A stretch of 64,000 nucleotides of DNA from Sphingobacteriales bacterium (GTDB taxonomy: Bacteria; Bacteroidota; Bacteroidia; Sphingobacteriales; Sphingobacteriaceae). The notes below the pieces were generated by a model. That model saw only the letters and a program-made list of their open reading frames with translations. It searched no databases and was not told where the DNA came from. The stretch lies in NCBI GenBank assembly GCA_004293485.1, contig RDYW01000045.1, positions 24,129 through 88,128 of the forward strand, given 5' to 3'. This document shows positions 1 through 64,000 of the stretch, in pieces; the stretch's first letter is position 1, and every line of letters begins with the position of its first letter. The position numbers and the translations under genes were made by a program.

Positions 1-2
1 CG

Positions 3-362
3 AGCCTTAGCCCACAAAAAAATAATATAGTAGCACCACAAAACTCACACGTAAAACACCAACATAGTAATATTGAAACTATTTTAATTACTTTCCCTGA
101 CGAGATAGATGTTGAAAGCTTACAACACCGCCTTTTTGTTTTTTTAATGATACAAGCCAAAGATGTTTACCGTATAAAAGCTGTTATAAACAGTTGCGCC
201 GATAACCACAAGGTAATTTTACAAAGCGTAGGTAAAAGTGTAGCCTTAACCAATGGGCAACTTTGGGGCGTTGAAAAAAGAATGAATAAAATTGTAATTA
301 TTGGTAAAAATATAAAAATGTTAAGCCTCGAAAAACTTTTTAAAGAACATATTGCTGCCTAA
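3..362 (+). CDS. C-terminal part of a CobW-type (G3E) GTPase, 5' truncated by window edge
   Basis: The reading frame is open from base 3 and ends at a TAA at 360-362. An internal ATG at 147 would cut the domain in half, so this is the 3' end of a longer gene. The 119 visible residues look like a CobW C-terminal domain: a strand and helix followed by DVYRIKAVI, VILQSVGKSVAL and NKIVIIGKNI. They are preceded by a linker with scattered His (SHVKHQHS) typical of metal-handling G3E GTPases. The GTPase half lies outside the window. The family delivers Zn, Co or Ni using GTP hydrolysis. The next gene, lgt, starts 10 bases downstream, so they are probably co-transcribed. It is distinct from the complete CobW protein at 4654-5841. 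Confidence 0.8.
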   Translation, partial: SLSPQKNNIVAPQNSHVKHQHSNIETILITFPDEIDVESLQHRLFVFLMIQAKDVYRIKAVINSCADNHKVILQSVGKSVALTNGQLWGVEKRMNKIVIIGKNIKMLSLEKLFKEHIAA

Positions 363-372
363 ATACCCCCCA

Positions 373-1212
373 ATGAACTTTTTACAAATTACTTGGAACC
401 CAAATCCCAATTTAATTGATTTTGGGTTTATAGTCATAAAATACTATTCGGTGTGTTTTATGTTGGCTTTTGCGGCAAGCTATGTAGTTGTAAAACAAAA
501 TACCGAATATAAAACAAACCCATTATTATTAGATAGTTTAACCATTTATGTTTTTTTAGGCACATTGTTAGGGGCTAGGTTAGGGCATTGTTTATTTTAC
601 GATTTCGATTATTTTAGCCAACACCCACTAGAAATTTTATTGCCTGTAACTTTCGAACCCGAATTTAAATTTACAGGCTTTAGTGGTTTGGCCAGCCACG
701 GTGGCGGTACAGGCATATTAATTAGCCTTTTATTGTTTAGCAAAAAACACAAAATTAAACCTTGGGTATTAATAGATCAGATTGCATTAGTAGTGCCTTT
801 GGCTGGTTTTTTTATCAGAATGGGTAACCTAATGAATTCCGAAATTATAGGTAAACCAACCAATGTAAGTTGGGCTTTTGTATTTGTAAATGAAGATTAT
901 TTACCCCGCCACCCAGCACAGTTGTACGAAGCCATCGCTTATTTATTAATTTTTGTTTTGCTTTACTATGCCATAAAAAAATGGCCTAAACCAGCTGGTT
1001 TTTATTTTGGTTTGTGCATTACGCTTATTTTTATAGTTCGTTTTTTTGTGGAATTTATAAAAGAAAACCAAGCTGATTTTGAAAGTACAATGCCCATAAA
1101 TATGGGTCAAATTTTAAGCTTCCCTTTTATTGTTGTAGGTGTGGTAATTATGTGCCTTAAATTTTATCCCAAAAATAATTCTCAAAATGAATATGAAAAT
1201 CCAAAAAATTAA
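373..1212 (+). CDS. lgt: Prolipoprotein diacylglyceryl transferase
   Basis: Inner-membrane enzyme that moves diacylglycerol from phosphatidylglycerol to the lipobox cysteine of prolipoproteins. The 279-residue protein is polytopic. It carries HGGGTGILI (catalytic His region), the Lgt signature RMGNLMNSEIIGKPT and HPAQLYEA. I chose the ATG at 373, not the in-frame TTG at 352, because the product then starts MNFLQITWNP as expected for the family and does not overlap the GTPase. It sits between a CobW GTPase and a MerC-like protein. Its placement in a metal operon with a lipoprotein nearby may be chance or functional. Identity is secure; the operon link is inferred. Confidence 0.95.
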   Translation: MNFLQITWNPNPNLIDFGFIVIKYYSVCFMLAFAASYVVVKQNTEYKTNPLLLDSLTIYVFLGTLLGARLGHCLFYDFDYFSQHPLEILLPVTFEPEFKFTGFSGLASHGGGTGILISLLLFSKKHKIKPWVLIDQIALVVPLAGFFIRMGNLMNSEIIGKPTNVSWAFVFVNEDYLPRHPAQLYEAIAYLLIFVLLYYAIKKWPKPAGFYFGLCITLIFIVRFFVEFIKENQADFESTMPINMGQILSFPFIVVGVVIMCLKFYPKNNSQNEYENPKN

Positions 1213-1594
1213 TTTGCAGCTAGATGGTATAGGTATGCTTGCATCAACGCTTTGTGCCATACACTGCGTTTTTGTACCTTTGCTTTTAAGCACATTACCG
1301 CTTTGGGGAATTGGTTTTTTGGCCAACCAATGGGTAGAGGTTGTAATGATAATAGTTTCTTTGTTTTTAGGCTCGGTATCGTTAGGTGCAAATTTTTTTA
1401 ACCATCGTAAAATACTGCCTTTACTAATTTTGTTGATTGGATTTGGATTAATTGCCCTAGGTGATTTTTGCGGTAACGATAATTTAGAACCTATATTTGT
1501 ACCTTTAGGCGGTTTTACAATTTCTATTTCACATCTAATAAACTGGCGTTATGTGCGTTTATTAAACCAAAAACATTTACATAAAACACTATAA
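1187..1594 (+). CDS. MerC-like membrane protein
   Basis: A 135-residue protein with about four predicted membrane helices. Near the N-terminus it has the motif LCAIHCVFVP, the paired cysteines (about 24 and 28) that define the MerC domain. MerC proteins carry thiol-bound metal (Hg in mer operons) across the inner membrane. No merA, merP or merT is seen here, and the neighbours are CobW GTPases and a Zur-type regulator. A zinc or other divalent-metal role is therefore more likely than mercury resistance. The start overlaps lgt by 26 bases. A second ATG at 1193 would remove two residues. The tail is His-bearing (KHLHK). Function is inferred from domain and context. Confidence 0.8.
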   Translation: MNMKIQKINLQLDGIGMLASTLCAIHCVFVPLLLSTLPLWGIGFLANQWVEVVMIIVSLFLGSVSLGANFFNHRKILPLLILLIGFGLIALGDFCGNDNLEPIFVPLGGFTISISHLINWRYVRLLNQKHLHKTL

Positions 1595-1613
1595 AACCAA
1601 TATATTTACGGCT

Positions 1614-2240
1614 ATGGTAAAAGTTAATTCTCTTTCGCATAGTTTTGGCAACAATACCCATTTATCTTTCCCCGATTGGGAGATTAAATCTGGAGAGCAA
1701 TATTTGTTTTTAGGCAATTCGGGCAGTGGTAAAACTACTTTAATTCATATTTTAACAGGCTTGTTAAATCCCCAAAAGGGGAAAATATGGATAAACAATA
1801 CTGATATTTACGCCTTAACCCCATCAAAATTAGATAGTTTTAGAGGCAAAAACATTGGATTAATATTTCAGCAAGCACACCTTATAAAAAGTTTAAACGT
1901 TTTTCAAAATTTAAGCATAGCCCAAAGTTTTGCTGGCTTAAAGCCCGATAAACAGCGTATTAACCAAGTATTAGATGTGTTACAAATACTATCTAAAGCC
2001 AACAATTACCCGCACCAGCTTAGCCAAGGGCAAGCACAAAGGGTGGCCATTGCAAGGGCGGTAATAAATAAACCTGCATTGTTAGTTGCGGATGAGCCTA
2101 CATCCAGCCTCGATGATGAAAATGCGGAAATTGTGCTGCAACTATTAAAAAATTTATCACAAGCCAATGGTTCCACTTTAATTATTGCCACCCACGATGC
2201 TAGGTTAAAACCATCTTTTACTAACCAATACGTACTATAA
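1614..2240 (+). CDS. ABC transporter ATP-binding protein (LolD/MacB-type)
   Basis: A 208-residue ATPase with Walker A GNSGSGKTTL (about residue 34), Q-loop IFQQ, signature LSQGQAQRVAIARA, Walker B LLVADEPT and an H-loop ATHD. The short length, and the LolD-like spacing with the permease directly after it, place it in the MacB/LolD/FtsE class that drives FtsX-type permeases. These act on periplasmic or membrane substrates by mechanotransmission more often than by classical transport. The stop codon is immediately followed by the permease ATG at 2241. The substrate is unknown. The metal-locus context suggests a metal, metallophore or lipoprotein cargo. Confidence 0.9.
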   Translation: MVKVNSLSHSFGNNTHLSFPDWEIKSGEQYLFLGNSGSGKTTLIHILTGLLNPQKGKIWINNTDIYALTPSKLDSFRGKNIGLIFQQAHLIKSLNVFQNLSIAQSFAGLKPDKQRINQVLDVLQILSKANNYPHQLSQGQAQRVAIARAVINKPALLVADEPTSSLDDENAEIVLQLLKNLSQANGSTLIIATHDARLKPSFTNQYVL

Positions 2241-3446
2241 ATGAATGTTATAAGTATAAGTTTTAAAAGTTTAATGGCCAATAAGTTATCGGCTTTTTTA
2301 AATATCTTGTTAATAGCATTTGGGGTAAGTATATTAACCATTTTGCTGTTGGTAAGCAACCAAATACAAAATAAGTTAGAAAACAACGCCCGTGGAATTG
2401 ATGCCGTGGTAGGTGCAAAAGGCAGTCCGTTACAATTAATTTTAAGCAGCATTTATTATATTGATTTCCCCACGGGCAATATACCCTTAAAAGCTGCCAA
2501 CGAATTGGCCAAAAACCGAATGGTAAAACTTGCAGTGCCACTTGCCTTGGGCGATAATTTTAACGGTTACCGCATTGCTGGTACCAATAGCAGTTTTATA
2601 AAATTATACAATTTAAAACTGGCCGATGGTAAATTTTGGGATAAAGATTTTGAGGTTACGCTTGGCGCAGATGTTGCCAAAACACAAAAACTAAAAATTG
2701 GAGATATATTTTTTGGCGCACACGGCCTAGCCGATAATAGCGATATGCACAAAAGCCACGCCTACAAAGTGGCAGGTATTTTAACCCCTAATGCCAATGT
2801 AACCGACCAATTGGTAATTACAAATATAGCCAGCGTATGGAAAATGCATCAACACGAAGACGAACACGAAGCCGAAAACCCGCTGCCCCAAAGCCCGCAG
2901 CCCGAGGCAGAAATAACCTCCTTACTTATCAAATACAAATCGCCCATATCGGTTATACTATTTCCTAAATTGGTAAACGAAACTACAAACCTACAGGCCG
3001 CATCGCCAGCCATAGAAAGTACCCGTTTGTTTTCTTTAATAGGCGTGGGAGTAGATACACTGCAATATTTTGCGATTTTGATTATGGTAATTTCGGTGGT
3101 AAGTGTTTTTATAAGTTTGTTTAACTCGCTAAAACAGCGCAAATACGATTTAGCCATTATGCGTACAATGGGTGCATCAAAAACTAAAATTTTTTTAATA
3201 GTAATTTTAGAAGGCTTTTTTTTATCGCTTTTAGGTACGTTATTAGGTTGGTTTTTGGGGCATTTGGTTTTGCAGTATTTGGGCAGTTTGCAAGATGCTG
3301 GGCAATCAAAACTAACAGGTTTTATATTTTTAACACAAGAGTTTTATTTGATTTTGGTGGGATTGTGTACTGGAATTTTTGCCGCCACACTACCAGCTAT
3401 CGCAGCGTATAGGGTTAATATCTCTAAAATATTGAGTACCAACTAA
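2241..3446 (+). CDS. FtsX/MacB-type ABC permease with His-rich extracytoplasmic loop
   Basis: A 401-residue permease: one N-terminal membrane helix (about 20-42), a large extracytoplasmic domain, then three C-terminal helices with the FtsX-like segment YDLAIMRTMGAS before the second one. The soluble domain holds two His groups. H161, H170 and H173 lie in GAHGLADNSDMHKSHAY. H203, H205 and H209 lie in KMHQHEDEHEAE, an acidic stretch that looks like a metal-capture loop. FtsX-type ABC systems linked to zinc are known from other bacteria (Zrg of Vibrio, from memory), which fits the CobW and Zur neighbours. No periplasmic binding protein is adjacent. A metal substrate is inference; the fold assignment is firm. 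Confidence 0.85.
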   Translation: MNVISISFKSLMANKLSAFLNILLIAFGVSILTILLLVSNQIQNKLENNARGIDAVVGAKGSPLQLILSSIYYIDFPTGNIPLKAANELAKNRMVKLAVPLALGDNFNGYRIAGTNSSFIKLYNLKLADGKFWDKDFEVTLGADVAKTQKLKIGDIFFGAHGLADNSDMHKSHAYKVAGILTPNANVTDQLVITNIASVWKMHQHEDEHEAENPLPQSPQPEAEITSLLIKYKSPISVILFPKLVNETTNLQAASPAIESTRLFSLIGVGVDTLQYFAILIMVISVVSVFISLFNSLKQRKYDLAIMRTMGASKTKIFLIVILEGFFLSLLGTLLGWFLGHLVLQYLGSLQDAGQSKLTGFIFLTQEFYLILVGLCTGIFAATLPAIAAYRVNISKILSTN

Positions 3447-3478
3447 ATTTTAGCTGCTACATTTTACGATAATAGTTT

Positions 3479-3510
3479 AAAAAAAAACTGCTTTTAAAGC
3501 GGTTTTTTTT
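3479..3510. terminator. Bidirectional rho-independent terminator
   Basis: AACTGCTTT and AAAGCGGTT form a hairpin with A and T tracts on both sides. It sits between the convergent ABC permease (+) and His-rich lipoprotein (-) genes, so it can serve both. Confidence 0.75.
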
Positions 3511-3997
3511 ATTTCAACTTATCTTCTACTTTAATTTTATTGTCTTGCTGCAGTATTATTTTATGGTCGGTTTCTATTTTTTTATGGTCGGCCATAAGCA
3601 TTTCATCATCTTCAAGCATTTTTTTATGTTCGGCGATAATTTCTTCATCGGGTGTGTTACCGTCGGCGTGTTTTTTCTCTAGCAATTCGTGTGCTGCTAT
3701 TAAAGCCGAATGTTTTTCGATTAACAAAGTATGTGATTGCAATATTTTTTCGTGTACCGCTTCTATTTTATTATGCGCACTCGTATCGGCCTCTTCTAAA
3801 GCATTGTGTTTTGTAATAAAAGCTGCGTGTTCAGCTTCCATTGCTGTATGTGCATCTTCCAATATTTTATGGTCGGTTTCAATTTTTGCATGCTCGGCAT
3901 TCAATTCTTTTTCTAGTGCTGCATTTTTTTGGTTGCAAGCTGCAAAAAATAATGAGGTTGTTAACCCAAGTGCTATAATTAGTGTTTTAGTTTTCAT
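3509..3997 (-). CDS. Lipoprotein with heptad-spaced histidines (putative metal-binding coiled coil)
   Basis: I chose the ATG at 3997 over the one at 4012. It gives a 162-residue protein with a clean signal peptide and the lipobox LFFAAC; the lipidated Cys is residue 21. The mature part is all-helical and charged. It has 14 His at residues 36, 43, 50, 57, 64, 75, 82, 89, 96, 103, 110, 124, 138 and 145, so the spacing is 7 almost throughout, with one 11 and two 14. Most repeats read H-x-x-[ILMF]-x-x-x, placing His at one core position and a hydrophobic residue at the other. IETDHKI occurs near both ends. I recognise no named family. Location in the metal locus and a Zur-like operator at its promoter suggest periplasmic or outer-membrane zinc binding. 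Confidence 0.8.
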   Translation of the reverse strand: MKTKTLIIALGLTTSLFFAACNQKNAALEKELNAEHAKIETDHKILEDAHTAMEAEHAAFITKHNALEEADTSAHNKIEAVHEKILQSHTLLIEKHSALIAAHELLEKKHADGNTPDEEIIAEHKKMLEDDEMLMADHKKIETDHKIILQQDNKIKVEDKLK

Positions 3998-4009
3998 AAT
4001 TTTTTTTAA

Positions 4010-4038
4010 CAAATTTAGGTAAAAAAACTTAAACGCAA
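4010..4038 (-). promoter_or_regulatory. Predicted promoter of the His-rich lipoprotein
   Basis: On the minus strand, TTG (4036-4038) is followed by 18 bases and then TAAATTTG (4010-4017). This is a perfect match to the Bacteroidota pattern TTG-N17-20-TAnnTTTG. The TTG lies inside the palindrome at 4034-4048, so a bound repressor would block it. Confidence 0.65.
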
Positions 4039-4048
4039 CAATGTTGAA
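4034..4048. promoter_or_regulatory. Putative Zur-type operator A
   Basis: CGCAACAATGTTGAA has a perfect 11-base palindrome core, CAACA-A-TGTTG, and matches TGCAACAATGTTGCA at 13 of 15 positions. It covers the -33 element of the His-rich lipoprotein promoter. Assignment to the Fur/Zur protein at 6014 is inference from proximity and from two more copies nearby. Confidence 0.6.
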
Positions 4049-4072
4049 TTATATTTTACAAAATGTTATGTT

Positions 4073-4087
4073 TGCAACATTGTAGCA
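4073..4087. promoter_or_regulatory. Putative Zur-type operator B
   Basis: TGCAACATTGTAGCA differs from the perfect palindrome TGCAACATTGTTGCA at one position. It lies 21 bases upstream of the ATG at 4108 and begins at the G of a TTTG (4071-4074) that could be the -33 element for that small gene. Its centre is 39 bases from that of operator A. Confidence 0.6.
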
Positions 4088-4107
4088 TTAACTTAAATAT
4101 ATTAAAA

Positions 4108-4314
4108 ATGATACCACAAACATTTGAACAATGGGCAAATTGCATCGCTAACGATTGTAAAATAAAACTTACACAAGAATTTGCCCAACAACGTTTAGCT
4201 GTATATGAAAACAAACAATCCAAAGAAACTCAAAACTTTATTACACTATACGGCTCGCAACATTTAGTAAATGTTGTTTTATGGTTAAACCAAATTAACA
4301 ATAGTTTTAATTAA
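4108..4314 (+). CDS. Small 68-residue protein of unknown function in the metal locus
   Basis: I do not recognise a named family. The ATG at 4108 is preferred over the in-frame ATG at 4063, because the longer version would place operator B inside the coding region. The product starts MIPQTFEQWANCIANDCKI, with two Cys five residues apart (C12, C17). It continues as a mixed polar helix with no signal peptide or membrane segment, so it is probably cytosolic. It is transcribed divergently from the His-rich lipoprotein across a promoter region with two Zur-like operators. That context makes a zinc-starvation protein likely. Confidence 0.65.
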   Translation: MIPQTFEQWANCIANDCKIKLTQEFAQQRLAVYENKQSKETQNFITLYGSQHLVNVVLWLNQINNSFN

Positions 4315-4385
4315 TTAATAACCTGAATTCGATTTTATATTTTTTTTCAAAATACATTAAATCAAGAGTTTATCACGATTTTAGA

Positions 4386-4526
4386 GCGTTAACGATTGAG
4401 GCGGCTCGCCTGCTGGCCGGCAGGCATCCTTTTTATCAATTGCCCCCGACTTTAGTCGGGGATGCAATTGATAAAAGATACTTGCCTGCTTGGCAAGTAG
4501 GCAGCCGAAAGCGTGTTAAAACGCCC
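4386..4526 (+). repeat. Dispersed structured repeat, copy 1
   Basis: This non-coding stretch between the small gene and the CobW GTPase starts GCGTTAACGATTGAGGCGGC and ends AGCGTGTTAAAACGCCC. Between these are nested hairpins: GCCTGC-TGGCC-GGCAGGC, then ATCAATTGC paired with GCAATTGAT enclosing CCCCGACtttaGTCGGGG, then CTTGCC-TGCTT-GGCAAG. The flanking words CATCCTTTTT and AAAAGATA recur in copies at 31453, 49861 and 54414. Apart from operator C, nothing else is seen in the 4315-4653 gap. Confidence 0.75.
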
Positions 4527-4597
4527 AAATTATTGCTAAACTGTAACTCCGAGTTTTTATTAATCGAACTCAGGTTAATAAGTAATTCAAACAATAA

Positions 4598-4612
4598 TGC
4601 AATATAGTTGCA
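4598..4612. promoter_or_regulatory. Putative Zur-type operator C
   Basis: TGCAATATAGTTGCA has perfect TGCAA/TTGCA arms and matches the consensus of operators A and B at 13 of 15 positions. It contains the TTG of the promoter predicted at 4608-4637 in front of the complete CobW GTPase gene. Confidence 0.65.
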
Positions 4613-4637
4613 TTTAAAAATCATTAAGTTATCTTTA
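4608..4637 (+). promoter_or_regulatory. Predicted promoter of the CobW-type GTPase
   Basis: TTG at 4608-4610, 19 bases, then TATCTTTA at 4630-4637, which is one base off TAnnTTTG. The start codon follows at 4654. The -33 part is covered by operator C. Confidence 0.5.
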
Positions 4638-4653
4638 CCACAAAAATTAAACT

Positions 4654-5841
4654 ATGCAATTAAAAAAACTTCCAGTAACCGTATTGAGCGGGTTTTTAGG
4701 AACAGGTAAAACCACACTTTTAAATCATATACTACATAATAAGCAAAACCTACGTGTTGCGGTAATTGTAAACGATATGAGCGAGGTAAATATTGATGCT
4801 CAATTAATTAAAAACGAGGGGACACTATCGCGTACCGAAGAAAAATTAGTGGAAATGAGCAATGGTTGTATTTGTTGCACCTTGCGTGAAGATTTAATGA
4901 TTGAGGTAGAAAAATTGGCCAAAGAAAACCGATTTGATTATTTGTTGATAGAAAGTACGGGCATATCGGAACCTATACCCGTAGCGCAAACTTTCACTTT
5001 CGTGGATGATGAAAAAAGCATCGACCTATCGAGGTTTAGCTATGTAGATACGATGGTTACTGTAGTAGATTGCTTTAATTTTTTTAAAGATTTTGGTACA
5101 GATGAACGCCTGCAAGACCGTAACCTAACCGAAACAATGGAGGATACCCGCACCATTGTAAACCTACTTACGGACCAAATAGAGTTTGCCAACGTGATAG
5201 TTTTAAACAAAACCGATTTGGTGCAACGTGGCGATGTAAAACTTTTAAAAGCATTAATTAATAAACTAAACCCCGATGCAAAAATTATAGAAAGTGAGTT
5301 TTCTAAAATAGATTGCAAGCAGATATTAAACACAGGCTTGTTCGATTTTGAAACGGCATCAAACTCGGCAGGGTGGATAAAAGAATTAAACGAAGAGCAT
5401 ACACCCGAAACTGAGGAATACGGCATAGGTTCGATGGTGTTTAGAAACAATCGCCCTTTTCATCCCGCTAGGTTTACCAAGTTTTTAAACGATGATTTTC
5501 CTAACAATATTATTCGTAGCAAAGGCTTGTTTTGGATGGCCAATGCGCCCGATAATGCCGTAAATTTTTCGCAGGCTGGTGGCTCATCTCGTATGGAAAG
5601 TGCAGGTGTGTGGTGGGCAAGTATGCCTTTTGAAGAACGCATTACTTACCAAGATTTTGTAGAAAATAAAGATTATATTGAAAAAAAATGGACAAAAGAT
5701 TTTGGCGACCGTGTAAACGAATTGGTTTTTATTGCCCAAGATTTAGATAAAGATGATTTGCAAAAACAATTAGAAACTTGTTTAATAACCGATGATGAAG
5801 TGTTGCTTTACCGTAGCGGGCATAGGTTTGATGAAGTGTAA
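4654..5841 (+). CDS. CobW-type (G3E) GTPase, putative zinc chaperone
   Basis: A complete 395-residue G3E GTPase. Walker A is GFLGTGKTT (residues 13-21). The family metal motif CICC lies at 72-75 and ESTGISEP at about 100-107. The guanine-specificity motif NKTD is near residue 190, and a CobW C-terminal domain ends in RSGHRFDEV. The CxCC cysteines bind the metal that couples to GTP hydrolysis in CobW, YciC and ZNG1-type proteins. Members controlled by Zur supply zinc to essential enzymes during starvation. The promoter carries a Zur-like palindrome and the next gene encodes a Fur/Zur regulator, which strongly favours zinc over cobalt. It is acting alone here, with no cobalamin genes nearby. 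Confidence 0.9.
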   Translation: MQLKKLPVTVLSGFLGTGKTTLLNHILHNKQNLRVAVIVNDMSEVNIDAQLIKNEGTLSRTEEKLVEMSNGCICCTLREDLMIEVEKLAKENRFDYLLIESTGISEPIPVAQTFTFVDDEKSIDLSRFSYVDTMVTVVDCFNFFKDFGTDERLQDRNLTETMEDTRTIVNLLTDQIEFANVIVLNKTDLVQRGDVKLLKALINKLNPDAKIIESEFSKIDCKQILNTGLFDFETASNSAGWIKELNEEHTPETEEYGIGSMVFRNNRPFHPARFTKFLNDDFPNNIIRSKGLFWMANAPDNAVNFSQAGGSSRMESAGVWWASMPFEERITYQDFVENKDYIEKKWTKDFGDRVNELVFIAQDLDKDDLQKQLETCLITDDEVLLYRSGHRFDEV

Positions 5842-5925
5842 AACATTTACTTATTTTTTAAAATTTTACAGTTTTAAATAAAAAGTTAAACGTTTATATT
5901 TTTGGGTTTATGTGTTAATTTGTGA

Positions 5926-5958
5926 AGCTTGCTACCTTAATTTAGCGAGCTTTTGCTT
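5926..5958 (+). terminator. Probable terminator after the CobW GTPase
   Basis: AGCTTGCTA and TAGCGAGCT pair (one G-T) around a short loop and are followed by TTTTGCTTTTT. It separates the GTPase gene from the regulator gene, so these two are probably transcribed independently. Confidence 0.6.
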
Positions 5959-6013
5959 TTTAAAATCAATATCTTTTTTAAAATTAATTAATCATTATTT
6001 GTAGTTTTACCCT

Positions 6014-6451
6014 ATGCAAGCCAACCCGCAACACAACCAACTATTAGTTAAACATAACCTTAAAATAACCACACCACGGTTAAGTGTATTAGCGGTTTTA
6101 ACCACTAGAGAAATGGCAACATCGCAGCCCGATTTAGAACAATTACTGGGTAGCAAAATAGATAGGGTTACGCTGTACCGCACCCTTAGTACATTTGAAA
6201 AAAAAGGGATTTTACATAAAGTTATGGGGGCTAATGGCACATTAAATTATGCCCTATGTTCCGGTGCTTGTACCCAACATAACCACCACGACAAGCATGT
6301 ACATTTTAATTGCACCTTATGTTTAAATGTTTACTGTTTAGATAAACTTCAAATTCCGCAGCTACAAATTCCAGATGGTTTTACAACAAAAAAAATAGAT
6401 TTAATGGTAAGTGGCGTTTGCCATAAATGTAATAACGCTGATAGTAAATAA
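6014..6451 (+). CDS. zur: Fur-family metalloregulator, probably Zur
   Basis: A 145-residue Fur-family repressor: an N-terminal winged helix (KITTPRLSVLAVL, DRVTLYRTLSTFEKKG) and a C-terminal dimerisation domain. The sensory His cluster is HNHHDKHVH (residues 89-97). Two CxxC pairs, C100/C103 and C136/C139, form the structural zinc site. The family includes Fur, Zur, Mur and PerR. Zur is preferred because the locus holds two CobW GTPases, a MerC-like protein and His-rich extracytoplasmic proteins but no iron-uptake genes. It is likely the protein that binds the three palindromes at 4034, 4073 and 4598. No such palindrome precedes its own gene. Confidence 0.75.
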   Translation: MQANPQHNQLLVKHNLKITTPRLSVLAVLTTREMATSQPDLEQLLGSKIDRVTLYRTLSTFEKKGILHKVMGANGTLNYALCSGACTQHNHHDKHVHFNCTLCLNVYCLDKLQIPQLQIPDGFTTKKIDLMVSGVCHKCNNADSK

Positions 6452-6546
6452 ATATAAATTTATTAACTTCATTTTTTATGAATTAAAGCCATTATAAGGC
6501 TAATTTTACATAAAAACAGCGCTTAAACTTGTTTATAAATTAAATT

Positions 6547-6583
6547 ATTAAACTTTATAAATCAGTAATTTATAAAGTTTAAT
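6547..6583. repeat. Perfect AT-only inverted repeat
   Basis: Two 16-base arms, ATTAAACTTTATAAAT and its exact complement, surround the loop CAGTA. It lies in the 217-base gap between zur and the large metalloprotease-like gene. It could end zur transcription or act in the 5' region of the next gene. No T tract follows. Confidence 0.6.
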
Positions 6584-6668
6584 TTAATAATAAATTTATA
6601 TAAAATTTAATTTTAAGTATAACAATTGCTAAATAAATTAGTTTGTTTAGGTAAAACCATAAAATTAT

Positions 6669-9482
6669 ATGTATAAAACATTATTAAACAGTTTATTATA
6701 TGCTTTTATTTTAATAATTACATCACTGTGTTGCAAGGCGCAAATATTAGATGAAATACAAAACCCACCAGCTATAAAATTTAATCAAATTAATACCAAA
6801 AGTTTTCAAATTATATACCCCGTAGGGCTAGAAAGCGAAGCCCAAAAAGTAGCCAATACCTTAAATACCATTATTGCCGATGTAAGTAAATCGTTGAAAA
6901 AACTCCCCCACCCTATTAGCATTATTTTACAAAACCAAGGTGTAATTTCAAATGCGTTTGTAAGTATGGCACCAAGGCGGTCGGAGTTTTATACCATTCC
7001 CGGGCAGGAGTATGATATGCAAGATTGGGTTAATAGCCTTTGCGTACACGAGCTTAGGCATGTAGTACAGTTTGATAAAATTGCGGGATATTTGGGTAAG
7101 CCCTTGTTCGAAGAATTAAAGTTAGCTCTGTTTGGCATCGGCTTACCGCCATGGTATTTTGAGGGCGATGCGGTAGGGATTGAAACTGCATTAACCGAAG
7201 CTGGCCGTGGCCGACAGCCCGATTTTGAAATGGTTTTACGCAGCAATATTTTATCAAATAAAAAGTATAGTTATTCTAAAAATTACCTTGGGTCTATCAA
7301 AAATTTTACCCCAGGTTATTATCCTTTGGGTTACTTTATGGTAACCAAAATGAGGCGAGATTTTGGTGCCGATGTGTTAGATAAAACTTTAAGTAGGATG
7401 GCAAAATTTCCTTTTCGGTTTTACAATTTTTCGTCATCGTTTAAAAAAATATCGGGCTATAATACCCAACAATTGTATGTAAAAACTATGGCCGAAATGG
7501 ACAGCCTTTGGCAACACCAATACCAAAAAAATAAACCTTTAACCTATACGCCACTAAATCCTCAAACTATAACGCCTACCAATTATCTTTTCCCTTTTTT
7601 ACTGGCTAATCAAAGTATTTTATGCTTAAAAAACTCTAAAATTATAACGCCTACACTTACGTTGATATCCCCTAAAGGGAAACAAAAACACCTTTTACGC
7701 ATAGGCTACCAAACCGAACTTAACCTACATTATGCCAATAATATGGTGGTATGGGACGAATACCGAAGCGATAAACGTTTTCACCAACGCTCATTTAACG
7801 TTATCAATACCTATAATATTAATACCCAAAAATATACACAGCTAACTTTTAAAACGCGTTTATTTTCGCCAGCCTTATCGGCCAATGCCAAAACCATTGT
7901 GGCCGTAAAGGTAAGTACGCAAAATAAATTTGCGGTTGTAGAGCTAGATGCCATAAGCGGTAAGCAAATAAATGAATATCCTAACCCGCAAAATTTTGTA
8001 TTGCAATTTCCGAGGTTTGATGATTTAACTCAGCAAATAGTAGTATCGGCCGTAAGCGATAAGGGCAAAACCTTGCTGTTGTATAATAGGGCGTATAAAA
8101 CGATGCAGCAAATTTTACCTTGGACGGGGGCATTGATAGCCCGCCCATTTTTTTATAAAAACGAAATTATTTACAAAGCGCATTATAACGGTATTGATAA
8201 TTTGTATAGCGTAAATTTAGTATCCCATAAAATAAAACAGCTTAGCAATGCCCAATTTGGAGCTTTTAATGGCGATATTAGCCAAGATAAGTTACTGTTT
8301 AACGATTATCAGTATAACGGATATAATATTGCGGCTTTACCTATTGATAGCGTTTACGCTAAGGCGGATACTGTTTTTAGCAATAATTTTGTGGAATATT
8401 TTAAACCACTCCTCTCTCAAGAAAGTAATAATAATGTTTTAAAAAACTTACCTCAAACGGTTTATGAACCAAAACCCTATAAAGAAATTAGTCATTTGTT
8501 TTATTTCCACAGCATTAGGCCTGTAAGCAGCAACAATAATTTTTTTGATAGCAGTATACTCGGTTTTAATATACTATCGAACAATAAATTAGGTACTATG
8601 GCTTTTAAGGTGGGGTATCAATACAACCAGGCAATCCAAAAAAGCCAATATAATGCGTCGTTTACTTACGCTAAATATTATCCTGTTATAACGTTTAATT
8701 ATCAAAACAGGCCGCTAATGGGCTATGCCAAAACTAATAGTGGCGTTGTTCCATTTTACTGGCGTGAAAATTATAGCCAATTAAATATACAATTACCCTA
8801 TACCAGCAATTGGCTTAATCAAAAATTAAGTATGAAACTGGAAGCTGGTACCAGTTATACCCAACGCTACCAAATTAGCTTAAAGGGTACAAATTTACCT
8901 ATGGAGATTAAATTTCCGCTCGATTATCAGTACACGTTTGCATTAAACCAAAGCCGTAGCCCTAGGGATTTGGCACCACGGTTTGGTCAAAATTTTAGCG
9001 TAGGCTACAGCCATTTGCCTTTTCACACGCAAAAAGGCACAATATTATTTATGCGTAGCCAATTTTATTTCCCTGGTTTATTGGCTAATCATAGCTTGCA
9101 AGCCAGTTTTAATATGCAAAATGCTAGTGGTATTTATCGTAATAATATAGATATACCACGGGCAAGTGGCTTTGCCAATATAGATGCGATAGGCAAAATT
9201 AAAAATACCTTGTTGCTTGATTATAGGTTCCCAATTGCTTACCCCGACTGGCAACTGGGGCCGTTGGCTTACATTAAACAAGTAAAAGGGGGTGTTTTTA
9301 CAGATTTTGAAAACTTGGGCAATAGCAAAGCATTACGCACTTACGGCTTAGAGTTGCGGGCCGATATGAATTTACTGCGTTTTTATTTACCTAATTTTGA
9401 TGTAGGAGGGAGGCTGATATTTCCTGTTAATAACCGTAGTAAAAAGCCTATATTCGAATTTGGTTTTAATTATAACTTATAA
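6669..9482 (+). CDS. Large envelope protein: metalloprotease-like head, beta-propeller and outer-membrane barrel-like tail
   Basis: 937 residues with a signal peptide ending near CKAQ. Residues about 30-280 look like a gluzincin peptidase: HELRH fits HExxH, and an EGDAVGIET stretch about 40 residues later could supply the third zinc ligand. Residues about 290-580 have repeated strand patterns with DEYRSDK- and AKTIVAVK-like blades, as in TolB/DPP-IV propellers. The last 300 residues are alternating strands ending in FEFGFNYNL, the aromatic end expected of an outer-membrane beta-barrel. A tethered periplasmic or surface protease is a fair inference. I know of no characterised member. The following gene starts one base after its stop. 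Confidence 0.7.
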   Translation: MYKTLLNSLLYAFILIITSLCCKAQILDEIQNPPAIKFNQINTKSFQIIYPVGLESEAQKVANTLNTIIADVSKSLKKLPHPISIILQNQGVISNAFVSMAPRRSEFYTIPGQEYDMQDWVNSLCVHELRHVVQFDKIAGYLGKPLFEELKLALFGIGLPPWYFEGDAVGIETALTEAGRGRQPDFEMVLRSNILSNKKYSYSKNYLGSIKNFTPGYYPLGYFMVTKMRRDFGADVLDKTLSRMAKFPFRFYNFSSSFKKISGYNTQQLYVKTMAEMDSLWQHQYQKNKPLTYTPLNPQTITPTNYLFPFLLANQSILCLKNSKIITPTLTLISPKGKQKHLLRIGYQTELNLHYANNMVVWDEYRSDKRFHQRSFNVINTYNINTQKYTQLTFKTRLFSPALSANAKTIVAVKVSTQNKFAVVELDAISGKQINEYPNPQNFVLQFPRFDDLTQQIVVSAVSDKGKTLLLYNRAYKTMQQILPWTGALIARPFFYKNEIIYKAHYNGIDNLYSVNLVSHKIKQLSNAQFGAFNGDISQDKLLFNDYQYNGYNIAALPIDSVYAKADTVFSNNFVEYFKPLLSQESNNNVLKNLPQTVYEPKPYKEISHLFYFHSIRPVSSNNNFFDSSILGFNILSNNKLGTMAFKVGYQYNQAIQKSQYNASFTYAKYYPVITFNYQNRPLMGYAKTNSGVVPFYWRENYSQLNIQLPYTSNWLNQKLSMKLEAGTSYTQRYQISLKGTNLPMEIKFPLDYQYTFALNQSRSPRDLAPRFGQNFSVGYSHLPFHTQKGTILFMRSQFYFPGLLANHSLQASFNMQNASGIYRNNIDIPRASGFANIDAIGKIKNTLLLDYRFPIAYPDWQLGPLAYIKQVKGGVFTDFENLGNSKALRTYGLELRADMNLLRFYLPNFDVGGRLIFPVNNRSKKPIFEFGFNYNL

Positions 9483-9483
9483 A

Positions 9484-9801
9484 ATGAATTTTAAAACAGT
9501 ACTTATCATTTTAATTTCGGTATTGGTAACGGTACTATTGATGCAAAACGGGGGTAATGTGCCTATAAAAGTTGTCTTTATAAGTTTTACAATATCAAAA
9601 ATAAGCTTAATGAGTGCCATGCTATTGCTAGGGTTTGTAGCTGGATTTTTAGTACGCAAACAAGTTACACTTCCAAAAAACCCAAAATTAAGTTACCAAA
9701 ATATCCCTTTAGAAATTAACGATACCTACAACGATAAAGAATATATCTATACGCAGCCCAAAAAAGGATTGAGCAATGAAGATAGGGAGTATATTAATTA
9801 A
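9484..9801 (+). CDS. Small membrane protein, LapA/DUF1049-like
   Basis: 105 residues with two membrane helices (about 4-20 and 38-58) separated by a short strand (VPIKVVFISFTISKISL), the layout of LapA-domain (DUF1049) proteins. The second helix carries the LLLGFVAGFLVRK turn typical of that family. A polar cytoplasmic tail follows. In E. coli, LapA works in lipopolysaccharide assembly control. Whether that holds here is unknown. I chose the ATG at 9484 because the earlier in-frame start at 9460 lies inside the preceding gene. Confidence 0.65.
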   Translation: MNFKTVLIILISVLVTVLLMQNGGNVPIKVVFISFTISKISLMSAMLLLGFVAGFLVRKQVTLPKNPKLSYQNIPLEINDTYNDKEYIYTQPKKGLSNEDREYIN

Positions 9802-9884
9802 GGCTATATCGTATAATTGTATTGGCTAATACACATACTTATTGTGCTAAAAAGCCAGCAAACATAACATTATAACGAAAGGGG

Positions 9885-11207
9885 CTAAAATACCGCCTTA
9901 AAAATATCGTTACCTAAGGCAAAAACCATTAGCGCAGCCAATATTACAAAGCCTACTATTTGGGCTCGCTCCATAAATTTATCGCTTAATGGTTTCCCTT
10001 TTATTATTTCTACTAGTAAAAACACCGAGTGACCTCCATCTAAAGCAGGTATAGGCAATAAATTCATTAAAGCTAAACCCATAGATAACAAGCCTGTAAT
10101 ACTCCAAAATTTTGCCCAATCAAACACACCACCATACAGTTTACGGGCAATGGTTATAGGGCCTGATAAGGCTTTATCGGCCCTTACTTCGCCCTTAAAA
10201 ATTTTACCTATTCCCTTAAAATTATCTACAAAAGTGCCCCAAGCCTTTGATATACCAGCTGGCAAGGCCGAAAAAAAGCCAAATTCTTGAGTTTTAGTTG
10301 TAATTTCAATGGGTTTAACCGCAAAGCCAATGGTACCCTCGCCACTTACCATTACAGGCAAAGTAAACACACCGCCGTTACGTAGGGCGGTTACTTGTAC
10401 TGTTTGGTTTTTTTGGCTTGCTAAAACAGTTTTTAATTGATCAAAAAACATGGCCGACTCTCCATTTACACTTAATATTAAATCGCCTTTTAGCAATCCC
10501 GCTTTGGCGGCATAACCACCTACCATTACCGAATCTATCTCGGCTTTCATACGTGGGCTTATAAAATCGGCTGGCGAGGCATCGGATAGTGTGTTTAAAA
10601 TATCTGCCGGAACAGAAATTATCTTAGTTTCGCCGTTACGTAAAACCGTAATATTTGCTTTATCTATAAATACTTTCGAGCTGCGTATTTCATCAAAACG
10701 TTCTAATTTTTTACCATTAATAGCTAAAATTTTATCGCCACCTTGCAAACCCATTTTATCGCCTACAATGCCAGGCGCAATCCCAAATTTTAATTGATCG
10801 TTAGGGATATAGGTTTCGCCGTACTTAAATGTTAGCATCCAAAAAATAAAAATACCAACGATAATGTTTACGGCAATACCGCCAAGCATTACTATTAAAC
10901 GTTGCCAAGCCGGTTTGCTTCTAAACTCCCAAGGTTGTGGTGGTAAAGCCATTGCTTCGGTATCCATACTTTCATCTATCATACCAGCAATTTTTACATA
11001 ACCGCCTAATGGTAACCATCCAATGCCATATTCTACCTCTTTGTAGGTAAAACTAAATAGTTTAAAACCGTAAGCATCAAAAAATAAATAAAATTTTTCT
11101 ACTTTAATACCAAAAGCCCTAGCAGCTAAAAAGTGCCCGCCTTCGTGTAAAACAATTAAAATTGATAGGCCTAACAACAGCTGCCCAATCATTACTAATA
11201 CTTCCAT
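9885..11207 (-). CDS. rseP: RIP metalloprotease RseP (site-2 protease)
   Basis: A 440-residue intramembrane zinc protease. HEGGH at residues 21-25 lies in the first membrane helix and gives two zinc ligands and the catalytic Glu. NLLPIPALDGGH near residue 380 gives the third ligand. Two PDZ domains lie between (GIVGDKMGLQGGDKIL and GGYAAKAGLLKGDLIL). It cleaves anti-sigma factors after a first cut by another protease and also removes leftover signal peptides. It is followed by dxr in the usual bacterial order reversed: on the minus strand, dxr comes first and rseP 40 bases after. Confidence 0.95.
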   Translation of the reverse strand: MEVLVMIGQLLLGLSILIVLHEGGHFLAARAFGIKVEKFYLFFDAYGFKLFSFTYKEVEYGIGWLPLGGYVKIAGMIDESMDTEAMALPPQPWEFRSKPAWQRLIVMLGGIAVNIIVGIFIFWMLTFKYGETYIPNDQLKFGIAPGIVGDKMGLQGGDKILAINGKKLERFDEIRSSKVFIDKANITVLRNGETKIISVPADILNTLSDASPADFISPRMKAEIDSVMVGGYAAKAGLLKGDLILSVNGESAMFFDQLKTVLASQKNQTVQVTALRNGGVFTLPVMVSGEGTIGFAVKPIEITTKTQEFGFFSALPAGISKAWGTFVDNFKGIGKIFKGEVRADKALSGPITIARKLYGGVFDWAKFWSITGLLSMGLALMNLLPIPALDGGHSVFLLVEIIKGKPLSDKFMERAQIVGFVILAALMVFALGNDIFKAVF

Positions 11208-11247
11208 TTATGTGTTTTATGTGTTTGTTTTTGGTTTGATAATTTAC

Positions 11248-12408
11248 TTAAATATTTGTTACCAATTGCTGGGCAAATATGCGAGTTTCTGCATCAGTTT
11301 TATAATAATCTTCTAAAACAGGGTTTTTTAAATAGGCTATTTTTGCCATACAGGTTTCTATCACTTCGCTCATTTGTAAAAAACCTATTTTTTCTTCTAA
11401 AAAATTAGCTACAACTACCTCGTTTGCAGCGTTTAAAATGCAGGGCATATTGCCACCTTGTTTTAGGGCGGTAAAGGCCAAGTCTAGGTTTTTAAACGTT
11501 TGGGTATCGGCTTGCTCAAAAGTTAAGGCGGGGTAATCTAAAAAACTAAACCTTTTAAAATCGTTTTTTATCCTTTCGGGATAAGCCAAAGCATATTGTA
11601 TGGGCAGTTTCATATCGGGCAGGCCCATTTGTGCTTTCATTGAGCCATCGGTAAACTGCACCATAGAGTGGACGATGGATTGTGGATGCACAATTACATC
11701 TATTTGCGCTGCCTCCAAATTAAACAACCATTTGGCTTCAATAACTTCTAAACCCTTGTTCATTAAAGTAGCCGAATCGATGGTTATTTTTGCACCCATT
11801 GTCCAGTTTGGGTGTTTTAAAGCTTGTTGTGGCGTAACTTCGGATAAAAATTCGATGTTTCTCCCCCGAAAGGGGCCACCCGATGCGGTTAAATAAATTT
11901 TCTCTATCGGGTTATGTTCTTCGCCTTGCAGGCATTGGAAAATAGCCGAATGTTCGGAATCTACGGGTAATATTTTTACGCCATATTCCGTTGACAATTG
12001 GGTAATTAATTGGCCTGCAACTACCAAAGTTTCTTTATTGGCTAGGGCAATGTGCTTGCCTGCTTTTATGGCGGCAATGGTGGGTTTTAAACCCGCAAAA
12101 CCTACCAAAGCCGTAAGCACAACGGTTATTTGTGGTAAAAGCACACATTCGCAAAGTGCGTTTAAACCTGCTTTAACCTCTATTTGGGTATGCGCTAAGG
12201 CGGATTTTAGCTGGGCATACTTGCTATCATCAGCTATAACCACACAGGCTGGGTTAAATTTTAGGGCTTGGGTAATTAATAAATCTACATTGGATTGTGC
12301 GGTTAAAACTGCAACGGCAAACCTATCGGGGTTTGCGCCAATTACTTCTAAAGCCTGTGTGCCAATGCTGCCAGTACTGCCTAAAATGGCTATTTGTTTT
12401 TTAATCAA
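11248..12408 (-). CDS. dxr: 1-deoxy-D-xylulose 5-phosphate reductoisomerase
   Basis: 386 residues, the usual length. The enzyme makes MEP from DXP with NADPH, the first committed step of the non-mevalonate isoprenoid pathway. GSTGSIGTQ at residues 10-18 binds NADPH. PVDSEHSAIFQ carries the metal-binding Asp and Glu, and HPNWTMGAKITIDSATLMNKG-like and SIVHSMVQF segments are diagnostic. It is upstream of rseP on the minus strand. The GH3-like gene lies 43 bases upstream, so the three may form an operon. Confidence 0.96.
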   Translation of the reverse strand: MIKKQIAILGSTGSIGTQALEVIGANPDRFAVAVLTAQSNVDLLITQALKFNPACVVIADDSKYAQLKSALAHTQIEVKAGLNALCECVLLPQITVVLTALVGFAGLKPTIAAIKAGKHIALANKETLVVAGQLITQLSTEYGVKILPVDSEHSAIFQCLQGEEHNPIEKIYLTASGGPFRGRNIEFLSEVTPQQALKHPNWTMGAKITIDSATLMNKGLEVIEAKWLFNLEAAQIDVIVHPQSIVHSMVQFTDGSMKAQMGLPDMKLPIQYALAYPERIKNDFKRFSFLDYPALTFEQADTQTFKNLDLAFTALKQGGNMPCILNAANEVVVANFLEEKIGFLQMSEVIETCMAKIAYLKNPVLEDYYKTDAETRIFAQQLVTNI

Positions 12409-12451
12409 TTTTTTAACGTTTTACATTCATCGGCGCAAAGCCAACAAAAAA

Positions 12452-13948
12452 TTATGCTATGTATGGTGTTAATTCATCGGCAATTAGGCGGTTGTTTGCC
12501 AACCTTGGCACTTTATTTTGTCCGCCTAGTTTACCTTGTGTACGCATATAATTTATAAACGCATTTGGTTTTAAATTATGCAGTTGCAAAGGTTGCAATA
12601 TATTACCTTTAATAAGGTCGGCGTAATAAATATTTTTTTGTTGCAATGCGGTGTCAACTTTAAGGGCAAAAGCGGCAATATTGGCGGGTGGTTTTGTAAA
12701 TTCAACAAACCACTCGTGGTAAGGCAAGCCACCTTGGGGCGGGTTTATTTGCGGGGCAAGGGAAAATTCGGTAATTTCTACGCCTTCTTTATTTGCCACC
12801 GAAAGTAAAGCATGTTCCACCTCTTCGGCAATTACGTGTTCGCCAAAGGCACTTATAAAATGTTTTATACGGCCAGTTACCAAAATTTTGTAGGGATTTT
12901 TGGATACAAATTTTACCGTGTCGCCAATGCTATACGCCCACAAGCCAGCATTGGTGCTTAAAATTAGGGCGTAGTTTTTGTTTAACTCCACTTCGGCGAG
13001 GCATAAACGGGTGGGGTTTTCGGTAAAAAACTCATCAACAGGGATAAACTCGTAAAATATGCCACCATTAACCAAAAGTAATAAACTGGCATCGTTTTGA
13101 TTATCCTGAAAAGCAATAAAACCCTCGCTGGCTGGGTAAGTTTCAATGGTATCTACATCAAAACCAATACTTTCTACCATTTTTGCTTTGTAAGGTTGGT
13201 AGTTTACGCCGCCGTGTACAAACAGTTTAAAATTGGGGAAAATATCTTTTATTTTTTTGTTGGCTTGCGCCGATAACTTATCAAAATACATTTGGCACCA
13301 AGGCGGGATGCCCGAAATCAAGGTCATATCCTCGTTAATGGTTTCGGTAACAATGGCATCTACTTTTGCTTCCCAATCTTCTATGCAATTGGTGGCATAA
13401 ATGGGTAAGCGGTTTTTTTGTAAATATTGCGGTACGTGGTGCGCCACAATCCCCGAAAGGCGACCAAAAGCTACGCCATTTTTTTGTTCTAAAACGGGGC
13501 TTCCTTGCAAAAATATCATTTTACCATCCACAAAATCGGCTTTGCCAGTTTGATTGATGTAACACAACAAAGCATTTTTTGCCGCCTTAATGTGGTAAGG
13601 CATAGATTGTTTGCTAATAGGAACATACTTTACACCCGATGTAGTGCCCGATGTTTTGGCAAAATACAGTGGCAAGCCCGGCCATAAAACATTAGCTTGG
13701 CCAGCCACAGTTTTATCAATATAGGGTTTTAGGTCTTCGTAATCTCGTATGGGTACTTGGCGTTTATAATCTTGGTAGGATTTTATGGTTGCAAACTGAT
13801 GGTTTTTACCAAAAGCGGTATTTTTTGCGGTATTTATAAGCGATTTAAAAACAGTTTGTTGTGCTTTTAAGGCGTTGTTTTTCCATTTGTTAATTTGCCA
13901 AACTGCAAATTTTGCATAGGGTTTGCTTAATGCCGCTTTTAATCCCAC
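12452..13948 (-). CDS. GH3-family acyl-adenylating enzyme-like protein
   Basis: 498 residues matching the GH3 auxin-responsive promoter family of the adenylate-forming superfamily. The phosphate-binding motif is FAKTSGTTSG (about residue 112). There is an AMP-binding ETYPASEGF, an IGDTVKFV stretch and GRIKHFISAFGEHV near the C-terminal domain hinge. Plant GH3 enzymes join amino acids to hormones. Bacterial homologues are common in Bacteroidota, and their acid and amine substrates are unknown to me. The gene sits in front of dxr and rseP on the minus strand. Confidence 0.85.
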   Translation of the reverse strand: MGLKAALSKPYAKFAVWQINKWKNNALKAQQTVFKSLINTAKNTAFGKNHQFATIKSYQDYKRQVPIRDYEDLKPYIDKTVAGQANVLWPGLPLYFAKTSGTTSGVKYVPISKQSMPYHIKAAKNALLCYINQTGKADFVDGKMIFLQGSPVLEQKNGVAFGRLSGIVAHHVPQYLQKNRLPIYATNCIEDWEAKVDAIVTETINEDMTLISGIPPWCQMYFDKLSAQANKKIKDIFPNFKLFVHGGVNYQPYKAKMVESIGFDVDTIETYPASEGFIAFQDNQNDASLLLLVNGGIFYEFIPVDEFFTENPTRLCLAEVELNKNYALILSTNAGLWAYSIGDTVKFVSKNPYKILVTGRIKHFISAFGEHVIAEEVEHALLSVANKEGVEITEFSLAPQINPPQGGLPYHEWFVEFTKPPANIAAFALKVDTALQQKNIYYADLIKGNILQPLQLHNLKPNAFINYMRTQGKLGGQNKVPRLANNRLIADELTPYIA

Positions 13949-14039
13949 GTTGTGTAATTTGTTTAATATTTAGGGAAATTTTTGTTTTTTGTTATGATTT
14001 CGAATGATTTTTTTGACAGATAAAATTCAGGCTGTTTCA

Positions 14040-14270
14040 TTAATTAATTTTCTTTTTAAAAGTATTATTAATTTTTAATGGATGCCCTTTATCATCAAAT
14101 TCAATATCAAATGAAACCAAAAAAATATCGCCGTTAGGATACTCTTTTTTCCAATATCCATCATCATCTTCTTTGTAATAATAAGGATTACCTAATTCGA
14201 AGGCTCGCTGTCTGCCAAAATCAGCAAAGTTGTTAAGATTGCTAAGTAACCTATCAATTAAATTATCCAT
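14040..14270 (-). CDS. Hypothetical 76-residue cytosolic protein
   Basis: No family recognised. The product is acidic and aromatic with no signal peptide or membrane helix. It has a helical start (MDNLIDRLLSNLNNFADFGR) and a strand-rich part, DDGYWKKEYPNGDIFLVSFD. Codon use and length are credible, and it stands alone 92 bases downstream of the GH3-like gene on the same strand. It could be an orphan immunity-like or regulatory protein. There is no further support. Confidence 0.5.
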   Translation of the reverse strand: MDNLIDRLLSNLNNFADFGRQRAFELGNPYYYKEDDDGYWKKEYPNGDIFLVSFDIEFDDKGHPLKINNTFKKKIN

Positions 14271-14424
14271 AAATAGTACAACAATAACTAATTTTTTTCT
14301 TTCTTTTTTTTGTACAAAACACTATTGGTTTTGTTTTACTAATTTACAAAAGTAAGTTTTTTTTACCCAATATTTTTTCAGCAAACGAATTTTATACGTA
14401 AGCCCCCAAGAATTTTAAACAAAA

Positions 14425-14453
14425 AAAAACCGATATTGCTATCGGTTTTTTTT
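14425..14453 (-). terminator. Rho-independent terminator of the beta-barrel gene
   Basis: AAAAACCGATA-TTGC-TATCGGTTTTT forms an 11-bp stem just downstream of the minus-strand beta-barrel gene that ends at 14472. Both strands have tracts suitable for termination. Confidence 0.75.
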
Positions 14454-14471
14454 AAAAATTTGTGTTTGATT

Positions 14472-15164
14472 TTAAAACGAAAAACCTACCATAAATGATA
14501 AAACACGGTTACTGGTTTTACCGTTACCAATAGCATTATTGTTATAGTTACCTAAACCTAAACCATAATTTACGTTAAAATTTAAACCGTTTTTTAATTT
14601 ATAACCAGCAAGACCATTAAAACCATAATCAAAAGCTCTAATTTCATCTTCTTTACTTCCAAACTTAATACTTTCAGATTCAGATGCATTCATTGTAAAG
14701 TTTCCAATTGTAGCTTTACTTTCTACTTTTACTTTACCCGATAATCCGTAAGCTAAGTATGGCCCAGCACCAAAATAAAAACCATTAAAATTAAAAACAG
14801 CGTTTAAAGGAAGTTCCAAGTACATAATATTGGTTTTAATATTCATAGTTTGAGAAACCATACCACCTTCTTCTTCGTCTTCAAAACTATCCATTTCAGT
14901 TACTTTAAAACCTTTTCCACTTAAACTTAAACCAGGTTGAATAGAAAACTTGCCAGAAACTGGTATATCAGCATAGCCACCAAAATTAAATGATGTTAAA
15001 GATTTTATAAAATCTTTATCTTCAGAAGTAATACCATCGCCTGATATAGCTACCGTAGCTAAGTTAACACCAGCCCTAACCCCAAACTTTACGCCATCTT
15101 TTGATTGCGCCATAACGCTTCCGCCCACAAAGGCTAAAGCCAGTAAAATGAAAATTTTTTTCAT
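14472..15164 (-). CDS. Outer-membrane beta-barrel protein (PorT-like porin family)
   Basis: 230 residues from the ATG at 15164, which opens a standard signal peptide (MKKIFILLALAFVGGSVMAQ). An upstream ATG at 15194 would add an unlikely ten-residue prefix. The mature part is made of alternating strands: FGVRAGVNLATV at the start, then repeated GFY/GYKLKNGLN-type hairpins, ending VLSFMVGFSF with a terminal Phe. This is the common outer-membrane beta-barrel (OMP_b-brl_2) architecture of Bacteroidota. An insert of about 20 acidic residues (DSFEDEEEGG) likely forms a surface loop. Its function is unknown. It is divergent from msrB. Confidence 0.8.
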   Translation of the reverse strand: MKKIFILLALAFVGGSVMAQSKDGVKFGVRAGVNLATVAISGDGITSEDKDFIKSLTSFNFGGYADIPVSGKFSIQPGLSLSGKGFKVTEMDSFEDEEEGGMVSQTMNIKTNIMYLELPLNAVFNFNGFYFGAGPYLAYGLSGKVKVESKATIGNFTMNASESESIKFGSKEDEIRAFDYGFNGLAGYKLKNGLNFNVNYGLGLGNYNNNAIGNGKTSNRVLSFMVGFSF

Positions 15165-15279
15165 GATCATTGATTTAATTGTTTTTGCAAACATAATTGT
15201 TTTTTATTAATTATTTTTGAATTAAAAAAATTGTTTAGCAATTGCAACTATAGTAACTTTAAACAAAAAAAACTTTTTT

Positions 15280-15642
15280 ATGCCCTACAACACCCTTACG
15301 CCCGAAGAAGCGCACATTATATTGCACAAAGGTACCGAAGCGCCTTTTACTGGCGAGTATACTAACCTTAAAAGTGCGGGTACTTACATTTGCCGCCAAT
15401 GCAATACGCCTTTGTACACCTCCGATACTAAGTTCGAGTCGCATTGCGGCTGGCCAAGTTTTGATAACGAAATAGCCGGTGCCGTAAGCCGTGTACCCGA
15501 TAAAGATGGCCGCCGTACCGAAATTGTATGTGCTAACTGCACAGGGCATTTAGGCCATGTATTTAAAGGCGAAGGCTTTACCCCAAAAAACACCCGACAT
15601 TGTGTAAATTCGTTAAGTATGTTATTTATAGCAGCTGGGTAG
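15280..15642 (+). CDS. msrB: Peptide-methionine (R)-S-oxide reductase
   Basis: 120 residues. It reduces methionine-R-sulfoxide in oxidised proteins. The catalytic Cys is in NTRHCVNS near the C-terminus. Two CxxC pairs, CRQC and CANC, form the structural zinc site, and GWPSFD and GHLGHVF are family motifs. There is no signal peptide, so it is cytosolic. The gene is followed directly by a GC-rich CGGGC-type repeat array. Confidence 0.95.
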
Positions 15643-15647
15643 TGGCA

Positions 15648-15735
15648 TTGGGGCAACGGGCTTCAGGCAAAGGGCTTTGGGGCAACGGACTTCGGGCAAC
15701 GGACTTCGGGCAACGGGCAACGGGCTACAAGCAAA
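15648..15735. repeat. Degenerate CGGGC-type repeat array
   Basis: A run of short units, GGGCAACGGGCTTCAGGC and so on, with CGGGC or CGGAC every 6-8 bases. It starts right after the msrB stop. Its GC content is far above the surrounding sequence. The same type of array is found at 49725, 49985, 50693 and 51238. It has no reading frame that looks like a protein. Confidence 0.75.
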
Positions 15736-15820
15736 AAATCCTAAAAAATTAACCACAAAATTTTCCCCTAGTCCTTTAAAATTAATCTGAAATTTAAAAA
15801 ATATCCTTTTACTATTATTT

Positions 15821-15828
15821 TATATTTG
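15821..15828 (+). promoter_or_regulatory. Probable -7 element of gpmI
   Basis: TATATTTG matches TAnnTTTG exactly and lies 38 bases before the gpmI start codon. No clear TTG is found 17-20 bases upstream, so only the -7 half is supported. Confidence 0.4.
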
Positions 15829-15865
15829 CAGCATAGGCCTAAATGGCCTAGCTTAAATTATAATA

Positions 15866-17371
15866 ATGGAAAATAAAAAAGTTGCTTTACTTATTTTAGA
15901 TGGCTGGGGTTATGGTAAAAACGATGCTTCAAATGCAGTACTAGCTGCCCACACTCCTTTTTTTGATTATTGCTTGGCTAATTACCCTAATGCTACTTTA
16001 CAAGCTTCGGGCGAATATGTAGGCCTGCCCGATGGGCAAATGGGCAACTCCGAAGTAGGGCATATCAATCTTGGCGCAGGCCGTGTAGTTTACCAAGAGC
16101 TTGGCCGTATAAATAAAGCCGTAAAAGAGGGTGATTTTAATACCAACCCTGTACTACAAACCGCATTTAATTATGCCCTTGCAAACAATAAAAAAGTACA
16201 TTTTATAGGTTTAGTTAGCGATGGTGGCGTACATGCACATACTGCCCACTTGCGTGGATTGTGTGCCGCCGCCGTAAATGCTGGCTTGCAAAAGGTGTTT
16301 ATCCATGCTTTTTTAGATGGCCGCGATACCGACCCAAACTCGGGTTTAAGCTACATAGAAACCCTACAAACTGATATTAAACATACGCCCGTAAAAATTG
16401 CTACCGCCATTGGCCGTTATTATGCCATGGATAGAGATAACCGCTGGGAACGTGTAAAACAGGCTTACGATGTAATGGTGAATGGTATTGGAGAAGCTAC
16501 CACCGATTTACCGCAATCAATAAAAACATCGTACAAAAACAATATTACCGACGAATTTATACACCCCTTGGTAGCCGATACAAATGGACTGATAGATGCA
16601 GGCGATGTAGTGATATGCTTTAATTTTAGAACCGACCGTGGCCGCGAAATTACCATAGCCCTAACACAAAAAGATTTCCCCGAATACCAAATGAAGATAT
16701 TACCACTTCATTATATAACCATAACTACCTACGACGACACTTTTAACAACGTTAATGTAGTATTTACCAAACACGATTTACAAAATACCCTTGGCGAGGT
16801 ATTAGAGCGAAACCATAAAAACCAAATTCGTATTGCCGAAACCGAAAAATACCCCCATGTAACCTTTTTTTTCTCGGGTGGGCGTGAGAAAGAGTTTGAA
16901 AACGAGCAACGCATTATGGTACCATCGCCCAAAGTTGCTACTTATGATTTACAACCCGAAATGAGTGCCGCTGGAATAAGGGATGCCATTATCCCCGAAA
17001 TACAAAAAGGCTGGGCCGATTTTATATGCCTAAACTTTGCCAACCCCGATATGGTAGGCCACACTGGCGTATTTACTGCCGTAGTAAAAGCTGTAGAAAC
17101 CGTAGATGCCTGCGCCAAAGCAGTGGTAGAAGCAGGGCAAAAAAATGGCTATTCGTTTATTATCATTGCCGACCATGGCAATGCCGATTTTATGATAAAT
17201 GCCGATGGAACTGCTAACACAGCGCACACTACCAACTTGGTACCCTGCATATTAATTGATACCGAATACACACAAATAAAAAATGGTAAACTAGGCGATA
17301 TTGCCCCTACTATTTTAAAAATGATGCACCTTACCGCCCCCACCGAAATGAGTGGAAACGTATTGATTTAA
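15866..17371 (+). CDS. gpmI: 2,3-bisphosphoglycerate-independent phosphoglycerate mutase
   Basis: 501 residues, typical for iPGM. It interconverts 3- and 2-phosphoglycerate in glycolysis using two Mn ions. LILDGWGYG at the N-terminus gives a metal-binding Asp, GNSEVGH holds the nucleophilic Ser, and ADHGNAD near the C-terminus gives further metal ligands. FLDGRDTDP is also diagnostic. The start is fixed by MENKKVALLILDGWG. A lipoprotein gene starts one base after the stop. Confidence 0.97.
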   Translation: MENKKVALLILDGWGYGKNDASNAVLAAHTPFFDYCLANYPNATLQASGEYVGLPDGQMGNSEVGHINLGAGRVVYQELGRINKAVKEGDFNTNPVLQTAFNYALANNKKVHFIGLVSDGGVHAHTAHLRGLCAAAVNAGLQKVFIHAFLDGRDTDPNSGLSYIETLQTDIKHTPVKIATAIGRYYAMDRDNRWERVKQAYDVMVNGIGEATTDLPQSIKTSYKNNITDEFIHPLVADTNGLIDAGDVVICFNFRTDRGREITIALTQKDFPEYQMKILPLHYITITTYDDTFNNVNVVFTKHDLQNTLGEVLERNHKNQIRIAETEKYPHVTFFFSGGREKEFENEQRIMVPSPKVATYDLQPEMSAAGIRDAIIPEIQKGWADFICLNFANPDMVGHTGVFTAVVKAVETVDACAKAVVEAGQKNGYSFIIIADHGNADFMINADGTANTAHTTNLVPCILIDTEYTQIKNGKLGDIAPTILKMMHLTAPTEMSGNVLI

Positions 17372-17372
17372 C

Positions 17373-17909
17373 ATGAAGGCTTACCCTTTTATTACTGCAA
17401 TAATAATTTTTTCCCTTAGCGGGGGATGCCAAAAAAGCGCCTCAAAAAGTGTAAAAACAGAAATATATTTTTTCGATTTGAAAACTTTTTTTAACACCGA
17501 AGCTAGCAGGCTAATGTTAGCCAATAAGCCTATATACAAAACAGTGTACGTAAAAAACGTACCAGAAAAAAAACTAATTAAAATTACAAACTGGGCAAGC
17601 GAACTTTCGCTTTTTAGCCAGTCGGATATTAATAAAACCGCTTTTAAAAATAGTTATCGTATAAAAAGTACAGCCAATAAAATTGTATATACTGCCAAGG
17701 TTTCTGATGTAAAAACCCGAAGCATTTTAATTTATTTGGAGCAAAAAAAACCTGTAAGCATTACCATTATCAACCACCAAAAAAATTATATTTTTGAAAC
17801 TTGGGAAACATTATACTACGCAACCAATACAAAGTATAGTATCAAAAAAAAACAAAAATTGCTGTTTTGGGATACCGATGAATATAAAATATTTGGAAAT
17901 TTTAATTAA
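17373..17909 (+). CDS. Putative lipoprotein of unknown function
   Basis: 178 residues. The N-terminus is a signal peptide with the lipobox-like FSLSGGCQK, giving a lipidated Cys near residue 19. The mature part is basic and strand-rich with no recognised domain. It contains FFDLKTFFNTEASRL and a repeated pattern of polar strands. The gene directly follows gpmI and may be co-transcribed with it. It faces the RNA methyltransferase gene tail to tail only 3 bases away, with no terminator hairpin between. The Bacteroidota-typical envelope location is inferred. Confidence 0.65.
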   Translation: MKAYPFITAIIIFSLSGGCQKSASKSVKTEIYFFDLKTFFNTEASRLMLANKPIYKTVYVKNVPEKKLIKITNWASELSLFSQSDINKTAFKNSYRIKSTANKIVYTAKVSDVKTRSILIYLEQKKPVSITIINHQKNYIFETWETLYYATNTKYSIKKKQKLLFWDTDEYKIFGNFN

Positions 17910-17912
17910 AAA

Positions 17913-19076
17913 CTAACTTTTTATCAGCCTAGCTACAAACATGGTATCGGCCTTTAAATGATAGCCTTTTATAATTTGTTGGCTTTCTAGTACCAAGCCA
18001 AATTGGCTTTGTAACCACGCTACCTGTTCCTCGTTTTCCTGTTTAAAAACCGAGCAAGTAATATAAATTAACGGTTTACCCTTGTTTAGGTAAGAGATAA
18101 TATTGGTGGCAATGCGCCGCTGTAAATCGCTAAAAAAATTTATTTTATGCGTTTCAAACTGATAAAGCATTTCGGGAGTGCGCCCCCATGTACCGCTACC
18201 ACTGCATGGGGCATCAAAAATAATGCCATCAAATGCGTAATTATGCATATAAGGTGCAGGGTTTAGGGTTAAATCCAATATTTTTTTTTGGTAGTTTTTT
18301 AGGCCAGCAGTTTTAAAACGCTCATCAAGGTTTATTAATACGCTTTCGCGGATGTCGGAAACTACCAGTTTAATATCAGGCTGTTCATCGTACAACAGCA
18401 ACGATTTTCCGCCCGATGCTGCACAGCAATCCCACCATTTATCCCATTTTTGAGGCTTAAAATATTGGCCAACACCCTGCGATGATAAATCTTGCACCTC
18501 ATATATGCCTTTGTTGGTTAAAATAGTATCTAATTTTATTCCATTTGTAAATGAAATGGTTTGTTTATTAATAACATTGTGGGGTAAATTGCTAAAAATT
18601 AACTGTTTAATTATACTTTTATCTTCTCCTTTTTTTATCCTGATAAACAAATCGGGCTGTGTAAAAAACGAATTATAAAAAGCTTCTTTATCTATATCTA
18701 AACTTAAATTTTGGTGTAATGCAAAAACGTTTTCTAAATTAAAATCCTTAAAATTTGACTTTAAAAACGATATTTTATCTTTTAATAAACAACTAAAAAT
18801 GTTTTCCCACTCGGGTTTAAAGTGGCTTACAAACGAATTTGTTTGGTTATTACATAAAAGTTCGGCAATTAAAAGTCGGGTTTCTACCGCTTCGTTTATT
18901 AATATTTTACCTATCCTAAAATAATTATAAATTAAACGGGTGGCAATACGCCTATCGGTGCTACCCATTTGTTTGTGTTGGCGAAAAAAAGTGGCTAAAA
19001 ACCTACTTAAAGGTTCTTTAAAATCGTACTGGTTTAAAATGTTATTAAAAGTAGCTAATTGATGGATGGCTTTCAT
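17913..19076 (-). CDS. RsmB/NOP-type RNA methyltransferase
   Basis: 388 residues from the ATG at 19076. An upstream ATG at 19127 would add 17 basic residues that do not resemble the family start. An N-terminal NusB-like helical region is followed by a SAM-dependent methyltransferase. The SAM site is WDCCAASGGKSLLLYD, and IFDAPCSGSGTWGRTPE gives one catalytic Cys. The second is in YITCSVFKQENEEQV. The pair of Cys is the mark of RNA 5-methylcytosine methyltransferases such as RsmB/RsmF. The exact rRNA target is not evident. Confidence 0.88.
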   Translation of the reverse strand: MKAIHQLATFNNILNQYDFKEPLSRFLATFFRQHKQMGSTDRRIATRLIYNYFRIGKILINEAVETRLLIAELLCNNQTNSFVSHFKPEWENIFSCLLKDKISFLKSNFKDFNLENVFALHQNLSLDIDKEAFYNSFFTQPDLFIRIKKGEDKSIIKQLIFSNLPHNVINKQTISFTNGIKLDTILTNKGIYEVQDLSSQGVGQYFKPQKWDKWWDCCAASGGKSLLLYDEQPDIKLVVSDIRESVLINLDERFKTAGLKNYQKKILDLTLNPAPYMHNYAFDGIIFDAPCSGSGTWGRTPEMLYQFETHKINFFSDLQRRIATNIISYLNKGKPLIYITCSVFKQENEEQVAWLQSQFGLVLESQQIIKGYHLKADTMFVARLIKS

Positions 19077-19219
19077 ATAACGGTTTTGGGGTTTGCGTTG
19101 GCAGGGGTTTTTAGCACTAAACTTCATTCGGAGAACTTTTTACAAAGGTGTTTGCAAAACACGAAACCCCCGCTATTGCAAACCCCATTTAGCAACTGGG
19201 CTATTTTCCTATGAGGTAA

Positions 19220-19753
19220 TTACTCGCTTTTGTTAGAAAGGTCTTTTTGTTGTGCCTTTTTCCCAAGAACAAAAACAGTTACAAGCCCAAGTATTGTGGT
19301 TGTTCCGAAAATACCGGCAATTGCTTCGTGTCCGAACATTGCTAAAGTTGTTGCAAGTCCAAACCCAACTAGCCCAAGGATAAAACCGAAAATTTGACCA
19401 AGGCGACTTTGTTTGAGTTCTTCCTTTATAGCATGGTCTTCAAGTTGCATGCGATGATTTGATTGTTTTTCTGCCATAATAACAATCCGTTCTGCTCCGT
19501 CTTTTACAACTTCGTTATAGCCTTTTAAAATTTGTGGTGGTGGAATGGGCCCACTAAAAGATGATGCTTGCCTAATTGAAGTAATCCGAATAAATGCTTT
19601 TATAATTCGGTCTCTTTTAGCTTGAGGAATTTCAGGATCTTCAATTATGGTTTGAATATCCTCTGGAATTATAGCTTCGTCAGAAGGGTCTTTATACTCC
19701 CTTTTGTCTTGTTTATTTTCCTCTGGATTTTGCGCTGTTAATTCGTCAGCCAT
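19220..19753 (-). CDS. DUF2335 membrane protein
   Basis: 177 residues. An acidic, charged N-terminus is followed by the DUF2335 hallmark FSGPIPPPQILKGYNEV, then a basic/amphipathic helix (IVIMAEKQSNHRMQLE) and two C-terminal membrane helices (about 120-140 and 145-165). A KK-rich tail ends it. The holin-like two-helix hairpin is a known feature of this family, whose role is not established. Its start codon overlaps the stop of the preceding small gene by one base, so the two are translated as a coupled pair. Confidence 0.8.
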   Translation of the reverse strand: MADELTAQNPEENKQDKREYKDPSDEAIIPEDIQTIIEDPEIPQAKRDRIIKAFIRITSIRQASSFSGPIPPPQILKGYNEVVKDGAERIVIMAEKQSNHRMQLEDHAIKEELKQSRLGQIFGFILGLVGFGLATTLAMFGHEAIAGIFGTTTILGLVTVFVLGKKAQQKDLSNKSE

Positions 19754-19986
19754 TATTTAATATTTGCAGGTTTTAAATTTTGAAGAATTGCATCAGATGC
19801 TTTTTCAATGTCGCCACCAACTACACCCCAATCAGAACTAATGGCCTTAGTATCCGCTTGTCTGTCACTTGATGAATAGTTAAATGAAAAGTAATTACCT
19901 GCAATGTTCAAAACACTACCTGCACCTATAAGAAAAGAAGGAGTTGTAAATAAAAAGTCTGAACGATATGATTTATTTTTTTTCAT
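19753..19986 (-). CDS. Small partner protein of the DUF2335 gene
   Basis: 77 residues with no named family recognised. The sequence has a short hydrophobic stretch, PSFLIGAGSVLNIAGNYF, then a polar acidic tail (DRQADTKAISSDWGVVGGD). The stop overlaps the start of the DUF2335 gene by one base, an arrangement that implies translational coupling. The pair occupies an otherwise gene-poor stretch between a methyltransferase and the guaA operon, consistent with a portable two-gene module. Confidence 0.65.
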   Translation of the reverse strand: MKKNKSYRSDFLFTTPSFLIGAGSVLNIAGNYFSFNYSSSDRQADTKAISSDWGVVGGDIEKASDAILQNLKPANIK

Positions 19987-20123
19987 TTTTGTTATTTTTA
20001 ACTGGTCAAAGATAGTTAATTTTGTTGTTTGTTAACTAAACGATTTTGTTAGTTTTTTGGTTAGAAAGCTCATTTCTTGCGGTCGATTCCATGTTTCCAC
20101 TGTTGCACAAGCGTTGCCGCTAA

Positions 20124-21440
20124 CTAGTTAGCTTTTACAAGCTCGAAATTTTGATATTTTAACACCAAAACATGGCCATTAAAATAGCCATAGCTACTGT
20201 TTTTTATAAAATTAAAGTGGTTATGCAGGCCTATGTAAGGGTATTTAACTAAATCTGTAAAATAATTTTTACCTTGGTTTGCCATTAAAGTGGCTAAATA
20301 AAAGCCGGTATCAAACCCTTTAAACGAATACTCGGATGGCTCTAAACTATACTTATTGTGGTAATTTTTAATAAAATTTATTACCGCTGTCTGTTTGTAA
20401 TTTATTTGGTACGATGCTGTAATATAAGTATTTAGCTGTTGTAGCGTTTCTATATTTAAAAAAGTTGCTTTTTCCCAATTTGGGTGGCCAATTACGGTTA
20501 TTTTAAACGTTGCCGATAATTTTACAAGTTCTTTAAAAACGGCTTCTAAAAAAGTTTCGTCGGTGGCGGGTAGCACAATTACGTTATTGCCTGTGGGGGT
20601 TAAATACAGGTTAATATTTTGGTAACCAATGGCTTTTATGCCTACTTCGGCGAAAGCCAAACCCTTTGCTAGGCTATCTATTCCTTTTTTAAAAGGGTTG
20701 GCATATTTATATTCATCAGCTTGTCCGCTTCTTATTAGCAATATTTTTTTAGGTTTTAGCGTGTTTTTTATAAATGCAGCGGCGGTGTAAGTGTGTTGGT
20801 TTAGCGTATTATTTATGGTAAGTAAATAGGGGTTATTAAAAGTGTTTGGATTTTGTGGTGCCAAAGGCGATACCAACGGAATTTTTAACGTTTTACTTAG
20901 GTTTGAAAACGCTTTTATGGCATTAGGGAAAACAGGGCCAACAATTAAATCGGAGGTTTTTATTTCTTTTTTTAGGATTAAGGCGTTCGTTTTTACAACA
21001 TCATCACCACTATCATATACCTGTAATTTAAAGTTTGCACCTTGTAAAATCGCTACCGAATCTAAGGCCATTTTAAAGCCTTGGTAATAATCTAAGGCTA
21101 AATTTGCTTTAGCCATTTGAGGTAACATTGCAGTTGCACTATTTATTTTATCTAAACCAAATGGCAAAACTAACGATATAAGCATTTGTTGATTAGCTTT
21201 TTCGGTGTTTTTAATGGCTGTTTCTACATTTATTTCGGCAGGTTTTTCTACAGGTTTTACTACCACAGGCGGTGCAACTGGCGGTTTTACAGGCGTAATT
21301 ATTTTGGGCGAGCAAGCACCTAATAAGGCTAAAAAAACTATGCCTAAAAATAAATTATTCCCACTCAATGGTTGCTGGCGGTTTCGAACTAATATCGTAC
21401 ACCACCCTGTTAATTCCTTTAACGTTGTTAATAATTTCAT
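20124..21440 (-). CDS. Periplasmic-binding-protein-like lipoprotein
   Basis: Up to 438 residues. A lipobox (FLALLGACS) is followed by a proline-rich linker ([15 protein letters not shown]) and a two-lobed type 1 periplasmic-binding fold. Segments such as [17 protein letters not shown] and [15 protein letters not shown] resemble branched-chain amino acid receptors and LpoA-like penicillin-binding-protein activators. No ABC transporter genes are adjacent, so a cell-wall or sensor role is as likely as uptake. The start is uncertain. The ATG at 21440 overlaps guaA by 86 bases and gives an odd prefix. A TTG at 21368 overlaps by only 14 and gives a better signal peptide. Confidence 0.7.
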
Positions 21441-22887
21441 TTGATATTTTGGCTAATAAAGGGTAAGGTAGGTGGCTCCAGTCGGCAGTCATCCCATCTA
21501 CAGATTCTACTGCCCGCAGGCAAATTACGTTTTCGTAGGTACGTTCGTCGCCCATTACGCCTACCGATTGTACGGGTAAATAAATGGCTCCGGCTTGCCA
21601 TACTTTATCGTACCAACCGCTTTTTTTAAGGTTATCAATGTAAATAAAATCGGCAGCTTGTAATATAGCTACTTTTTGCGGGGTTACATCGCCCAAAATA
21701 CGGATGGCTAAACCTGGCCCAGGAAAAGGATGGCGGTTTAAAATATTTTCGGGTAATTGTAGGGCTCGGCCTACACGGCGTACTTCATCTTTAAACAAAG
21801 TTTTTAGCGGTTCTACCACTTTTAGCTTCATAAAATCGGGCAAACCGCCTACATTATGGTGCGATTTTATGGTGGCCGATGGACCACCGTTTACCGAAAC
21901 CGATTCGATAACATCGGGATAAATGGTGCCTTGTGCCAACCATTTTACATCACTTATAAGGTGCGATTCTTCATCAAAAACTTCAATAAAAACCCTACCA
22001 ATGGCTTTACGTTTAAGTTCGGGGTCGGATAATCCTGCCAAAGCATCATAAAATTTTTGCTTGGCATTTACGCCTTTTACGTTTAAGCCCAAGTGCTGGT
22101 ACGAGTTTAAAACCAACTCGAACTCATCCTTACGCAGCAAGCCATTATCTACAAAAACACAGTGTAAATTTTTGCCAATGGCTTTATGTAAAATTAGGGC
22201 TGCCACCGATGAATCTACCCCACCCGAAAGGCCTAAAACCACTTTATCGTTTCCTAATTGCAGTTTAAGTGCAGCAATGGTTTCGTCGGCAAAGGCATCG
22301 GGCGTAAAATCTTGCTTGCAATGGCAAATATTTACTAAAAAATTATATAGCAACTGTTTACCATCGTTACTGTGGGTAACTTCGGGGTGAAACTGTATGC
22401 CGTAAGTTTGGGTGTTTTTTATTTGATAGGCCGCTACTTCAACGGTATCGGTACTGCCAATAATTTCAAAATCGGTGGGGATATATTTTATGGTATCGCC
22501 ATGCGACATCCATACTTGCGAATCGGAAGCAATATCTCGCATCAGCGGATTTAAGCTGTTGGTATATTGTAAATTGGCTCTGCCGTACTCTCTGGTTTGC
22601 GATGCCATTACGTTGCCACCCATTTTATGTGCCATATATTGCGCACCGTAGCACACGCCTAGCAAGGGTAGTTTACCGTGGAATTGTAAAAAATCTACCT
22701 CCGGTGCATCGGCTTGCCTTACCGATGATGGGCTTCCCGAAAGGATAATGCCCATTACATCGCTACCTATTGCTGGTATTTTATTAAATGGATGGATTTC
22801 GCAAAATACGTTTAACTCGCGTACCCTGCGGGCTATTAATTGTGTGTATTGAGAGCCAAAATCCAGAATAATAATTTTTTGTTGCAT
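21355..22887 (-). CDS. guaA: GMP synthase (glutamine-hydrolysing)
   Basis: 510 residues from the ATG at 22887 ([21 protein letters not shown]); the ATG further upstream at 22962 adds an alien extension. It amidates XMP to GMP. The class I glutaminase domain has Cys in [15 protein letters not shown] and His-Glu in [11 protein letters not shown]. The ATP-pyrophosphatase loop is [14 protein letters not shown]. The C-terminal dimerisation domain ends in KPPATIEWE. It is followed by the binding-protein-like lipoprotein gene, whose 5' end overlaps it. Confidence 0.97.
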
Positions 22888-23127
22888 GGCGCAAAGGTAG
22901 TTTTTTTTTGTATGTTTTAAATCGGTGTTGGTAGGATTTTTGGGGCAATAGTTTAAACACAAGCTGTTTTTTTATAATTGGATTGGAAGTATTTGGCTTT
23001 ATCGCCAAGTGTTAATTTTTATAATATCATATTCAAACAAAAAACCATTAAAAAAGTTACTTTTACAAAGTATTAATACAAATAAATTATACGTCTTTTT
23101 TTTATATTTAAAATAAATAATTTACAC

Positions 23128-24327
23128 ATGTTGCACCGTATTGAAGAGGCTATTGAGGATATAAAAGCTGGTAAAATGGTAATAGTGGTAGATGATGAAG
23201 ACCGAGAAAACGAAGGCGATTTTGTAACCGCAGCGGCCAATGCAACCCCCGAAGTAGTAAATTTTATGGCCAAATATGGCCGAGGTTTAATATGCGTTCC
23301 GCTTACAGCAGATAGGTGCAAAGCCTTAAAATTAGATTTAATGGTAGGCAAAAATACCGCTACCTTCGAAACTAATTTTACCGTTTCGATAGATTTAATA
23401 GGCAATGGTTGCACCACCGGAATATCGGCAACCGACAGGTCTAAAACCATCATGGCTTTAATTAATGAAGCTACAACAGCAGATGATTTGGGGCGCCCAG
23501 GCCATATTTTTCCGCTTATAGCCCATAACGGAGGCGTATTGCGCAGAGCTGGGCATACCGAAGCTGCAGTAGATTTAGCGGTTTTAGCAGGGTTTGCACC
23601 AGCAGGGGTGATATGTGAAATTATGAACGAAGATGGCGAAATGGCCCGAATGCCCGATTTGCAATTGCTTGCCAAAGAGCTGGGTATGAAAATGATTTCG
23701 ATACAAGATTTAATTACTTACCGCCTACAAACCGAAACTTTGGTTAAAAAAGAGGTTACCATAAATTTACCTACACAATGGGGCGATTTTAAAATGGTGG
23801 CCTTTACCCAAATAAATACAGGCGAAAATCATTTGGCTTTAATAAAGGGCAGCTGGGCGCATGACGAACCAGTACTGGTACGCGTACATAGCTCGTGTAT
23901 TACTGGCGATATTTTTGGGTCGTGTAAATGCGATTGTGGGCCACAGTTGCATAAATCAATGGAAATGATAGAAAAAGAAGGCAAAGGTGTAGTAATATAT
24001 ATGAATCAAGAAGGGCGTGGTATTGGATTAGTAAATAAACTAAAATCGTACAATTTACAAGACGAGGGTATGGATACTGTGGACGCTAACCTTGCCCTAG
24101 GCTTTAAAATAGACGAACGAGATTATGGCATTGGTGCCCAAATACTAAGAGCCGTTAATGTTAAAAAAATGCGGTTGATGAGCAATAATCCCACCAAAAG
24201 AGCAGGGTTAATAGGTTATGGTTTAGAAATAGTAGAAAACGTAGCCATAGAAGTACCCTCAAACACACACAACGAAGCATATTTAAAAACCAAACGCGAT
24301 AGAATGGGGCATACCATACTGGGTTAA
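23128..24327 (+). CDS. ribBA: Bifunctional DHBP synthase / GTP cyclohydrolase II
   Basis: 399 residues. The N-terminal half (about 1-200) is 3,4-dihydroxy-2-butanone-4-phosphate synthase with [13 protein letters not shown] and [13 protein letters not shown]. The C-terminal half is GTP cyclohydrolase II with the zinc-binding [17 protein letters not shown] (three Cys) and GRGIGL. Together they make both precursors of riboflavin. ribE is at 38059, so the pathway genes are split. No FMN riboswitch was seen in the 165-base upstream stretch (22963-23127). Confidence 0.97.
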
Positions 24328-24355
24328 ACAGATTACCGTTGGCCAAAAAATAAAC

Positions 24356-25279
24356 ATGAACCTAGCACAACATACCCAAATCATAAAAGCCGAAGCCAAG
24401 CGCCTAGGGTTTATGTTTTGTGGCATAGCCGAAGCTACTTTTTTAGAAAGTGAAGCCCCTAGGTTAGATAATTGGTTGCGAAATAATTATAACGGCAAAA
24501 TGAGTTATATGGAAAATTATTTCGATAAACGTTTAGATCCCAGACTTTTGGTAGATAATGCAAAATCTTTAATTTCGGTAGCGCTAAATTATTATACCGA
24601 GCAAAAACCAACAGATGCCCAAGCGCCAAAAATATCGACGTATGCTTATGGTAAAGATTATCACCTTGTGATAAAAGAAAAACTAGCCTTATTGCTACAA
24701 TTTATTAACGAAAATATAAGCGAAGTAAATGGCCGAGCTTTTGTAGATTCGGCCCCAGTGTTAGATAAAGTATGGGCACAAAAAGCTGGCTTAGGCTGGC
24801 AAGGAAAACACACCAACCTTATAAATAAAAAAGCAGGATCGTTTTTTTTTATTGGCGAACTTATTATCGATTTACCCCTTGCTTACGATACCCCTTTTGC
24901 AACCGACCATTGTGGCACCTGCACCAAATGTATAGATGCCTGCCCCACCGAAGCCATTATTGCCCCTTATGTAGTAGATGCCAATAAATGTATTTCATAC
25001 CTTACCATCGAACTAAAAGATAACCTACCCCACAGTTTTAAAGGTAAAATGGATAATTGGATGTTTGGCTGCGATGTATGCCAAGATGTATGCCCATGGA
25101 ATAGGTTTTCGGTGCCTCATAAAGTAGAAGAATTTATCCCCCACCCCGATTTATTACAGATGACCAAACACGACTGGCAAGAAATTACAGATGATGTATT
25201 TAATAAATTTTTTAAAACTTCGGCATTAAAGCGAACAAAATTTAGCGGTTTAAAAAGAAATATCGATTTTTTGGATTAG
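24356..25279 (+). CDS. queG: Epoxyqueuosine reductase
   Basis: 307 residues. It carries out the last step of queuosine synthesis in tRNA using cobalamin and two 4Fe-4S clusters. The clusters bind [13 protein letters not shown] (about residue 182) and [10 protein letters not shown] (about 238), arranged CxxCxxCxxxC and CxxCxxxC with one Cys shared as in ferredoxins. The N-terminal DUF1730-like domain carries YAYGKDYH and GWQGKH. It is shorter than the E. coli enzyme because the C-terminal HEAT-like region is absent, as in many Bacteroidota. The start lies 28 bases after ribBA. Confidence 0.93.
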
Positions 25280-25358
25280 GTTTTAAGCCTACCATACACC
25301 TTATTTTACCTAAGAATAACTAGCTAGCAGTTTTTTTAAATAAACAAGCCCCAAAAAT

Positions 25359-25395
25359 AACAGCTGCATTTTTTAATAAATGCAGCTGTTGATTT
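25359..25395. terminator. Bidirectional terminator
   Basis: A 13-bp perfect stem, AACAGCTGCATTT paired with AAATGCAGCTGTT, sits between the convergent queG and T9SS-cargo genes, followed by an AT-rich tract on each side. Confidence 0.7.
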
Positions 25396-25459
25396 AATTT
25401 TAAAAAGTAAGCAAACGCTTTACAGCAATAATCCAATTTTAAAACTGTTTTGCTTTTTT

Positions 25460-28400
25460 TTATTTTTTCACAAACTTTTTAATCGCGATTAAGTTTTTGG
25501 TTTTAAAACCTTCGATTTTTAGGGTATATATACCTGTTTGCAATTGCGCCACATTCATTTCTAAATTTTGGCTTTGGGTATAGGTTTGTTTTACCATTAA
25601 TTTACCTAGGTTATCAAAAACTTTTACAATTACATCTTGCCTTAGCGTTGATGGTATATTAACCGTTAGTAATGTTTCAACCGGGTTAGGGTATACCGAA
25701 ATTAAAGCCGCATTTAACTCGCTTAAATCGTTATAGTTTATTGTTTCGTGGCCTACTGTTTCTTGGTTACCGTTATTATCTACTTGTACAAGTTTATAAT
25801 AATTTAAGCCAAGTATGGGTTTATTATCAATAAACGAATAGTCTTGTTGTTTAACGCTATTACCTTTGCCTTTTATTTCGGTTAAAGGGCTAAACACTTT
25901 ACCATCTATTGATTTTTGGATGATAAACATTTTATTGTTTGTTTCTGATAATGTTTTCCAACTTAATAAAGTACCCGCATTTATTTTGGTGGCTTTAAAC
26001 GAAAGCAAATTAATAGGTAACGAATTTATTTCTTTAAACTTTAGCACCAAGCGGTTAGCACCAAACGAGCTGGCTACATTTTTATCAATCGTAAAAGTAT
26101 AGTTTTTGGTGCTTTCATTAATCTCGGTTTGGGTGTTTAGGTAATTATCTTGTAGGGTAATTATTCTATCAATAGCTGGGCTAATATCTGTAAAGTTAAG
26201 GGTGCAGTTACCTGTTTCGGGGGCATTAACGGTAAGCGGTATTTGGTTTACAGTATTTATGGCAGGCATAAAATTAATAGCCAAGGCATTGTTATTGCTA
26301 TTTAAGGTATTTAATACGGTTGTATTGTTACCCATATAAGGCGCATCGGCATAGTCGAAATCGGCCATAAAGCCATCTTCAAACACAATAGCGGTTTCTT
26401 CTTTACCCGTGGTTGATACCAAGTTCATTCTAAACACTTTTCTTTCGGCCGTGGCACCAAAAGTACTTTTGGCACTAGCTAAAGTATTTTTTAAAGGTTT
26501 GGTAGTTAAAAGCCTAGCTGGTGCAGGTGGCGTGGTTGCTGCTACTTTATGGCTTTCCATAAAACTTACATTGGCTGTTCCGGTGGCAGTTTTTCTGATA
26601 TAAAAACCTTGCCCAGGCTGTATATACCTTGCAGGTAAGGCACTTGCCGTACCGCCTAATGGATTGTAAGGTGTAGTATTATTTACCGTTACCCCGTTGC
26701 TATACGTTACCATTCCTTGCCTATCGGGTTTAATAATAGAAAGTAAATCATCTATTACTAAGCTATTGGAAGCTCTAAACAAATCAAAATCAATGGTAGA
26801 TGGGTAGGGGTTGCCTATGGCATTAAAGCCATCGTAATTAGCATCGCCATTGTTTGTTTTTGTGGTAGAAACATTGATGGTACCTTTGTTAATTTCTCCT
26901 TTGTACGTCATAGTAACATTTTCGGGGGCGGTAAAAGGTGCATTAAACTTATTTGTAGGGCTAGTTCTGTTTCCTCTAAAAAAGAGGAAATAATTTTGCC
27001 CAGGGGCAATTTTACGGGCAAATAATATATCGGGTACATTATTAAACTGGCTTACAGCAGTAGTTACTGGTTCGTTATAGGTAACAAGGTTGGGCGCATT
27101 AGGGCCTGGGCCTGTACCTACATCAAAGCCATTGGCAGCACCACCTGGGCCTGTTATTAGCATACGGTTTTTTAATTGTTGAAAAACGGTACTATCGGTT
27201 GTACTATTACTGGCATCGTTTACAGGCGAACTTATCATACGTGTACCACGGGCATTGGCGGCTGCACCCCCAGTAAAAAACGATTGTACATTTACCAGTC
27301 CGCTTACATTGGCGCTGGTTGCTAATGCTGCAATACTAGAAGTACTGCCAGCGGTAGATAATAGCGTAAGATTTCCTGTACCTGATGCTAAAATAGAATT
27401 TGTACCCGATAAATTAACCACGCCGTTTATAAGCATAGGGTTGCTTAGGGTTACGGTAGCATTACGGCTTTGCGTATAGTTTAATAGGCTGCGTGTGGCT
27501 GCACTGCTTTGGTTCGAACCTGTAATTTGTGTGCTAGAAGTTAAAGTGCCGTTTAGGGTTAAGGTATTATTAGCTCCAATTACCAAAGTACTACCCGAAT
27601 TTGTGGTAAGGCTGTTTTCAATCGTTAAATTAGACGCTAAATTAACAGCCCCTGTACCGCTTAAAGTTAAATTGGTAATACCTGCCGCACCCGATGGTTC
27701 TTGTAAAAAAGTCCACATAGGGGTGTCAGCATTAGGTAGAGTAAGTGACGATGAGTTATTTAAAATTATAGATGATGTTGCTGAAGTACGCAACCACGCT
27801 TGGTTGGTACCCGAGCCTACAATATTGCCTCCAAGAGTAAGGCTAGTACCAGCATTTACATACAAAGTGCCTAGTGTAAGCGTAAGTGTGTTTGGCACAG
27901 CAAAATTATTGTTTAAAAAAACATGCCCCCAACCATTTTTTGTAAAATTAGAAATAGTGTTGCTTGTAAATACATTGGCGTTTACAGTTAAATCAACAGC
28001 GGCTGGGTTGGTAAATAGCACTGTACCTGTACTTGCATTAAAAGCACCACTGGTACGGGTAATGCTATTGCCCGAATAAGTAAGTGTATTGGTACCAAGG
28101 TTTAAAGTACCTGCTGTTAGGGTTAGGTTGCCTGCAATATTAATATTAGAAGCTAAATTACCCGTAGTTTGCGATGGGTTGTTCCAAGTAAAGTTTTGAA
28201 AATTTTGCCCATTAATACCCGCTGGTACCAATAAATTGGTAGTGTAACCAGCTACATTACAGGTAGAACCTGCAAGCCAAGTGGCTGTGGGTATAGTGCC
28301 AGCCGTGGTAGTAAAAGCATGGTTATATTGGCCACCACTATTAAAGTTTATACTACCTGAAGTATTGTTAATGGTACCTGAGTTTTGTAAAATACCTGTT

Positions 28401-30604
28401 ACATTTACATCGGTACCTGTACCGTTATTTACTGTAAACGTTTGGCCGCTGTTAACATTTAATTGCCCTCCGCCGTTTATAGTTAGTTGGTCGGCAGTTA
28501 CGGCCGAACTTACTGATACGGTATGTGGAGATTGTATGGTAATGGTACCTGATGCGCTTGAGGGGCTAAGGGTAGCATCTTGCCAATACATACCATCTGA
28601 TGAGCTTTCCCATAGAGTGTTTGTGGCCCAAGTGCCAGATGCTGCACTTCGGAAATTATCACTTGTAGCTGAATTTTGAAATTCGTTAGCTCCTAAATCG
28701 TAATTAGGTAATGCTGATAAGCTGTTGCCATAATAATCGTTTGTACCTATAGTTAAACTATAAGGTGAAGCATTTAGTTTTAATGCTTTATCGATAGCAA
28801 AAGCACCCGACCTAAGCCTGTAAGGGGCTAATGATTTTAATTGAATACCTAAAGGTAAAACTTTTGGCGTTATAGATGTAAAGCCATTGATTGCAGGGCT
28901 AAAAGTAACGGCTGATCCATTTGATATTGAACCAGCTAAAGTGTTGCCTCCATTTGGTAATTTAAGGTTAGGGTCGCTGGTAAAACCGTAGTCGACTGTT
29001 GGGCTAGTAGTTTGCTCTTGTGTTTGGTCGGTACGCCATGATGCTAGCGATGTAAAAAGCGTAGAAGCACTCATTTGCCATTTGGGGTTACTGGCTTTGT
29101 AATACAAATTATTTAAAAATTGTACGTTAGCAGGTGCAACATTAAGATTTGCGCCAGTATAGTTTGTTGCTTTCATAAAAAGCATGTTGGAGGCATCAAT
29201 ATTTACATCGGGGTCGGTATCTGTATCTGTTAAGTAAAAAATGTTATTGTAAAATTTTACACCTGTCATATTTCCTAAATTAGTAGGGTTTGTTACGTGA
29301 TCAGCGTATAATTTTACACCGCAAGGTAAAACTTTTCGTACGGGGTTAAAAATTAATATATCACTTAAAACTGTATTTTCGGCGTTTAAATATATAGTGT
29401 TGTTGTATATATAATCGTTTCTAATATTATCGTTTGTATTATTGTGGGCCCATAAAGTGATAGCACCAAAACCATTTTTACGACCATCGTTTTGGCTAAT
29501 GTTATATCTTATTGTATTGTTTTGATGTATGTTTCCAGTATTTTCGTATTGAAATAACCCATACCCGCCACCTTCGTTATCGTGGGCGTAATTGTATTGT
29601 ATTACACAGTTTTCGCAACCACCATCAATACCAAAACCATTTCCGTCGTTATTACGCCCGGCCAAATTAGAAAACGCTTCACAATATTCTATTGTTCCGT
29701 TAATAACATGGTAAAACCATATAGCAGCAGGGCCAGCACCAGTAAAGTTACTGTTTGTTCCATTATTGTTTGCTATGCAGTTACTAATGGTAACATTAGT
29801 AGCAGAAGAAACTAAAATACCGTTGCCAGTAGCCCTATCGGTTATTGTAGATAAGCCAGCGTTATTTGAAGTTCTGCAATTGGTAATTAAAATATTAGTA
29901 TTTGCAGCTCTGTCGGTTAAAAATGCACCCCAAGCTCCAATAAAAATACCTGCCGTACCACAATTGTTTACAGTAGTATTTTGGATGGTAATATTAGTAA
30001 AACCTCGAGCCGTACTGGCCGTAGCGCATTGGGTAAAAATTTTAATACCGTTGTCGCCATAACCTTCAAGGCTACAATTATCTATAAATACGTAGTCGCT
30101 GTAAGTATTGGTACCTACTTTGTCAAAAACAATTCCATTGTTTGTGTTAGTTCCTCCGTACATTCTATCACCGTATAAATTAATATTTTCTATTTTAATA
30201 CTACCTGTAAGACTTCTTATACCAGCGGTATTAATTCCTGAAACTATGGTGGCTCTTGTATTTGTACCATACTTACCAATAACAATGGGGTTAGCTGCTG
30301 TACCTACATCGTTAAGGTCAAAAAATAAACGACCAAGGTGTACAGAACCATCAGCAAAAAGTAATATTTTATCGCCAGGCTGATAGTTTATACTAGTACT
30401 ACTTGCTTTTAATAAAGTTTTCCAAGCGGTGGCAGTAGTAGTGCCATTATTGCTATCGTTACCTGTATCGGGGTTTATGTAATAGGTTACATTTTGTGCA
30501 AAAATAGATGTATTAAATAGTATCAAAAAAACAATTATAATGCATTTGTAAATTTTTTTTGTAAAGTGGGTTTTTGTAATTTTTGAGGGGTAAGTTTTTA
30601 TCAT
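25460..30604 (-). CDS. Giant secreted protein with type IX secretion sorting domain
   Basis: 1714 residues from the ATG at 30604, giving MIKTYPSK, a hydrophobic signal (IIIVFLILFNTSIFAQ) and a mature start at NVTYYINP. An in-frame ATG at 30661 adds an unlikely prefix. About residues 40-620 are a right-handed parallel beta-helix with many NN and GI turn motifs (ITIQNTTVNNCG, VTISNCIANNN). About 660-1100 are Gly/Thr/Asn-rich strand repeats of LTLTAGTLNLG type. The last 80 residues are a T9SS type A sorting domain (VYPNP, GIYTLKIE, KKFVKK). A surface polysaccharide-binding or lyase-like role is possible. No catalytic motif was identified. Confidence 0.9.
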   Translation of the reverse strand: MIKTYPSKITKTHFTKKIYKCIIIVFLILFNTSIFAQNVTYYINPDTGNDSNNGTTTATAWKTLLKASSTSINYQPGDKILLFADGSVHLGRLFFDLNDVGTAANPIVIGKYGTNTRATIVSGINTAGIRSLTGSIKIENINLYGDRMYGGTNTNNGIVFDKVGTNTYSDYVFIDNCSLEGYGDNGIKIFTQCATASTARGFTNITIQNTTVNNCGTAGIFIGAWGAFLTDRAANTNILITNCRTSNNAGLSTITDRATGNGILVSSATNVTISNCIANNNGTNSNFTGAGPAAIWFYHVINGTIEYCEAFSNLAGRNNDGNGFGIDGGCENCVIQYNYAHDNEGGGYGLFQYENTGNIHQNNTIRYNISQNDGRKNGFGAITLWAHNNTNDNIRNDYIYNNTIYLNAENTVLSDILIFNPVRKVLPCGVKLYADHVTNPTNLGNMTGVKFYNNIFYLTDTDTDPDVNIDASNMLFMKATNYTGANLNVAPANVQFLNNLYYKASNPKWQMSASTLFTSLASWRTDQTQEQTTSPTVDYGFTSDPNLKLPNGGNTLAGSISNGSAVTFSPAINGFTSITPKVLPLGIQLKSLAPYRLRSGAFAIDKALKLNASPYSLTIGTNDYYGNSLSALPNYDLGANEFQNSATSDNFRSAASGTWATNTLWESSSDGMYWQDATLSPSSASGTITIQSPHTVSVSSAVTADQLTINGGGQLNVNSGQTFTVNNGTGTDVNVTGILQNSGTINNTSGSINFNSGGQYNHAFTTTAGTIPTATWLAGSTCNVAGYTTNLLVPAGINGQNFQNFTWNNPSQTTGNLASNINIAGNLTLTAGTLNLGTNTLTYSGNSITRTSGAFNASTGTVLFTNPAAVDLTVNANVFTSNTISNFTKNGWGHVFLNNNFAVPNTLTLTLGTLYVNAGTSLTLGGNIVGSGTNQAWLRTSATSSIILNNSSSLTLPNADTPMWTFLQEPSGAAGITNLTLSGTGAVNLASNLTIENSLTTNSGSTLVIGANNTLTLNGTLTSSTQITGSNQSSAATRSLLNYTQSRNATVTLSNPMLINGVVNLSGTNSILASGTGNLTLLSTAGSTSSIAALATSANVSGLVNVQSFFTGGAAANARGTRMISSPVNDASNSTTDSTVFQQLKNRMLITGPGGAANGFDVGTGPGPNAPNLVTYNEPVTTAVSQFNNVPDILFARKIAPGQNYFLFFRGNRTSPTNKFNAPFTAPENVTMTYKGEINKGTINVSTTKTNNGDANYDGFNAIGNPYPSTIDFDLFRASNSLVIDDLLSIIKPDRQGMVTYSNGVTVNNTTPYNPLGGTASALPARYIQPGQGFYIRKTATGTANVSFMESHKVAATTPPAPARLLTTKPLKNTLASAKSTFGATAERKVFRMNLVSTTGKEETAIVFEDGFMADFDYADAPYMGNNTTVLNTLNSNNNALAINFMPAINTVNQIPLTVNAPETGNCTLNFTDISPAIDRIITLQDNYLNTQTEINESTKNYTFTIDKNVASSFGANRLVLKFKEINSLPINLLSFKATKINAGTLLSWKTLSETNNKMFIIQKSIDGKVFSPLTEIKGKGNSVKQQDYSFIDNKPILGLNYYKLVQVDNNGNQETVGHETINYNDLSELNAALISVYPNPVETLLTVNIPSTLRQDVIVKVFDNLGKLMVKQTYTQSQNLEMNVAQLQTGIYTLKIEGFKTKNLIAIKKFVKK

Positions 30605-30730
30605 AGTTAACAATTTTGTAGTGATACATCTATTTATTTTTAAATTATAGCAAGCTAACAATAAATAGTTGTTTTAGCAAATTTTTTAGCTATTAAAATA
30701 TTTCGATTTTACTGACTAGGAGGTTAAAAA

Positions 30731-31408
30731 TTATATTTTAATGGCTCGTAACATTTCGCGTTTCCCTGCTGCTCCTTTTACTTTTTGGATGCTCAAATCT
30801 AGGTTTTGTAGCATTCGTTTTAAGTTTCCTGTAATGGCGTAGGTAACAAATACGCCACCTGGTTTTAATAATTTTGTGCAGTGGTTAATGCTTTCTGAAG
30901 TCCACATTTGAGGTTGGTGGATAGCGGCAAAGGCGTCAAAATATATTATATCAAATATTTTTTCGGATGTAAAATTTAATAAAGGTATATGGGCTATTTG
31001 TAAATTACAAAGTGCATTTATAGCCACAATATTGGTAAAAGTACTTGGGTAATTATTAATAAATGCTTGCCATAATTGAGGTGTAATATATTTTTGGTAA
31101 CCTGTTTGGGTAATCATGTTATAACCAAGCGGAAAAGCCTCTATACCTGTATAATTTAATTTAATATTGTTGTTAATGCAATGCTGGGCACTTAATAAAA
31201 AATTAAGGCCTGTACCAAAGCCTACTTCTAAAATAGCAACTTGTGTAGCGGTATTGTTTTTTTCTAAAAAATACTGTAAGCCTTGACCTACAAAAACGTG
31301 TAAACTTTCTTGCAGGGCACCGTGTTTGCTGTGGTAGTTTTCGCCAATGGTGGGGTTATAAATGGTATTGGAGCCATCGGCGGTGGTAATAATTTGGAGG
31401 TTTTGCAT
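30731..31408 (-). CDS. mnmD: tRNA 5-methylaminomethyl-2-thiouridine methyltransferase MnmD
   Basis: 225 residues of stand-alone MnmD type. It starts MQNLQIITTADGSNTIYNP, a family hallmark, and has the SAM-binding ILEVGFGTGLNFLL, an FDIIYFDAFAA motif IV and a C-terminal GKREMLRA. It methylates the wobble uridine of certain tRNAs in the final step of mnm5s2U synthesis. In E. coli this is fused to MnmC1; here it is separate. Confidence 0.93.
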   Translation of the reverse strand: MQNLQIITTADGSNTIYNPTIGENYHSKHGALQESLHVFVGQGLQYFLEKNNTATQVAILEVGFGTGLNFLLSAQHCINNNIKLNYTGIEAFPLGYNMITQTGYQKYITPQLWQAFINNYPSTFTNIVAINALCNLQIAHIPLLNFTSEKIFDIIYFDAFAAIHQPQMWTSESINHCTKLLKPGGVFVTYAITGNLKRMLQNLDLSIQKVKGAAGKREMLRAIKI

Positions 31409-31452
31409 TTTTACTTTAATGATAATTTTTTTATGTGCAACGTTTTGAGTAA

Positions 31453-31626
31453 GGGATGGCAGCGGCCTGCCTGCCGGTAGGCAGGTATCATTTTTGGCTT
31501 AATGCTATTGGTTTAAATGAAGCACATATTTTTATTGCCAAAAATATTTAGCGTACAGCCCGCCCCCAAAAGCTTTTACCCTGCTTTGTTGTTGTGTGCA
31601 AAATTGTAGCTTTTGGGAATACGCCC
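31453..31626 (+). repeat. Dispersed structured repeat, copy 2
   Basis: GGGATGGCAGCGGC is followed by a GCCTGC-type hairpin (CCTGCCTGCCGGTAGGCAGG), then ATCATTTTTGGC pairing with GCCAAAAATAT and AGCGTACAGCCCGCCC. The tail contains a further long hairpin, CCAAAAGCT to AGCTTTTGGG, and ends AATACGCCC. It fills much of the 401-base gap between mnmD and the next lipoprotein gene. It is the same family as the copies at 4386, 49861 and 54414. Confidence 0.7.
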
Positions 31627-31663
31627 TAAAACTGCAAAAATTAATGTGTTTAATTTCTCATTT

Positions 31664-31715
31664 ATTTACACTGCTGGTTGCACACCACAAAATATTATTT
31701 TGGGGCAATGTAAAT
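31664..31715. repeat. Nested inverted repeat
   Basis: ATTTACACTGC pairs with GCAATGTAAAT (one mismatch) around an inner CCACAAAATA/TATTTTGGGG stem. It lies between repeat copy 2 and the lipoprotein gene at 31810. Its role is unknown. Confidence 0.45.
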
Positions 31716-31809
31716 GCTAAATTTCGTTGTAGTTAGTTATAATTTTAAAATAGCCTTAAGTAATTTTTTTGTATGTGCAATTAGATGATTTTTAGGGCGT
31801 TTAAGCATT

Positions 31810-32592
31810 ATGTTGCTTTGTAACTTTTTTGCTACACAAAAAAAATATCCCTTTTTTGTGTTTTTTATTAGCCTGTTTTTATGCGGATGTTCATCAGTGT
31901 ATATGCCTAATGTACCCAACGCATCAATGTTGAGTAAAAAAGGCGAGTTGCATGCCGGTGCACATGTTTCGCTAAGTGGCAATGCTAGCGTAAATACAGC
32001 TTATGCGGTAAATAATCATTTTGGATTAATGTTGAACGCATCAAGCATGTATAAAAACAAACATAAAAAAGATTTTAGGCAAAATTTGATAGAAATAGGA
32101 GCAGGCTATTTTACCACATTTGGGCTTAATAACAGCCGTATATTAGAAATATTTGCAGGCGTGGGCAACGGCAGCACACAAAGAAAATTTAGAGAATATA
32201 AAAACGATGTATTGCTAAGTGCTGTAAACGAGGATTTTAATTTTAACAAATCGTTTTTTCAGGTAAACTATACATCAAAAAAGAAAAAAGGATTAAAACT
32301 TTTTGGCAAAAACTATCCTGTAAATTATGGAACGGTGCTTAGGGTGAGTTATTTAGCTATCGAAAGGTTTAGTAAAAATGGCATTTTACAACCTACCGAA
32401 AACAATATATTTTTAGAACCAGTATTTTTTACCCGCTTAAAACTGAGCAAAATATTACAACTACAATACACCAGTGGCAGTAATTTTGGCTTGCGTAGCC
32501 GAAAATTTTTAACGGCTGGCAATACCGTATTTACAATAGGTGTTGCGCTTAATTTTGGTGAACTTTATGCTTTTAGTTTTAAAAAGCCATAA
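31810..32592 (+). CDS. Putative lipoprotein with beta-barrel-like body
   Basis: 260 residues. A hydrophobic signal sequence ends in the lipobox SLFLCGC, giving a lipidated Cys near residue 27. The mature part begins SVYMPNVPNA and continues with KGELHAGAHVSL and AYAVNNHFGLMLNA. These resemble strands of small outer-membrane proteins with polar hairpins, and it ends FGELYAFSFKKP. No family name is recognised. No operon partner is evident. Confidence 0.65.
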   Translation: MLLCNFFATQKKYPFFVFFISLFLCGCSSVYMPNVPNASMLSKKGELHAGAHVSLSGNASVNTAYAVNNHFGLMLNASSMYKNKHKKDFRQNLIEIGAGYFTTFGLNNSRILEIFAGVGNGSTQRKFREYKNDVLLSAVNEDFNFNKSFFQVNYTSKKKKGLKLFGKNYPVNYGTVLRVSYLAIERFSKNGILQPTENNIFLEPVFFTRLKLSKILQLQYTSGSNFGLRSRKFLTAGNTVFTIGVALNFGELYAFSFKKP

Positions 32593-32933
32593 ATTTTGGG
32601 TTTTATTAAAAAAATAAAACTTATGGTTGTTATACTTTCTTAATTAATTATTAAACACTTAACTATTTTGCGAATTAAAAAAAGCTGCTGTTGCACTTTT
32701 GATTAAAAAGAAAGGTTTTTATTACTATAATTGAAAATTAATAAAATAAATTTTAAAATAATATCAAATTAGCTTAATGGTTTGTTGTTACAAATATGTT
32801 ACAATAAATTGCGTATTACCAAATATTATAATATTTTTACAAACACATATTTAAAATAAACAATACACTCTAATAATTTAATTAAAATCGAAATTTAAGT
32901 AAATTCAAAAAATATTAAAAGCATAATATATAT
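32593..32933. other. Gene-free AT-rich intergenic stretch
   Basis: 341 bases, nearly all A and T with poly-T and poly-A runs. I see no reading frame, hairpin terminator or clear TAnnTTTG promoter here. Confidence 0.5.
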
Positions 32934-33248
32934 ATGACAAAAAAGCTAATAGCTACATTTTTAAAAAAAAGAAATAAAACTATACGAATAAGCTTAATAG
33001 CAATTTTGTTTTTAATACAAAATTTATCTTCCTATGCAGCTTGTGACCCCAAGCTCGACCCATTTTGTGATGATGTTAATGAAGCTCCTTTAGGTCCCGA
33101 GGATTGCGATCCTAACTTAGACCCCTACTGCGAAGATGTAAACGTACCTTTAGATTCTGGTATTTTTGTAGTTTTTTCTTTTACTTTAATAATAGGTGTT
33201 TATTTACTTCAGAAAAGTGATTTTCAATTAAAAAAAAATATAGCATAA
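32934..33248 (+). CDS. Small secreted protein with tandem Cys-Asp motif and C-terminal anchor
   Basis: 104 residues: a signal peptide, then two near-identical units CDPKLDPFCDDVN and CDPNLDPYCEDVN, then VPLDSGIF, a single membrane helix and a basic end (KSDFQLKKN). The [V]PLDxG-helix-basic pattern resembles PID-CTERM tails of Bacteroidota, which are proposed sorting signals. The acidic Cys-containing repeats could bind calcium or form disulfides. No sorting enzyme is seen in the window. The tail assignment is from memory and is tentative. Confidence 0.6.
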   Translation: MTKKLIATFLKKRNKTIRISLIAILFLIQNLSSYAACDPKLDPFCDDVNEAPLGPEDCDPNLDPYCEDVNVPLDSGIFVVFSFTLIIGVYLLQKSDFQLKKNIA

Positions 33249-33391
33249 TTTTTTAAATCCCAAATTTTATACTTAAAATTTACAAACATTTATTTACTAT
33301 TAGGGTTAAATGTTTGTATTGATTATTAAACTTTTATCCTTTTTTTTCAAAAAGTTTTTAAACCAATTTTTTTATTAAACGTTTTTTAATT

Positions 33392-33706
33392 TTGAGTATT
33401 AAAAGAGAAATTAAATGCCCAAATTGTAGCCAATTTACTTTATGGCTAGGTCGTGATTACGACCGATGTTTACATTGTGCTGAATTTTTACAAAACCAAG
33501 AATTTATTAAAAAACTTGAAAATGATATAGTTACGAAAGTAAAAGAAGAAAATGATATATTTTATATTCGCCCTAACGATAGCGGGTTTACCAAAATTAG
33601 CAAACGTTTTTTTAGAAGACTTCGAAAAATTACTATGATTGTTCAAGCACTTTTTATAGGTTTTATGACTTTTATTTTATGGATTTTGGGGATGTTGGCT
33701 ACTTAA
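33392..33706 (+). CDS. Small zinc-ribbon membrane protein
   Basis: 104 residues starting at TTG (33392), MSIKREIKCPNC. It has a zinc ribbon CPNC...CLHC (about residues 9-30), a charged middle region and a C-terminal membrane helix (about 78-102), so the ribbon is cytosolic. There is no named family. It is translationally close to the next membrane protein (one base between stop and start), so the two form a pair. Confidence 0.6.
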   Translation: MSIKREIKCPNCSQFTLWLGRDYDRCLHCAEFLQNQEFIKKLENDIVTKVKEENDIFYIRPNDSGFTKISKRFFRRLRKITMIVQALFIGFMTFILWILGMLAT

Positions 33707-33707
33707 A

Positions 33708-34073
33708 ATGAAACCAATTAATAAAACTTTTTTTTTATGCCTTTGTATTATTTGGGCATCTGTTTTTTTGCTTACTAAATCCAAAATTTACCTTCCCAAT
33801 ATATTTCAATTTTACCTCTTAGATTTAATTGCTGTGCCTGTTTTGGCCAATTTAGGTTTATATTTTTTACAGTTTATTACTCAAAATAACAGCCTTTTAC
33901 TTAAACCTTGGCAATTAATTTTTGTAATAATAAGCGTAAGTATTTATTTCGAAATAGTATTGCCCTTATGTAAACCTAGCCGTTACACTGCCGATATATA
34001 TGATGTACTTTGCTATGTTTTAGGTGGGATATTTTTTTTGGCGATAGGTAAAATTAAAAAACAATTAAATTAG
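33708..34073 (+). CDS. VanZ-like small membrane protein
   Basis: 121 residues with about four membrane helices. The motif SRYTADIYDVLCYVLGGIFF near the C-terminus resembles the conserved R-D-D-G core of VanZ-like proteins. Related short proteins in Bacteroidota are sometimes named magnesium citrate secondary transporter on weak evidence. Its partner is the zinc-ribbon protein directly upstream. Function is unknown. Confidence 0.6.
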   Translation: MKPINKTFFLCLCIIWASVFLLTKSKIYLPNIFQFYLLDLIAVPVLANLGLYFLQFITQNNSLLLKPWQLIFVIISVSIYFEIVLPLCKPSRYTADIYDVLCYVLGGIFFLAIGKIKKQLN

Positions 34074-34100
34074 GCTTTAGAAAAACACAATACACAAAAA

Positions 34101-34129
34101 AACCCACTTTAATAAAAATAAAGTGGGTT
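34101..34129. terminator. Terminator of the Leu/Gly tRNA unit
   Basis: AACCCACTTTA-ATAAAAA-TAAAGTGGGTT, an 11-bp stem between the plus-strand VanZ-like gene and the 3' end of the minus-strand tRNA-Leu. Confidence 0.75.
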
Positions 34130-34130
34130 G

Positions 34131-34215
34131 TACTCAGAGCGGGAATCGAACCCGCACTCCTTTAACGGGAACAGGATTTTAAGTCCTGCGTGTCTACCAG
34201 TTCCACCATCTGAGC
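34131..34215 (-). tRNA. tRNA-Leu (UAA)
   Basis: 85 bases with an extended variable arm, as expected for Leu. The anticodon stem is CAGGA/TCCTG with loop CTTAAAA, giving UAA. The T arm is GCGGGTTCGATTCCCGC. The acceptor begins with a G-U wobble pair. CCA is not encoded. Confidence 0.95.
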
Positions 34216-34240
34216 GTGGGTTTTTAGCGTTTTAAAAACA

Positions 34241-34268
34241 AATCCCTTCCTTATTGGAGGAAGGGATT
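34241..34268 (-). terminator. Hairpin between tRNA-Gly and tRNA-Leu
   Basis: AATCCCTTCC-TTATTGGA-GGAAGGGATT forms a 10-bp stem. It may partly end transcription or separate the two tRNAs during processing. Confidence 0.5.
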
Positions 34269-34270
34269 AG

Positions 34271-34343
34271 AGCGAAAGACGAGGTTCGAACTCGCGACCT
34301 CAACCTTGGCAAGGTTGCGCTCTACCAACTGAGCTACTTTCGC
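34271..34343 (-). tRNA. tRNA-Gly (GCC)
   Basis: 73 bases on the minus strand. Acceptor GCGAAAG/CTTTCGC, D arm AGCTCAGTTGGTAGAGC, anticodon loop TTGCCAA (GCC) and T arm GCGAGTTCGAACCTCGT. CCA is not encoded. It is transcribed with tRNA-Leu(UAA) from the promoter at 34379. Confidence 0.95.
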
Positions 34344-34378
34344 ATTTTATGAAAAGAACATTTCCCTTTGCGGGAGTG

Positions 34379-34408
34379 CAAATATATACAGAAATGTGTA
34401 TTTTACAA
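34379..34408 (-). promoter_or_regulatory. Promoter of the tRNA-Gly/tRNA-Leu unit
   Basis: On the minus strand, TTG (34406-34408), 19 bases, then TATATTTG (34379-34386): a perfect match to the Bacteroidota pattern, 36 bases before the mature tRNA-Gly. Confidence 0.75.
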
Positions 34409-34428
34409 GTAGCTGTTTTAAAAATATT

Positions 34429-34920
34429 TTATAAATTATTTAACTCGCTATTATTCAATATATAAGAAATTAAATCACTTTCGAAACCTCGGCCTAAAGC
34501 ATATTGGTACAGTTTATACTTAGCTTTTCGGGGTTCTTTTTCGCTTATCATTTGTCGTTTTTTTAGTATAACTGATTTTATTTTTTTAAGATAATCTTCT
34601 TCGCTTATGCTGTTTAAAGCTTTTTTTATTAATGGCTCACTTACTTTTTTTAAGCGCAAACCTTGTTTAATTTTATTTTTACCCCAATTTTTAATATTAA
34701 ATTTACTCGAAACATAAGCTAGGGCAAAGCGCTCCTCATTTAAAAAATTATCGGCAATTAGTTCACATACTATTTCATCCACATTGCTTGCATACACGCC
34801 CAGTTCAAAAAGCATGGTTTTAACTTCCCAGTGGCTTCTTTCTTGGTAAGCGCAATATTTTTGAGCTTTGGCTATTGCTGTAGCTTTGTTAATAAAAGGT
34901 TTTGATATATTTTTATCCAT
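34429..34920 (-). CDS. recX: Regulatory protein RecX
   Basis: 163 residues, all helical, in the three-helix repeat form of RecX: YCAYQERSHWEVKTML, LIADNFLNEERFALAYV and WGKNKIKQGLRLKKVS. RecX limits RecA filament growth. recA is not in the window. The gene lies back to back with murF-alr, 49 bases away. Confidence 0.9.
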   Translation of the reverse strand: MDKNISKPFINKATAIAKAQKYCAYQERSHWEVKTMLFELGVYASNVDEIVCELIADNFLNEERFALAYVSSKFNIKNWGKNKIKQGLRLKKVSEPLIKKALNSISEEDYLKKIKSVILKKRQMISEKEPRKAKYKLYQYALGRGFESDLISYILNNSELNNL

Positions 34921-34969
34921 CGGCGATAAAATTAGTGTTATTCGCTAATATTCATCAAATTTGCCAAAG

Positions 34970-37429
34970 ATGAAAATCATAAAATATACTATCCAATCAA
35001 TTTCGGAAATAATAGGGGAGAAGTGTAAGCTTTTTTCGCCTCATACAAACATTAAAAATTTACTTTACGATAGCCGAAAATTGGCCGATGCCACACAATC
35101 GTTGTTTTTTGTGCTGCCTGGTAAGGTTAATGCGCATAATTTTATTGATAGCCTTTACCAAAAAGGGATGCGTAATTTTGTAATTTCGGATTCTTCGTTT
35201 GCCGTTGCCCTTTACCCCGACGCTAATTTTATATACAGCCAAAACACTTTGTTTGCTCTACAGCAATTAGCTACCCATCACCGCCAGCATTTTAATTTCC
35301 CGGTAATAGGTGTTACTGGCAGTAATGGCAAAACGGTAGTGAAAGAATGGTTGTTTCAATTGCTAAATCCTGATTATAAAATAGTACGCAGCCCCAAAAG
35401 TTTTAACTCGCAAATAGGTGTACCGCTTTCGCTATGGCAAACAGATGCTTCGCACAATTTAGGCATTTTTGAAGCAGGTATATCGCAACCTAATGAAATG
35501 GATAAGTTGCAAAAAATTATCCAACCCACTATAGGTATACTTACCAATTTAGGTGCCGCCCATAACGAAGGATTTATACATAGCGACCAAAAATTAAACG
35601 AAAAATTAGCCTTATTTTCCATTGCGAATTTCGTAATTATAAATAAACGGTATCTTAAAAATATTAAAAATCATCATGTTAAAACGTTTACTTGGAGTTT
35701 TACTTCGGCTGCTGATTTGCAAATAAAATCCGCCCACAGCGAAAACAATAAAACCGTTATAACGGCCATGTATAAAAATACACCTGTGCAAATACGCATT
35801 CCATTTACCGATAAAGCATCCATAGAAAATGCAGTAATATGCTGGGCTACGCTTTTATTGCTTGGTGTGGGGCAAGCAACTATTGCCCACCGAATGCAAC
35901 ATTTACAAGCCGTAAAAATGCGCTTAGAATTAAAAAATGGTAAAAATAATTGCTCAATAATTGATGATAGTTATAACTCCGATTTATCATCGCTAGAAAT
36001 AGCCCTCGATTTTTTAAATCAGCAACAGCAACATCCTACCAAAACCCTGATACTTTCGGATTTATTACAAACTGGCACAGCCGCCAATGTTTTATATGCC
36101 AAAATTGCCCATTTATTGGCCACAAAAAATATCTATAAATTTATAGGTGTGGGTACTAACTTATCGCAATACCGAAATTTGTTTGCCACTAACAGCCATT
36201 TTTATACCCAAACCGAAGATTTAATGGCCGATTTAGCAAACCTAAAATTTAGCAACGAAGCCATATTGATAAAAGGAGCCCGCAGTTTCGGCTTTCAAAA
36301 AATAAGTAAACTACTTACTCAAAAAGTGCATCAAACGGTGTTAGAAATTAACCTTAATGCCCTAGAGCATAATTTTAATTATTACAAAACCTTATTACAA
36401 CCCAAGGTAAAAGTAATGGCTGTGGTAAAAGCTTTTTCGTACGGAAGTGGTAGTTACCAAATAGCCAATGTGTTGCAATACAATAAAGTAGATTATTTGG
36501 CTGTGGCTTTCGCCGATGAAGGTACCGAACTTAGGGCCGCCGGCATTACTACCCCAATAATGGTAATGAGCCCCGAAGAAGCAGCTTTTGATGCTATAGT
36601 AAGCAATAAACTAGAGCCCGAATTGTACAGTTTTAGAATTTTAAAGGCTTTCGCCGAGTATATTACACATCATAATATAGTTACCTATCCCATTCATATT
36701 AAGCTAGATACTGGTATGCACCGCCTAGGTTTTGAGGGTGATGATGAAATAAAAAAACTGGTAGCCTTTTTGGCCAAGCACCCACAGTTAAAGGTATGCA
36801 GTATTTTTTCGCACTTAGTGGCGAGCGAAAATGTACAACACGATGAATTTACTAAGCTACAAATCAATTTATTTAAGCAACAAGCCGCTTTTATCGAACA
36901 ATCAATTGGTTATAAAACCATTAAGCATTTGGCTAATACAAGCGCAATAAATAGGTTTGATAGCGCACAATTTGATATGGTACGTTTAGGTATAGGCTTT
37001 TATGGTGTTGATAGTACCAGTCGAAATAATGATAAGCTAGAAAACGTTATAAGCCTAAAAACCAATATTTCGCAAATAAAGCATTTATACAAAGGCGACA
37101 CCGTGGGTTACGGGCGTAAAGGCGTAATGCTAAAAGATGGTAAAATAGCCACCTTAAAAATTGGTTATGCCGATGGTATATCTCGCCGGCTAGGCAACGG
37201 CAAAGGTAAAATGTGGGTAAATAACCAGCTTGTACACACCATAGGCACTATTTGTATGGATATGTGTATGCTTGATATTAGCAATATTGAAGCCAAAGAA
37301 GGAGATGAGGTAATAGTATTTGATGATAGACAAAGTATTTATACCTTGGCCGATGATTTAGAAACCATACCTTATGAAGTATTAACAAGTATATCGCAAA
37401 GGGTAAAAAGGGTATATTATTATGCATAA
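34970..37429 (+). CDS. MurF-alanine racemase fusion
   Basis: 819 residues from the ATG at 34970 (the TTG at 34961 is a weaker option). The N-terminal half is UDP-MurNAc-tripeptide:D-Ala-D-Ala ligase: GVTGSNGKTVVKEW for ATP, SPKSFNSQIGVPLS and DDSYNSD. The C-terminal half, from about residue 460, is PLP-dependent alanine racemase. It has VMAVVKAFSYGSG with the PLP Lys, HIKLDTGMHRLGF and ICMDMCMLDI near the second catalytic Tyr region. The fusion supplies D-Ala and uses it in one polypeptide, and is typical of Bacteroidota. The 3' end overlaps the next gene by 8 bases. Confidence 0.96.
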   Translation: MKIIKYTIQSISEIIGEKCKLFSPHTNIKNLLYDSRKLADATQSLFFVLPGKVNAHNFIDSLYQKGMRNFVISDSSFAVALYPDANFIYSQNTLFALQQLATHHRQHFNFPVIGVTGSNGKTVVKEWLFQLLNPDYKIVRSPKSFNSQIGVPLSLWQTDASHNLGIFEAGISQPNEMDKLQKIIQPTIGILTNLGAAHNEGFIHSDQKLNEKLALFSIANFVIINKRYLKNIKNHHVKTFTWSFTSAADLQIKSAHSENNKTVITAMYKNTPVQIRIPFTDKASIENAVICWATLLLLGVGQATIAHRMQHLQAVKMRLELKNGKNNCSIIDDSYNSDLSSLEIALDFLNQQQQHPTKTLILSDLLQTGTAANVLYAKIAHLLATKNIYKFIGVGTNLSQYRNLFATNSHFYTQTEDLMADLANLKFSNEAILIKGARSFGFQKISKLLTQKVHQTVLEINLNALEHNFNYYKTLLQPKVKVMAVVKAFSYGSGSYQIANVLQYNKVDYLAVAFADEGTELRAAGITTPIMVMSPEEAAFDAIVSNKLEPELYSFRILKAFAEYITHHNIVTYPIHIKLDTGMHRLGFEGDDEIKKLVAFLAKHPQLKVCSIFSHLVASENVQHDEFTKLQINLFKQQAAFIEQSIGYKTIKHLANTSAINRFDSAQFDMVRLGIGFYGVDSTSRNNDKLENVISLKTNISQIKHLYKGDTVGYGRKGVMLKDGKIATLKIGYADGISRRLGNGKGKMWVNNQLVHTIGTICMDMCMLDISNIEAKEGDEVIVFDDRQSIYTLADDLETIPYEVLTSISQRVKRVYYYA

Positions 37430-38012
37430 AATAGTAAAAGTAATTATCAATTATTTTGTAAAAGGATTGTTAATTGTATTGCCCTTAGGTGCGGCTTTTT
37501 ATATCATTTTCTGGACATTTTCAACCGTTGATAACGCCTTAAATTTAAGTGATCAACTTTTTTTTAACCCTACAAACGGTAAACCTATGTATATACCAGG
37601 CATCGGTATTTTATCGGTTATATTATTAATTTTAATTTCAGGAATTATTGTAACCTATTTAATTACAGAGCCTATTAAATTTTGGTTAAACAAATGGTTG
37701 AATAAGCTACCTCTGTTTAAATTTATTTTTTCATCGGTAAAAGATTTAACAGAAGCCTTTGTGGGCGACGAAAAAAAACTAAGTGAGCCTGTTTTGGTAG
37801 AAGACACTAATGGCTTTAAACGCATAGGTTTTTTAACGCAACGAAACCTAACCGTTTTGGGCAACGAAGATGAAGTAGCGGTATATTTTCCTTGGTCGTA
37901 CTCGTTTGCTGGGCAGGTAATTATTGTTCACAAAAGTAAGGTAACTCCGCTATCCATCTCAGCCGCACAAGCTATGAAATTTATAATTTCAGGTGGAGTA
38001 GGGCATGTTTAA
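37422..38012 (+). CDS. DUF502 membrane protein
   Basis: 196 residues. The N-terminal motif YFVKGLLIVLPLGAAFYIIF forms the first helix and a second helix (IPGIGILSVILLILISGIIV) follows. A conserved soluble tail contains KFIFSSVKDLTEAF and GFLTQ. These features define DUF502, whose role is unknown. It overlaps murF-alr by 8 bases and ribE lies 46 bases further on, so all three are probably in one transcript. Confidence 0.85.
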   Translation: MHKIVKVIINYFVKGLLIVLPLGAAFYIIFWTFSTVDNALNLSDQLFFNPTNGKPMYIPGIGILSVILLILISGIIVTYLITEPIKFWLNKWLNKLPLFKFIFSSVKDLTEAFVGDEKKLSEPVLVEDTNGFKRIGFLTQRNLTVLGNEDEVAVYFPWSYSFAGQVIIVHKSKVTPLSISAAQAMKFIISGGVGHV

Positions 38013-38058
38013 TTTTAAACATCAATTTAATTTTACACTTAATTATACATCAAAAATA

Positions 38059-38643
38059 ATGTTTACAGGCATCATCGAAACTTTAGGTAAGGTTAGTAAT
38101 ATTGTTCAAAATCAATCAAATATTGATTTTGAAATTACATCTGATATATCTGGGGAGTTAAAAATAGATCAATCGGTAGCACACAATGGCGTATGCCTAA
38201 CGGTGGTAAACATCCATCAAAACACATACAAAGTAACGGCCATAAACGAAACCCTTCAAAAAACAAATTTAAGTAAACTGCAAATAGGCGATAGGGTAAA
38301 TATAGAGCGTTGTATGCAAATAAATGGCCGTTTAGATGGCCATATTGTACAAGGCCATGTTGATACTACCGCTATATGTACACAAGTGCTAGAAACGGAT
38401 GGAAGCTGGTTATTCACCTTTACCTATAAAAAAGATGATAGGTATAACACTGTTGAAAAAGGTTCGGTATGTGTAAATGGTATAAGCCTAACGGTAGTAA
38501 ACTCGCAACCAAATAGTTTTTCAGTAGCTATTATCCCATATACTTATGCGCACACCAATTTAAAAAATGTGGGTATAGGCGATACTGTAAATTTAGAATT
38601 TGATATTATAGGAAAATATGTAGCAAAGCTAATGGCTAAATAA
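38059..38643 (+). CDS. ribE: Riboflavin synthase alpha subunit
   Basis: 194 residues from the ATG at 38059. The track-like start at 38005 is rejected because it lies inside DUF502 and lacks the family start MFTGIIETLG. It forms riboflavin from two lumazine molecules. Two lumazine-binding repeats are visible: VAHNGVCLTVV and VCVNGISLTVV, plus GRLDGHIVQGHVD. ribBA is about 15 kb away in the window. Confidence 0.96.
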   Translation: MFTGIIETLGKVSNIVQNQSNIDFEITSDISGELKIDQSVAHNGVCLTVVNIHQNTYKVTAINETLQKTNLSKLQIGDRVNIERCMQINGRLDGHIVQGHVDTTAICTQVLETDGSWLFTFTYKKDDRYNTVEKGSVCVNGISLTVVNSQPNSFSVAIIPYTYAHTNLKNVGIGDTVNLEFDIIGKYVAKLMAK

Positions 38644-38675
38644 ATAAAAACGATTTTAAGTTACATAAAAAACAC

Positions 38676-38700
38676 AACCCTTTTTTGGGTTAATTTTTTT
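38676..38700 (+). terminator. Terminator after ribE
   Basis: AACCC-TTTTTT-GGGTT followed by AATTTTTTT, directly downstream of ribE. Confidence 0.6.
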
Positions 38701-38732
38701 AATTAAACCATACGTTACCAAACAACATATAA

Positions 38733-39257
38733 ATGAATTATTTTGATTTTTACGGCATAAAACCTACTTTTACACCTAACCAAACACTGGTTAAACAAAA
38801 ATATTACGAGTTAAGCAAGGCCTACCATCCCGATTTTTTTGTAAACCAAAGCGAGCAAAAACAGCAAGAAATTTTAGAACTCTCCACACTTAATAATAAA
38901 GCTTACCAAACTTTAAGCAAGCCCGACAAGCTAACCGAGTATATGTTGCAGCTTAAAGGCGAAATCAGCGAAAGCGAAAAATACACTTTAGCACAAAGTT
39001 TTTTACTAGAGATGATGGACGTGAACGAAGCCTTAATGGAGCTTGAGTTTGACGCCAATACCGAAGCTATTTTAGCCATTACTACACAAATAAATACTAT
39101 CGAAGAAAATTTATTCGAACAGCAAAAAGTGCTTTTTGGTGCTTACGAAGCCACAAACGAATCGTTGGTTTTAAAACAAATTAAAGATATTTATTACCGT
39201 AAAAAATATTTGTTGCGAATACGAGAATCAATTAATAAGTTTGCAACCCGCATATAA
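38733..39257 (+). CDS. hscB: Fe-S assembly co-chaperone HscB
   Basis: 174 residues. An N-terminal J domain contains the HPD tripeptide in AYHPDFFVNQ, followed by a helical C-terminal domain that binds the scaffold protein IscU (SFLLEMMDVNEALMELEF). It stimulates the Hsp70 partner HscA. No other isc genes are in the window. The gene ends immediately before a tRNA-Leu. Confidence 0.9.
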   Translation: MNYFDFYGIKPTFTPNQTLVKQKYYELSKAYHPDFFVNQSEQKQQEILELSTLNNKAYQTLSKPDKLTEYMLQLKGEISESEKYTLAQSFLLEMMDVNEALMELEFDANTEAILAITTQINTIEENLFEQQKVLFGAYEATNESLVLKQIKDIYYRKKYLLRIRESINKFATRI

Positions 39258-39337
39258 GCCCAGCTGGCGGAACTGGTAGACGCGTCGGTCTCAAACACCG
39301 ATAGGAAACTGTGCCGGTTCGATTCCGGCGCTGGGTA
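39258..39337 (+). tRNA. tRNA-Leu (CAA)
   Basis: About 80 bases, starting one base after the hscB stop. The anticodon stem is TCGGT/ACCGA with loop CTCAAAC (CAA). The T arm is GCCGGTTCGATTCCGGC and the acceptor is GCCCAGC/GCTGGGT with a terminal G-U pair. CCA is not encoded. Confidence 0.93.
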
Positions 39338-39340
39338 CAC

Positions 39341-39376
39341 GAAACCTTCAAAGCAATTTGAAGGTTTCTTTGCTTT
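39341..39376 (+). terminator. Terminator after tRNA-Leu(CAA)
   Basis: GAAACCTTCAAA-GCAA-TTTGAAGGTTTC, a 12-bp perfect stem followed by TTTGCTTT. Confidence 0.85.
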
Positions 39377-39472
39377 AAAAAATTTTATTCTTGCATTTAT
39401 ATTACGCAAAGTAAACTAATAAAATTATACTAAAAACCTGTAAACCAATTCTTAGCATTAAACATATCCTTT

Positions 39473-40456
39473 ATGAAAATAGTTTTTAGTGCTTTTGTTG
39501 TTTTTTTAATCTCAGTAGCTACATTCGCTCAAAATAAAAACAAAAAAACAACCGGAAACCCAATAATAAATGGCTGGTACGCCGACCCCGAAGTAGTAAT
39601 TTATGGTAACAATTATTGGCTTTACCCAACCCTATCGGCACCATTCGAACAACAAGTATTTATGGATGCATTTTCTTCAAACGATTTAATTACTTGGAAA
39701 AAACATCCCCATATTTTAGATTCTTCAATTATAAAATGGGTAAAAAGTGCTTTGTGGGCACCCGCAGCTATTAAAAAAGGTAATAAATATTACCTTTTTT
39801 TTGCAGCTAACGATATACACGATGGTACCAAAGAAATAGGTGGTATAGGGGTAGCAGTAGCCGATAAACCCGAAGGGCCCTACAAAGATTATTTACAAAA
39901 ACCTTTGGTAGGCGATATTTACAACGGTGCACAACCCATTGATCAGTATGTATTTAAAGATACCGATGGAAAGTATTACTTAATTTATGGCGGTTGGAGC
40001 CACTGTAACATAGCTAAATTAAAAAGCGATTTTACTGGTTTTATCCCTTTTGGGGATGGCACAACATTTAAACCCATAACCCCAAATGGCTATGTAGAAG
40101 GCCCCATGATGTTTGTACGAAAAGGTAAATATTATTTTATGTGGAGCGAAGGAAGCTGGGCACACGCTAATTACAAAGTAGCTTATGCTATGGCCGATAA
40201 TGTACTGGGGCCATTTAAAAAAATGGGTATAATTTTAAAACAAGACGCTAAAATAGCCACGGGCGCTGGGCATCACTCGGTGATGCAAATACCTAAAACT
40301 AACGATTGGTATATTGTTTACCACCGTCGACCATTATCCGAAACCGACCAAAACCACCGTGTAACTTGCATTGATAAAATGTATTTTGAGGCTAACGGCT
40401 TAATTAAACCCGTAAAAATGACCTTTGAAGGAGTACATCGGCGTAAGCTAAATTAA
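39473..40456 (+). CDS. Glycoside hydrolase family 43 enzyme
   Basis: 327 residues with a Sec signal peptide (ending ATFAQ). GH43 five-bladed propeller motifs are visible: NGWYADPEV (catalytic base Asp), YNGAQPIDQYVF (pKa-tuning Asp) and NGYVEGPMMF (acid Glu). Family 43 enzymes are mainly beta-xylosidases and alpha-L-arabinofuranosidases acting on plant hemicellulose. The substrate cannot be chosen from sequence. It is secreted and stands alone, with no SusCD pair nearby. Confidence 0.9.
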   Translation: MKIVFSAFVVFLISVATFAQNKNKKTTGNPIINGWYADPEVVIYGNNYWLYPTLSAPFEQQVFMDAFSSNDLITWKKHPHILDSSIIKWVKSALWAPAAIKKGNKYYLFFAANDIHDGTKEIGGIGVAVADKPEGPYKDYLQKPLVGDIYNGAQPIDQYVFKDTDGKYYLIYGGWSHCNIAKLKSDFTGFIPFGDGTTFKPITPNGYVEGPMMFVRKGKYYFMWSEGSWAHANYKVAYAMADNVLGPFKKMGIILKQDAKIATGAGHHSVMQIPKTNDWYIVYHRRPLSETDQNHRVTCIDKMYFEANGLIKPVKMTFEGVHRRKLN

Positions 40457-40486
40457 AATTAATAAGCCCTCAATAAATATTATTAG

Positions 40487-41245
40487 ATGATAACGAAATA
40501 TATGATTGGGACTAATAATGGCCAGCCAGCCATACAAGTTACCAACCTAAGTAAAAACTATGGAAGCCAAGTTGCGGTAAACAATATTACATTTACGGCA
40601 CAAGCGGGCAGTATTTTAGGTTTTTTAGGCCCAAATGGTGCAGGCAAATCAACCACAATGCGTATGCTAACGGGTTATTTACCGCAATCTAGCGGCAAAG
40701 CAAGCGTTTGCGGGTTTGATATACAAATACAAAGTTTAGAGGCCCGAAAAAATATGGGTTACCTGCCCGAAAACAATCCGCTTTACCCCGAAATGTATGT
40801 GAAAGAATTTTTAGATTTTGTGGCCAACATTCATCAAATTAAAAACAAAAAACAACGCATAGCCGAAGTAATTACTTTAACAGGCTTACAAACCGAGCAA
40901 CACAAAAAAATAGCACAACTATCTAAAGGGTATAAACAAAGGGTAGGCTTGGCGCAAGCCATTATACACAACCCGCAGGTTTTAATTTTAGACGAACCAA
41001 CATCGGGCCTGGACCCAAACCAATTGATAGAAATACGCAGCCTGATAAAAGAACTAGGTAAAACAAAAACGGTAATCCTATCAACCCATATTATGCAAGA
41101 AGTAGAAGCTATTTGCGACCGTGTAATCATCATAAATAAAGGTAATATTGTAGCCGACGATTTGCTGGCCAATTTAATAAGCAAACACGGCGAAAAAACC
41201 CTCGAACCCGTATTTGTAAAACTTACCAAAGCCCAAAACCGATAA
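40487..41245 (+). CDS. gldA: Gliding-motility ABC transporter ATPase GldA
   Basis: 252 residues. Walker A is GFLGPNGAGKSTT, signature LSKGYKQRVGLAQA, Walker B LILDEPTSGLDP and H-loop STHI. The highly similar GldA start, TNLSKNYGSQVAVNNITF, and the downstream gldF and gldG fix the identity. The product powers the GldF/GldG membrane complex linked to gliding and type IX secretion function. An internal ATG at 40502 (MIGTNN) is a possible alternative start. Confidence 0.9.
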   Translation: MITKYMIGTNNGQPAIQVTNLSKNYGSQVAVNNITFTAQAGSILGFLGPNGAGKSTTMRMLTGYLPQSSGKASVCGFDIQIQSLEARKNMGYLPENNPLYPEMYVKEFLDFVANIHQIKNKKQRIAEVITLTGLQTEQHKKIAQLSKGYKQRVGLAQAIIHNPQVLILDEPTSGLDPNQLIEIRSLIKELGKTKTVILSTHIMQEVEAICDRVIIINKGNIVADDLLANLISKHGEKTLEPVFVKLTKAQNR

Positions 41246-41253
41246 ATTAAAAT

Positions 41254-41982
41254 ATGTTTACCATGTATAAAAAAGAGCTTTATGGTTACCTAAGCTCGCT
41301 TGTAGCCTACATTACCATTGTAATTTTTTTGGTAGTTTTAGGTTTGTTTTTGTGGGTTTTCCCCGATACCAGTATCCTCGAATACGGTTATGCAGGGCTA
41401 GATAGCCTTTTTAGCACCGCCCCATATTTGTTTATGTTTTTAATTCCGGCCTTAACCATGCGCACCCTAGCCGAAGAAAAAAAGGAAGGCACTTTCGAGA
41501 TTTTAGCTACCAAACCCCTTACCGATGGGCAAATAATTTTAGGCAAATACTTATCGGCCTTAACCATTGTGTTGTTTGCCTTGCTGCCCACTTTGGTATA
41601 TTATTACAGCATTTACAACCTGGGCGTAAGCAAAGGAAACATAGATACTGGAGCCGTAATAGGCTCGTATATAGGTTTGTTTTTATTGGGAGCGGCGTTT
41701 ACTGCCGTTGGTGTTTTTACATCGAGCGTTACTAAAAATCAAATTATTGCCTTTGCGCTTTCTGTGTTTTTATGTTTTTTCGCTTTTAGCGGATTCGAAT
41801 CGGCAAGTAAAATACTATCGCTACAAAAGTTTGATGATGTGCTGCTAAATATAGGCATCAACCTGCATTACCAATCTATTAGCCGTGGCGTGTTAGATAC
41901 CCGCGATTTGGTTTATTTTTTAAGTGTGATTGCCGTTTTTTTATTGTTAACAAAATTGATTTTGGGAGGTAGAAAATGGTAA
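41254..41982 (+). CDS. gldF: Gliding-motility ABC permease GldF
   Basis: 242 residues with six membrane helices in the ABC-2 arrangement. ALTMRTLAEEKKEGTFEIL is the typical cytosolic coupling motif. Starts 9 bases after gldA; an ATG three codons on (41263, MYKKELYGYLSS) is the likely functional start. Overlaps gldG by 7 bases. Confidence 0.9.
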   Translation: MFTMYKKELYGYLSSLVAYITIVIFLVVLGLFLWVFPDTSILEYGYAGLDSLFSTAPYLFMFLIPALTMRTLAEEKKEGTFEILATKPLTDGQIILGKYLSALTIVLFALLPTLVYYYSIYNLGVSKGNIDTGAVIGSYIGLFLLGAAFTAVGVFTSSVTKNQIIAFALSVFLCFFAFSGFESASKILSLQKFDDVLLNIGINLHYQSISRGVLDTRDLVYFLSVIAVFLLLTKLILGGRKW

Positions 41983-43667
41983 GCAAGCAAAAACAAAAAG
42001 ATGTAAAGCAGTTTAGCTTTACGCTGATAGCACTATTATTGTTCAATATTGTTTCACAGGTTTTTTTTGGTAGGATAGATTTTACTGCCGAAAAACGCTA
42101 CACTTTGTCGCCCATAAGCAAAAATATTTTACGAAATTTAAAGCAGCCGGTAACCATAACGGTTTACCTCTACGGCGATTTTCCATCGGGTTTTAAACGC
42201 TTACGCAATGCCACAAAAGATTTATTGGCCGATTTTAAGGCCTACGGTGGCAGCAATATCGATTTTAATTTTGTAAACCCTAGCGAAGGAAAATCGCAAG
42301 AACAACAACAGTTGTTTTTTAATGAACTGTATAGTAAAGGTATCGAAGCCACCAATTTAAGTGTAAAAACAGAATCGGGCTTGACCCAAAAAACAATTAT
42401 ACCAGCCGCATTAGTTAGCTATGAGGGGCAAGAAATACCTGTAAAATTGCTGCAAAGCCGTATGGGTTTAAGTCCCGAGGAAGTGCTTAACAACTCGGTG
42501 CAAAACCTCGAATTTGCTTTTACCGCAGCTATAAAAAAAATTACTACAGGCGGCAAACCACGGCTAGCCTTTACGGTTGGCCATAACGAGCTAAGCGATT
42601 TGCAACTAAAAGATGCCGCCAAAGGCCTAAGCGATGGTTACGATGTAGGTAGGGTTGATTTAAGCAAAGTACCTTTTACCGAGCTCGAAAAAATAAAACT
42701 ATTAATAATTGCCAAACCCGAAACCCAATTTACCGAAACCGAAAAGTTTAAACTAGACCAATACCTCATGCGTGGCGGTAAAATATTTTGGGCTATCGAC
42801 CAAGTAAACGCCGATTTAGACAGTATTAAAAAAGGCCATGGCCAGCAATTGGCTTTGGCAAATAAGCTAAACCTCGATGACCAATTATTCAAATACGGCA
42901 TACGCATAAATTACGATTTAATAGGCGATATGAATTGTGGGCAAATTCCTGTAAGTGTGGGTAATGTAGCTGGTGAAGCCCAAATACAAATGGTACCTTG
43001 GCTATTTAACCCAATAATTATGCCTACCACTGCGCATCCTATTATAAAAAATATGGAAGGTATAAAACTTCAATTTGCCAGCACCATTGATATTATTGAA
43101 GTAAAAAATGTAGCCAAAACGGTTTTACTTACTACATCTCCATACAACCGCGAACTAAAAGTACCTACATTGGTGTCTTTAGATATGATTGAAGATACAC
43201 CCGACCCAAAACAGTTTCAAAGTGCACCAAAAGCAGTATGCGTATTACTTGAAGGGCAGTTTACATCTAATTTTATAAACCGCCCTCTACCTGCAGCCTT
43301 AGGCGATAACATAAGTAAAATATCTAAAAGCAAAACTACCAACATGCTGGTTATTAGCGATGGCGATATTTTGCGTAGCGATATTAGCGAAAAAGATGGC
43401 TCGGTTTACCCTTTAGGTTACGATAGGTTTATGCAGCAAACTTTTGGTAACCGCAATTTTTTATTAAACGTAACCGATTTTTTAACCAACGAGCCAGATT
43501 TAATAAACCTACGCAGCAAAGAAATCGAACTTCGATTGCTCGATAAAGGACTTTTGGTAGCTCAAAAAACTAAATACCAAGTAATTAATACAGTTTTACC
43601 AATTTTGATAGTTTTAATATTAGGTATTTTTCAACATATTTACCGAAAAAAACGTTATACAGCATAA
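41976..43667 (+). CDS. gldG: Gliding-motility ABC transporter component GldG
   Basis: 563 residues: an N-terminal membrane anchor (IALLLFNIVSQVFF), a periplasmic ABC_transp_aux-type domain with ENNARGK-free polar strands and KPRLAFTVGHNE, and a C-terminal helix (INTVLPILIVLILGIF). It is third in gldA-gldF-gldG. Gld proteins are needed for gliding and for type IX secretion, consistent with the T9SS cargo at 25460. Confidence 0.88.
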   Translation: MVSKQKQKDVKQFSFTLIALLLFNIVSQVFFGRIDFTAEKRYTLSPISKNILRNLKQPVTITVYLYGDFPSGFKRLRNATKDLLADFKAYGGSNIDFNFVNPSEGKSQEQQQLFFNELYSKGIEATNLSVKTESGLTQKTIIPAALVSYEGQEIPVKLLQSRMGLSPEEVLNNSVQNLEFAFTAAIKKITTGGKPRLAFTVGHNELSDLQLKDAAKGLSDGYDVGRVDLSKVPFTELEKIKLLIIAKPETQFTETEKFKLDQYLMRGGKIFWAIDQVNADLDSIKKGHGQQLALANKLNLDDQLFKYGIRINYDLIGDMNCGQIPVSVGNVAGEAQIQMVPWLFNPIIMPTTAHPIIKNMEGIKLQFASTIDIIEVKNVAKTVLLTTSPYNRELKVPTLVSLDMIEDTPDPKQFQSAPKAVCVLLEGQFTSNFINRPLPAALGDNISKISKSKTTNMLVISDGDILRSDISEKDGSVYPLGYDRFMQQTFGNRNFLLNVTDFLTNEPDLINLRSKEIELRLLDKGLLVAQKTKYQVINTVLPILIVLILGIFQHIYRKKRYTA

Positions 43668-43712
43668 ATTTTATACTTTTACTTTTTAGCAAAATAAATT
43701 TCGATTATAATT

Positions 43713-44831
43713 ATGAGATTCATTGTATCAACATCAACATTATTAAAACATTTACAAGCCGTTAGTGGCGCTTTAAGTACAAGTAACGTATTACCTATTT
43801 TAGAAAACTTTTTGTTTGAAATTAAAGCAGGTAACTTAGTAATATCGGCTACTGATTTACAAACCAGTATGACTACTGCATTAAGCGTAGAATCGAAAGA
43901 AGATGGTAAAATTGCCGTACCTTCAAAAATATTATTAGAAACTTTAAAAACTTTGGCCGAACAGCCTATATCTTTTTCGGTAGATGAGCAAACTTTTGCT
44001 ATAGAAATTAGTGCTGGCGATGGAAAGTATAAATTAAGTGGCGAAAACGGCGACGATTTTCCTAAAATTCCCCTCGTTGATGATGCTGCTTCGGTAAACT
44101 TACCTTCAATTGTACTTGCCGAAGCTATTAATAAAACCATTTTCGCTGTAAGTGCCGACGAGCTACGCCCCGCCATGACAGGCGTTTTTTGCCAACTAAG
44201 CACCCAAAATTTAACTTTTGTATCAACCGATGCGCATAAATTGGTACGCTATCGCCGTAAAGATGCCAGAGCAGAAGCTGCGGCATCGTTTATTTTACCT
44301 CGCAAAGCACTAATGCTATTAAAAACAGCTTTAACTACCGATAGTGGTAACGTAAGTATTGAATATAACGCTACCAGCGCTTTTTTTAGCTTTGCAAATA
44401 TTAATTTAGTGTGCCGATTAATTGACGAACGCTACCCCGACTACGAAGCTGTTATACCTCAAAACAACCCAAATAAACTTACTTTAGACCGTGGTTTATT
44501 TTTAAATTGCCTAAAACGTGTGGTAATTTTTGCCAACAAAGACACCCACCAAGTACGCTTAAAAATTACAGGTAGCGAGTTAAATATATCATCAGAAGAT
44601 TTAGATTTTGCCAACGAAGCACACGAACGCATTGGCTGCCAATACGAAGGTGAGGATATGGAAATTGGCTTTAACGCCAAGTTTTTAATCGAAATGCTAA
44701 GTAATTTAAACAGCGATGAAATTACAATTGAAATGAGCGTACCTAACCGAGCTGGCTTACTTTCGCCAGCTATTAAAAATGATAACGAAGATATTTTAAT
44801 GTTAGTGATGCCTGTAATGCTTAATAATTAA
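43713..44831 (+). CDS. dnaN: DNA polymerase III beta sliding clamp
   Basis: 372 residues with the three clamp domains of DnaN. MRFIVSTSTLLKHLQAVSGAL, PILENFLFEI, FRRKDARAEA-like and MLVMPVML at the C-terminus are conserved. It forms the ring that tethers polymerase to DNA. It is not next to dnaA here, so this is not the replication origin. Confidence 0.95.
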   Translation: MRFIVSTSTLLKHLQAVSGALSTSNVLPILENFLFEIKAGNLVISATDLQTSMTTALSVESKEDGKIAVPSKILLETLKTLAEQPISFSVDEQTFAIEISAGDGKYKLSGENGDDFPKIPLVDDAASVNLPSIVLAEAINKTIFAVSADELRPAMTGVFCQLSTQNLTFVSTDAHKLVRYRRKDARAEAAASFILPRKALMLLKTALTTDSGNVSIEYNATSAFFSFANINLVCRLIDERYPDYEAVIPQNNPNKLTLDRGLFLNCLKRVVIFANKDTHQVRLKITGSELNISSEDLDFANEAHERIGCQYEGEDMEIGFNAKFLIEMLSNLNSDEITIEMSVPNRAGLLSPAIKNDNEDILMLVMPVMLNN

Positions 44832-44854
44832 AAAACTAAAATAAAAAAATTGCC

Positions 44855-44885
44855 AATAGCCTATTTTACTAGGCTATTTTGGTTT
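44855..44885 (+). terminator. Terminator after dnaN
   Basis: AATAGCCTA-TTTTAC-TAGGCTATT followed by TTGGTTTT, 24 bases after the dnaN stop. Confidence 0.8.
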
Positions 44886-44898
44886 TACAAAGTATTTT

Positions 44899-45585
44899 AT
44901 GGCTAAACATTTTTTAAGTTTTTTTATTATATTGTGCTTCTTTTTATTCGCTTGTAACAGCAATACAGGTAATGAAGCTTACAATAAAGATAGTTTAATG
45001 CTTATAAACGCATCGCCCGATGCCGGCCCAATTGATATTAGCTTTAATGGAAAAGTAATAAATAATACACCATTAAGTTATACCCAAAACACGGGCTACA
45101 GCCTAATAGATGCAGGCGTATATCAGGTTGTAACAACAAAACAATCGAGCAATGTACAATTACTTTCGGTACCAATGTTGTTAAAAAGTCGTAGGGCATA
45201 TTCGGTGTTTTTTGCAGGGCAGGCAAAAGGTAATCAAATGCTTTATGTTGCCACTGAAGATAGTTTAAAAAATCCAAATAAAAACCGAGCTAAATATAGG
45301 TTTATAAACGTATCACAAAATTCGCGGACATTAGATTTTAGGTTAGTTGCAGCTAAAGATTCGGTATTAATTGCTAATATCCCATTTGGCACAGCATCAA
45401 ATTTTAACCAAATAAAACCCGCCAAATATACATTTAAAGTTATATCCAGAGATACCAGTGTAAAAACAATAGATACCATAAGTTATACTCTAGAAAATGG
45501 TAAAATTTATACTTTTTGGGCTAAAGGGCTAATAAATACTACAGGCGCTAATAAGCTTGGTATTAAAGTTATTAAAAACAAATAG
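44899..45585 (+). CDS. DUF4397-containing lipoprotein
   Basis: 228 residues. The signal peptide ends in the lipobox FFLFACNS. The mature part matches DUF4397: SLMLINASPDAGPIDISFNGK, then LIDAGVYQV and YRFINVSQNSRTLDF, each suggesting Ig-like strands. These proteins are common in Bacteroidota envelopes and their function is unknown. There is no operon partner. Confidence 0.8.
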   Translation: MAKHFLSFFIILCFFLFACNSNTGNEAYNKDSLMLINASPDAGPIDISFNGKVINNTPLSYTQNTGYSLIDAGVYQVVTTKQSSNVQLLSVPMLLKSRRAYSVFFAGQAKGNQMLYVATEDSLKNPNKNRAKYRFINVSQNSRTLDFRLVAAKDSVLIANIPFGTASNFNQIKPAKYTFKVISRDTSVKTIDTISYTLENGKIYTFWAKGLINTTGANKLGIKVIKNK

Positions 45586-45593
45586 CTGATTTT

Positions 45594-45998
45594 TTATTCA
45601 TTCGGGTTTTTTAAAATAAGTATAAAATCATAAAACCAACCCAAATTATCTGTGCCTTTAAATACCTTATTAACTTTAATTTGTTTGTTTTTAAAAACAT
45701 ATATGGGGGTAAAGTTGGCAAAAGAAATGTCAGTACAAGTACCTAAACAGCAGGTTTTAAAAAAAATACTTAGAGGTAAAATAACGCTTTTACTAAGCTC
45801 AACATCACGATTATAAAAAACCGTTACAAAAAACCCAGCTTGCATAAGTAGTTGTATAAGTAAGGTATAGTAATGCTTAAAACATTTAAATCCAATCATT
45901 CGAAACAATAAAAGAATAGCGATAACCTCGCTCGTAAACATTTTAGGAGGCCTAACGGCACAGTTACCAACAATGAAGTTTTTTAGATGTATTTTCAA
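45594..45998 (-). pseudogene. Decayed IS982-family transposase fragment
   Basis: The 134-residue frame resembles the N-terminal and central parts of IS982 transposases: PPKMFTSEVIAILLLFRM, FKHYYTLL, VELSKSVILPLSIFFK, and TPIYVFKNKQIKVNKVFKG then GWFYDF. The expected catalytic Asp in ISFIDST is missing (ISFANFT). The C-terminal half with the remaining acidic residues is absent, so it cannot transpose. No inverted repeats were recognised around it. It is a relic of an old insertion. Confidence 0.7.
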
Positions 45999-46384
45999 AG
46001 TTCTTGCAAAATTTGTGCAAAAAATATGGCTACTTTTACAGTAGGTAGTTTTCTAAATAAACATTTAAATTTTAAACACTTAAACATATAAAATAAAACG
46101 ATTACTACATAGTTTTAAAGTAAGTAATTATCGAGTTCAAAATAATATGTTTTTCAAGGTAATATTGTAAAGCGGGTTGTTTTTTTGTAGTACCACAATG
46201 CTAAAACTAAATAAACAATAAGTACGTTTTTTAACTAATAAAGTATTGGTTAACGGTTTTAAAAATTTATTAATTTATAATATCCTAAAAACTAAATTAA
46301 TATATTTAAAAAAAAGTTTGCATCCATTATCTAATGCTTCTATATTTGTAATCCAAACAGAATTACTATTTTTGTTTAAAAGCT
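45999..46384. other. Gene-free stretch before tRNA-Gln
   Basis: 386 bases, AT-rich. It holds the tRNA-Gln promoter at 46317-46348 and no credible gene. An open frame from 46246 runs through the tRNA and is not real. Confidence 0.6.
46317..46348 (+). promoter_or_regulatory. tRNA-Gln promoter
   Basis: TTTG at 46317-46320, 20 bases, then TATATTTG at 46341-46348, a perfect match to the Bacteroidota promoter pattern, 36 bases upstream of tRNA-Gln. Confidence 0.75.
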
Positions 46385-46455
46385 TGCCTGATAGTATAAT
46401 GGTAGTACAACGGTTTTTGGTACCGTATGTCTAGGTTCGAACCCTGGTCGGGCAA
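46385..46455 (+). tRNA. tRNA-Gln (UUG)
   Basis: 71 bases. Acceptor TGCCTGA/TCGGGCA, D arm with AATGGTAGTA, anticodon stem ACGGT/ACCGT with loop TTTTGGT (TTG = UUG), and T arm AGGTTCGAACCCT. It begins with U as Gln tRNAs do. CCA is not encoded. Confidence 0.94.
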
Positions 46456-46465
46456 CACAACAATA

Positions 46466-46508
46466 AAAAGCTGGATTAGAACATTTTTCTTTATCCAGCT
46501 TTTTTTAT
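46466..46508 (+). terminator. Terminator after tRNA-Gln
   Basis: AAAAGCTGGAT pairs with ATCCAGCTTTT across a 16-base loop, followed by a T tract. Confidence 0.8.
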
Positions 46509-46527
46509 TTTATTACATAAACATAAA

Positions 46528-47469
46528 ATGCCTTTACAGTTTAATACGGTAAAATTATTTTCGGGTTCGCGTACTCAAGTTCTATCCGAGCGGATAGCCC
46601 AAAGTTACGGAAGACCACTGGGCGATTTAGTAGTTTCGAGATTTTCGGATGGCGAAATTCAGCCATACTTTAACGAAAGTGTACGAGGTTGTGATATTTT
46701 TTTAATACAGTCAACCTGTCAGCCAAACGATAATTTAATTGAATTATTGATGATGATAGATGCAGCTAGGCGAGCTTCGGCACATTATATCACGGCGGTA
46801 ATACCCTATTTTGGGCTTGCAAGGCAAGATAGAAAAGATAAGCCAAGGGTTTCGATAGGTTCAAAATTAGTAGCTAATTTATTAACTGCAGCTGGTGCAG
46901 ATAGGGTGATGACGATGGATTTACACGCTTCTCAAATACAAGGTTTTTTTGATATACCCGTTGATCATTTAGATGCATCGGTAATATTTGTTCCTTATAT
47001 TAAAAGTTTGGGCCTGCAAAATTTAACCATTGCATCGCCCGATATGGGAGGGAGTTACCGAGCCCGCACCTTTGCTAAGTTTTTTAATGCCGAAGTAGTA
47101 ATATGCGATAAACGCAGAAAAAGAGCCAACGAAATAGAATCGATGTCGATAATTGGTGATGTAACTGGGCAAGATATTGTATTGATGGACGATATTGTAG
47201 ATACGGCTGGCACCCTTTCGAAAGCAGCAACTTTAATTATGGAAAACGGTGCTAAAAGCGTTAGAGCGGTATGCACACATGCGGTATTATCGGGCAATGC
47301 ATACGAAACTGTTGAAAATTCGGCCCTGCTCGAATTAATAGTTACTGATAGCATCCCTGTTAAGGCCGAGAGTAATAAAATTAAAGTGCTATCTACCGCC
47401 GATTTGTTTGCCAAGGCAATTGCTAATGTAAACGAACATGGTTCGATAAGTGCGTTATTTAAAGTTTAA
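46528..47469 (+). CDS. prs: Ribose-phosphate pyrophosphokinase
   Basis: 313 residues. It makes PRPP from ribose 5-phosphate and ATP. TMDLHASQIQGFFD is the divalent-cation site, VLMDDIVDTAGTL is the PRPP loop and YFGLARQDRK is the ATP/ribose-5-P flexible loop. SRFSDGEIQPYFNESVRG is near the N-terminus. It is followed by rplY at 35 bases, a pairing seen in many bacteria. Confidence 0.97.
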   Translation: MPLQFNTVKLFSGSRTQVLSERIAQSYGRPLGDLVVSRFSDGEIQPYFNESVRGCDIFLIQSTCQPNDNLIELLMMIDAARRASAHYITAVIPYFGLARQDRKDKPRVSIGSKLVANLLTAAGADRVMTMDLHASQIQGFFDIPVDHLDASVIFVPYIKSLGLQNLTIASPDMGGSYRARTFAKFFNAEVVICDKRRKRANEIESMSIIGDVTGQDIVLMDDIVDTAGTLSKAATLIMENGAKSVRAVCTHAVLSGNAYETVENSALLELIVTDSIPVKAESNKIKVLSTADLFAKAIANVNEHGSISALFKV

Positions 47470-47503
47470 TTATTAACAAAATACATATATAAATTAAAAA
47501 AAA

Positions 47504-48082
47504 ATGAATACAATCGCAATTAGCGGTTCTCAAAGAGAGAACGTAGGGAAACGCGACGCAAAGGAATTGCGTTACGCAGGTAAGGTACCAGCCGTGTTAT
47601 ATGGTGGTAAAAGTCAAATACACTTTGCTGTTACAGCAACCGATTTAAAAGATTTGGTGTACACGCCAGAGGTTAACTTTGTTGAGATTAACGTTGAAGG
47701 TACAAAAGTAAAAGCTGTAGTACAAGATATTCAGTTTCATCCTTTAACCGAAAAAATAATTCATATTGATTTTCTTCAATTATTTGACGATAAAGCATTA
47801 ACGATGGAAATTCCCGTTAAATTAACAGGAACTTCGCCTGGTGTAAAAACAGGGGGTAAATTAGTACAAAAGTTACGTAAACTAAGGGTAAACGCCTTGC
47901 CAAAAAATATGCCTCAGTACGTTGAAGTAGCGATGGAAGTGCTTGAAGTGGGAAAATCTGTTAGGGTAAGAGATTTAAAACCCGATGGATATGCCATTAC
48001 TAATGTACCCGAAGATACCATTGTATCAGTTATTATGTCGAGAGCGTTAAAACAAGCCGAACAAGAGGCTAACAAAAAATAG
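47504..48082 (+). CDS. rplY: 50S ribosomal protein L25/general stress protein Ctc
   Basis: 192 residues, the two-domain Ctc form: an N-terminal 5S rRNA-binding domain (GKRDAKELRYAGKVPAVLYG) and a C-terminal TL5-type beta domain (DFLQLFDDKALTMEIPVKL). It ends in a basic NKK tail. It is co-transcribed with prs. Confidence 0.95.
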   Translation: MNTIAISGSQRENVGKRDAKELRYAGKVPAVLYGGKSQIHFAVTATDLKDLVYTPEVNFVEINVEGTKVKAVVQDIQFHPLTEKIIHIDFLQLFDDKALTMEIPVKLTGTSPGVKTGGKLVQKLRKLRVNALPKNMPQYVEVAMEVLEVGKSVRVRDLKPDGYAITNVPEDTIVSVIMSRALKQAEQEANKK

Positions 48083-48100
48083 TATTTTATACCACTGTTA

Positions 48101-48134
48101 AAAAGAGGCTTTGTTAAATTACAAAGCCTCTTTT
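48101..48134. terminator. Bidirectional terminator
   Basis: AAAAGAGGCTTTGT-TAAATT-ACAAAGCCTCTTTT, a 14-bp perfect stem. It serves rplY (+) and the end of the leu operon (-). Confidence 0.88.
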
Positions 48135-48190
48135 TGGTTTTATTACGTATGATAAAAATTAGGGTTTAATTTTATAGCTTAATAAATACT

Positions 48191-49711
48191 TTAAATAATA
48201 TTCAACATTTTTTGCGTAGCCTTTATAGCACACACCGTTTGGTCGCTATCTAGCCCACGGGTTTTAAAAGTACGTAAATCGGCTTTTTGCCAAGTAATAA
48301 TGGCTTCGCATAGCGCATCCGAATCGCTACCAGGTGCAATCCTTACCGCATAATCTATCAGTTTGGGCAAGTGCATTTTTTTACGTACACATACTTTTTC
48401 TAGCGCATTCATAAAAGCATCGTACTGGCCATCGCCTTGTGCGTGTTCTTCAAAAACTTCATTATCTATTTTTACAGCAATAGTTGCCGATGGGCGCAAT
48501 CCTTTAGAGTTTGTAAGTATATAAGATTCAACCGTTACCTTTTCTTCGTACAGGTTGCTATCCAACACATCCGATATAATGTAAGGCAAATCTTCTTTGG
48601 TTACGGTTTCTTTTTTATCGCCCAATTCAATTACCCGCTGCGTAACTTTTTTTAAATCCTCATCGTTAAGTTTAAGGCCAAGCTCTTGTAAATTTTTTTG
48701 AATATTGGCCTTGCCCGATGTTTTTCCTAAAGCATAACTGCGTTTACGACCAAAACGCTCGGGAAGTAAATCGTTAAAATACAAATTGTTTTTATTGTCG
48801 CCATCGGCGTGTATGCCAGCCGTTTGTGTAAAAACATTATCCCCAATAATGGGTTTATTGGCCGGTATGCGTACGCCCGAAAATGTTTCCACCAGCTTGC
48901 TTACCTTGTAAATGGCAGCTTCTTTAATACCAATGCTAACCTCGGGCAAAAAATCTTTAATAACTGCCACCGCACTCGATAATGGCGCATTTCCTGCCCG
49001 CTCGCCCATTCCGTTAATAGTTAAATGCAATCCATCTATTCCCGCTTTTACGGCTTCCAATACATTGGCCGTACCCAAATCGTAATCGTTATGGGCGTGA
49101 AAATCGAAATGTAAAGCGGGGTATTTTGCTTTAATAGTAGTAATAAAATCGAATACTTCGGCTGGGGTTAAAACCCCCAACGTATCGGGCAAAAGCACTC
49201 TTTTTACAGGTTGCGTGGCTAAAAAATCTAAATATTGGTACACATAGTCGGGCGAATTTCGCATCCCATTGCTCCAATCTTCTAAATAAACATTACTTAC
49301 CATACCCTTGCTATCGGCCAGTTTTATTACCTCGGCAATTTCGGTAAAATGCTCGTCGGCAGTTTTTTTAAGCTGGTGTGTAAGGTGGTTTAACGAACCT
49401 TTGGTCAGTAAATTTTGAACCTTTACACCCGCTTGCTCCATCCAATCTATCGATACACCTTTATCCACAAACGTTAAAACCTCAATAGCTTGTAAAAAAT
49501 TATTGACCTTTGCCCAGTTACATATTGCCTTTACGGCTTCCAATTCGCCTTCCGATACCCTCGCCGAAGCCACCTCAATCCTATCCACCTGCAACTCTTC
49601 GAGCAATAATTGCGCAATAGTTAACTTTTCGGATACCGAAAACGAAACCCCCGATGTTTGTTCCCCATCGCGGAGGGTAGTGTCCATTATTTCTATTTTC
49701 TTTTTTTTCAT
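48191..49711 (-). CDS. Second 2-isopropylmalate synthase-like enzyme (DRE-TIM family)
   Basis: 506 residues. [14 protein letters not shown] binds metal and acetyl-CoA, FHAHNDYDLGTANV gives metal His, and AGIHADGDNK is in the barrel end. The C-terminal third is a LeuA-type regulatory domain (ATIAVKIDNEVFEEHAQG). It shares only the general architecture with the leuA at 52835. Bacteroidota leu operons often carry such a second copy, which may act as isopropylmalate or citramalate synthase. Sequence alone does not decide. It is the last gene of the operon. Confidence 0.85.
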   Translation of the reverse strand: MKKKKIEIMDTTLRDGEQTSGVSFSVSEKLTIAQLLLEELQVDRIEVASARVSEGELEAVKAICNWAKVNNFLQAIEVLTFVDKGVSIDWMEQAGVKVQNLLTKGSLNHLTHQLKKTADEHFTEIAEVIKLADSKGMVSNVYLEDWSNGMRNSPDYVYQYLDFLATQPVKRVLLPDTLGVLTPAEVFDFITTIKAKYPALHFDFHAHNDYDLGTANVLEAVKAGIDGLHLTINGMGERAGNAPLSSAVAVIKDFLPEVSIGIKEAAIYKVSKLVETFSGVRIPANKPIIGDNVFTQTAGIHADGDNKNNLYFNDLLPERFGRKRSYALGKTSGKANIQKNLQELGLKLNDEDLKKVTQRVIELGDKKETVTKEDLPYIISDVLDSNLYEEKVTVESYILTNSKGLRPSATIAVKIDNEVFEEHAQGDGQYDAFMNALEKVCVRKKMHLPKLIDYAVRIAPGSDSDALCEAIITWQKADLRTFKTRGLDSDQTVCAIKATQKMLNII

Positions 49712-49724
49712 TGCTTTTTTTTTA

Positions 49725-49858
49725 GCTGCGAGCTTTCGGGCTTCGGGCAGCGGGCTTCTTGTTTGTTGTTTTAGGGCTGCGGGCTTTCGGGCAACGGGCT
49801 TTCTAAAATAGGTTTAAGCCCGAGGCTCGAAAGCTCGTTGCTCGAGGCTAATTATTTT
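49725..49858. repeat. CGGGC-type array with inverted end
   Basis: Between the second IPMS-like gene and repeat copy 4, plus-strand units such as CGGGCTTCGGGCAGCGGGC are followed by an inverted end, GCCCGAGGCTCGAAAGCTCG. It is non-coding, although reading frames run through it. Confidence 0.7.
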
Positions 49859-49860
49859 CA

Positions 49861-49984
49861 GGGCGTTCCCCGAAAAGGGGCGGGCTATTCGCTCATAGCT
49901 TTTTTTTATTGCCCTCCCCCCAACCCCCAAAGGGGGAGAATGGGCAATAAAAAAAAGGCTATCCGCTGCTATCCCTAACGCATT
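49861..49984 (-). repeat. Dispersed structured repeat, copy 4 (minus orientation)
   Basis: Read on the minus strand: GCGTTAGGGATAGCAGCGG, then a 16-bp stem (CTTTTTTTTATTGCCC paired with GGGCAATAAAAAAAAG) with inner CTCCCCC/GGGGGAG. It ends GAGCGAATAGCCCGCCCC. It is set between two CGGGC arrays in the leuD to IPMS-like gap, in the direction of transcription. Confidence 0.75.
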
Positions 49985-50085
49985 TGGCAGTGGGCTTTCG
50001 GGCAGCGGGCTTCGGGCAATTTTCCATTCTAATTCTACATTAGACAGTCGGCTCGCTGCCCAATTGCCCGCAGCTCGAGGCAAAA
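49985..50085. repeat. CGGGC-type array next to leuD
   Basis: GGCAGTGGGCTTTCGGGCAGCGGGC and similar units run into the inverted end GCCCGCAGCTCGAGGC, immediately after the leuD stop. An AT-rich spacer lies in the middle. Confidence 0.65.
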
Positions 50086-50682
50086 CTAAAACGGTCTTGC
50101 TTTCGCAAATTCTACAATATCAGCTTTAATGTTTTGCAAATAATCAATATCATCAAAACCATTCATCATATTATCTTTTTTATATCCGCTGATATCAAAA
50201 GTTTCAGTTTCGCCAGTTTCTAATAAAGTAATGCTTTGCTGGGCAAGGTTAATTTCTAGTTCGGTGGCTGGGTTTTTAAAAATGGCAGCAAAAATCTTAT
50301 CCGAAAACTCGGGAGAAACCTGTACGGGTAACACGCCAATATTTAAGCAATTGCCTTTAAATATATCGGCAAAAAAGCTAGATACTACGCATCTAAAACC
50401 ATAATCGTAAACCGCCCAGGCAGCGTGTTCACGTGACGAACCCGAACCAAAGTTTTTACCTCCCACCAAAATTTTACCTTTATAAATGGGGTTGTTTAAC
50501 ACAAAATCTGCTTTCGGTGTATTATCGGGGTTGTAACGCCAATCTCTAAACAAATTATCGCCAAAACCTACACGTTCGGTGGCTTTTAAAAACCTTGCGG
50601 GTATGAGTTGGTCGGTGTCTACGTTTTCAATGGGTAGTGGTACTGCGGTACTTTTTAGGGTGGTGAATTTATCGTATGCCAT
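50086..50682 (-). CDS. leuD: 3-isopropylmalate dehydratase small subunit
   Basis: 198 residues. It forms the swivel domain of the aconitase-type enzyme, closed over LeuC. ENVDTDQLIPARFL and FGSGSSREHAAWAV are diagnostic. It isomerises 2- to 3-isopropylmalate with LeuC. leuC lies upstream but is separated from it by the four-helix-bundle gene and its repeat arrays, an interruption of the usual leuC-leuD pair. Confidence 0.95.
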   Translation of the reverse strand: MAYDKFTTLKSTAVPLPIENVDTDQLIPARFLKATERVGFGDNLFRDWRYNPDNTPKADFVLNNPIYKGKILVGGKNFGSGSSREHAAWAVYDYGFRCVVSSFFADIFKGNCLNIGVLPVQVSPEFSDKIFAAIFKNPATELEINLAQQSITLLETGETETFDISGYKKDNMMNGFDDIDYLQNIKADIVEFAKARPF

Positions 50683-50692
50683 AATATTTTTT

Positions 50693-50880
50693 GCTACGGG
50701 CTGCGGGCTTTCGGGCTTCGGGCTCTTTTGCTACGGGCTTCGGGCTTTCGGGCATCGGGCTTTCGGGTGGCGGGCTTCGGGCTTTCAGCAATGGCTGAGA
50801 GTTTTGGGCGGCGGGCTGAGGGCGGCGAGCTTTGGGGCTGAGGGCTACGGGCTTTAGGGCGGCGGGCTGTAAGCTTTAGG
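50693..50880. repeat. CGGGC-type array between leuD and the four-helix-bundle gene
   Basis: The longest array: about 190 bases of CGGGCTTTCGGGCTTCGGGC-type units with few interruptions, ending at the four-helix-bundle stop codon. GC is far above that of the flanking genes. The plus-strand open frame through it is an artefact of low stop density. Confidence 0.8.
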
Positions 50881-51237
50881 CTATTTTGTAATTAATTTTG
50901 TTTTTAAATTATAAATCTGTTTTCTAATCTTAAATAATTGTTCTTCAAAAAATTGATATTGCTCAACTGTTATGTATTTCAAATCTCGTGTAAGTAAAAG
51001 TAAATACTCTACTTCGCAACAAGATGCAAGCGCAATGTTCAAATATCTTGCAAATTCTTTTTCAGAATTTGAACCGCAACCTTCAGCAAAATTAGTTGGA
51101 ATAGAAGCACTTGCTCTACGTAGCTGGCTAGTTAATCCAAATAATTCATCTTTAGGAAACACCTTAGTTACCTGATAAACATCAAGTGTAAAAGTATGAC
51201 TCTCCTGCCAAACTGTATATTTTTTAAAGTCACGCAT
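50881..51237 (-). CDS. Four-helix-bundle protein (23S rRNA intervening-sequence protein type)
   Basis: 118 residues of four amphipathic helices with the family landmarks VWQESHTFTLDVYQVTK, LTSQLRRASASIPTNFAEG and EFARYLNIALASCCEVEYLL. The family includes proteins encoded in 23S rRNA intervening sequences and the Avd accessory protein of diversity-generating retroelements. No reverse transcriptase or rRNA is near. The gene sits within leuC-leuD, same strand, with CGGGC arrays right at its start and end. This suggests it arrived as a unit together with the arrays. Confidence 0.85.
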   Translation of the reverse strand: MRDFKKYTVWQESHTFTLDVYQVTKVFPKDELFGLTSQLRRASASIPTNFAEGCGSNSEKEFARYLNIALASCCEVEYLLLLTRDLKYITVEQYQFFEEQLFKIRKQIYNLKTKLITK

Positions 51238-51417
51238 CCTTGTTTTGTTTATTAGTTGCCTCGGGCTTTCGGGCTACGAGCCTCGGGTTGCCTGTTTGTT
51301 TTATTAGTTGCTTCGGGCTACGAGCTTCGAGCATCCTGTTTATTATATTAAGGCTGCGGGCTACGAGCCTCGGGCATCTGAAAGTCAGCTCGTTGCTCGT
51401 AGCCCGAAAGCTCGTGG
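51238..51417. repeat. CGGGC-type array between the four-helix-bundle gene and leuC
   Basis: Units such as CGGGCTTTCGGGCTACGAGC run into an inverted partner (GCTCGTAGCCCGAAAGCTCG) near the right end, so the RNA could form a long stem. It ends at the leuC stop codon. Confidence 0.75.
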
Positions 51418-52809
51418 CTAAAAACCCCTCGGGTCTGTTACCACTCCCATAACCGCCGATGCCGCAGCAACCAAAGGGCTAGCCAACATTGTTCTCGAAC
51501 CTGGGCCTTGCCTTCCTTCAAAGTTTCGGTTCGAGGTGCTTACGGCGTACTTACCAGCAGGTATTTTATCATCGTTCATGGCTAAGCAAGCCGAGCAACC
51601 AGGCTGGCGAAGCGTAAAACCTGCTTCGGTTAAAATATCTAAAATGCCTTCTTCTTTAATTTGAGCTTCTACAATGTGCGAGCCCGGAACCAGCCAAGCC
51701 GTTACATTATCGGCTTTGTGTTTGCCTTTTACAATGGAGGCAAAGGCCCTAAAATCTTCGATGCGGCCATTGGTGCAGCTGCCTAAAAAAACGTAATCAA
51801 CTGGTTTACCAATCATGGTATCGCCTTGAGCAAAACCCATATAGTTTAACGATTTTTCGTAAGTAGCCACACCACCTTCTACATCTTTGGCGTTAGGTAT
51901 GTGGTTGCTTATGCCTATGCCCATACCAGGGTTAGTGCCGTAGGTTATCATTGGCTCAATGGTGCTGCCATCAAAGGTGTATTCTTTATCAAAAACGGCA
52001 TCGTCATCCGTTTTTAAAGTTTGCCAGTATTGCATTGCTTTATCCCAAGCATCGCCTTTAGGTGTAAACTCACGGCCTTTTATATAATCGAAAGTGGTTT
52101 GGTCGGGAGCAATCATCCCCCCACGGGCACCCATTTCTATACTTAGGTTACACACCGTCATACGGCCTTCCATCGTCATATTTTCGAACACTGGACCCGC
52201 ATATTCTACAAAATAACCTGTTGCACCCGAGGTGCTTAATTGCGAAATAATAAACAAAGCGGCATCTTTTGGCGTTACGCCAAAACCTAATTTCCCCGTA
52301 AGGGTAATACGCATTTTTTGAGGTTTTGGTTGCATAATACATTGTGTAGAAAGCACCATTTCAACCTCGGATGTACCTATACCAAAGGCTATTGCACCAA
52401 AAGCACCGTGGGTTGAGGTGTGGCTATCGCCACAAACAATGGTTGCACCAGGCTGTGTAATACCATACTCGGGACCAACAACGTGTACAATGCCGTTTTT
52501 TTGGTGACCCAAACCCCAGTGGCTAATGCCGTACTGGTTAGAGTTTGATTCTAAAGCCCTTAACTGGTTAGCCGAAAGTGGGTCGGCAACGGGTAAATGC
52601 TGGTTAATGGTGGGCGTGTTATGGTCGGCGGTGGCAAAAGTACGGTTGGGATACAATACCCCAATACCACGTTCTTTCAAACCTAAAAACGCTACGGGGC
52701 TGGTAACTTCGTGTATCAAATGGCGGTCGATAAAAACCACATCGGGGCCACCTTCAATTTTACGAATTACGTGGCTATCCCAAACTTTATCAAATAATGT
52801 ATTGCTCAT
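51418..52809 (-). CDS. leuC: 3-isopropylmalate dehydratase large subunit
   Basis: 463 residues. 4Fe-4S cluster Cys are in [12 protein letters not shown] and [25 protein letters not shown] is a substrate-binding motif. It works with LeuD. Start fixed by [14 protein letters not shown]; 26 bases downstream of leuA in the operon. Confidence 0.96.
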
Positions 52810-52834
52810 TTTAATTGTATTTTAATTTTTTGGT

Positions 52835-54346
52835 TTATATAAATTTATTAACGGCATCTAAATAGGCGTTTGCCGATGCCTGTACAATATCGGTACTAAA
52901 GCCGTAGCCGTTGTAGGTTTTATCGCCATAAACTATGCGCATATTTACCTTGCTTACATCGTCGCTGCCGCCGTGTATGGCATCAATATGAAAATCTTTT
53001 ATGGTAATATTATCTTTTTCGATGATTTTATTGATGGCTTTTATGGTAGCATCCACCGGGCCATTGCCTGATGAGCTGGCCTCGTGTATGCCATCTTTCA
53101 TATCCAGTTTTACAATCGAAGTAGGAATTAAAGGATCGCCACACATAACCTGTAACAGTTTTATGGTTACGCCATCTTTGTAGTTCGATTTTGTATCGGC
53201 ACCCATTAACAGCAATAAATCGTCGTCTTTAATTTCTTTTTTTCTATCGGCAACAGCCAAAAAACGGTCGTAAATTTCATCTAAATTTATTTTTTCGGCA
53301 AGGTAACCTAACCTTTCTAAATGGTGTTTTAAGGCGTGGCGACCGCTGCGGGCAGTTAAAATAATTTCGGATTGGTCGAGCCCAATATCCTCGGGATTTA
53401 TAATTTCGTAGTTTTCACGATGCTTTAAAAAACCGTCTTGGTGTATGCCCGATGAATGTGCAAAGGCATTTTTACCTACAATTGCCTTATTAGGTTGTAC
53501 CGGCATGTGCATCATACGGCTTACTTTTGCGCTTAAATCGTAAAAACGTTTGGTGTTGATTTGGGTATGTTTACCTAAATTTTGGTGGGTTTTAAGCACC
53601 ATTACAATTTCTTCTAACGATGTATTTCCTGCCCTTTCGCCTATGCCATTTATGGTACATTCTACTTGGCGGGCTCCATTCACAATCCCCGCAAGGGAAT
53701 TGGCCGTTGCCAAACCCAAATCGTTATGGCAATGTACCGATATAATTGCTTTATCGATATTTTGCACATTATCCATCAAATATTTGATTTTTTCGCCGTA
53801 TTGGTGAGGCAAACAATAGCCGTTAGTATCGGGTATGTTTACCACGGTTGCGCCGGCTGCAATTACGGCTTCAATCATTTGCGCTAAAAAAGCATTATCG
53901 GCTCGGCCTGCATCTTCGGCGTAAAACTCAATATCTTCTACATATTTTTTGGCGTATTTTACGGCATCAACACCACGTTGCAAAATATCTTCACGGGTGC
54001 TTTTAAATTTGTGAATAATGTGCATATCTGATGCGCCAATGCCCGTATGTATGCGAGGAAGCTTTGCGTATTGCAACGATGCTACTGCTGCATCAATATC
54101 TTTTTGGTTGGCCCGAGTTAAGGCGCAAACAATGGGGTTGTTTACTGCTTTTGATATTTGCACTACGCTTTCGAAATCGCCCGGACTAGAAATAGGGAAA
54201 CCAGCTTCGATAACATCAACCCCCAGTAATTCTAATTCTTTAGCAATTTCAACTTTTTCGCTGGTGGTTAATTGGCAACCAGGCACTTGCTCGCCATCTC
54301 GTAAGGTGGTGTCGAATACGTAAATACGGTTAGGGTCGTGTATCAT
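52835..54346 (-). CDS. leuA: 2-isopropylmalate synthase
   Basis: 503 residues. [32 protein letters not shown] and HSSGIHQDG define the catalytic barrel. The C-terminal allosteric domain ([14 protein letters not shown]) usually mediates leucine feedback. It condenses acetyl-CoA with 2-oxoisovalerate, the first leucine-specific step. In the operon it follows ilvC. Confidence 0.96.
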
Positions 54347-54413
54347 AAAAAAAAAATCTATACACCCCCCAAATTAGGGAGGTGGGCATGCTACTTATTT
54401 ATTTTGTTTTATA

Positions 54414-54512
54414 GCGTTAACGATGGTAGCGGCATCCTTTTTTGTAAAATTAGTGGCTTTTGGGCCAATAATTTTACAAAAAAGATATAGCAAACAGCGT
54501 GTTTAAACGCCC
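54414..54512 (+). repeat. Dispersed structured repeat, copy 3
   Basis: The shortest and simplest copy: GCGTTAACGATGGTAGCGGC then ATCC. A 15-bp perfect stem follows, TTTTTTGTAAAATTA with TAATTTTACAAAAAA, around GTGGCTTTTGGGCCAA. After that come GATATAGC and CAGCGTGTTTAAACGCCC. It lies in the gap between ilvC and leuA, opposite to the operon direction. Confidence 0.78.
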
Positions 54513-54559
54513 TTATTATCATTAAAACTTTTGAATTTTTACTTTTTAATTTTTACTTG

Positions 54560-56045
54560 TTAAACAGTTTTAATAGTTTTCATAGCCGTCATTGCTTTAC
54601 GTAATACTGCACCCACAATTTCTACTGGGTGGTTGCGTATGGTATCGTTTACGGCAATTAGGGTGCGGTTATCCACACCAGCATCAATACCTGCGTTAAA
54701 GTTTTTGCCTACTAAATTGGTATCCACAGTTTTCATAAAGTTGGCTAACAATGGCTTACACGCTTGGTCGAAAAGGTAGCAACCGTACTCGGCTGTGTCA
54801 GATATTACTCGGTTCATTTCGAATAATTTTTTACGGGCAATGGTGTTGGCTATGAGTGGGGTTTCGTGTAACGATTCGTAATAAGCCGAATCGGGTTTTA
54901 TGCCCGCTTGCACCATAGTTTCGAAGGCTAACTCCACACCTGCTCGCACAAAAGCAACCATTAAAGTATAGTTATCAAAATACTCTTGTTCGGTAATTTT
55001 AACATCTCCGGCTGGGGTTTTCTCAAAAGCGGTTTCGCCAGTTTCGGCTCTCCAAGCCAATAAGTTTTTATCGCCAGCAGCCCAATCTTCCATCATAATG
55101 CGGCTAAATTCGCCACTCATAATATCGTCTTGGTGTTTTTGGAATAAGGGGCGCATAATGTTTTTTAACTCTTCGGAAATTTCAAACGCTTTTATTTTTG
55201 CTGGGTTGCTTAACCTATCCATCATGGCGGTAATACCACCTTGTTTTAAGGCTTCGGTAATAACTTCTACACCGTATTGAACCAGTTTAGAAGCGTAACC
55301 AGCATCAATACCTTTTTCTACCATTTTATCGAACGAAAGGATAGAACCTGTTTGCAATAAACCGCAAAGTATGGTTTGCTCGCCCATTAAATCGGATTTT
55401 ACTTCGGCCACAAAAGATGATTTTAACACACCAGCCCTGTGGCCGCCAGTACCTACGCAATAGGCTTTTGCTTGTGCAAGGCCTGTGCCTTGAGGGTCGT
55501 TTTCGGGGTGAACGGCAATTAAGGTAGGTACGCCAAAACCACGTACGTACTCGGCCCGTACCTCGCTACCTGGGCATTTTGGGGCTACCATAATTACGGT
55601 TAAATCTTTACGAATTTGCATACCTTCTTCTACAATATTAAACCCATGAGAGTAGGATAATGTAGCCCCTTGTTTCATTAAAGGCATAATTGCAGTAACT
55701 ACTGCGGTGTGTTGTTTATCGGGCGTAAGGTTTATTACTAAATCGGCAGTGGGAATTAATGCTTCGTAAGTGCCTACGGTAAAGCCGTTATCGGTTGCGT
55801 TTTTCCACGAATCTCTTTTGCCATCAATTGCTTCGGCTCGTAAAGCATAACTTACATCTAAACCACTGTCTCTTAAGTTTAAACCTTGGTTTAAACCTTG
55901 TGCGCCACAGCCTACAATTACCAGTTTTTTACCTTCCTTTTAGTACGTTTACACCGTCTGTAAATTCGGTACTGTCCATAAAATCGCAAACGCCTAATTG
56001 GTTTAATTTTTCTCGAAGCGGTAAAGTGTTAAAATAATTTGCCAT
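54560..56045 (-). pseudogene. ilvC: Ketol-acid reductoisomerase, frameshifted
   Basis: The reading frame begins at 56045 ([18 protein letters not shown]) and runs to VLKGR, then stops (TAA at 55929-55931). From there the frame shifts and the enzyme continues [13 protein letters not shown] to the true end at 54560. Removing one AAGG from the tandem AAGGAAGG (minus strand, 55932-55939) restores a perfect KGKKLVIV join and a 493-residue class II enzyme like the E. coli one. As read, the Rossmann NADPH-binding half is cut from its partner, so no active product is expected. Either the mutation is real and causes valine and isoleucine auxotrophy, or it is a sequencing or assembly error. Confidence 0.9.
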
Positions 56046-56161
56046 TGTTTTGTATTTAGTTTTTTTGATTTTTTATTATTGTTAATTGATTTGTATTTAT
56101 TTCTTGTTATATTTTTATTTAGTAAGCACAAGCTAGTAAAAACTAGCAACTAACCACTAGT

Positions 56162-56761
56162 TTACATCGTAAAAACCTTTTGCCCATTATTCAAATATTC
56201 ATTCTCAAATACTTGTTCGCCGGGTTGTTGGTTTTCAAATTCGTTTATTTTGGTATGGAAGCCATCGCTGGCTTTTATAATGGCAATGCGGGCACTACGT
56301 ACAAATTCTATTAAGCCGTACTCACGCAACACTTCTACCAAAGCATCGGTTTCTTCGCGGTGGCCTGTGGTTTCGAAAACGGTATAATCGCTACGAATTA
56401 CAACCGCCCTTGCACCATATTGGCGTAGCAAACGCTCCACGCTTACTTTTTCGGCAATCACATCGGTGGGCACTTTATATAATGCTAACTCTTGCCAAAT
56501 AATATCTTCGTTGGTATTGTAATAAACTTTAAGTACTTCTACCTGTTTTTCGAGCTGGCGGGCTACTTTGCGTATCACATCTTCGGTTTCGGTTATCACG
56601 ATATTAAATCTGTGAATGCTATCTACTTCCGAGGGTGATGTGTTTAAGCTATCGATATTTAGCTTGCGGCGGCTAAATATAATGGCTATTCTGTTCAGTA
56701 AACCAACTTGGTTTTCGGTATAAACTGTGATTGTAAATTCCTGTTTGGCTATTGTTTCCAT
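56162..56761 (-). CDS. ilvN: Acetolactate synthase small (regulatory) subunit
   Basis: 199 residues with an N-terminal ACT domain (TVYTENQVGLLNRIAIIF) and a C-terminal ACT-like part. It binds valine and regulates IlvB. It follows ilvB by 43 bases in the operon. Confidence 0.93.
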   Translation of the reverse strand: METIAKQEFTITVYTENQVGLLNRIAIIFSRRKLNIDSLNTSPSEVDSIHRFNIVITETEDVIRKVARQLEKQVEVLKVYYNTNEDIIWQELALYKVPTDVIAEKVSVERLLRQYGARAVVIRSDYTVFETTGHREETDALVEVLREYGLIEFVRSARIAIIKASDGFHTKINEFENQQPGEQVFENEYLNNGQKVFTM

Positions 56762-56804
56762 TTTTTAATCCTATTATAAATCTAAAAAGATAGTTGTGGG
56801 ATGT

Positions 56805-58550
56805 TTATTTTAATCGTATTTCGCTTACGCTGCAACCTTGTGGCACCATTGGAAAAACGTTGTTTTCTTTGGTAACCATTACTTCTAAAAGGTACGATCC
56901 TTTGTGGTTGAGCATAGCCGTTAAGGCATCAACTAATTTTTCTCGTTCGCTTACTTTTTGGCTTTCGATGTAATAACCTTTGGCTACGGCTACAAAATCG
57001 GGACTGGTAATATCCACAAACGAATACCTACGGTCGTTAAACAACTCCTGCCATTGGCGCACCATTCCTAAAAATTGGTTGTTTAGTATGATGATTTTAA
57101 CATCGATACCGCTTTGCATAATGGTACCCAATTCCTGTATCGTCATTTGAAAACCGCCATCGCCAATTACGGCCACAACTGTTTTATCTTGTGCGCCAAA
57201 TTTTGCACCAATGGCAGCTGGTAAAGCAAAGCCCATTGTACCCAAGCCACCACTGGTAATATTGCTTCGGGTATGGTTAAATTTGGCGTATCGGCAGGCA
57301 ACCATTTGGTGCTGACCAACATCGGTAACTATAATGGCATCTCCATTGGTTAATAAATTGAGTTGATGAATCACCTCGCCCATTGTTATTTCACCCGATT
57401 GGGGATGTAACTCGGGTGTTATTAATTCATCGATTTCTATTTGGTTTAGGGCTCTAAATTGGGCCAACCAATCGCTGTGTTTTTTCTCATCAACCAATTG
57501 TGTTAGCAAAGGCAAAGTTTCTTTACAATCGCCCCACACGGGTACGGTAGCTTTTACGTTTTTATCAATTTCGGCAGGGTCGATATCCAAATGTATCACT
57601 TTTGCTTGTTTGGCATATTTATCTAGTCGGCCAGTTACACGGTCGTCGAACCGCATGCCTATGGCAATTAACACATCGCATTCGTTGGTTAAAACATTGG
57701 GGCCATTGTTGCCATGCATACCTAACATACCCACATTTAAAGGATGATTTGTTGGTATAGCACCTACACCCATAATTGTCCAGGCGGCGGGAATACCCGT
57801 TTTTTCAACAAAGGCTTTAAACTCTGCTTCGGCATTACCCAATAAAATACCTTGCCCAAAAAGTATGAAAGGTTTTTTGGCACTGTTAATTAACTCTGCA
57901 GCTTGCTCAATATAATTGGTTCTGATGATGGGTTTTGGGCGGTAGCTTCTGATGTGTTCGCATTTTATATAACCTTCAAAATCTACTTTTTGTATTTGTG
58001 CATTTTTAGTAATATCAATTACTACTGGGCCTGGGCGGCCTGTGCGGGCAATGTAAAATGCTTTTGCCAATACCTCGGCAATTTCGGAGGCATCGGTAAC
58101 TTGGTAATTCCATTTGGTAATGGGCGTGGTTATGTTAATTACATCTGTTTCTTGAAAAGCATCGGTACCTAATAAATGTGCAAAAACTTGACCTGTAATA
58201 CATACCATTGGGGTGCTATCTATTTGGGCATCGGCAATGCCCGTAATTAAATTGGTTGCACCGGGGCCACTAGTAGCAAAAACTACACCTACTTTGCCCG
58301 AACTGCGGGCGTAACCTTGTGCGGCGTGTGTTGCACCCTGCTCGTGACGCACCAAAATATGTTTTAATTTATCGGTATAATCATATAAGGCATCGTAAAT
58401 GGGCATAATTGCGCCACCTGGGTAGCCAAAAATAGTTTCTACACCTTCTTCAATTAAACCTTTTAACAATATTTCGGACCCGCTAATATTTTGGGTAACG
58501 GCGGCCACTGTTTGCGTATTTTGTGCTGTTTTTATTTCAAGAGTTTCCAT
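56805..58550 (-). CDS. ilvB: Acetolactate synthase large (catalytic) subunit
   Basis: 581 residues of a TPP-dependent enzyme. The catalytic Glu is in RHEQGATHAAQGYAR and GYPGGAIMPIYD is near the N-terminus. TPP/Mg binding is in GDGGFQMTIQEL followed by NNQFLGMVRQW. It makes 2-acetolactate or 2-aceto-2-hydroxybutyrate. It is preceded by the ORF6N gene, not by ilvD directly. Confidence 0.95.
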   Translation of the reverse strand: METLEIKTAQNTQTVAAVTQNISGSEILLKGLIEEGVETIFGYPGGAIMPIYDALYDYTDKLKHILVRHEQGATHAAQGYARSSGKVGVVFATSGPGATNLITGIADAQIDSTPMVCITGQVFAHLLGTDAFQETDVINITTPITKWNYQVTDASEIAEVLAKAFYIARTGRPGPVVIDITKNAQIQKVDFEGYIKCEHIRSYRPKPIIRTNYIEQAAELINSAKKPFILFGQGILLGNAEAEFKAFVEKTGIPAAWTIMGVGAIPTNHPLNVGMLGMHGNNGPNVLTNECDVLIAIGMRFDDRVTGRLDKYAKQAKVIHLDIDPAEIDKNVKATVPVWGDCKETLPLLTQLVDEKKHSDWLAQFRALNQIEIDELITPELHPQSGEITMGEVIHQLNLLTNGDAIIVTDVGQHQMVACRYAKFNHTRSNITSGGLGTMGFALPAAIGAKFGAQDKTVVAVIGDGGFQMTIQELGTIMQSGIDVKIIILNNQFLGMVRQWQELFNDRRYSFVDITSPDFVAVAKGYYIESQKVSEREKLVDALTAMLNHKGSYLLEVMVTKENNVFPMVPQGCSVSEIRLK

Positions 58551-58568
58551 TGCTCGGTTGTTTTTAAA

Positions 58569-59153
58569 TTAATTTTTATTGGTTTTAAAGCCAATACGTT
58601 CTCTGTTTTCCCATTTTGTTTGGGCGGCTCGTTTATCTATTAAGTTTTCAATAGCTTCGTATAAATGGTTAAGTTGCGCATCGTGTTCGCCTACACGTTC
58701 TATAATATCTGATAATTGCGTTTTAATATCTCCTTGATTTATTACTATTTTTCTAACATCAACAAAAGCCCGCATAATGGCAATATTCATATTTATGGCT
58801 TTATCACTGCTTAACACTCCACTTAGCATGGCAACGCCTTGTTCGGTAAAAGCGTAGGGTAAAAAATCTTTGCTCCTGTGTTTTTGTGAACCGGTCACAA
58901 TTTGTGATGGGTTGGCTGTATGGCTATCATTAGAGCTAAAGGTTTGTATTTTAACTACATATAATATATCCTGATACTCAATTGAGGTTAGTTGAAACAT
59001 AAAATCATCTGGAAAACGTTTGATATTTCGTTTTACCGCTTGATTTAAAACCCTAGTTTCCACCTCGTATAAAGCGGCTAAATCAAAATCTAACAATACA
59101 CGTTCGCCTCGTATATCGTAAATTCTGTTTTGTATGCTTTTTATAATTTGCAT
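58569..59153 (-). CDS. ORF6N-domain protein inserted in the ilv operon
   Basis: 194 residues. The N-terminal ORF6N domain is clear: RIYDIRGERVLLDFDLAALY, VETRVLNQAVKRNIKRFP and FMFQLT, with FTEQGVAMLSGVL. Such phage-derived domains resemble KilA-N DNA-binding modules. The C-terminal part is coiled coil (IERVGEHDAQLNHLYEAIE). It stands on the same strand between ilvD and ilvB with short gaps, so it is probably expressed with the operon although it has no known biosynthetic role. Confidence 0.85.
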   Translation of the reverse strand: MQIIKSIQNRIYDIRGERVLLDFDLAALYEVETRVLNQAVKRNIKRFPDDFMFQLTSIEYQDILYVVKIQTFSSNDSHTANPSQIVTGSQKHRSKDFLPYAFTEQGVAMLSGVLSSDKAINMNIAIMRAFVDVRKIVINQGDIKTQLSDIIERVGEHDAQLNHLYEAIENLIDKRAAQTKWENRERIGFKTNKN

Positions 59154-59183
59154 TGGGATTTTAATTTAGCTGAGAATAATAAA

Positions 59184-60863
59184 TTAATCTTCGTCGGTAA
59201 CGCAACCTTCGGCAGCATTTTTTACCTGTTTTAAATATTTGTACAACACACCACTTTTTACTGGTGGCTCGGGTTGTATCCAATTTGCTCGGCGTTGTGC
59301 CAACTCTTCATCACTAATTAAAACGTTTATAGAATTATCTAAAGCACTAATTTCTATCAAATCATCATCGTTAATAATACCAATATTGCCACCTTCAACA
59401 GCTTCGGGGGTGATATGACCCACCACAAAACCGTGTGTACCGCCAGAAAAACGACCATCGGTAATTAAAGCTACCGAAGCACCCAAACCAGCACCGTAAA
59501 TTGCCGATGTTGGTTTTAACATTTCGGGCATACCAGGTGCACCTTTAGGCCCTACGTTGCGAATTACTACTACATCGCCCGCTTTTACTTTACCGCTACT
59601 TATGCCGTGTATTAACTCAAATTCGCCATCAAAAACGCGAGCGGGACCTTTAAAACTTTCGCCTTCTTTGCCCGATATTTTGGCTACCGAACCCAATGGC
59701 GCAATATTACCGTAAAGCATTTGTAAATGGCCAGTTTGTTTAACTGGGTTTTCTAACGGGAAAATTACTTTCTGGGTTTCGAACTCTAAATCGGGCACAC
59801 CCGCAACGTTTTCGGCTAAAGTTTTGCCAGTAACAGTTAGGCAATCGCCGTGAATTAACCCTTTTTTTAATAAATATTTTAACACAATGGGCATACCGCC
59901 AATGGCGTGTACATCTTCCATCATATAGTTTCCGCTGGGTTTTAAATCGCCTAAAACGGGTACCACATCGCTTATGGCTTGAAAATCTTGTAAACTTAAA
60001 GGTACACCTACCGATTTTGCCATGGCAATTAAATGCAATACAGCATTAGTAGAGCCACCTAAAACCATAATGGTAACAATGGCGTTATGAAAAGATTTAG
60101 CCGTCATAATATCTTTAGGCTTAATATCTTTTTCTAACAAAATGCGCATTGCCTTGCCCGCAGCCAAACATTCGGCTTTTTTTTCATCGCTTAAAGCGGG
60201 ATATGAAGAACTATAAGGTAAACTCATACCCAAAGCCTCGATGGCCGATGCCATGGTATTTGCCGTATACATACCACCACAAGCACCTGCACTTGGGCAA
60301 GCATTTTGTATAACGCCTTGGTAATCTTCTTCGGAAATGTTATTGGCTAATTTTTGCCCTAAAGCCTCGAAAGCAGAAACAATGTTTAGCGTTTGGCCTT
60401 TGTAATGCCCCGAGTGTATGCTGCCGCCGTAAACCATTATTGCTGGGCGGTTTAACCTTCCCATTGCCATTATTGCACCTGGCATATTTTTATCGCATCC
60501 GGGTAGGGCAATTACGCCATCGTAATAGTGGCCACCGCAAACAGTTTCGATAGAATCGGCAATTAAATCTCTGGAGATAAGCGAAAAACGCATACCATCG
60601 GTACCGTTGGTTATACCATCGCTAATGCCAATAGTATGAAACATTAAGCCTACTAAATCGCTATCCCAAACGCCTTTTTTAACTATTGCAGCCAAATCGT
60701 TTAGGTGCATGTTACAGGTATTGCCATCGTAACCCATACTTACTATGCCTACTTGGGCTTTTGCCAAATCTTGTTTGGTTAAACCAATACCGTAAAGCAT
60801 AGCTTGCGATGCAGGTTGGGTAGGGTTTTGGGTAAGCGTTTTGCTGTATTTGTTTAATTCCAT
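59184..60863 (-). CDS. ilvD: Dihydroxy-acid dehydratase
   Basis: 559 residues. Fe-S cluster Cys are in GCDKNMPGA and [31 protein letters not shown] is near the C-terminus. It dehydrates the product of IlvC to the 2-oxo acid. It lies 7 bases after ilvE. Confidence 0.96.
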
Positions 60864-60870
60864 GTTTGTT

Positions 60871-61761
60871 TTATATGAATACTTCGTAATTATTTTTGTC
60901 CATAACTAAACTGCGGTAAGCTCTTTTTAAAATGGCACCTAAGCTATCTTGAAAAAGCATTTCGAAAATTACATCATCTACCGATTCGATACCTATTACT
61001 TCGGTGGCTGTACCACATAAAAATGCACCATCGGCATTTTTTAACTCGGTAGATGTGAAGTGTTTTTCTTGCACATTAATTTCTAAAATTGAACTAATTG
61101 ACATAATGGTTTTGCGGGTAATACCGGGTAAAATATTGCCCACTGGTGGCGTGTATAACTTGCCATCTTTTTCGATAAAAATATTTGCTCCTGGAGATTG
61201 TGCTATAAATCCTTGATTATCTAACATCAGGGCTTCATCAAAACCTTGTTCTTTGGCGGCTATGGCTGCTAAAGTAGAGTTTACATAGTTACCAGTTATT
61301 TTGTGTTCGATAAGGCATGATTTTGCATCGGGTTTTTGGTAAGATGAGATGCAGGTTTTTAATAATTTATCGCCAAAATACGAATCCCACTCCCAGGCCA
61401 TTAGCATAATATGTGTACCTGAAGGCTTTGATAAAGACATGTTAGGTTCGGCATATACTATTGGGCGAATGTAGGCATTATCTAAGTTGTTGTTTTCTAG
61501 TAGTTTATAAGTATCTATGGTAAGTTGTTTAATATCCCAGGTAAAAGGTAAGTTTATTTTTTGACACGAAGCTTTTAGGCGTTCAAAGTGTTCTCGAGCT
61601 TTAAAAAGTTTAATGCCGTTTTCGGTTTGGTACGAGCGTATCCCATCAAAAACCCCAAGGCCATAATGCAACGTTTGGCTAAATGGATTAAATTCGGCGT
61701 TTTTTAAACTCTTAAATTCTCCATCTAGGTAAACAATTGTTTTTTTATTATAGTACGACAT
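60871..61761 (-). CDS. ilvE: Branched-chain amino acid aminotransferase
   Basis: 296 residues of the fold-type IV PLP family. The PLP Lys lies in [15 protein letters not shown] and [14 protein letters not shown] is diagnostic, with [12 protein letters not shown] near the end. It moves the amino group to the 2-oxo acids of Val, Leu and Ile. It is the first gene of the operon on the minus strand. Confidence 0.95.
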
Positions 61762-62390
61762 TTGGTTTATGATTTTGGATGTTTGATTTATGATTGTTTA
61801 TTTAACTTAAACCTATTTTTGATTTTTGACTTGAGATTTTATACCTATAAAAAAATAGCGTTTTTAATCGAAAAACTGTTTTTGTAACAAATAAATTTAG
61901 CTGTATAAAACATTTTTTTTAGTTTAAATTTTTACTTGGTTTGAAATCTCAATGTAGGGTGAGTTAAGAAATAAATCAATAAAAAAATAAAAAAAATTAT
62001 ATTCTGCTTTTTTAGTCTAAGGCAAATTATATTTTACAAAAAACGTTATTTCAACTGCATTTTATCAAATAAATAGACTAAACATTAAAACGGTATTTAG
62101 TTCAATTTTTTGTTTTGATTACAAAAAAGCTAATTTCTGCCTAAAAGCAACATGAAAGTAAAAAAAATTAAAACAAAACTTGGGAAATGATTTTTAACTA
62201 GCTGGATAAATGGGTATGATGTTTAGGTATTGTTTTAGAATAGGAATTTAACAATTGTGAAACCGTAAATCGAAGAGTTTTTAATATTTAAAATAATTTA
62301 AAACCACATAAATATCAATCAAATCATATACTCGTAATACATGGCTTAATAAACCTTTGCATAAAAAAAAACGCAAATGCTTTAACAATT
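61762..62390. other. Long AT-rich leader/intergenic stretch
   Basis: 629 bases between the minus-strand operon start (ilvE) and the end of the SpmAB-like gene. It is A/T-rich with many TTTTT tracts. I found no leader peptide with Leu/Val/Ile runs, no clean TTG-N-TAnnTTTG promoter and no hairpin with a convincing terminator form. Confidence 0.45.
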
Positions 62391-63830
62391 TTAAAAAAAC
62401 CAACCTGCAACCAAAACCGCAGTTATTACACATACCAAATCAATCAATAGCATGGTAGCAAGGGTGTAACGTGTATTTTTAATGTTTATACTACCGAAAT
62501 AAACTGCAATAACGTAAAAAGTGGTTTCGGCACTGCATTGAAAAATACAACTTAACCTACCAGTTAACGAATCGGGACCAAAGCTTCGCATGGCATCAAT
62601 CATAAAACCACGAGAGCCACCAGAGCTAAAAGGCCTTAACATTGCTACGGGTAACGAATCGGTAACTTGTTTACTTACCCCTAAATGCGAAAAAACAAAA
62701 CCTATACCGTTACTTATAATTTCGAATAAACCGCTGTTTCTAAAAAACGAAATTGCTACCAACATGCCCATTACGTAAGGAAATATTTTTACGCCAGTTT
62801 CTAATCCGTTTTTAGCTCCTGTAACAAAGGTGTCGAAAATAGTGGTATCGTGGGCAATAAATTTTTTTTCGTTTATAAACGAAAATATCAAGGCAAAACC
62901 TATAATGGCTATTAACATTAATCCCGATAGGTTACCTGTAAAAAAATTTTTGCCAATTAAATCTAAATGGTTAACATAAAATAACAATCCTGAAATTGCA
63001 GCAATTAACGTTATTAAAGCGACTAATAATGAGGCACTTTTAAAATTTATTTTTTGTTTTAAACCCACTATTAAAAAAGCAGCAATGGTACCTATAAACG
63101 AAGTAATAATGCAAGGTAGCATAACATCAGCTGGATTGGCGGCATTTTCGACTGCCCGGTACCCAATAATTGAAGTGGGTATTAGGGTTAAACCAGCAGC
63201 GTGTAAACACATAAACATAATTTGGGCATCGCTGGCTTTATCTTTTTCGGTATTTATTTCTTGTAGGCTTTGCATAGCTTTAAGGCCAAATGGTGTAGCT
63301 GCCGAATCTAAACCTAAAAAGTTAGCAGCAAAATTTAAAGTCATATACGAAATAGAAGGATGATTTTGGGGTATAGATGGAAAAATTTTAGCAAATACTG
63401 GGCTTAGTTTTTGTGCCAATTTTTGGGATGCACCTGATATAATTAAAAGTTCCATAATACCGCAAAAATATGCTAGATAAGCAATTAAGGGTATAATTAA
63501 ATCGAGCAAACTGTTTTTACAGGTGGGCAATAAGCCATCGGATTTTTGTAAGCCGCTATATATTTTTACTGTTTTGTTTTTGTAAATGTAAGTTGTATCT
63601 ACATCGGATGTTACATTATTTACAGTATACGTTTTAGTAGGGGAGTGGGTTATGCTATCTACAATAAAAGTGGGCAACTGTGAAGTGTACTTTTCGGCTA
63701 TTAAAATAGGGTCGTCTTTTTTTCCACTTATTACAAAATCTATGGTATAACTATTACCAGTAAATAAACCAAAAACCACAAAAGCTATAGAAGAAATAAA
63801 AATAACGAGCCAAAACCTACTTAATACCAT
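62391..63830 (-). CDS. SpmA-SpmB-like nucleoside recognition membrane protein
   Basis: 479 residues. Two Gate (nucleoside recognition) domains are fused: an SpmA-like first half (LNFAANFLGLDSAATPFGLK) and an SpmB-like second half (MLRPFSSGGSRGFMIDAM, GPDSLTGRLSCIFQCSAETTFY). About ten membrane helices are visible. Between helix 1 and 2 is an about 85-residue hydrophilic insert (TYTVNNVTSDVDTTYIYKN) that should face outside. Fused SpmAB is known in Bacteroidota, which do not sporulate. The transported substrate is unknown. Confidence 0.85.
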   Translation of the reverse strand: MVLSRFWLVIFISSIAFVVFGLFTGNSYTIDFVISGKKDDPILIAEKYTSQLPTFIVDSITHSPTKTYTVNNVTSDVDTTYIYKNKTVKIYSGLQKSDGLLPTCKNSLLDLIIPLIAYLAYFCGIMELLIISGASQKLAQKLSPVFAKIFPSIPQNHPSISYMTLNFAANFLGLDSAATPFGLKAMQSLQEINTEKDKASDAQIMFMCLHAAGLTLIPTSIIGYRAVENAANPADVMLPCIITSFIGTIAAFLIVGLKQKINFKSASLLVALITLIAAISGLLFYVNHLDLIGKNFFTGNLSGLMLIAIIGFALIFSFINEKKFIAHDTTIFDTFVTGAKNGLETGVKIFPYVMGMLVAISFFRNSGLFEIISNGIGFVFSHLGVSKQVTDSLPVAMLRPFSSGGSRGFMIDAMRSFGPDSLTGRLSCIFQCSAETTFYVIAVYFGSINIKNTRYTLATMLLIDLVCVITAVLVAGWFF

Positions 63831-63932
63831 AAAAATTTGTTTTTTGGTAAATATAATTTAATGTAGCATATTATGTATATTTTTTAAGTCTGGTTAATAA
63901 AATATTGTAAGTTCAATTGATAAGTGCAACAG

Positions 63933-63993
63933 GCATAAATCCTATGGGAACAAAGTTGAGCGTAGCGAAACGAAGTTCCCATAGGATTTATGC
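63933..63993. repeat. Perfect 19-bp inverted repeat at window end
   Basis: GCATAAATCCTATGGGAAC and its exact complement flank a 23-base loop (TTGAGCGTAGCGAAACGAA within it). Strong cruciform or hairpin potential, no reading frame. Resembles a MITE- or REP-type insertion; no other copy was found in the window. Confidence 0.7.
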
Positions 63994-64000
63994 TGACAAT

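Follow-up and report, generated by a model that had tools for sequence, protein, structure and literature searches.

SmbP of Nitrosomonas europaea, as described in PMC8905625, has ten seven-residue His-rich repeats, and it is characterised as a periplasmic protein and proposed metal scavenger (PF16785; PMC8905625, PMC10893511). ZrgA/PA4063 (PF10986), according to PMC9820375, is extracytoplasmic and Zur-controlled, has a His-rich part and binds up to ten zinc in vitro. Csp1 and Csp3, in the account of PMC7558416, are helical bundles with a core lined by many metal ligands, and designed three-stranded coiled coils with one His per helix are reported in PMC13262294 to bind Zn or Co. ZnuA-type solute-binding proteins and ZinT are named in PMC6103462 as periplasmic zinc binders of Zur regulons.

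The window analysed here, a stretch of 64,000 nucleotides from a Sphingobacteriales bacterium, is part of contig C30 of a 2.2 Mb genome in 89 contigs (G000), and it holds the gene of a lipoprotein with regularly spaced histidines, which we call the ladder protein. The code of histidine and hydrophobic residues and its conservation, together with the genes nearby and a promoter that carries Zur-type boxes, argue with reasonable confidence for a probably Zur-regulated lipoprotein, predicted to be a three-helix bundle, that would bind a row of zinc through its histidines and would hold or hand on periplasmic zinc in starvation. The gene and its surroundings in the window are:

1187-1594, + strand: MerC-domain membrane protein
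1614-2240, + strand: ABC ATPase (best NCBIfam models FtsE, DevA and LolD, all below cut-off)
2241-3446, + strand: FtsX/MacB-type ABC permease, for which a likeness to ZrgB was considered
3509-3997, - strand: ladder protein gene, 162 residues with 14 His at heptad position a
3935-3997, - strand: signal peptide and lipobox-like end ..LFFAAC (residues 16-21, Cys21), read by eye
4108-4314, + strand: small divergent ORF, 68 residues
4654-5841, + strand: ZigA-like CobW/COG0523 GTPase (557 bits, cut-off 600)
6014-6451, + strand: Fur-family regulator (FUR 39.9 bits, cut-off 23.1; NCBIfam Zur 34.5 bits, cut-off 167)

The ladder gene is flanked on one side by Lgt, MerC, the ABC ATPase and the permease, and on the other by the small ORF, the ZigA-like gene and the Fur-family gene, whose product is taken, by context, to be Zur. 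By its content the region reads as a zinc-starvation gene island; COG0523 proteins are described as common in Zur regulons (PMC6103462). Upstream of the window, a stretch of 10 kb (L046) encodes two CobW proteins, a NicO transporter and a ferredoxin-like protein that scores below cut-off, as well as a HisI-type cyclohydrolase (PRA-CH) and a Pfam-less protein that aligns with DUF3299-like proteins of another ladder genome, G082. The small ORF, which is likely a small member of the zinc-starvation set without a known family, has relatives at 48-50% identity in two of the 59 other genomes, G032 and G033, where each directly adjoins a CobW-type gene, and in G032 a box shaped TGCAA-N5-TTGCA lies near the relative.

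Translation of the ladder gene reproduces exactly the counts of the original prediction: 162 residues and 14 His (positions 36, 43, 50, 57, 64, 75, 82, 89, 96, 103, 110, 124, 138 and 145), separated by ten gaps of 7, one of 11 and two of 14. When residues 23-162 were shuffled 200,000 times, no shuffle had ten gaps of seven (the maximum was six), and 3 shuffles passed a looser test that asks for nine His in the same phase of seven. In the register with His at a and a hydrophobic residue at d, the 19 a positions hold 14 His, four Asp and one Glu, and the d positions read LILMFIILLLIMLIII. The pattern is not that of a 21-bp DNA tandem repeat: Tandem Repeats Finder returned one 1.9-copy stretch, and the 14 His-led 21-mers share a mean identity of 47% (maximum 86%).

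The signal peptide with its lipobox Cys, as read by eye, marks the product as a bacterial lipoprotein with predicted lipidation, and Cys21 is its sole Cys among 162 residues. By eye, neither K-(D/E)2 nor Q-A-(D/E)2, the surface-export motifs of lipoproteins as taken from PMC5080379, follows Cys21, and for this reason the protein is likely exported, anchored and facing the periplasm. No Pfam or NCBIfam family matched it at cut-off, and the cluster A-I zinc solute-binding (ZnuA) Pfam profile was not among its three weak Pfam matches at E up to 1. A search of 5.8 billion proteins with the single ladder sequence gave no match, and we found no paper on the family in open-licence PMC.

AlphaFold2 models the ladder protein as a three-helix bundle with helices about 60 Å long:

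3803-3934, - strand: predicted helix 1, mature part (residues 22-65), with His36/43/50/57/64
3662-3781, - strand: predicted helix 2 (residues 73-112), with His75/82/89/96/103/110
3515-3649, - strand: predicted helix 3 (residues 117-161), with His124/138/145 and Asp117/131/152/159 at other a positions

The helical bundle proposed from the sequence alone thus stands as a prediction, and the ladder of sites along it is refined: the predicted helix boundaries suggest one chain folding back into three helices, so that the ladder may lie within the monomer. In these predictions the protein has the three helices and the a/d core of an antiparallel three-helix coiled coil. Designed coiled coils of this kind are its top profile matches in the PDB (9r1o, E 1.8e-6); next come FosB, KIF21A and further coiled coils. 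Foldseek gave no match in the PDB at E up to 0.001. In an antiparallel bundle, each of helices 1, 2 and 3 would turn a column of a-position His/Asp towards the core. With the first loop taken to set helix 1 level with helix 2, and the second loop to set helix 2 level with helix 3, layers of a residues would result such as 36/103/124, 43/96/D131, 50/89/138, 57/82/145 and 64/75/D152. These would be sets of His3 or His2Asp type stacked about 10 Å apart, each of which may bind one zinc. A straight-helix sketch gives Cβ-Cβ distances of 4.7-10.7 Å for the a triplets, which is compatible with a metal site and no proof of one.

Set against the described systems, the ladder protein shares the His-rich seven-residue repeat with SmbP, and to this extent the claim that no protein of such a design had been described does not hold. 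SmbP, however, is about 9.9 kDa and copper-linked, and the ladder protein differs from it in profile, size and setting; we know of no tie between SmbP and Zur-type boxes. PF16785 found no match in the window protein (E up to 1) or in 14 aligned family members (E up to 0.05), and its search of 18 genomes found none, with the controls silent too and hence no proof of absence. With ZrgA the ladder protein would have role and regulon in common, whereas ZrgA has a ferredoxin-like fold with a disordered His loop and the ladder protein is predicted all-helical, without a sequence match: PF10986 was silent in the window protein (E up to 1) and the 14 members (E up to 0.05), and likewise in 10 genomes, where silent controls again leave no proof of absence. 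The expected ligand-lined helical bundle recalls Csp, but Csp has four helices, mainly Cys/Cu(I) chemistry and induction by high copper, whereas the ladder protein, with one Cys in 162 residues, has three predicted helices rather than a four-helix, Cys-lined core, putative His/Asp ligands and a starvation-type promoter. The designed His3 coils were each built for one site, and the ladder protein, a single natural chain, would stack some five to six putative layers. From ZnuA and ZinT it differs in that it gave no match to such Pfam families at E values up to 1 and in its fold, predicted to be all-helical. We group it with the His-rich extracytoplasmic zinc-binding proteins, as a putative metal binder.

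The single-sequence search of 60 related genomes gave matches in five, with true relatives, besides the window's own genome, in G006 (73% identity) and G025 (28%). It was followed by profile searches of 399 genomes of the family, 395 of the class and 395 of the phylum; counting the window genome each time, members were accepted in 3 of 5, 5 of 14, 10 of 28 and 19 of 20 matching genomes. In the class search (10 of 28), 15 loci were inspected and weaker matches in part. Once tandem-repeat and other matches were removed, the genome searches yielded 30 sequences in total, from several classes of Bacteroidota, in a patchy distribution: 2 of 18 same-genus genomes in the 60-genome search carry the gene. 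Alignment-based protein searches gave P0001-P0006, of which P0002 is the protein of a member already found (L048), and a scan of genome contigs gave one locus (L006) with the same gene as G006. P0001, P0005 and P0006 have a different composition and C-terminal His heptads, and are possibly a separate lineage outside Bacteroidota.

In the 14-member alignment, position a is His in 187 of 263 cases (71%) and His/Asp/Glu in 85%, position d is 97% ILMVFW with no His, and His at any other helix position reaches at most 1%, so the expected placing of His at a and a hydrophobic residue at d extends to the family. The 14 His columns are conserved at 80% against 26% for other residues, a figure inflated because a His-heavy profile recruited the members; the G025 protein, recruited by the window sequence alone, retains 13 of 14 His. 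The best Pfam match among the 14 members was Spc29 in one (E 0.00048), and the L050 protein matched two NCBIfam lipoprotein models below cut-off. L048 and L140 are without a lipobox Cys and have, by eye, a membrane helix or a plain signal peptide instead. At one member locus (L123, in G586) a tandem pair of ladder-type genes precedes a TonB receptor; the product of the second gene has few His and a membrane helix.

Several search matches turned out to be tandem DNA repeats of 21 bp that translate into His heptads, which would suit a low-complexity coiled coil without a specific role whose relatives are chance look-alikes. We consider this highly improbable, given that the window gene is no DNA repeat, that the aligned members share secretion signals (by eye), a similar length and two fixed loops, and that several members keep metal-gene neighbours across genera. 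Matches rejected as tandem DNA repeats read in frame comprise G299, G140, G035 and others, together with L055, L057, L058, L059 and L154; L004 and L069 were rejected as other sequences, and L028, L030 and L034, having no long His-rich frame, were left out. Also left out of the count was L075 (154 residues, 7 His), which may be a further distant member. The 21-bp repeats, present in several genomes of Bacteroidota, read as HKQLLSG and similar heptads in L026, L035, L037, L039 (G299), L057-L059 and L154, and G299 has several such arrays; they are a trap for His-repeat searches.

Of the 16 sequences that the phylum search added, six retain the ladder, with 12-19 His; the other ten (L144-L153) show 7-13 His in the aligned part. 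The replacement of His within kept heptads, which the original prediction had named as counting against it, is found in these ten distant relatives at the helix ends, where the a position is mostly Leu, Val, Tyr, Phe or Ala and partly Asp/Glu, and is not the rule at the centre, where His is mostly kept. Across all 30 sequences, His57 and His82 occur in 29 and His89 and His96 in 28, while His145 is present in 27 of 30 and His138 in 24 of 29. By eye, neither a CobW gene nor one for a TonB receptor was seen next to these ten in loci of about 3.5 kb. The exchange of end His for hydrophobic residues, the predicted helices of about 60 Å on a lipid anchor, and the half of the strong-ladder genes that have no CobW gene or adjacent receptor would all fit a structural or pH-sensing coiled-coil lipoprotein, an envelope spacer in which buried His tune stability and no metal is bound. 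Such a spacer appears quite improbable in view of the Zur-type box, the CobW linkage and the residues that stand in for His at a in the 14 members, where Asp, suited to metal ligation, is commonest (27 Asp, 12 Tyr and 9 Glu of 263). We prefer a metal binder to a spacer because of this preference for Asp, the starvation-type promoter and the metal-gene neighbours in half of the strong-ladder genomes.

The promoter region contains the following elements, together with a further box before the ZigA-like gene:

4073-4087: Zur-type box A, TGCTACAATGTTGCA on the - strand, one mismatch to TGCAAYANNRTTGCA
4034-4048: Zur-type box B, TTCAACATTGTTGCG on the - strand, two mismatches to TGCAAYANNRTTGCA, holding the -33 TTG
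4010-4038, - strand: Bacteroidota-type promoter-like element TTG-N18-TAAATTTG, before the lipoprotein gene
4598-4612: exact Zur-type box TGCAATATAGTTGCA, before the ZigA-like gene

Boxes A and B are odd palindromes in the divergent promoter common to the lipoprotein gene and the small ORF, and with them the Zur-like operator that had been suspected at this promoter is present, in duplicate; by sequence match, a Zur-type operator lies over the promoter as in a Zur regulon, and the boxes would be bound by Zur. The Bacteroidota promoter consensus is TTG/TANNTTTG. Since the -33 TTG lies inside box B, a bound repressor would likely block the promoter. With this consensus, box and promoter overlap exactly in 4 of 11 promoters (those of the lipoprotein, the small ORF, the ZigA gene of G082 and the NicO operon) and in two more with a relaxed -7 element; overlap is absent in the other 5 of 11, including the ladder genes of G006 and G082. 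A sigma-70 scan of 3400-4700 gave four promoter-like sites against 5.2 in shuffles.

Exact matches to TGCAAYANNRTTGCA in whole genomes number two in the window's genome, two in G006, three in G082, five in G168 and none in G025. Both boxes of the window's genome lie within the island. Those of G006 lie in the divergent promoter of the ladder and ZigA genes and, on contig C150, before a small His-rich protein and a lipoprotein; those of G082 precede ZigA, the ladder gene and MerC; and in G168 one lies between ZigA and the MerC-ABC-permease genes, the other four of five being without a recognised zinc gene. The sites in the window's genome, G006 and G082 are not independent, because the consensus was drawn from them, and those that emerged from the search itself are at C150 of G006, MerC of G082 and C17 of G168. 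A first operator pattern, GCAACANTGTTGC with two mismatches, was rejected as too loose (112 per strand against 45 for the reversed pattern). The C150 box of G006 (L081, C150:18095) precedes a small Cys/His-rich protein and a lipoprotein for which NCBIfam gives a single match, to AztD, a zinc metallochaperone (75 bits, cut-off 400). In G168, two exact boxes about 8 kb apart (L082 and L087, C12:69101 and 77075) lie near a C39-peptidase ABC transporter gene and also precede a small ORF that matches a pinensin-family lanthipeptide leader (35.4 bits, cut-off 24), hinting at a possible zinc-controlled modified peptide.

The 20 strong-ladder genomes are those of the 14-member alignment with G1040, G1003, G1080, G945, G1011 and G972. 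As the original prediction had proposed to check, H-x6-H homologues do occur beside CobW genes: 6 of the 20 (G000, G006, G025, G082, G749 and G1003) lie within 7 kb of a CobW-type gene, against 0.11 expected, a limit chosen after the loci were seen, the farthest being G749 at about 6 kb. Without the window's genome and G006, the count is 4 of 18 against 0.07 expected. In G449, G576, G496 and G586 the ladder gene is next to a TonB receptor or two genes from one, and G749 and G1003 also have a receptor of the heme/ZnuD type; for these receptors near ladder genes, heme-type or ZnuD-type models score best, every one far short of its cut-off. Since Bacteroidota commonly carry TonB receptors, these neighbours weigh less than CobW. 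The remaining 10 of 20 have neither a CobW-type gene nor such a receptor nearby; among these, a TonB receptor in G567 and a CDF exporter in G972, about 4 kb away, were not counted. A short secreted Cys/His protein (..H..C..H..H..C..CDF or CDY) was seen at L124, L125, L126, L123 and L045, recurring by those ZigA or TonB receptor genes that lie near a ladder gene; one such protein scanned, and a second His-rich small protein of L124, had no Pfam or NCBIfam match.

The neighbours bear on which metal would be bound. Storage or buffering of cobalt, nickel or copper in place of zinc, or of several metals alike, draws on the gene order of G025, where ZigA, the ladder gene and NicO follow one another at spacings of 26 and 2 bases and the next gene is thus a NicO-type transporter (PF03824), on the gene next to the ladder gene in G576, a CDF exporter with DmeF (Co/Ni) as best model, below that model's cut-off, and on receptors near some members, whose scores against heme, ZnuD and copper models all fall far short of the cut-offs; SmbP, too, is tied to copper in PMC8905625. 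It seems unlikely nonetheless, as the ladder promoter has the same box as ZigA-like genes and a GTPase with ZigA as best NCBIfam model is close by in five genomes.

The ABC permease suggests another reading, in which the ladder protein would be the metal-binding partner of the adjoining FtsX/MacB-type transporter, a substitute for ZrgA as in ZrgA/ZrgBC of Vibrio. The permease gene adjoins the ladder gene in the window and in G006 and lies a few kb off in G082, and zrg operons, as presented in PMC9817125 and PMC9820375, couple such a permease with a zinc-binding periplasmic protein. Attractive as it was from synteny, this idea was dropped as the main reading, and we judge it rather unlikely: overall, 5 of 14 ladder genomes carry the permease against 10 of 31 hand-picked others, so no association shows; in G168 it sits in a ZigA-MerC-ABC cluster with the ladder gene elsewhere; and its counterpart in P. 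aeruginosa is read as an exporter in PMC11481552. As for a zrg-type cluster, 1 of 3 DUF3299-like proteins scanned gave a match, below cut-off (16.6 against 22 bits), PF11736 was found in 1 of 38 genomes, not the window's own, with the controls silent, and a profile of five DUF3299-like proteins found no related PDB chain.

Returning to a zinc-binding ladder protein made in starvation, Zur would repress the gene while zinc is plentiful, and repression would lift when zinc is low. The protein could then take zinc arriving through outer-membrane receptors and buffer it, or relay it to inner-membrane import or envelope enzymes, while ZigA would act in the cytoplasm. More tentatively, and as a possibility that we hold with less than even confidence, the antiparallel three-helix ladder with His3/His2Asp layers at a could form a 60-Å rod of five or six stacked zinc, storing zinc and relaying it across the periplasm from outer-membrane receptors to import.

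If true, the ladder protein would be a natural counterpart of laboratory-designed histidine metal sites, and would be to zinc what the copper-filled Csp bundles are to copper. With a His3 site repeated along a whole bundle, such a natural family would show the reach of this design principle, its selectivity and its release of metal, and the mature proteins are small enough for expression and titration. It would also bear on a gap in Gram-negative zinc biology, namely how scarce periplasmic zinc may be held and moved from receptor to importer.
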